DNA of 21,335 nucleotides from a virus. Positions within the stretch are counted from its first letter, which is position 1; each line of letters begins with the position of its first letter. The stretch is from IMG/VR virus record IMGVR_UViG_3300017752_000210, positions 1 through 21,335 of that record. One strand, 5' to 3'. The position numbers were made by a program, and so were the translations under genes. Below the pieces are notes generated by a model. It was not told the origin of the DNA, did no database searches, and saw nothing but the letters and a program-made list of their open reading frames with translations. Shown piece by piece: positions 1 through 21,335 of this stretch.

Positions 1-248
1 AGAGCATCAAACGCTGCTTGTAAAGCAAAAACGGTGGCCGCTGCACCCGCATAGGCTGCAACTAGACCACCGAGTCCTGATGCTTGGGCTGCAAACTGAC
101 GACCAGAAGCAGCAGATGCTTGACCTAAACGGGTTTGGGCACGACCAACACGATCAGTAGCTTTTCCTACCTGATCAAGTTGGCCCGCAACTCCTTTGGC
201 TCCTGAGGAGGAAACCTTAAGTTTTGCAGTTGAAATAGTACCAGCCAA
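1..248 (-). CDS. Tape measure protein, N-terminal part (runs off left edge)
   Basis: This is the first 82 codons of a protein that continues past the left edge. The start is TTG at 248-246, directly after the TAA stop of the preceding tail chaperone frame. A purine-rich AGGAAGG lies just upstream. The translation opens LAGTISTAKLKVSSSG and continues with Ala/Gly/Gln-rich helical sequence (QASAASGRQFAAQASG, then an Ala-rich hydrophobic stretch). This is typical of the N-terminus of siphovirus tape measure proteins, which set tail length and are threaded through the tail tube. Position directly after a frameshifting chaperone pair is the canonical place for this gene. The body of the gene is not visible, so the call rests on context and composition. 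Confidence 0.75.
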   Translation of the reverse strand, partial: MAGTISTAKLKVSSSGAKGVAGQLDQVGKATDRVGRAQTRLGQASAASGRQFAAQASGLGGLVAAYAGAAATVFALQAAFDA

Positions 249-578
249 TTACCTTCCTCTACTCGCTTTTCCTAGCGATTCTTTCTCTTTTTGCTTGTGA
301 GCATAGTAGTCACCAAGTTCTTTTTCTGCAACTTGAAGAAGATCAAAAACATCTCTTGGTTTATCTATCTCATAGATTCGTAAAATAGCGTCAAGACCTG
401 CATAATCTTTACCTAGCCAAGTGCCACTCATACCTTCCCATTTATCTGGTAAAACATTTAAAACGAGAAGTGCTTGTTGAACTTCGTAAGCTAAAGTAGA
501 TGGTTCTTTAGGCATTTGACTTTCATCAATTTCCCAACCCATCTGTTCGCACATTTCAATGTACTGATCTTGACTCAT
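249..578 (-). CDS. Tail assembly chaperone, downstream (T-like) frame
   Basis: This 109-residue acidic/helical protein (MSQDQYIEMCEQMGWEI...) lies between the upstream chaperone and the tape measure, the position of lambda gpT. Its frame is open upstream of the ATG back to 617, where an A AAA AAC slippery heptamer ends the preceding gene. A -1 slip there reads through codons CTA ACT GAC TAC... directly into this ATG in frame. The only Shine-Dalgarno candidate (GGAGG) sits one base from the ATG, too close to work well. The protein is therefore probably made only as the C-terminal part of a frameshift fusion of about 265 residues. As in the lambda G/GT system, the fusion would bind the tape measure and recruit tail tube subunits. 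No catalytic motifs are visible, and none is expected. Confidence 0.8.
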   Translation of the reverse strand: MSQDQYIEMCEQMGWEIDESQMPKEPSTLAYEVQQALLVLNVLPDKWEGMSGTWLGKDYAGLDAILRIYEIDKPRDVFDLLQVAEKELGDYYAHKQKEKESLGKASRGR

Positions 579-613
579 ACCTCCGGCAAATAAAGAATTG
601 CGAAGGTAGTCAG

Positions 614-1045
614 TTAGTTTTTTACGTTTTCTTCAGCCTTCTTTTTTGAAAACTGTTCAAAATCATTCATAGCGTCTGTTACAAATTGATCAAATATTGA
701 TGAAGATTTAAGTAACTCTACAGCTTCTTCCTCACTATACTCGATTTCATCATTGGCGTCCATTCCAGAAATATCAACAGGAAGAAGAACAGGAAGAGAC
801 TTTACTTTTAAGCCTTTCCACCCAACAATAGCTTTTTCAGCATAATTCTCAAGAAAACGATCATTATCGATTTCTTCTTCACGCTGTCGTGTACGTTTAT
901 TAAATTTATAAGTTAAAGAAGCGTTGCGCACTTTCATTAGATCTTCGCGATTCAAAAAGCGAATATTGACTTCAAAACCATCAATATCTGGGAAATCTAC
1001 CCAGGTACTGGTTTCTTTTGCAACTAGATTTTTAATTTTACTCAT
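614..1045 (-). CDS. Tail assembly chaperone, upstream (G-like) protein
   Basis: This 143-residue protein (MSKIKNLVAKETSTWVDFP...) has an N-terminal beta-like segment and a long acidic C-terminal helix ending KKKAEENVKN. It lies between the major tail protein and the T-like frame, the position of lambda gpG. The last sense codons are GTA AAA AAC followed by TAA, an in-frame A AAA AAC slippery site. Most ribosomes should stop and give the short chaperone; a minority should shift -1 and give the G-T fusion. A purine-rich GAAGG, Shine-Dalgarno-like, lies about 13 bases upstream of the heptamer and could stimulate shifting. The start ATG has a GAGGGG Shine-Dalgarno 5 bases away. That Shine-Dalgarno is complementary to a loop in the structured leader upstream (see 1050-1161). 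Confidence 0.85.
   Translation of the reverse strand: MSKIKNLVAKETSTWVDFPDIDGFEVNIRFLNREDLMKVRNASLTYKFNKRTRQREEEIDNDRFLENYAEKAIVGWKGLKVKSLPVLLPVDISGMDANDEIEYSEEEAVELLKSSSIFDQFVTDAMNDFEQFSKKKAEENVKN
617..623 (-). promoter_or_regulatory. -1 ribosomal frameshift slippery heptamer A AAA AAC
   Basis: The minus strand reads AAAAAAC with the zero-frame codons AAA AAC immediately followed by TAA (616-614). This fits the X XXY YYZ rule for tandem -1 slippage. After slippage the reading continues CTA ACT GAC TAC CTT CGC..., without a stop, into the ATG at 578 and on to the TAA at 251-249. The product is 143 + 122 = 265 residues. The arrangement matches the conserved G/GT tail chaperone frameshift of long-tailed phages. 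Confidence 0.88.
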
Positions 1046-1148
1046 AGTATCCCCTCGTAAAAAAACGAGTGCCTATCACGAATCTGCTAGTCAAAGGTGA
1101 GGGGAGACCTTGATTTGCAAGTGATAGGCACTCTTCTGGTAAAAACAT
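1038..1148 (-). CDS. Possible 36-codon small ORF in the tail chaperone leader
   Basis: An ATG at 1148-1146 is preceded by GAGGGG with 7-base spacing, the same GAGGGGATA that precedes the downstream chaperone. It opens a 36-codon frame (MFLPEECLSLANQGLPSPL...) that reads through the large hairpin and ends at a TAA overlapping the chaperone start. The peptide resembles no family I know. Because the DNA is constrained by strong inverted repeats, this may be a structured leader with an accidental ORF. It may also be a leader peptide whose translation opens the hairpin and couples expression of the chaperone. I have no independent evidence that the peptide matters. Confidence 0.3.
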   Translation of the reverse strand: MFLPEECLSLANQGLPSPLTSRFVIGTRFFTRGYYE

Positions 1149-1161
1149 TAATTATCCCCTC
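1050..1161 (-). promoter_or_regulatory. Structured leader/attenuator between major tail protein and tail chaperones
   Basis: On the minus strand a perfect 13-bp inverted repeat (GAGTGCCTATCAC at 1133-1121, GTGATAGGCACTC at 1079-1067) encloses about 41 bases. A second hairpin lies inside it (TCAAGGT/ACCTTTGA, with one bulge). The outer stem is followed by G and seven T residues, as in an intrinsic terminator. The inner apical loop contains TCCCCTC (1105-1099). This is perfectly complementary to GAGGGGA at 1056-1050, the Shine-Dalgarno of the chaperone gene, and to the identical GAGGGGA at 1161-1155. The segment could lower chaperone output relative to the abundant tail tube protein by termination, by hiding the Shine-Dalgarno, or both. 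The pairing is seen in sequence; the regulation is inferred. Confidence 0.6.
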
Positions 1162-1174
1162 AGATATGTTTTAA

Positions 1175-2470
1175 TTAAGATTTAGCGGCGAAGATTGTTA
1201 CTTCACCTCCGTCACCTTTGTTTGCAGTTGTTTCTTGAGCAACAAAGTTAACGGTTAAAGAGATCACATCCTCAACACCAATGGTTGGGAATTCAAACTG
1301 ACAAGCATCAAGCTGGAAAGCTACATAAGGAGCTGTTGTTCCACCAATGATTAGGTTTGCGTTTGAAGTTTGTGCAGAAGAAGTACGTGAATCTTCAGAA
1401 ATATTACGTAAGAAACCGGCTGACTCAAGATCTCCAGAACGAAGATACATGGTAGCAGAACCTGTGACTGCACGAGAACCAGTAAACTGACCAATAGGCT
1501 CGTTAAGAGCAGCCAATTCTTCTGGAGTTAGGTATGTAATATTGTTGTTGTAATCAAAGCTTAGTGATGTAACTGGGAAGACGAACTTCTCATCAGACCC
1601 ACCAGCTGTAGCTTTATGGTGGAATTCAATCGCACTAAGGCGATTTTTGATAAATGAGTTTGTTGACGCTGAACCTGCGACATTCATTTGATTATACGGG
1701 TGGTAAGCTGCTGATTGTGTAGCTGTAGCACTCATTGTTTGGAAGTTTGAATTAGCAGTAACAGAAGACCCACTATTCAAAGTTCCTCCAAAAACAGAAA
1801 TCGCAACATCACGCGCACTTCCTGTAAGTTCTTTCATGGTTGTTCCGAAACCCGACCAGGTTGTTGTAGCAATTTCTTCAATACCCGCATCAACAGATGC
1901 GCTATTTACTGTAGCATTAGAAACCTGATAAATTACGTTATCAAGTTTAAAATACAAATGGTTCTCAACAGCTGTTGAGAAATTTGAACGAGTTGCACTA
2001 GAGCCTGTTCCTTTAGCCTGAGTTGTAGTTTGTAGCTTACCACCACTTTGCCATACAGAACGTTCGTGTAGTCCGTCAGCATCTGTAGCTACTACTTTAG
2101 TATTAGATACGAGTGATTGCCACATAAACCAATCTGCAACTGGTTTTACGTTACCTGTCTGGTTAGTAGCTGCAGTAGTTCCATTTCCGGCAGCACCAGT
2201 GTTAACACCTGTAGGACGTAGATATACTTGAAAGTTCCAGTCTACAGGGTTGATAGCAGTATTGAAACGCTGCTGCGAGCGGTCTGGGCTTGTTCCAGAC
2301 TCAAGTGAAGTGATATCCTGAGTTGCTGCTGAAGAAGTCATTGCAAAGCCTGCAAGAACTTCTAGCTTCCAAGTATTAGTCGGTCGCAAATCAACTGCAT
2401 CTGCACCATTGATAATATCTTTGGTGGACATAAATACCTCGGAATTTCTTTGTAAATTAAGAGATGCCAT
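1175..2470 (-). CDS. Major tail (tube) protein
   Basis: This 431-residue protein is rich in Ser, Thr, Ala and Asn. It lies between the tail terminator and the tail chaperones, where long-tailed phages encode the major tail tube subunit. It opens MASLNLQRNSEVFMSTK and contains segments such as FVFPVTSLSFDYNNNITYL and SRAVTGSATMYLRSGDL, consistent with a beta-rich tube fold. The C-terminal third ends with ISLTVNFVAQETTANKGDGG. It is longer than compact tube proteins, so an extra surface domain is plausible in the Thr/Ser/Gly-rich middle. The start is well supported by AAGGAG with 7-base spacing (minus strand); an internal Met at residue 14 is the alternative. Assignment rests mainly on position and composition. 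Confidence 0.75.
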   Translation of the reverse strand: MASLNLQRNSEVFMSTKDIINGADAVDLRPTNTWKLEVLAGFAMTSSAATQDITSLESGTSPDRSQQRFNTAINPVDWNFQVYLRPTGVNTGAAGNGTTAATNQTGNVKPVADWFMWQSLVSNTKVVATDADGLHERSVWQSGGKLQTTTQAKGTGSSATRSNFSTAVENHLYFKLDNVIYQVSNATVNSASVDAGIEEIATTTWSGFGTTMKELTGSARDVAISVFGGTLNSGSSVTANSNFQTMSATATQSAAYHPYNQMNVAGSASTNSFIKNRLSAIEFHHKATAGGSDEKFVFPVTSLSFDYNNNITYLTPEELAALNEPIGQFTGSRAVTGSATMYLRSGDLESAGFLRNISEDSRTSSAQTSNANLIIGGTTAPYVAFQLDACQFEFPTIGVEDVISLTVNFVAQETTANKGDGGEVTIFAAKS

Positions 2471-2481
2471 CCCTTTTCTCC

Positions 2482-2934
2482 TTATCCGTCTAGTCTATAG
2501 ACTGTCGTTAATTGTACCTCAGCTAATCCATAAGGAATTGCTAATCCTTCATCTGGACTAATACTATCTATTGTTATATCTAGTATACCCTTATCAGGAT
2601 TGTCTCCTAGTGAATAGATAACGTGTTCTATATCTTGAACTAGATCATCTATGAGGCTTTGAGAATTATCTTCCCCAAATACGTATGCTCTTATGGTAAC
2701 GTCTAATGTTGCTACCGTCAAACTTTTAGATTCAAAATCTCTAATTTCGGTCCCAGCACTTACGTATAGCGCTGGAAAGTCGTTGACTTCATCTAAAAAC
2801 TTTACTCTTCGGTACACATTATTGAACAAGTTCTGTGTATATGTGTACCCACTGTTAAACCCAGAGACTGCGCCATCAATTTCTTTAAGCTGTGTAACTA
2901 AAAAATCTATTATCTCTGTACGTCTAGATGCCAT
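2482..2934 (-). CDS. Tail terminator / head-tail completion protein (copy 1)
   Basis: This 150-residue protein opens MASRRTEIIDFLVTQL. It contains NNVYRRVKFLDEVNDFPALYV, then a strand-helix core (TLDVTIRAYVFGEDNSQSL) and ends IPYGLAEVQLTTVYRLDG. The pattern fits the small tail-completion proteins that cap the tail tube and join it to the neck. Position just before the major tail protein supports this. Its ATG overlaps the stop of the preceding gene (TAATG), indicating translational coupling. A clear paralogue lies at 18728-19153, which shares the N-terminal RRT-II, NNVYR, NDFPA, the YVF/YVYDGD core and the PYG-A--Q---YRL C-terminus. Having two copies in one phage is unusual. Confidence 0.72.
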   Translation of the reverse strand: MASRRTEIIDFLVTQLKEIDGAVSGFNSGYTYTQNLFNNVYRRVKFLDEVNDFPALYVSAGTEIRDFESKSLTVATLDVTIRAYVFGEDNSQSLIDDLVQDIEHVIYSLGDNPDKGILDITIDSISPDEGLAIPYGLAEVQLTTVYRLDG

Positions 2935-4328
2935 TATCTTCTTATAAACCTGTAATACTCGCCTACAATTTGTTGCACTGCTGGTCGAAGTCCCTGAGTT
3001 TCAATTAGTTTACTTGGTGCTCTGCGCTCACTTTCAAAAACATTATAAATTGGATCGTAAGTATATTCAACAAATTTCTTTTTCTGATTGATTCTAGTAA
3101 CTGTAAAAGACTCAGCAAAACGACCTGTTCTTTCAGTTAAAATCTCGCTAACAGGCGGAGGAGGTCCCCCAGGCTGTCCTTTTGGCATTTTAGCTCTAAA
3201 TAATTTTCTAGCTAAAGCCTCAATTTGTTGCGTACTGATCACTTGTTGTATAGGATCTTTAAGTTGTCTCTTTTTAGGTCTTTTAGTTTTAGAAATAACA
3301 GCACCACTTTTAGTAGATCCTATATTGAAGTCTAATTCTAAAGGGTTACGTTCAAACTCTTGTGCAATAACAAGTATCTCTGCAAAAGCATTAATAAATC
3401 CATACTTAGTTTTAGCACCATTTCTTCGTAGAACCTTAGCGCCTTGACCTGTTACGTAAAACTTTAAAATATTTTCTAAGAATTTATCTTCCGCTTGGTT
3501 AACAACTTGTCGCGTAACATTAATCATAGAGTCTTTGATTAATTTTCCACCAGCAGCACTGGTTCTAAGAGCTATTGAACCGCCCGAAGCCCCACCCGTA
3601 AATTCAAGTGTTGTAAATTTTCTTCTATTAGCTGCGTTTCTAAGATTAAATTTCTTTGCTAATCCAGGTACAGCAGAGACTTGAAGTTTTCCATCTACAT
3701 AAGAAAAAAGCAAGTAATTCTGCATTTTTTGTTCAAACTGAGTTATTAGTCTTTCTCTATAAGCTTTTTGTGCAGGAGCTTCAAACCATTTAAAAAGTAT
3801 TTTTTGATCGTATAAAGATGCCTTTATTGTACCTTTAGAACTTACTTTTACATTAGCACTTTGTCTAATACGACTAATCTCTTGGGTGAATTCACCTCGG
3901 TCACCTCTACCTAACTGAGTAAAAGTAGTAGTACCGCCTGCTGATAATTTTTGCTTTACCTCTAAAGTACGTTTGCTTGACTCTGTTGCGGTTTCATCGT
4001 AGGTAAACTGATTAGCAACACCAACACCAAATAAAGTAACTAGATCATCGTAATCTATCTCTACGTCAGGAGATGATTCTGGTGAAGCAAATCTACCTAA
4101 ATTTTTAGGCTCACCAAAAAATCCTCTAATAGCAGGATCAAACTGTTTTCCTCTTGCGCCACCAGACAGAAAGTCAGAAAATAGTTGAAGATCTAACATC
4201 TTGGCCCTATCCTGTGGGGTCGTCTTAAATTGTTTGTTTTTTACTAATTTTACAGCTTCACCAAATGCAGATTTTAATCCTTTTCCATCAGGAATACCAT
4301 CAAAAATGATGTCTACATTTAATTTCAC
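2934..4328 (-). CDS. Putative neck/head-tail joining protein, unrecognised
   Basis: This 464-residue basic protein starts with GTG at 4328, overlapping the TGA of the connector gene in a GTGA arrangement. AGGAT lies upstream. It opens MKLNVDIIFDGIPDGKGLKS and has Lys/Arg-rich segments (KTKRPKKRQLKD) followed by a Pro/Gly-rich patch (KGQPGGPPPP). It ends with an aromatic/basic tail, EYYRFIRR. Its position between the head-tail connector and the tail terminator is where HK97 gp10-like neck proteins are encoded, but it is far longer than those. I recognise no domain. It could be a neck protein with added domains or a structural protein of a new type. Confidence 0.5.
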   Translation of the reverse strand: MKLNVDIIFDGIPDGKGLKSAFGEAVKLVKNKQFKTTPQDRAKMLDLQLFSDFLSGGARGKQFDPAIRGFFGEPKNLGRFASPESSPDVEIDYDDLVTLFGVGVANQFTYDETATESSKRTLEVKQKLSAGGTTTFTQLGRGDRGEFTQEISRIRQSANVKVSSKGTIKASLYDQKILFKWFEAPAQKAYRERLITQFEQKMQNYLLFSYVDGKLQVSAVPGLAKKFNLRNAANRRKFTTLEFTGGASGGSIALRTSAAGGKLIKDSMINVTRQVVNQAEDKFLENILKFYVTGQGAKVLRRNGAKTKYGFINAFAEILVIAQEFERNPLELDFNIGSTKSGAVISKTKRPKKRQLKDPIQQVISTQQIEALARKLFRAKMPKGQPGGPPPPVSEILTERTGRFAESFTVTRINQKKKFVEYTYDPIYNVFESERRAPSKLIETQGLRPAVQQIVGEYYRFIRR

Positions 4329-5665
4329 GAAATGATCCTATATAAATCTAGAATACGACGAATATGAGGTGGGAAGTTGCCTGCTAAAGGATAAGATTCT
4401 CCACGCTCTCCTTCAAATGAAAAGCCACGTTTTTCTTGATCTTGTTTGTACAACAATTTAATCATATCAAGTGTTGCAAGCTGAATATCTTGGGGAATAT
4501 CAGCAGACTCATAGCCTGCACGATATTCTACTCTCACACCAGAAGGAAACGGAGAGAAACCAGGAGGACCTGAAAGAGTTAATGATGGATAACTATTACG
4601 AACTGTTGGGAAAGAACCTCTTACACCGACTGCTCCTACATCACGAGTTACTTCTCCCATATCACGAGAAAAGTTATACTCATTTGTTGCGTTATGAACA
4701 TCTATAGCTTCAGTAGCGTCGTTCTTGCCATCAAAGTGAACTAAGAAAATAGTTTCTCCATCGGGTCTGAATCTTTTTGTTGGAGGAGTAAAGTCAGTAT
4801 CACCATATCTAGCTTTATCTGATACTCTAATTTCATCCATATATCCTTTAAATGTAGTGCCTACCTCAACATTACTTGTAAATGTTAAATTTGCCTCACT
4901 AAAAGAAGCATTAGCAATCACATTACCATTATAGTGTAAGTATAATGTTTCTTCTGTTAAATCACGAGATACAGCTACGTGCGCCCACCTACGTTTAGCA
5001 AATTGCTGAGTCTCAATAGAAGTATTGGCTCCTTCAATTACAGTTGCTGTTCCTGAAACATTTGCTTCATATGCTAAACCTTTTTGATTCGCTAATCTTA
5101 ATTGCATATAATTTGAAGCATCTGTGTTAATTGAGAATAGTACGTTATCTTGTAGAGTCGCTTCATCTACACGAATAAACATCTCAATGGTAAAATCACC
5201 CTCTTCAAATTTTAAGTCTGAAGATACAGTACTACCTAAGAGGTAGTCACTAGTGTTAAGCTCTAGAGAAGATTTTCCAAATTTTTTAATTCTTGTGTTA
5301 ATGTGAGCGTCATTTTTAAAAGATAGTGTTGTTGCATTAGTCTCTTGAGTAGTTACAGGCCTACCTATAGTAGTTGGATCAGCTAAAATTACATCTTCTG
5401 TGCCATTGAATTCAGAAACTTGATATACATTTGAAAGAGGTAGTCTCGATACCATGACAGAAGTTTTTCCTCCATCAAACACTTCAACATAATCATTAGC
5501 CAACATTTCTTGCCCAATATAATGCTCAACTACTCCTGTAGCATAGTTAATGATATTAGCAAGTCTAGCGTCTTGACTAGTAGACGAAATACTTAGATAA
5601 TCTTTAACTTGTGCTAAAGTAACAAAAGCATATTTTCCTAAATTTTCTTCTAAACGATCTACCAT
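4325..5665 (-). CDS. Head-tail connector with inserted LamG-like domain
   Basis: This is 446 residues, several times the roughly 100 residues usual for gp6-like connectors. Residues 1-105 begin like a connector: FVTLAQVKDYLSISSTS, then DARLANIINYATGVVEHYIG. The end (about 375-446) returns to that fold: VRVEYRAGYE...IPQDIQLATLDMIKLLYKQ. In between, about residues 108-313, lies a concanavalin-like/LamG jelly roll: KKFGKSSLELN, then GDFTIEMFIRV, RRWAHVAVSRD, YNGNVIANASF, GYMDEIRVSDKARYG and FTPPTKRF. A segment TIFLVHFDGKN follows, resembling a LamG opening strand. The connector halves would dock on the portal ring while the LamG domain projects outward, possibly binding glycans. The gene follows the capsid gene and overlaps the next gene by 4 bases. 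Confidence 0.75.
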   Translation of the reverse strand: MVDRLEENLGKYAFVTLAQVKDYLSISSTSQDARLANIINYATGVVEHYIGQEMLANDYVEVFDGGKTSVMVSRLPLSNVYQVSEFNGTEDVILADPTTIGRPVTTQETNATTLSFKNDAHINTRIKKFGKSSLELNTSDYLLGSTVSSDLKFEEGDFTIEMFIRVDEATLQDNVLFSINTDASNYMQLRLANQKGLAYEANVSGTATVIEGANTSIETQQFAKRRWAHVAVSRDLTEETLYLHYNGNVIANASFSEANLTFTSNVEVGTTFKGYMDEIRVSDKARYGDTDFTPPTKRFRPDGETIFLVHFDGKNDATEAIDVHNATNEYNFSRDMGEVTRDVGAVGVRGSFPTVRNSYPSLTLSGPPGFSPFPSGVRVEYRAGYESADIPQDIQLATLDMIKLLYKQDQEKRGFSFEGERGESYPLAGNFPPHIRRILDLYRIIS

Positions 5666-5707
5666 GTTAATTTACCTGTGCTTCCTCTTCTGATTGCTCA
5701 TATAATG

Positions 5708-5732
5708 AAAAGGGAGGCGTTGACCGCCTCCC
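5708..5732 (-). terminator. Intrinsic terminator after the major capsid gene
   Basis: On the minus strand GGGAGGCG and CGCCTCCC form a perfect 8-bp GC-rich stem with a 5-base loop, followed by TTTT (5711-5708). It lies between the capsid stop at 5764 and the connector start at 5665. This is a classic intrinsic terminator, probably a partial one that lowers transcription of connector and tail genes relative to capsid. A weaker inverted repeat (CTAAGT/ACTTAG, 5752-5766) overlaps the capsid stop. Confidence 0.8.
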
Positions 5733-5763
5733 CCTGTGTAGTTCAAAGATGTCTAAGTTAGAC

Positions 5764-7161
5764 TTAGCCAGCTTCAATTGTAACAGCGTAGCTGTACTTA
5801 GTAGCGTCAAGAGCTGATGCTGAGTTAGTCGTAAGAGCTTTAAAGTCAATACGAGTGCTCATGTACATTGCAGTGACCTGCTGACGTGGTTCGTACTCGC
5901 TCTCAATCTCGATACCGCGACGTTCTGCAATCATAAAGCCAGGCTTATAGCAGAGAACTCCGAGGTCACGACCGGTTCCACCAACGTTATCTAAGAACTC
6001 AGTGATTGCAATTGGGATACCGTAAACGGCGCCAACTGAACCTGTGAGGTAGGTAGCGTTTGGACCAAACTTGTCAACTGTCTGGAAATCAGATGTTGTA
6101 ACAAGGTTGTTGTAACCTTCGATTGATGTCAAGTACACAAGGTCGTTACCAAGCTGAAGGCCATACTTGCCAAGCTTAGTGCGGGCTGCAGCGATATCTG
6201 ACGGATCAGCTTTATCGTTTGCAGAACCTGTGTCCACAGTCAGGCCTGCACCTACGTCGTCAGTCAGGTTAGTAATACCTTCGATGACAGACGCGTAACC
6301 AGTACCGGCTGTAATTGCATTTGTTGGTGCTGCTGTAAATCCAGTCAACGCACCAGTTCCACGTAGAATTGCTTTATCGATAGCACGGGCTAAACGACGT
6401 GTAGCAGCTGCACGCAAGAAGTCGAGCAAAGGAAGAACTGTATCTTCTTCTTCGTCTTTTGCGAGGTGTGTGGTAGCCATGAACTTATGTGGAGTAAAGT
6501 CCACTGAAGCAATGGTGTTCTGGTTGCTGGTTGGTACGCGAGTTGCGTCAGCAATACCTGTAGCAAATGTGCCAGAAGCAAATTGTGCTACGTCACCGTC
6601 TGTATCTTCGTCAGCTACTGGTACGCGGAATGTTTTCGCGTCAACAGCCATACGATTGAACATTGGAGCAACAACTAGCTGCTGTTCCATTTCGGTGTAA
6701 ATGTTTTGTGAGAAGTTGCTCAAGAACTGATCAACAGAGGTAACAGCTTTCATCTTGGCACCGACTTTGGTGTCAAAAATGTCACGCTTGTTAAGCAATT
6801 TCGCAACAAGAACGGCGTTAGCCATATCTTTTTCAGAATACTGAGCTGCATTGCGGCCCTGCTCCTGGAAGTGCATTTTTGAGCGCTGCAGTGCAGCAAT
6901 CTCATCTTGGTATTTGTTCATCTGAGCTTTAAGTTCTGCAACTTGCTCTGATTCACGCGGTGTGTAAGCGGTATCGCTATCACCTTTAACCAGCATTTGC
7001 TGGTCAGCAGCGTCTGCTTCCTTCACGATAGCGTTTCCGGCCTCTTGGACCAGATCGGCAACTGCAGGCTCAGACACTGTAGCACGTGGTGCTTCTTTTT
7101 TGATCTCTTCAGCTGGTACAGCTTTAGTAAGATCGATTGTATCTACGACTTGATCAGCCAT
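5764..7161 (-). CDS. Major capsid protein from an internal in-frame start (nested gene)
   Basis: Codon 447 of the fused frame is an ATG at 7161-7159. It has a perfect AAGGAG Shine-Dalgarno at 7176-7171 and 9-base spacing. Initiation there gives a 465-residue protein, MADQVVDTIDLTKAVPAEE..., whose size and layout fit an HK97-type capsid precursor: an N-terminal delta domain with a coiled coil at about 70-100, then the shell domain. This would let the phage make hundreds of capsid subunits per protease-scaffold-capsid fusion. Whether the mature N-terminus is cut by the fused protease is unknown; the mature shell probably begins after the coiled coil. The internal Shine-Dalgarno and start are seen; their use is inferred. 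Confidence 0.65.
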   Translation of the reverse strand: MADQVVDTIDLTKAVPAEEIKKEAPRATVSEPAVADLVQEAGNAIVKEADAADQQMLVKGDSDTAYTPRESEQVAELKAQMNKYQDEIAALQRSKMHFQEQGRNAAQYSEKDMANAVLVAKLLNKRDIFDTKVGAKMKAVTSVDQFLSNFSQNIYTEMEQQLVVAPMFNRMAVDAKTFRVPVADEDTDGDVAQFASGTFATGIADATRVPTSNQNTIASVDFTPHKFMATTHLAKDEEEDTVLPLLDFLRAAATRRLARAIDKAILRGTGALTGFTAAPTNAITAGTGYASVIEGITNLTDDVGAGLTVDTGSANDKADPSDIAAARTKLGKYGLQLGNDLVYLTSIEGYNNLVTTSDFQTVDKFGPNATYLTGSVGAVYGIPIAITEFLDNVGGTGRDLGVLCYKPGFMIAERRGIEIESEYEPRQQVTAMYMSTRIDFKALTTNSASALDATKYSYAVTIEAG

Positions 7162-8499
7162 TTCGTCTTTCTCCTTATCAGAATTTTCGTGAAGCTCTTT
7201 AGTAGGGCTCTCGCTTATAACCGCGTCTTCACTTGTAGATTTTTCGACTTGTGAATGTTCTTCTGTTTTCACATTAACAACATTATCACAGTCTTCGCCA
7301 TTAGCGTCAACCTCTAAAAATTTAAAGATTGGGTTTTGCTCTGTAGCGACGTTAGTGACTTTAAACATTTTTTCTTGATAGTTTACAAGATCACCATGTT
7401 GAAGTTTGCTTGCATCTTCGGAAAGCAAGTTTGTGAACGGGATAGATGCCATAGGGTCTTTAATTTCAAACTCCTCTTCATCATCCTTTTCCATACCAGT
7501 GACTACTTCCTCAGTTTCTGCTTTGACCTCAACTTCTTCAGTATCAGCTTTATCTTCAGTAGCTTCCTCAATTTCAGCTGTTTCTTCAACAACTTCTTCA
7601 GAAACTTCTTCTGATTTAACTTCAACATCAGTATCCGTTACTTCAATCATGTCAGCTTCTTCAGCTTTGATTTCAGTAACTTCTTCTTCTTTTGAGTTAC
7701 TCATTGCTTCCTCCTCGGTTGGAGACATCGGACGTTCGTTAATAACTTCGCCCTCCTCCGTGCTATGAATGGGAACACCTGCCATTGTGATGTCATGAGA
7801 ATGCCCTTCGGCCTCTAATATAACACCAGCAACAATTTTATGAGCGTGGTTTTGCATATGAGATGCGTAGGTTGTTACCCCATTACCACTATCATCCATT
7901 TCAACAGTATGATAGTGACCATCGCTCATGTCGGTGATTCCTGCTTTTATTTTACGCATCTTTTTGATTTCTTCGGTATCAGCCTCTTTTAAAGATTTTT
8001 TGAACTCGCTAAATTCTTCATCTGAATCAAAAGATTTTCTAATAGAGAAAAGAGAATCCTGATTACAAGGAACAGAAACTACAGAAATTTCTAGTAGTTC
8101 TACATCAGTAATCATCATAGAATCGTCTTCACGATTATATTTTCCATCTTTTACTCTAAATCCTACAGAAAAGCTTTTTAACGCGCCATCTTTAATAAGA
8201 GTTTGAACTCCGTGAGTTTTTTCAGCTGCTTCAGAAACAGCACATTCAACAAAAATACCTTTTTTATCAACTCGAATATTATCTACACGACCGATTGGGC
8301 AATCATGCTTATGTTGATAGAGAAGAACTGGATTACGCCGATAATTTTCAACGCCTTTAGCCCACGCTTCAGCAGTAACAATATCGCCAGAGCGATCTTT
8401 TGCAGTAGTATTGGCATAACCAGCAATCTTTAAAGTATTAGAACCTTTTTTAAGTGCTTTAGTTTCGAAGGAACTGTTTAAATAAAGAGTTTTATTCAT
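5764..8499 (-). CDS. Fused prohead protease - scaffold - HK97-type major capsid protein
   Basis: This is one 911-codon frame. Residues 1-155 are an HK97-family (U35) prohead protease: GYANTTAKDRSGDIV, YQHKHD with the likely catalytic His63 or His65, KSFSVGF with the likely Ser111, and the acidic LLEISVVSVP strand (Glu137). Residues 185-245 are a His-rich segment (GHYHTVEM, NHAHKIVAG, GHSHDITM). Residues 262-345 are very acidic (Glu/Asp/Val/Thr), as in scaffolding domains. Residues 355-410 look like a small beta domain. From 447 onward is the capsid protein: a delta-domain-like coiled coil (about 515-547), then shell sequence (DFTPHKFMATTHLAKDEEE, RRLARAIDKAIL, IPIAITEF). The ATG overlaps the portal stop and has GAGGA upstream. 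In most relatives the protease and capsid are separate genes; here an internal start probably supplies capsid alone. Confidence 0.85.
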   Translation of the reverse strand: MNKTLYLNSSFETKALKKGSNTLKIAGYANTTAKDRSGDIVTAEAWAKGVENYRRNPVLLYQHKHDCPIGRVDNIRVDKKGIFVECAVSEAAEKTHGVQTLIKDGALKSFSVGFRVKDGKYNREDDSMMITDVELLEISVVSVPCNQDSLFSIRKSFDSDEEFSEFKKSLKEADTEEIKKMRKIKAGITDMSDGHYHTVEMDDSGNGVTTYASHMQNHAHKIVAGVILEAEGHSHDITMAGVPIHSTEEGEVINERPMSPTEEEAMSNSKEEEVTEIKAEEADMIEVTDTDVEVKSEEVSEEVVEETAEIEEATEDKADTEEVEVKAETEEVVTGMEKDDEEEFEIKDPMASIPFTNLLSEDASKLQHGDLVNYQEKMFKVTNVATEQNPIFKFLEVDANGEDCDNVVNVKTEEHSQVEKSTSEDAVISESPTKELHENSDKEKDEMADQVVDTIDLTKAVPAEEIKKEAPRATVSEPAVADLVQEAGNAIVKEADAADQQMLVKGDSDTAYTPRESEQVAELKAQMNKYQDEIAALQRSKMHFQEQGRNAAQYSEKDMANAVLVAKLLNKRDIFDTKVGAKMKAVTSVDQFLSNFSQNIYTEMEQQLVVAPMFNRMAVDAKTFRVPVADEDTDGDVAQFASGTFATGIADATRVPTSNQNTIASVDFTPHKFMATTHLAKDEEEDTVLPLLDFLRAAATRRLARAIDKAILRGTGALTGFTAAPTNAITAGTGYASVIEGITNLTDDVGAGLTVDTGSANDKADPSDIAAARTKLGKYGLQLGNDLVYLTSIEGYNNLVTTSDFQTVDKFGPNATYLTGSVGAVYGIPIAITEFLDNVGGTGRDLGVLCYKPGFMIAERRGIEIESEYEPRQQVTAMYMSTRIDFKALTTNSASALDATKYSYAVTIEAG
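7702..7715 (-). promoter_or_regulatory. Possible internal ribosome binding site for a scaffold-capsid form
   Basis: An AGGAGG at 7715-7710 lies 5 bases before an in-frame ATG (7704-7702) at codon 266 of the fused frame, giving MSNSKEEEVTE. Initiation here would yield a scaffold-capsid product of 646 residues without the protease. The Shine-Dalgarno falls within a Glu-rich stretch (GAGGAGGAA codons), so it may be a by-product of acidic coding. Confidence 0.35.
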
Positions 8500-9751
8500 T
8501 AGTTGTATCCTCTAAATTATTAGATTCCTCTTGAGAGGGTCTTCCACCTTGGGTTGCGTCAGTTGCGCTACCCGTAATGTTCTGTGGTATTCTTATGGTA
8601 TCATTATTTTCCATTTTTGGAAATCTTAATCCTTCACGAGCTTCATTTGGGGTGATAATTCCTGTGTTTACCAGAGTTGAATAATAAACAGCTTGAGTCC
8701 TGTTATCAGGCTGAAGAGCGGGAACACTAAGTCTATCTGGAGTGATAGTCACTCCTCCATTAAAGAAGTGAGAAAATGCTGAACAGAATTGGTTTAAGAT
8801 AGGCAAAATAGTGTGTAAGTAAAATAGCTTTTGATTTGCATCAATATTAGCATTATTACCAGATTTTAAAAGAACATAAGGCACGCCTAGTGCCTTTGCC
8901 ATATCTTGTTGAATTCTTTCGATAGAGTTTTCAAAGTCAAGTTGATCAAAAGATTTAGTAGAAAACTCATCAATCTTTAATCCACCATCTAAGATTGCAG
9001 GGTTTCTAGCGCCATCAAAAATAGTAGTATAAGAAGCTCTCCAAGATTCTAAAAGTCTTTCTTTAACTCTTTTTGAAAGAATATTATCAGTAGTTAAAAC
9101 AAAACCTGGAAGTGCGTTATTTTTAAAGAATTGACGTTGGAACTTAATCATATAATAGTATAGTTCCATCAAGCTCAAAATTGGTTTAAGTTTAGATGTG
9201 CCTCTAAAAATTGATAGCTCATTTTCAGCCATGACATGAATGATTTCGTAAGGCTCAAAACGAATTGATTCAGCTTTAGACGTTTGTTTTCCGCGACCAA
9301 AACCATAAAAATCATTAGCTTGTTGGTTATGAACTAAGTAATTATAATGAGAAACAAAAGCACGATCATCAGGAACTACTTCAACGTCATTAGCGGGTAA
9401 TAAATAGAGAGATTCGCCGTCATAATAGAAAAAGGCGTTACCATCTAAATGAAAATCTAAAAAGGCCCTTCTAAATAACCTAGCACGGTCTTCAAAAGGA
9501 TTAGGTTTAATGTTCATTAGTTTATTTACTTTTTTAGCAGAACCACCGTTAATGTTAAGAGGAATTTCTGTCAGTGCATTGATTACCATCTCTACAGAGC
9601 GATGAACAACTTCAATCTCTCTATACGCCTGTTCATAATCTACAATAGTTTCGGGAGACGCAAAAGGTTCAAGAGAAGCTATAGAAGGCTGTGCGGGATT
9701 AAGCTTTTCTGCTACCCACTCTCTGAAACCGCGTCTATCATTATCTGCCAT
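8492..9751 (-). CDS. Portal protein (HK97 family)
   Basis: This is 419 residues, the usual length for HK97-type portals. Hallmarks include YREIEVVHRSVEMVINALTEIPL near the N-terminus and RRAFLDFHLDGNAFFYYDG. Further on are a wing/stem segment, FRGTSKLKPILSLMELYYYMIKFQ, and ERIQQDMAKALGVPYVLL followed by the C-terminal helices. It forms the dodecameric ring through which DNA enters and to which the connector binds. It precedes the protease-capsid fusion and overlaps it by 8 bases, the standard order. The start ATG has AAGGA upstream and overlaps the HNH gene end by 11 bases. The C-terminus is polar and Ser/Asn/Glu-rich. Confidence 0.92.
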   Translation of the reverse strand: MADNDRRGFREWVAEKLNPAQPSIASLEPFASPETIVDYEQAYREIEVVHRSVEMVINALTEIPLNINGGSAKKVNKLMNIKPNPFEDRARLFRRAFLDFHLDGNAFFYYDGESLYLLPANDVEVVPDDRAFVSHYNYLVHNQQANDFYGFGRGKQTSKAESIRFEPYEIIHVMAENELSIFRGTSKLKPILSLMELYYYMIKFQRQFFKNNALPGFVLTTDNILSKRVKERLLESWRASYTTIFDGARNPAILDGGLKIDEFSTKSFDQLDFENSIERIQQDMAKALGVPYVLLKSGNNANIDANQKLFYLHTILPILNQFCSAFSHFFNGGVTITPDRLSVPALQPDNRTQAVYYSTLVNTGIITPNEAREGLRFPKMENNDTIRIPQNITGSATDATQGGRPSQEESNNLEDTTNE

Positions 9752-10118
9752 GTTTTTCCTTTTGAATATCTAACCAATTTTTAATTTTAAGAGTTAAATG
9801 ATTAGAGTATCGTTGCCCATAAATTGTGTGTAATCTCTGATGATGAGATTTACATAATGTAAATAAGTTATGATGATCTAAACTTTCCTTACAGTCTACT
9901 GCAAATTTCTCACGAAGGGAAGTAATTTTTTCAACAGTATCAATTTCATTAATCTTATTACGAGTACACCACTCATTGAATAACTGACTTACAGAAAAAA
10001 GGTGATGAAGTTCTAAGTTCTGAACAGAACCACATATATAACACTCGTCACGCAGTTTATAATCTTTCTTAATATAATCTCTTATGTATTTGATTGGAAA
10101 TCTTTTTAATTCAGACAT
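9741..10118 (-). CDS. HNH endonuclease next to terminase and portal
   Basis: This protein of about 125 residues has a zinc-binding HNH core. It includes CYIC (Cys26, Cys29), LELHHLF with the first His pair (38-39), HHNLFTLC with Asn84 and Cys89, and the final SHHQRLH (His92-93). HNH proteins encoded beside the large terminase and portal often help cut DNA during packaging in cos phages, though a free-standing homing nuclease is also possible. A TTG further upstream (10136) opens the same frame. I prefer the ATG at 10118 because it has GGGGAG upstream and the core sits normally from there. It overlaps the end of the glycosyltransferase gene by 13 bases and the portal start by 11, so it is embedded in the operon. 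Confidence 0.8.
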   Translation of the reverse strand: MSELKRFPIKYIRDYIKKDYKLRDECYICGSVQNLELHHLFSVSQLFNEWCTRNKINEIDTVEKITSLREKFAVDCKESLDHHNLFTLCKSHHQRLHTIYGQRYSNHLTLKIKNWLDIQKEKHGR

Positions 10119-10729
10119 TCTTGAAGCACTCCCCAACGTTTAGTATAATGGTCTGGGTGCTTATTTAGCCCAACATCTCCTTCTCCTAGATTTAAGACAT
10201 TACCAGAAACAGTAGAAAGATGTGTATGATTATTAAGTTTTTTTATGAGATAACTTATAAGAATATCATCTCCTCTTGTTAAATTAGTATTTGCTAATAT
10301 GTCAGACTTAACACTATCAAGACAAGATTGTTTAACCATAATTACGGATCCTACTAAGAAATCAACTTGTGCAGCAGTACACCAAACATCTTTAAGTTGT
10401 TTATAGTGTTTTGCTTTAGATACTCCCTGCTTACCATAGACACCTACCATATCTTTTTGCATATCATACATCTTTTTTATTAATAATGGATGAGGCAAAA
10501 GGTCATCGTCTAAAATTAATTTATATTCTTCAGGATAGTCAAAACACCTTAACCAACGTTCAATACAATACTTATTTTTTGTATTATTTATCACATCAAC
10601 TTTATCATGGCTAAAAGAGTCGTTTGGGTTATTATTAATAACAGTAATCCTAAAATTTTTACATAAGGAGTCACAAATTGCTTTTACGTTATTTGGTCTT
10701 TTATAGTTTAATAGTATAATTCTAAGCAT
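10106..10729 (-). CDS. Glycosyltransferase-like protein (GT-A type)
   Basis: This 207-residue protein opens MLRIILLNYKRPNNVKAIC. The opening resembles GT2-like transferases: a beta strand, then a nucleotide-binding loop with Arg/Pro/Asn. YKLILDDDLLPHPLLIKKM carries a DDD (74-76) at the place of the metal/UDP-sugar DxD motif. Later, TRGDDILISYLIKK (Asp154-155) matches the acidic ED-type motif. It would transfer a sugar, perhaps to a virion protein, to the host surface or to modified DNA; the acceptor cannot be told. The gene overlaps the TerL end by 8 bases and the HNH start by 13. It is an accessory gene wedged into the packaging module. Confidence 0.65.
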   Translation of the reverse strand: MLRIILLNYKRPNNVKAICDSLCKNFRITVINNNPNDSFSHDKVDVINNTKNKYCIERWLRCFDYPEEYKLILDDDLLPHPLLIKKMYDMQKDMVGVYGKQGVSKAKHYKQLKDVWCTAAQVDFLVGSVIMVKQSCLDSVKSDILANTNLTRGDDILISYLIKKLNNHTHLSTVSGNVLNLGEGDVGLNKHPDHYTKRWGVLQECLN

Positions 10730-11969
10730 AGATTGATATATTACTCATTTTTTGGTGTGTGTATATTGCATATCTAACAGCATCGCACGGGTGAGAAGCC
10801 CAATCGTGAATAGCTTTTGGGGTTTCTGTGTTAGGATTCCATTTATAGGCTGCCATTGCAGAGAAAGTATGCCTTGCACCTTCTGTATCAAAGAAAAGTC
10901 TATCTTGCTGAATTAAAACTTGTACAGAGTTAATACCATCATTTACAGACTTAATAGCATTTTCACAATAGATATCATAATCATATGCAAAATCTGCTTT
11001 TACCTGTTGAGCTGCAGAATCAATGTAAATAGTGTCAATCGACCACTCATCGACTTTTTCTCCAATAGCTGCAGCTAATTCTGAAGTAGTTGACTCTTTT
11101 GATATAAATTCGTCTATTATAAAATAGTTATCTCCGTCAGTGCCTATTACAACAAATACATTCTCATCACGATACCCAACGTCTAGCCCTGCAATTACTT
11201 CTGAAAAACGTTCGCCTACAAAGTCTCCAATATGTTTATCCTCGTCTAAATCTAAATAAATTTGCGCTGCTGTAGTTGTCCACTCGCACTCATACTCTTG
11301 TAAATAAAGAGCTTTAGTAATTGACTTTTTAGCCTCTTCTACGTCTTTTTCAGACAAAAGAGGGTTAGAACGCCAAGTATGGATAGAAGATGCCCAATCA
11401 GGATATTCAGGATTATTTCCTCTTAGAAAATAGTCGTAGAGATAGTTTCCTTTACCACGAGGTGTAGAAATCCACAAACATCTAGAGTCTTGAAAAGTAG
11501 AGAGAGCAGGACGCAAATCACGAGTATAATATTCTTCGTTAGGAATAATAGCCGCTTCGTCAACAATTAGTAGATTAGCAGCACGACCCACAAGAGAATC
11601 ACGGTTATTAGCAGAAAGCAGTCTGAACACAGAACCGTTTATTAATTTAATAACTTTATCTTTTTGGTTGTATCGATCAACTTCTATCTCTAAGTTTTTG
11701 ATGAGATCCCCTACATAATCCCAAATAATTGACGATAGAGAAAAGTTAGGAGCAACAACCATTACTTGTTGTCCAGGCTCTAGAAGCTTTGCAAAAGCAA
11801 GAATAGCAGCAGCATAGGATTTACCAGTACGACGGGCTGCAATATGAACACAAAAACGGGAAGAGTCTAAATTTTCTACCATTGCCCATTGTGATTCATT
11901 AAATTGAACAGGGGTGGGAAGTTTGTCTAAAAGACGTTGAATTTTAATACGAAAAAATTTGTCACTCAT
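10722..11969 (-). CDS. terL: Terminase large subunit
   Basis: This 415-residue ATPase/nuclease is the packaging motor. With the start chosen here, the Walker A-like loop AARRTGKS is at 44-51 and Walker B LLIVDE at 133-138. The motor's coupling segment WISTPRGKGNYLYDYF is at 166-181. The RNase H-like nuclease begins at VIAGLDVGY with Asp263, continues with YIDSAAQQVKAD, and ends with HPCDAVRYAIY. The frame is open 22 codons further upstream, but that extension (Cys/Ser-rich) is read inside the preceding gene. The ATG at 11969 forms an ATGA overlap with that gene's stop and is the better start. TerS lies about 6.3 kb upstream with fibre genes between, an unusual separation. Confidence 0.93.
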   Translation of the reverse strand: MSDKFFRIKIQRLLDKLPTPVQFNESQWAMVENLDSSRFCVHIAARRTGKSYAAAILAFAKLLEPGQQVMVVAPNFSLSSIIWDYVGDLIKNLEIEVDRYNQKDKVIKLINGSVFRLLSANNRDSLVGRAANLLIVDEAAIIPNEEYYTRDLRPALSTFQDSRCLWISTPRGKGNYLYDYFLRGNNPEYPDWASSIHTWRSNPLLSEKDVEEAKKSITKALYLQEYECEWTTTAAQIYLDLDEDKHIGDFVGERFSEVIAGLDVGYRDENVFVVIGTDGDNYFIIDEFISKESTTSELAAAIGEKVDEWSIDTIYIDSAAQQVKADFAYDYDIYCENAIKSVNDGINSVQVLIQQDRLFFDTEGARHTFSAMAAYKWNPNTETPKAIHDWASHPCDAVRYAIYTHQKMSNISIYA

Positions 11970-12268
11970 CGAGGAAATACATTGATAATCATTGTGGCAA
12001 CAGTAATTAAAGTTACTGCAAGACCGCCTACCCATAAAAGAGTCTTAAGGGAAGCGCGACCTGTAGTAGCTAACTCACCAATATGCTCTATTTCTTTATC
12101 CATTTTACACATTTGTGTTTCCATGCGTTCAAACATTTTAACAATGTGTAGATAACGTTCTTCACAAACAGCCTCATGTGACTGAATCTCTGCTTTATTA
12201 TTCTGAGAACGCTCATGAAGTCGCTCAATCTCAATTTGTATTTGGTCTAGTTCACGACTATCAGTCAT
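11966..12268 (-). CDS. Holin-like / XhlA-like coiled-coil membrane protein
   Basis: This 100-residue protein has a long charged heptad-like helix (about 1-70, e.g. ELDQIQIEIERLHERSQ and KMFERMETQMCKMDKEIEHIG). A single C-terminal membrane segment follows (about 75-97, LKTLLWVGGLAVTLITV...) with a short tail, VFPR. This layout matches XhlA-type hemolysin/holin-associated proteins and other small phage membrane proteins that take part in lysis. No lysin is recognisable in the window. It begins at ATG 12268 with AAGGTGAT upstream, 9 bases after the tail-collar gene, and ends in an ATGA overlap with TerL. A structural anchoring role is an alternative. Confidence 0.55.
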   Translation of the reverse strand: MTDSRELDQIQIEIERLHERSQNNKAEIQSHEAVCEERYLHIVKMFERMETQMCKMDKEIEHIGELATTGRASLKTLLWVGGLAVTLITVATMIINVFPR

Positions 12269-12277
12269 TATATCACC

Positions 12278-13339
12278 TTAAATTTTAATTATGTAATTCA
12301 CTACTTCTGTTGGTAGTGTAGTATTTACTGAGAAATTATTTACAGTTAAAGAAGGGACTGTAAGTGCAGGAATAGATAGTCCTGGAACAGATAAGGCTGG
12401 GATAGATAATCCAGGAACTGAATGAGTATGGTTATTAACTGTTAGTGAAGGTATTCCGTGTGTGTGATTGTTAACTGTTAAAGATGGAACGGTCAAAGCA
12501 GGAATAGATAAACCTGGGACAGATAGAGCAGGAACAGATAAAGCAGGAATAGATAATCCAGGAACTGAATGAGTATGGTTTGCTTGGTTTACCGCTGTTA
12601 CAAGACCAACCTGTGTAACGTCTTTAGTGCCTGTAGCAAGAGTTTGGTTGACTGTATAAGTAGTTAAGGTTAAATCTCCAGCACCCTCAGCACCAGTGTT
12701 ACCAGCACCAGTAGTACCAGTACCTGTATTTGATGTGCCTGTGTTTGCTGTACCTGTAGTACCAGTGCCTGTATTTGAGGCAGCAGTTGTAGAGGTAGCA
12801 TTAGCTGTGTCTGAAGCAGCAGTTGTAGCTGTAGAGTTTCCAGAAGTTCCGGCACCAGTAGTACCAGTGCCTGTATTGTCTGTACCTGTAGTACCAGTAC
12901 CGGTGTTTGAAGCAGCTGTTGTAACACCTGATTTAGTAGCTGAAGCTAAGACACTGCTTGCAGCAGCAGAGCCTGTAGTAGTGCCAAGAGTGCCGTTGTT
13001 AGCTCCTTTGCCTAGAGGAACTTTATCTCTTAGATCAGGAACATTAAAGGTTGAAGAACCGTCACCAACACCATAACCAGTACCAATTACAGCAAATAAA
13101 CGGGCATAAGTTGAGCGAGAGACAGCAGAATCATCACAAAGAAGCCATCCAGTAGGAGCACTAGCAGCACCATAACCAACAATTGTACCTGAAGGAATGA
13201 TTTCGGCACCGCCTCCAGTAGAACCGTCATGAATTCTTATATTATTTGTATCTGTATCTAGAGAAATCTCTCCAACAAGTCCTGTATAAGAGTTGTTTTG
13301 AGCAGTCGTTCCTCGTCTAAATTGTAGCTGTGTAGCCAT
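12278..13339 (-). CDS. Tail-collar fibre protein with low-complexity and PxL solenoid repeats
   Basis: This is 353 residues. Residues 1-40 form an N-terminal fibre head (LQFRRGTTAQN, GEISLDTDTNNIRIHDGST). Residues 48-115 are a Tail Collar domain (PSGTIVGYGAASAPTGWLLC, YARLFAVIGTGYG, STFNVPDLRDKVPLG). Residues 143-222 are Thr/Gly/Asn/Ala low complexity. From 258 to about 333 is a five-residue repeat (S/T-V/I-P-A/G/S-L) punctuated by three NHTH motifs (His255/257, 292/294, 304/306). HxH motifs in trimeric fibres such as T4 gp12 bind metal, so a metal-stabilised trimeric needle is plausible. The repeats favour recombination and length change. AAGGAG precedes the start. It probably acts in receptor recognition. 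Confidence 0.82.
   Translation of the reverse strand: MATQLQFRRGTTAQNNSYTGLVGEISLDTDTNNIRIHDGSTGGGAEIIPSGTIVGYGAASAPTGWLLCDDSAVSRSTYARLFAVIGTGYGVGDGSSTFNVPDLRDKVPLGKGANNGTLGTTTGSAAASSVLASATKSGVTTAASNTGTGTTGTDNTGTGTTGAGTSGNSTATTAASDTANATSTTAASNTGTGTTGTANTGTSNTGTGTTGAGNTGAEGAGDLTLTTYTVNQTLATGTKDVTQVGLVTAVNQANHTHSVPGLSIPALSVPALSVPGLSIPALTVPSLTVNNHTHGIPSLTVNNHTHSVPGLSIPALSVPGLSIPALTVPSLTVNNFSVNTTLPTEVVNYIIKI
12341..12568 (-). repeat. 15-bp periodic repeats encoding the PxL solenoid
   Basis: The DNA repeats roughly every 15 bases, encoding (S/T)(V/I)P(A/G/S)L units in the collar fibre. Two 32-bp stretches are identical, at 12402-12433 and 12549-12580, 147 bp apart. This indicates recent duplication inside the gene. 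Confidence 0.85.
12674..12913 (-). repeat. Low-complexity Thr/Gly/Asn/Ala coding repeats
   Basis: The minus strand encodes repeated SNTGTGTTG(T/A) units interspersed with TTAAS blocks, forming residues 143-222 of the collar fibre. The plus strand carries a long shadow ORF only because the repeats lack stops. The region is probably variable between relatives. Confidence 0.75.
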
Positions 13340-13349
13340 TAGTTACTCC

Positions 13350-13709
13350 TTATGAAAATGCACCTAGATCGAATTTGCCTGTGATTGAAAATGTGTTTGA
13401 ATCGTTAGTCCCAATAGACACATTACCTTTAAATTGAGACTCAACTCCTTCAGTTTTGTCTATAGTTAGATATTCTAAACCATTAGATATAAGAGATACA
13501 GCAGGATCTATAATAGAAACTGCAGAATCATTCTGCCCAATTGAGTTTGAACTTAGTCCGTTAAAAGTACTTGCTGTAATTGTGCCTACAACAATATTAC
13601 CTGTAGTTGAACCGTCGCCTACAGTTACAGTAGCGTTAGCTAGAACTTCGAATTTTGAGCGGGCATCAATACCTAACCCGCCGCTAAATGGTGAAACTTT
13701 TGTACTCAT
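13350..13709 (-). CDS. Short tail-fibre/baseplate protein
   Basis: This 119-residue protein opens MSTKVSPFSGGLGIDARSKFE and has beta-rich, Thr/Ser/Gly-rich sequence (ATVTVGDGSTTGNIVVGTI). Its last 25 residues end NVSIGTNDSNTFSITG and then LGAFS. They closely match the last 25 residues of the neighbouring 484-residue fibre protein (17 of 25 identical by eye), so the two share a C-terminal trimerisation or attachment element. It lies between the collar fibre and the long fibre. It starts with an AAAGGTAG ribosome binding site. A role as fibre tip, adaptor or chaperone-like subunit is inferred from position and the shared motif. Confidence 0.6.
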   Translation of the reverse strand: MSTKVSPFSGGLGIDARSKFEVLANATVTVGDGSTTGNIVVGTITASTFNGLSSNSIGQNDSAVSIIDPAVSLISNGLEYLTIDKTEGVESQFKGNVSIGTNDSNTFSITGKFDLGAFS

Positions 13710-13750
13710 GTCTACCTTTCTATCATACTTTTAACCAGTGGTCAAATTAA

Positions 13751-15205
13751 TTATGAGAATGCTCCACAATCTAGCACTCCTACTATAGTAACAGTATTAG
13801 AAGCGTTAGTACCAATTACCACATTACCGTCAATATCTACTTCACGAATAAAATTAACGTCCCCATTAGAGTCTGCTGTTACAGCTTTTGAAGCAGCTAC
13901 AGTTCCTAAAGTAAGACCATCAAGATATCCAAGTTCTGTTGGGGTAACTCCGCTCGATGCAGCTATTTTACCAGAGCCGTTAGTAATCATAACTCGATCA
14001 GCTGTTAAATCACCCGTAAGGACAGTAGATATTGCCCCAGCTATATTAGCTACTCGACGTGCTTCGACTGCTGTAGATGCCGCTGACGCGACTGAAGCAT
14101 TATCTGCAATAGAAGTGTGTACAGATAATCCATCATATTTAAGAGTAGCTGCGTCTACTATGCCTACACTTAGATTAGAAGCAGTAACAGGAGATAATGA
14201 TGTGTTAGATTTAGGATCTTTAGTGTCACTAAGTTTAAATGTCTTAGCTGATTCATCATAGAAAAATGCTGCGTTACCTTGTGCACCACGATTAAATAAT
14301 ATACCAATATCATTTGCAGGAGAGCCAGTAGTTCCATTGGCTAACATGATTAGGGTGTCATCAACATCCATGTTAGTAGTGTTGATGGTTGTTGTATCAC
14401 CATTAATTGTTAAGTTACCTGTGACGATAACATCATCAGTAAATGTAGTAGTGATATTATTAGCCGCACGTCTTGACTCAACTGCATCAATCTGAGTTTG
14501 GATAGCTGCAGTAACACCGCTTACATGGTTTAATTCTGCTAATGTAGTAGTAGCAACACCAACTTTTCCTGATCCATCTGATGCTAAGGCGCGAGATGCT
14601 GTTAAATCACTAGTAAGAACTGTAGAAATTGCACCAGCAATGTTAGCTACACGTCTAGCTTCTAAAGCTGTTACGTCAGTAGCGATAGCATCAGCATTAC
14701 CGTCTAAAACATTAATATTATCTTGGAGAGTGTCTAAGTTTGTTACAACAGAAATATTAGCCGCATTAGTAATACGTCCTGTAGCATCAATCGTGACTGC
14801 TGCTACATTAGTAACTCCACCAGATACGCCACCATATAGTCCTGCAGTAACAGCTGTATCATCTAAATCAATTGTAACTGTATTAGAAGAAACTGTGGTA
14901 GTGATTCCTGTATCACCTAAAAATACGAGTTCTTCTGTGCCTACCGTTACATCATCATTTGTGCCACCATCTCCACGTATTCCTAGAGTAACAGAAATAG
15001 CAGCTACGTTATCTTGAACAATATCAAGATTAGCATTTAGTCGTGTAAAAGTAATAAAATCATTCGCATCTGACAAACCAGTCAGTGATGCGATTGTAAC
15101 TTTTTTGGTAGAATCATTATTGATGTCAACGATCGGTAACACATCATTTGTAGCGAGATCAGCTGCCGCAAGTTCTGTGAGATCGGTAATTTTTACGTTT
15201 GCCAT
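13751..15205 (-). CDS. Tail-fibre-like structural protein with internal repeat
   Basis: This is 484 residues. The opening, MANVKITDLTELAAADL and then DVLPIVDINN, is characteristic of fibre or appendage proteins of marine phages. It is rich in Thr/Ala/Asn/Val with few charged residues, typical of a beta-helical or trimeric fibre. A segment of about 52 residues occurs twice (181-232 and 380-432). It begins EARRVANIAGAISTVLT and continues DLTA-R...GSGK. Between the copies is a domain with DDVIVTGNLTINGDTTTIN, a common fibre repeat. The C-terminus ends NVVIGTNASNTVTIVG and then CGAFS, shared with the 119-residue neighbour. AAGGAA precedes the ATG, and a sigma70-like promoter lies upstream (15243-15271). 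Confidence 0.75.
   Translation of the reverse strand: MANVKITDLTELAAADLATNDVLPIVDINNDSTKKVTIASLTGLSDANDFITFTRLNANLDIVQDNVAAISVTLGIRGDGGTNDDVTVGTEELVFLGDTGITTTVSSNTVTIDLDDTAVTAGLYGGVSGGVTNVAAVTIDATGRITNAANISVVTNLDTLQDNINVLDGNADAIATDVTALEARRVANIAGAISTVLTSDLTASRALASDGSGKVGVATTTLAELNHVSGVTAAIQTQIDAVESRRAANNITTTFTDDVIVTGNLTINGDTTTINTTNMDVDDTLIMLANGTTGSPANDIGILFNRGAQGNAAFFYDESAKTFKLSDTKDPKSNTSLSPVTASNLSVGIVDAATLKYDGLSVHTSIADNASVASAASTAVEARRVANIAGAISTVLTGDLTADRVMITNGSGKIAASSGVTPTELGYLDGLTLGTVAASKAVTADSNGDVNFIREVDIDGNVVIGTNASNTVTIVGVLDCGAFS
13910..14068 (-). repeat. Fibre repeat, copy 2
   Basis: This encodes residues 380-432 of the fibre protein (VEARRVANIAGAISTVLTG...). It matches copy 1 at 14510-14665 over most of its length, with conserved EARRVANIAGAISTVLT and GSGK. 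Confidence 0.8.
14510..14665 (-). repeat. Fibre repeat, copy 1
   Basis: This encodes residues 181-232 of the fibre protein (LEARRVANIAGAISTVLTS...). It is the partner of 13910-14068. A shorter related fragment (VESRRAANNI, residues 242-251) suggests a third, decayed unit. Confidence 0.8.
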
Positions 15206-15242
15206 TTAAATTCCTTTTGCCCTAAGAGAACATATTTCATGT

Positions 15243-15271
15243 ATTGTCGCACAACACTAGTAGACTGTCAA
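15243..15271 (-). promoter_or_regulatory. Sigma70-like promoter upstream of the fibre gene
   Basis: On the minus strand a perfect TTGACA (15271-15266) is followed by a 17-base spacer and GACAAT (15248-15243). It lies in the 78-base gap between the QDGR-repeat protein and the 484-residue fibre gene. It could boost expression of fibre, lysis and packaging genes far from the main promoter. Confidence 0.5.
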
Positions 15272-15283
15272 AATGAAAAATGA

Positions 15284-15640
15284 TTAACTCTCACGTTGGG
15301 TTAAAATTGTACGATTATTTTGAGTTTGAAGTGCTCGCCCGTCCTGACTTATAAAGCTATCACCAGATGTTTCAATATCTTGCTCTAACAGCAGTACCTG
15401 ATTTAGATTTTGGTTGAGTGCAAAGAATCTACCATCTTGAGTGGTAATTGGATCAAGACCAAGAGAAGCAAGGGTGTCTGTAATTTTATCAGACTGCTCA
15501 ACCGCAATAAATCTTAGATCTTGATCTTGTAGGGTACGACCGTCTTGAGTTATAATAAAGTCTAGATCAGTAATTACATCGCCAAATACTCGACGAATCG
15601 CTGAGGTGGATAAAACGAGACGACTAACTCCTAAAGGCAT
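15284..15640 (-). CDS. Small structural protein with three QDGR repeats
   Basis: This 118-residue protein has three related units: TQDGRTLQDQDLRFI (from 31), TQDGRFFALNQNLNQ (from 67) and SQDGRALQTQNNRTI (from 98), spaced 36 and 31 residues apart. The pattern suggests a short repeated beta structure. It recalls presentation modules in phage fibres where QDGR loops alternate with Gln/Asn-rich strands. I do not recognise a named family. It lies in the fibre cluster. Its ATG overlaps the stop of the preceding gene (TAATG), so the two are translated together. A virion adhesion or baseplate role is inferred from position only. Confidence 0.55.
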   Translation of the reverse strand: MPLGVSRLVLSTSAIRRVFGDVITDLDFIITQDGRTLQDQDLRFIAVEQSDKITDTLASLGLDPITTQDGRFFALNQNLNQVLLLEQDIETSGDSFISQDGRALQTQNNRTILTQRES

Positions 15641-15978
15641 TAGTCTCTCTCAGAGATATACAATTTCCCAGCAGTTGCATCTTGAATTACAGCTACATAT
15701 TTAGAGTTTTGATTAGGGTCAGTTTCAGCCCCAAGGGAAATGTCATAAGGAATAGATGCAGATAAAAAATGAGAAGTTGTGGTGCTGGCTTCAACAGACG
15801 CACCTCCTATTTCAACAAAACAGTCTTGAGTTGCAAAAAGAGTTACAACACGAACTGAGTTTGAAATTTGTGGAGAAGTATTAGATGAAGCGGTAAAAGG
15901 AACTTGAAGTCCTCTACCAGGCCGCAGCGCTAGTACAGGAATTGGATCGTTGCCATCATCGCGGGGTTGTTTACTCAT
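15640..15978 (-). CDS. Small beta-rich virion protein in the fibre cluster
   Basis: This 112-residue protein has a Pro/Arg-rich N-terminal arm (PIPVLALRPGRGLQVPF). It continues in beta-type sequence: VRVVTLFATQDCFVEIG, STTTSHFLSASIPYDISLG, KYVAVIQDATAGKLYISE. This looks like a single jelly-roll-like domain that ends in a strand-turn-strand. Similar small proteins accompany fibre genes in marine phages, but I cannot name the family. A strong AAAGGAG precedes the ATG. It overlaps the QDGR-repeat gene, suggesting a two-gene unit whose products may assemble together. Confidence 0.5.
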   Translation of the reverse strand: MSKQPRDDGNDPIPVLALRPGRGLQVPFTASSNTSPQISNSVRVVTLFATQDCFVEIGGASVEASTTTSHFLSASIPYDISLGAETDPNQNSKYVAVIQDATAGKLYISERD

Positions 15979-15990
15979 TAAAATACTCCT

Positions 15991-16626
15991 TTAATTAGTC
16001 TTGTTTATAAAACTATATATACGTTCTGCGTACTGTATTTGTGCTTCGTGCCCAGGATGCTTATTATCTAATGCAAGACCTAAGTGTTTAAAACTTCTCA
16101 TAGTGAAGGGTAAGAATTTTACCTTGTTCCATTCCCAAGAATCAATTATATCTGCTTGCATAGGAAGTAAATGATGATTTTTTATGCCTAGGCTGTCGAG
16201 ATAAAGTTTTGCATAATTGGCTCTAGTATATAAGTCATAACACCCGTCGTAAGTATCATACAAAAATCTATAATATGCTTTTGACATTTTTTCTTCAACC
16301 CAAGCACCTATAGACGTAAAACTAGCTTCTTTACCTTGTTCTACAAATCCATCATTGTGAAAAATTGTGTATCGATTTGTATATGTCCACATAATAATTA
16401 CAAGATCATTTTTACAAAAGTCAAAATCTTGTATGCGTTTTAAAATAAGTTTATTACTACTTCCTGACATACTAAGATTAACACATTCTAATCCCAGCTT
16501 GTTAGCAACCAACTGAGGCCAAGCATAATGGCTAGGCTCATCTCCCATGCATTTAAGTTTAACGTCAAAACAGTCTTTAAGACCATTCCCAAATGTAATA
16601 CTACATCCAAAGGTTATTAATCTCAT
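15991..16626 (-). CDS. SGNH/GDSL-family hydrolase (esterase-like)
   Basis: This 211-residue protein starts MRLITFGCSITFGNGL. The block I motif FGCS places the nucleophile at Ser9. A block II-like NLSMSGSSN and a block III-like TYTN follow, and LDNKHPGHEAQ near the end gives the Asp187-x-x-His190 catalytic pair. All the elements of an SGNH hydrolase are therefore present. Such enzymes remove acyl or acetyl groups from polysaccharides. Phages use them to de-acetylate capsule or LPS, or to modify their own surface sugars. No signal peptide or membrane segment is seen, so it is cytoplasmic or virion-associated. It sits next to a sulfotransferase-like gene and a second SGNH-like gene. No good Shine-Dalgarno is visible. 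Confidence 0.75.
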   Translation of the reverse strand: MRLITFGCSITFGNGLKDCFDVKLKCMGDEPSHYAWPQLVANKLGLECVNLSMSGSSNKLILKRIQDFDFCKNDLVIIMWTYTNRYTIFHNDGFVEQGKEASFTSIGAWVEEKMSKAYYRFLYDTYDGCYDLYTRANYAKLYLDSLGIKNHHLLPMQADIIDSWEWNKVKFLPFTMRSFKHLGLALDNKHPGHEAQIQYAERIYSFINKTN

Positions 16627-16655
16627 TTAATTGTCTATCTAATACTATAACCTGA

Positions 16656-17444
16656 TCAACTCTGTTGTGCAAACCCTTTTTCATGCAAAGCTTGTTGTGT
16701 GCCGAATTTTTTGCCTACATCTCTGTGTGAAGTTCGTACTATTCGATCTCTGTAATAAAGAACAAAAGCCCATATTTGTTCTTCTCTATCGTCTTGTATT
16801 TCACAAAATTTTCTTAATTGTTGGTAAGTCTTAGAAAAGGTTTCAAAATCAGCCCAGAATAAATCTTCTATCAAAATATTATGTATACTTGGATCTTGTA
16901 TTGCTTTTGTTGCTGAAAAACGGTCATATTGATTATTACTAAGATACTCTTGACGGTTAATGAGTGTTTGCAAACTACTAAAACATAAATGTATTTTTGG
17001 TAGTTTTGTAATGTCTAACATGGTTTCTGCAGTTAAGTGACAATAAACTGGAAGAATAATCTTTTTTCGATTTTGGTTCCACTCTTTAAACCATCGTCTC
17101 CAATTAGAGTCTTTTGTGCACTTCTCAATTGATCTTTCTAATGACTGATAAAAACTCGTGGTGTCATGATAATTCTCTGGTGACCCCCAAGGAGAGGTCA
17201 TATGAGCAATAGAGTAAACATGCTGATCTTCATGATTGTGAACGTCTGCTTTTACAGGTTTTAGTGTAGGAGGAGGTGATATAGAAGAATGTAATCCAGG
17301 CCCCCAAGCATTCCAATTAAGGTTATACGAAAACTCATCATGAGCAGATAGAATACGCATTAAAGCATTACCACTGCCCCAGGGAGGCCAACAAATTAAA
17401 ATGCTGTGACTTAATAGTACTTCAGAAATCGATTTAAAATTCAC
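16656..17444 (-). CDS. Sulfotransferase-like protein
   Basis: This 262-residue protein starts with GTG at 17444, which overlaps the end of the previous gene by 11 bases. Residues 14-38 read SILICWPPWGSGNALMRILSAHDEF. This resembles the 5'-phosphosulfate-binding loop of PAPS-dependent sulfotransferases (a strand, then a Gly-Ser-Gly turn, then a helix with Arg and a following L-S-A-H). The rest is Trp- and His-rich with no clear 3'-phosphate motif. If real, it would sulfate a sugar or protein, matching its two hydrolase neighbours. The match is by one motif only, so another P-loop transferase or an unrelated fold remains possible. Confidence 0.5.
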   Translation of the reverse strand: MNFKSISEVLLSHSILICWPPWGSGNALMRILSAHDEFSYNLNWNAWGPGLHSSISPPPTLKPVKADVHNHEDQHVYSIAHMTSPWGSPENYHDTTSFYQSLERSIEKCTKDSNWRRWFKEWNQNRKKIILPVYCHLTAETMLDITKLPKIHLCFSSLQTLINRQEYLSNNQYDRFSATKAIQDPSIHNILIEDLFWADFETFSKTYQQLRKFCEIQDDREEQIWAFVLYYRDRIVRTSHRDVGKKFGTQQALHEKGFAQQS

Positions 17445-18060
17445 TTAAATTTGTCCATGCAGTTTGTTCTGGTTCAGTATTATAGTTTTTACTACAAAAT
17501 AAAAGAGGTTCACTCTTTTTATATAAAGGATGTGTGTTCAACCACTCAGAAAAATAGTTAAGTAAATAATCATTTCCTCTACGAGTCAAGTGGTTGCCTA
17601 AAATGCCTAGTTTGCTTTTTAAATCCGAGTGAGTGAATCCTCTTAAATCTCCTGTTTCATCTCTGTTTAGCCATAGCTCGTCATCTTCTAGTTGAAAAAT
17701 TGACTGAATCTTTGATACTTTTTCGTATCCAGGAAAGGGAGTCCAAAACAGAGCACGATCTGCGAATATCTCAATCGTCTTTTGTGCCGCCTCTAGATTT
17801 TGTTGTCTATTAATTGTTGTGTTGTAATTTTTAAAGTTTTTTGATCCACGAACTAAATGTGAAAAATTAATAATAAAAGGACACTGTAAGTCTTTATAAG
17901 GGATGAGACTTTTTAAAATGTCTAGGTTAGTAGATCCAGGAGCGGCAATTCCATACCCTCCATGCGTACGAATCATGTTTCCAGCCCAAGAATACTTAGG
18001 ATAAGTCATAAAAGACTTATCATGTGCTCTTGAATATGAATCTCCTGCTAGTACAATCAT
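17434..18060 (-). CDS. SGNH-like hydrolase, second copy, altered catalytic end
   Basis: This 208-residue protein opens MIVLAGDSYSRAHD, with a textbook GDS motif and nucleophile at Ser8. GIAAPGSTN supplies the block II Gly and IINFSHL a block III-like Asn. Near the end, LGNHLTRRGNDY offers His157, but the Asp normally three residues earlier is Leu154. The last catalytic block is therefore incomplete, or the His/Asp come from elsewhere. It is related to the other SGNH gene in fold rather than close in sequence. It overlaps the sulfotransferase-like gene. The three may act on the same glycan. Activity is less certain than for the first copy. Confidence 0.6.
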   Translation of the reverse strand: MIVLAGDSYSRAHDKSFMTYPKYSWAGNMIRTHGGYGIAAPGSTNLDILKSLIPYKDLQCPFIINFSHLVRGSKNFKNYNTTINRQQNLEAAQKTIEIFADRALFWTPFPGYEKVSKIQSIFQLEDDELWLNRDETGDLRGFTHSDLKSKLGILGNHLTRRGNDYLLNYFSEWLNTHPLYKKSEPLLFCSKNYNTEPEQTAWTNLSEF

Positions 18061-18072
18061 TGGCGCGGCGCG

Positions 18073-18288
18073 TCATGCATCGTTTTCAATCCGTGCGCGA
18101 AGCGCCCGCAAATTTTTTTCTCTTGAATTCATCGGCGTTCTCATCTTTTCATGTCCAACGTGGAGTTCAATAAAGTTGTTCATCCACACAGAGGGATGAG
18201 GTTGATCCTCAGCATCCACGGGAGGAGAGCAATCCCAGTCAAGAGTAGGATCATCCATATTTTCCACTCTAGTGTCACGCCCACTCAT
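18073..18288 (-). CDS. Small hypothetical protein after TerS
   Basis: This is a 71-residue hydrophilic protein (MSGRDTRVENMDDPTLDWDC...) with a basic C-terminal helix (REKNLRALRARIE). It has no known motif. It starts in an ATGA overlap with the TerS stop, so it is translationally coupled to TerS. Its DNA is visibly more GC-rich than the downstream fibre cluster. The short segment after it (18061-18072) is GC-rich too. It might be a small packaging partner, but nothing in the sequence shows this. Confidence 0.6.
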   Translation of the reverse strand: MSGRDTRVENMDDPTLDWDCSPPVDAEDQPHPSVWMNNFIELHVGHEKMRTPMNSREKNLRALRARIENDA

Positions 18289-18728
18289 TCCATGAGATCC
18301 CGCATAAGCTTGTCGTAGTTATTAATCTGTACGGCAACTTGGGGACCTTGTGTCTTAGGTTTGAGTGATGTTTCCACTTCTTGTAAATGCTTCATCCAGT
18401 CGAGAAGATCTTTTTTAGAGTAAATGCCTGTTTCCACAGCTTCTTGTATCTTTTGATCGATCACAGAGTTGATAAGATTGATGCGCTTAATTCGATTAAG
18501 ATATCCTTGCGTGGCGAAAACTGAATCAATGTAGTTCTTTACCTCTTTCTTTTCAATCACAGAAGTCACACGATCCTCGCTAATACCATACTCATCTGCT
18601 AATTCATCTATCGCCTTGCCGGATAAGTAATCGTTAGCGAGCGCAAGCATAACCGGGTCAAGAGGCGGAGCCTCTAAGCTGCGGTTTAGCGCATCAACTG
18701 TTGTTGTTATTGTTGTGTTGTTAGCCAT
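18285..18728 (-). CDS. terS: Terminase small subunit
   Basis: This 147-residue helical protein opens with a flexible Thr/Asn tail. It then has a helix-turn-helix (about 32-60): YLSGKAIDELADEYGISEDRV. After it come KKEVKNYIDSVF and long helices with YLNRIKRINLINSVIDQKIQEA, GIYSKKDLLDWM and KHLQEVETSL. This pattern is typical of phage TerS oligomers, which bind the packaging site and feed the large subunit. It starts in a TAATG overlap with the terminator paralogue, with GGAGG upstream. The separation from TerL by about 6.3 kb of fibre and enzyme genes is unusual. Confidence 0.78.
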   Translation of the reverse strand: MANNTTITTTVDALNRSLEAPPLDPVMLALANDYLSGKAIDELADEYGISEDRVTSVIEKKEVKNYIDSVFATQGYLNRIKRINLINSVIDQKIQEAVETGIYSKKDLLDWMKHLQEVETSLKPKTQGPQVAVQINNYDKLMRDLME

Positions 18729-19153
18729 TAGTAAATATCCTCCAGTCTATATAAAATAGAAATTTGTAAATCAGCTACTCCATAAGGTGTCATAAGCCCA
18801 TCATCTGTACGAAGAGATATAACGCGTGCCTCTTCTACCTCTAACGCTCGATTAGTTGCGGAAAAGGTGTTGATAGCTTCTTCAATTTGATCTGCAAGTC
18901 TTTCACACTCATCTGCAATATCAGCGGTGTCTCCGTCATATACGTAGCAACGGAGTTGGACAGCTAAAATGCCGTGCACTTGGCCTGCTCCAAAATGGTC
19001 TCTATCTTCTCTGTTCGGGATGAAAGTGATAGCTGGAAAATCATTTAGGTCGTGCATATACTTATAAGTACGATATACATTATTCGCATGTACATCCGTG
19101 TTAGTACCTAAATGACCTACTAAAGCTTCAATTATATCTGTACGTCGGGCCAT
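18728..19153 (-). CDS. Tail terminator / completion protein paralogue (copy 2)
   Basis: This 141-residue protein aligns along its whole length with the tail terminator at 2482-2934: ARRTDIIEALVGHL against SRRTEIIDFLVTQL, NNVYRTYKYMHDLNDFPAITF against NNVYRRVKFLDEVNDFPALYV, YVYDGD against YVFGED, and PYGVADLQISILYRLED against PYGLAEVQLTTVYRLDG. It lies beside TerS, far from the tail module. It may be a second ring protein, a spare or neck-specific form, or a gene moved with TerS. AGGTG precedes its start, which overlaps the previous gene by 22 bases. Confidence 0.75.
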   Translation of the reverse strand: MARRTDIIEALVGHLGTNTDVHANNVYRTYKYMHDLNDFPAITFIPNREDRDHFGAGQVHGILAVQLRCYVYDGDTADIADECERLADQIEEAINTFSATNRALEVEEARVISLRTDDGLMTPYGVADLQISILYRLEDIY

Positions 19154-19548
19154 ATCTCACCTATCATTTCATCAATTGTTTTATTTTTTTTGTGGTCTTT
19201 CCAAACCTCTTTGTGCTGATAATTCCAATCACACCAGCGCAAAATATACCTACATATGTCATAATCTGACACAATAAGGAAATTATCTTCAAACCACTCT
19301 CTACACCATGATAAAGAAGGAATTTTACATAATTCAAAAGACTCCCACTTCTCAACTCGACAATTAGGGTGTAAGATAGATTCACCAGGTAAGCATTGAT
19401 TACCATTTGCATCTACTGGTATACGAAAGGGTCCCGATTCTGCTTCATATGCAACCGGAGGGTTGCCAGGCCACCAATAGTTACCCTCATCTGATTCATC
19501 GTTTATAGAATTGTAAATCAAAGGTCCGTATTTAAATTTTTCTGCCAT
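19132..19548 (-). CDS. Trp/Cys-rich hypothetical protein
   Basis: This 138-residue protein is unusually rich in Trp (about ten) and Cys (five), e.g. NYWWPGNPP, SLSWCREWFED and YILRWCDWNYQH. It also has a segment that resembles a small zinc or disulfide fold (CLPGESILHPNCRVEKW). I recognise no family. It lies directly before the terminator paralogue, overlapping it by 22 bases. Its start falls immediately after the stop of the secreted protein, with no obvious Shine-Dalgarno. Its function is unknown. Confidence 0.55.
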   Translation of the reverse strand: MAEKFKYGPLIYNSINDESDEGNYWWPGNPPVAYEAESGPFRIPVDANGNQCLPGESILHPNCRVEKWESFELCKIPSLSWCREWFEDNFLIVSDYDICRYILRWCDWNYQHKEVWKDHKKNKTIDEMIGEIWPDVQI

Positions 19549-19923
19549 TTATAGTGATTCTTTTTTCTTAAAATACTGCTGTACGTCAAAAGTCAAGCTA
19601 CCTCCGTAAGCGATAACACACGCCTCCATAGGATTATGAAATTCAACTAATGTCCAGGTACCCTCGATAGGATTAGCAAAGAACGTAACAGCAAGTTGGC
19701 TTTTTTGTCCGTCTTCAAACAAAATCTCACCGACCCCTCCTACTAAGGCTTCTTCTCCTGCCTCTTCAATCATTTGAAGCAAAGATGCTTTAGGACCACA
19801 TTGAATAGGTTTTGCTCTCATCACAGTTTCAGCTATAGCTGAAGTAGTAAGCACAAGAAATAGGGCAAACACTACTAATAAACTAGCACCAATTTTATCT
19901 ATCTTTTCAAAAGGATCTTTCAT
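19549..19923 (-). CDS. Secreted or membrane-anchored hypothetical protein
   Basis: This 124-residue protein has an N-terminal signal or anchor segment (about 12-31, GASLLVVFALFLVLTTSAIA). AIA at 29-31 is a possible signal peptidase site before ETV. The exported part has two Cys (QCGPKAS and MEACVIAY) and a beta-like centre (GGVGEILFEDGQKSQLAV). It would lie in the envelope or periplasm. Similar small phage proteins have been linked to lysis or superinfection blocking, but no specific motif supports either here. GGAAG precedes the start. Confidence 0.55.
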   Translation of the reverse strand: MKDPFEKIDKIGASLLVVFALFLVLTTSAIAETVMRAKPIQCGPKASLLQMIEEAGEEALVGGVGEILFEDGQKSQLAVTFFANPIEGTWTLVEFHNPMEACVIAYGGSLTFDVQQYFKKKESL

Positions 19924-20040
19924 CTGTAACTTCCATCTAAGTTATAGTGTTTAGCATTGTATAAAAAACACAATAATGCTGTTATTATATTGTATTGTTT
20001 TTGTATCTTACGAAACCACAACCAATAGTGCTTAACAGTA

Positions 20041-20298
20041 TTATTCATGTGGATCTCTAGCTTCAACAGAATACTCTCCGATGATATCGCTAGTAGGTAT
20101 TTCGTCGTAAATAACTTTTTCTAAACCAAGTTCTGTCATTTCCATTAAAACACCATGTTTATAACGTCTTTCGCCAATGCTCAAGTCGTAAGGCTCCTTA
20201 ATAACTAAAGTAGCCCCACACTTACTACAAAAAGCATAATTACCAAATGTGCTAGTTAAAGAGTAATTATGCCCAAATACGCGACATATGAAATTCAA
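20041..20298 (-). CDS. Small zinc-ribbon protein (DUF1660-like)
   Basis: This is about 85 residues starting at a TTG (20298) that has AAGGA 7 bases upstream. A TTG at 20325 in the same frame would add nine residues but lacks a Shine-Dalgarno. With the shorter start the protein begins NFICRVFGHNY and has FCSKCGA, giving Cys5/His10 and Cys24/Cys27. This is the C...H...C-x-x-C layout of small phage zinc-ribbon proteins like DUF1660. The rest is acidic (ending YSVEARDPHE). It is the first gene after the minus-strand promoter at 20359-20387. Its role is unknown; binding of nucleic acid or a host protein is plausible. Confidence 0.7.
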   Translation of the reverse strand: MNFICRVFGHNYSLTSTFGNYAFCSKCGATLVIKEPYDLSIGERRYKHGVLMEMTELGLEKVIYDEIPTSDIIGEYSVEARDPHE

Positions 20299-20358
20299 GA
20301 AATTATCCTTATAAAAATTTTTCAAAAAGGGTGCTTAGTACAATTCAAACTTAAGTCT

Positions 20359-20387
20359 ATTGTAATCTTCCCTTTAAGGGTTGTCAA
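20359..20387 (-). promoter_or_regulatory. Strong sigma70-like promoter for the minus-strand gene train
   Basis: On the minus strand TTGACA (20387-20382) is followed by a 17-base spacer and TACAAT (20364-20359). This is an almost consensus promoter. The spacer holds a near-palindrome, CCCTTAAAGGG. An inverted repeat AGGGTT...AACCCT (20377-20382 and 20393-20398, plus strand) flanks the -35. Either could be an operator. Transcription would start at about 20352, ahead of the zinc-ribbon gene. Confidence 0.8.
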
Positions 20388-20540
20388 GAACTAACCCTGT
20401 TTTTCGAAATTTCCCAGGTCGAGGCCGTGTAGAGGTGCGCTACAGGGTGGCGCAACATAATGTCGTCATAACCGCCCCCTACGCAACATTATTACCCTAT
20501 ACTATCCCGGCCGCTTGCGCCTAACCCATTGAAAACATTG
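20388..20540. other. GC-richer non-coding segment of the divergent region
   Basis: This lies between the minus-strand promoter and the first plus-strand repeat. It holds no gene. It is visibly GC-richer than its surroundings. It contains a TTTCGAAA palindrome (20402-20409) and a small hairpin TGTAG/CTACA (20428-20444). It also has two copies of CGCAACAT followed by AT (20451 and 20482, 31 bases apart), and ATAATG/CATTAT in inverted order. It could hold operator sites, a packaging site or an origin. I cannot tell which. Confidence 0.4.
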
Positions 20541-20591
20541 ACAAATAAAAATGATAAGTCACTGATTTTATTGGAAACTTTTTTCACTTTA
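20541..20591 (+). repeat. 51-bp promoter-associated direct repeat, copy 1
   Basis: This AT-rich 51-bp element (opening ACAAATAAAAATGATAAGTC, ending TTTTCACTTTA) matches copy 2 (20965-21015) at 47 of 51 positions. It ends exactly 4 bases before the -35 of the promoter at 20596. It contains a partial inverted repeat (ATAAAA...TTTTAT). Confidence 0.88.
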
Positions 20592-20595
20592 GGGG

Positions 20596-20624
20596 TTTAC
20601 TTGCTGGCGAAGGGTTGCTATAAA
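20596..20624 (+). promoter_or_regulatory. Sigma70-like promoter for the plus-strand HNH gene
   Basis: TTTACT (20596-20601), a 17-base spacer and TATAAA (20619-20624) lie 25 bases before the HNH start. Repeat copy 1 lies 4 bases upstream of the -35, in the position of an UP element or activator site. Confidence 0.7.
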
Positions 20625-20648
20625 TAATTATCAACAACGGAGGAAGAC

Positions 20649-20948
20649 ATGGCCAACATCAAATCAAATAAGGTTCGCAAGCAGGTTTTAGCAGAATACA
20701 ACACTTGCTGCGCAGCTTGCGGTTGCACCGACACTGAAGCGCTACAGATTGACCATGTTATCCCACAATCTAAAGGCGGATCTGATGAGATTGAAAACTT
20801 GCAGGTTCTTTGCTATGTTTGCAATACTCAGATCAAAGGCGCGGTTCAGACCCCTAAGCTTGACCCATCAAAGCCAAGCGGTTCGGTTGCCAAATGGCGT
20901 CGCGGTCGCATGGCCTTTCGCGCTTATATCAACGGCTTAAAGGCCTAA
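20649..20948 (+). CDS. HNH endonuclease, plus strand
   Basis: This 99-residue protein has a complete HNH zinc fold. It contains CCAACG (Cys21, Cys24), LQIDHVIPQSKGGSDEIENL (Asp35-His36 and Asn50), and CYVCN (Cys55, Cys58, Asn59). A basic C-terminal tail follows (KWRRGRMAFRAY) that may bind DNA. A strong GGAGGA precedes the ATG. It has its own promoter and is flanked by copies of a 51-bp repeat, with a 14-bp hairpin across its stop. Its codons look more GC-rich than those of the fibre genes. This looks like a self-contained mobile or moron unit, or a restriction-like nuclease. It is unlike the HNH at 9741-10118 outside the core motif. Confidence 0.85.
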   Translation: MANIKSNKVRKQVLAEYNTCCAACGCTDTEALQIDHVIPQSKGGSDEIENLQVLCYVCNTQIKGAVQTPKLDPSKPSGSVAKWRRGRMAFRAYINGLKA

Positions 20949-20959
20949 GCCGTTGATAT
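20926..20959 (+). terminator. 14-bp perfect hairpin across the HNH stop codon
   Basis: ATATCAACGGCTTA (20926-20939) and TAAGCCGTTGATAT (20946-20959) form a perfect 14-bp stem with a 6-base loop, AAGGCC. It covers the last codons and stop of the HNH gene. It has no T-tract on either strand, so it is not a classic terminator. mRNA protection, a pause site or a binding site for the nuclease are alternatives. Confidence 0.6.
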
Positions 20960-20964
20960 CCTTA

Positions 20965-21015
20965 ACAAATAAAAATGACAACTCATTGATTTTATTGGAA
21001 ACTATTTTCACTTTA
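20965..21015 (+). repeat. 51-bp promoter-associated direct repeat, copy 2
   Basis: This is copy 2 of the element at 20541-20591, with four substitutions. It ends 4 bases before the -35 of the next promoter (21020), the same spacing as copy 1. Confidence 0.88.
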
Positions 21016-21019
21016 CCTC

Positions 21020-21048
21020 TTGATTTATGCGACTAAAAGGCTTATATA
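21020..21048 (+). promoter_or_regulatory. Sigma70-like promoter for the small acidic ORF
   Basis: TTGATT (21020-21025), a 17-base spacer and TATATA (21043-21048) give a good promoter. An alternative -10, TATAAT, lies 4 bases further on. Together with the repeat it repeats the geometry of the HNH promoter. Confidence 0.68.
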
Positions 21049-21077
21049 TAATATATAAGATAATGAAAGGAAATAAA

Positions 21078-21227
21078 ATGGATTTCGATTTAGACATGCT
21101 AGAAAAAGAAATGGACGCAATGACTCGCGAAATGTCTAGCGAGGAACTTGCAGCAATGGAACAGGAAGTTAAAGACAACTTTTTGTTTGGACAATCATTT
21201 GACGAAATTTTCGGAGGATCAAATTAA
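21078..21227 (+). CDS. Small acidic helical protein
   Basis: This 49-residue protein opens MDFDLDMLEKEMDAMTREM. It is strongly acidic and predicted helical, ending FDEIFGGSN. The frame is open further upstream (21027), but that start would precede the transcription start implied by the -10 at 21043-21048. The ATG at 21078 has AAGGA with a 7-base gap. It is the first gene after the second 51-bp element and overlaps the next gene (TAATG). Small acidic phage proteins made early can bind host proteins or mimic DNA; nothing specific is visible. Confidence 0.65.
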   Translation: MDFDLDMLEKEMDAMTREMSSEELAAMEQEVKDNFLFGQSFDEIFGGSN

Positions 21228-21335
21228 TGTTTATCAATCATCGTAAAACTGCCAAGGTAAAAGCAATTCTTTTCGCTGCTCTTTTTGCCAAGGCAATTCT
21301 GCTCTTATCTGGATCAGCGTTCGGCATGTCACATC
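21227..21335 (+). CDS. Small exported/membrane protein, 5' part (runs off right edge)
   Basis: This is the first 36 codons of a frame starting at ATG 21227, overlapping the previous stop (TAATG). GGAGG lies 9 bases upstream. The translation begins MFINHRKTAKVKAILFAAL, then a hydrophobic stretch (FAKAILLLSGSAFG). This gives a basic N-terminus followed by a signal or membrane segment. The remainder is outside the window. Confidence 0.55.
   Translation, partial: MFINHRKTAKVKAILFAALFAKAILLLSGSAFGMSH

Follow-up and report, generated by a model that had tools for sequence, protein, structure and literature searches.

Head-tail connectors are regarded as conserved plumbing, and the locus described here raises the question of how one of them came to hold a whole lectin-fold domain in an outer loop, and what such a domain might do at the neck of a virion. 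The window, by which we mean the whole 21.3 kb virus record that was analysed (21,335 nucleotides), has a T5-like gene order: terminase, portal, protease/capsid, head completion protein (HCP), tail-completion-like gene, terminator, major tail protein and chaperone. The original prediction had placed a LamG-like jelly roll at 4727-5344 (minus strand) within the head-tail connector, and these positions are residues 108-313 of a single 446-residue open-reading frame, which we divide as follows.

4325-5665, minus strand: HCP/adaptor (T5 p144-like) with an inserted LamG domain, 446 amino acids (Pfam, PHROG, profile alignment, T5-like synteny)
5495-5665, minus strand: connector helical domain, N-terminal half, residues 1-57 (Phage_connect_1 at 16-54; helices 17-23 and 32-57)
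5351-5494, minus strand: connector attachment (beta) domain, first half, residues ~58-105 (profile alignment, L084 HCP up to residue 78)
4691-5335, minus strand: inserted LamG/ConA-like jelly roll, residues ~111-325, ~215 residues (Laminin_G_3, AlphaFold2, Foldseek, cassette exchange)
4691-4759, minus strand: strand segment at the C-terminal end of LamG, residues 303-325 (ETIFLVHFDG...; model strands 305-310 and 319-322)
4511-4690, minus strand: connector attachment domain, second half, residues ~326-385 (profile alignment, L084 HCP from residue 79; Pfam HCP)
4328-4510, minus strand: connector helical domain, C-terminal half, residues 386-446 (Pfam HCP; helix 392-410)

Connector and LamG were both recognised on this one chain, bearing out the claim that a LamG-type domain is inserted in a head-tail connector. 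Pfam HCP (PF24163) matches the frame with its best stretch at residues 313-443 (E=4.9e-12), Phage_connect_1 matches residues 16-54 (E=4.5e-6) and Laminin_G_3 (PF13385) matches residues 149-286 (E=6.6e-14, 52.8 bits, the curated cut-off being 27.6 bits), all three exceeding their curated cut-offs, and PHROG 442, head-tail adaptor, matches with E=5.7e-24. The profile match extends over both helical halves and the gene lies between the major capsid protein and p143/terminator genes, the marks of the T5-type HCP/adaptor family. The middle part does match a LamG profile, and the three motifs read from it are present: GDFTIEMFIRV at 156-166, RRWAHVAVSRD at 225-235 and GYMDEIRVSDKARYG at 274-288. When the connector-only columns were aligned by profile (hhalign) to 67 relatives lacking the insert, the probability was 99.75 (E=2.5e-26), and the insertion point fell between residues 78 and 79 in the HCP of Escherichia phage HildyBeyeler (Tequintavirus), which is 170 residues long. 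We conclude that the minus-strand frame 4325-5665 encodes a T5-type head completion/adaptor protein carrying an inserted LamG/ConA-like domain.

An AlphaFold2 monomer model, for which 27 family members served as input, shows a beta-sandwich at residues 111-325 (block means mostly 76-93), low-confidence linkers on both sides of it (94-108 and 327-384, below 50) and connector helices at 17-23, 32-57 and 392-410. In this prediction of the 446-residue protein alone the jelly roll is separable from the connector and the two do not form one continuous fold, and the insert combines a LamG profile above the curated cut-off with the jelly-roll beta sandwich of a LamG/ConA-like domain. Two boundaries had to be redrawn: the location at 108-313 was roughly right, but the C-terminal strands 305-310 and 319-322 are part of the LamG domain, so that its end moves to ~325 and its extent becomes about 111-325; and the connector is indeed split, but its N-terminal helices occupy only ~17-57 and not the whole of 1-105, residues ~58-105 and 326-385 being the two halves of a beta attachment domain which the insert divides. 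The connector part was modelled poorly as a monomer, at low AlphaFold2 confidence, and its identity therefore rests on profiles and synteny; residues 386-446 are the most conserved part of the family, with mean column identity up to 0.97. Foldseek returned 372 matches in the PDB at E<=0.001, to ConA-like lectin folds, including pentraxin, PAPP-A, AbnA domain 4 and clostridial lectin-like domains, which have the fold in common and nothing more. The clostridial proteins, although many, were rejected as meaningful relatives because they reflect the ConA-like lectin fold alone.

Three IMG/VR scans with the family of the 446-residue protein recovered relatives with identities as low as 47% (to L079), and each of the 152 loci recognised as matches had the LamG insert (93 distinct complete proteins), a count that includes some contigs taken twice with different flanks. 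Across these loci connector, LamG and connector form one open frame with no stops, and as 152 related loci keep the same layout in this way, the architecture is far beyond chance. Connectors without the insert, sought as a check on the original prediction, do exist: a T5-like portal-profile scan found 67 more distant T5-like relatives, five isolates included, which have at the same locus HCPs of 170-243 amino acids without LamG. Portals at insert-bearing loci are at least 75% identical to that of the window, whilst those at insert-less loci are at most 41% identical, so the insert has become fixed in one large clade, made up of uncultured T5-like phages. Gene order around the connector is conserved, the capsid gene adjoining the HCP gene in 126 of the 136 loci that contain a capsid gene and the terminator lying one gene downstream of it in 111 of 111.

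No isolate among 50,697 phage records has LamG within a connector, the matches there covering the LamG part and coming mostly from cyanophages. A profile search of genome contigs with the connector-LamG family returned no relative, and hence no host or prophage, and we found no description of LamG at the phage neck or in cyanophage structural proteins in open-access papers. The best structural match is A0A218MK94, a 'putative structural protein' of an uncultured virus deposited without a described function, which equals the window protein in length (446 amino acids), is 42% identical to it over the full length and, on this comparison of sequences, is likely a member of the connector-LamG family. 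DSL-LC04 was the sole phage match spanning residues 15-335 among the matches listed, and was rejected as a connector relative since it is a multi-LamG protein matched through its LamG repeats. Also rejected, despite its Foldseek rank, was the 'gp14 neck protein' of metaG-MbCM1 (NC_019443 80956-88185) as a precedent for a neck location: the product has 2,409 amino acids, lies in a baseplate/fibre cluster and belongs to the same family as another giant structural protein, and the label is probably wrong.

Our main new result is that the LamG part is exchanged between viruses as a recombination cassette. The two connector parts have median pairwise identities of 76% and 73%, LamG one of 53%. The DNA of loci L024 and L064 is mostly 95-100% identical in the flanks (~98% in most windows) over 1.5 kb upstream and ~1.1 kb downstream, yet 40-73% identical across residues 119-317, whilst L056 and L059 exhibit the reverse pattern, with LamG at 91-100% and the rest of the gene at about 65-86%. 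Among the 238 close pairs, defined by connector identity of at least 92%, LamG identity was 60% or less in 48. The LamG type changes four times on the connector tree: that of L059, L064, L119 and L122 is a clade in the LamG tree and is found at four places on the connector tree. Forcing these four together on the connector tree was rejected (AU p=2e-4), as was the connector pair L064/L097 on the LamG tree (AU p=7e-42), p-values that are optimistic because the tested groups were picked after the trees were seen. In close pairs pN/pS is 0.06 in LamG vs 0.01-0.02 in the connector; LamG is under purifying selection, is less constrained than the connector and diverges faster. Strands and the rest of the domain vary about equally (mean identity 0.58 and 0.56), and the idea that the variation sits in loops is unsupported.

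The nearest sequence relatives of the insert, at ~30-34% identity, are LamG domains of marine cyanophages (Kyanoviridae), which have the same strand order but are part of giant baseplate wedge/structural proteins and not of a connector. An LHFDG-type strand lies C-terminal of LamG in the insert and in cyanophage QB2, and N-terminal in other LamG domains, such as that of a DUF2460 tail protein from the same phage group. From the strand order, compared by eye, and the QB2 match, the insert is probably circularly permuted; in a test of the permutation by HMM against the DUF2460 LamG, the match was too weak. Of ten large contigs from the group, four encode a second LamG-bearing protein, the tested example being the DUF2460 tail protein, and one of the four has three additional LamG open-reading frames. 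L242, L244, L245 and L246 encode, ~10 kb downstream of HCP, a tail protein of ~535 residues whose C-terminal part is DUF2460 and which also holds a LamG of canonical order, and L243 (G004:27300-30500) has three consecutive LamG open-reading frames of 232-251 amino acids, apparently a local tandem duplication.

What the domain might do depends on its surroundings, for which four further genes are needed.

8492-9751, minus strand: portal protein, the adaptor's partner (Phage_portal E=5.9e-48)
5764-8499, minus strand: fused prohead protease and major capsid protein (Peptidase_S78 and Phage_capsid within one open-reading frame)
2934-4328, minus strand: tail-completion-like protein at the T5 p143 position, with a hypervariable N-terminal part (identity, RTGRF region, AlphaFold2)
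2482-2934, minus strand: tail terminator (Pfam Phage_tail_terminator_7 E=5.8e-21)

The portal is 33-37% identical to the portals of T5-like isolates. The S78 protease-capsid fusion has 911 amino acids and a long acidic middle and occurs in full length in 87 related loci, whilst the examined T5-like isolates encode protease and capsid protein in separate genes. The neighbour at 2934-4328 has a median pairwise identity of 16%, vs 71% for the terminator and 80% for the portal, and its C-terminal RTGRF region alone is clearly common to T5-like proteins. AlphaFold2 models the N-terminal 330 residues with confidence (pLDDT 84.6 for the whole protein), and a fold search with this model gave no match among solved structures at E<=0.001. 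This gene is exchanged as a cassette of its own, possibly a more striking case than the LamG insert. Upstream of the large terminase gene, 12278-13339 (minus strand) encodes a fibre-like protein with a Phage collar domain and an Mtd N-terminal domain. Two frames adjoining structural genes have weak matches below the curated cut-offs, 10106-10729 (minus strand) to a family 2 glycosyltransferase (E=0.02) and 15991-16626 (minus strand) to GDSL lipase/DUF6071 (E=0.003/0.0004), and their products are possible glycan-modifying accessories.

The anatomy and evolution of the LamG-bearing connector are real and well supported; its function we infer. T5 p144 and the DT57C HCP are dodecamers (PMC11313276, PMC10713586), so twelve LamG copies per ring would be expected here, and in the DT57C 12-mer domain DII (44-111) is a small beta-barrel on the portal whilst the DI hairpin points to the lumen (PMC10713586). 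As the insertion lies in the outer attachment domain, a T5 layout would put LamG outside the ring, away from the DNA channel. The 446-residue protein would then be a dodecameric adaptor with LamG in a loop of this outer domain, the helical part would dock the portal to the tail terminator and line the DNA channel, and the twelve LamG domains would form an outward collar round the neck, directly under the capsid. Such a ring would most likely be an auxiliary adhesin of low affinity, putatively for surface glycans or another variable host ligand, that makes a first reversible contact, and LamG exchange would shift surface specificity with the connector staying fixed; LamG would be exchangeable as a cassette because binding is modular and not required for virion integrity. 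The exchange fits a ligand varying between hosts. LamG-like domains can also bind proteins or serve structure alone, and we recognised no conserved binding-site signature in the LamG family, the invariant residues resembling those of the fold.

On balance we lean, by a modest amount, towards a swappable LamG collar on a dodecameric adaptor that acts as an auxiliary host-surface binder. We put forward more tentatively, and rather doubt, a wider reading in which the connector ring doubles as a receptor-binding collar, so that a DNA-gating adaptor with twelve swappable lectin domains would decide, or help to decide, which cells are bound and, together with its hypervariable neighbour, would make a diversification hot spot within a conserved head-tail module.

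If the LamG ring were instead a structural clamp contacting capsid or portal, its fixation throughout the clade would be readily understood, and in the R4C phage an accessory Ig-like domain at the adaptor periphery does touch the capsid, the authors doubting a role in adsorption (PMC10276861). However, capsid and portal are conserved (median identity 70% and 80%) whereas LamG (53%) is swapped across backgrounds, which argues against this, as a domain fitted to a conserved capsid should not exchange freely; T5-like relatives moreover manage without LamG, and we consider a clamp unlikely. Variation might also track a partner if the LamG ring were a docking platform for another virion protein, for instance neck fibres, the hypervariable product of 2934-4328 or the collar fibre encoded at 12278-13339. 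The ring collars of T4, phiRSL1 and XM1 bear neck fibres (PMC11313276), the neighbouring gene is hypervariable and a Collar/Mtd_N protein is encoded nearby. Yet there is little covariation between LamG type and neighbour type (Spearman 0.20, 2346 pairs), L024 and L064 differ in LamG whilst their neighbour is 90-100% identical, and T5 p143, the neighbour's positional counterpart, was placed at the tail tip and not the neck (PMC11784142), making docking a distinctly improbable explanation.

Exchange and faster divergence would suit any variable exposed surface, including a shield without a ligand whose replacement lets the virion escape a host or competitor factor that recognises it. No such virion-recognising factor is known for this system and ConA-like folds are usually binders, so we hold a shield to be less probable still than docking. 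The data are those of sequence alone, which is the one point in favour of an annotation artefact, in which two genes would have been joined into one, or some unrelated frame taken for a neck feature; given the single stop-free frame in 152 loci, the conserved gene order, the presence of both connector halves and the purifying selection, an artefact is scarcely credible.

The exchange of LamG between otherwise near-identical connector genes suggests that a changeable surface faces outward at the phage neck, and not at the tail tip alone. If LamG binds host glycans, the tail tip would not be the only determinant of adsorption, and predicting host range from tail fibres by themselves would overlook part of it. 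Naturally occurring swap pairs, with 98% identical flanks and different LamG domains, are ready material for testing neck domains.

The window protein resembles T5 p144 and the DT57C HCP (PF24163, PHROG 442) in gene position and in its helical and attachment domains, and presumably forms the same 12-mer ring, but the T5-like isolates examined have an HCP of 170-193 amino acids with no insert, compared with 446 amino acids and a LamG in the attachment domain here. The closest adaptor precedent is that of roseophage R4C, with an accessory beta domain on a dodecameric adaptor; this domain differs in being N-terminal, Ig-like, capsid-contacting and read as structural, and the available part of the account does not mention exchange (PMC10276861). 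Binding modules carried on the neck are already known: 936 lactococcal phages have CBMs on the neck as well as on Dit and the tail tube, and for two of these, those of the neck included, binding to host cells was shown (PMC6669499), and neck passage proteins are a recognised site of domain shuffling (PMC10684548). Like the 936 NPS, in which neck modules are shuffled over a conserved base (PMC6669499, PMC10684548), LamG is an exchangeable module on a conserved base, its exchange being seen here and its binding predicted, and the occurrence of LamG on the connector, the DUF2460 tail protein and further open-reading frames in some phages resembles the spread of CBMs in 936 phages. The 936 NPS is, however, a separate collar protein with a BppU-like base and a C-terminal CBM, missing in about a third of phages, whereas the module of the window has a LamG fold and is built into the connector ring itself; as its carrier is the connector and not a separate protein with a BppU-like collar domain, we do not class it as a 936-type NPS. 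New here are the location of LamG inside the connector and its exchange as a cassette.
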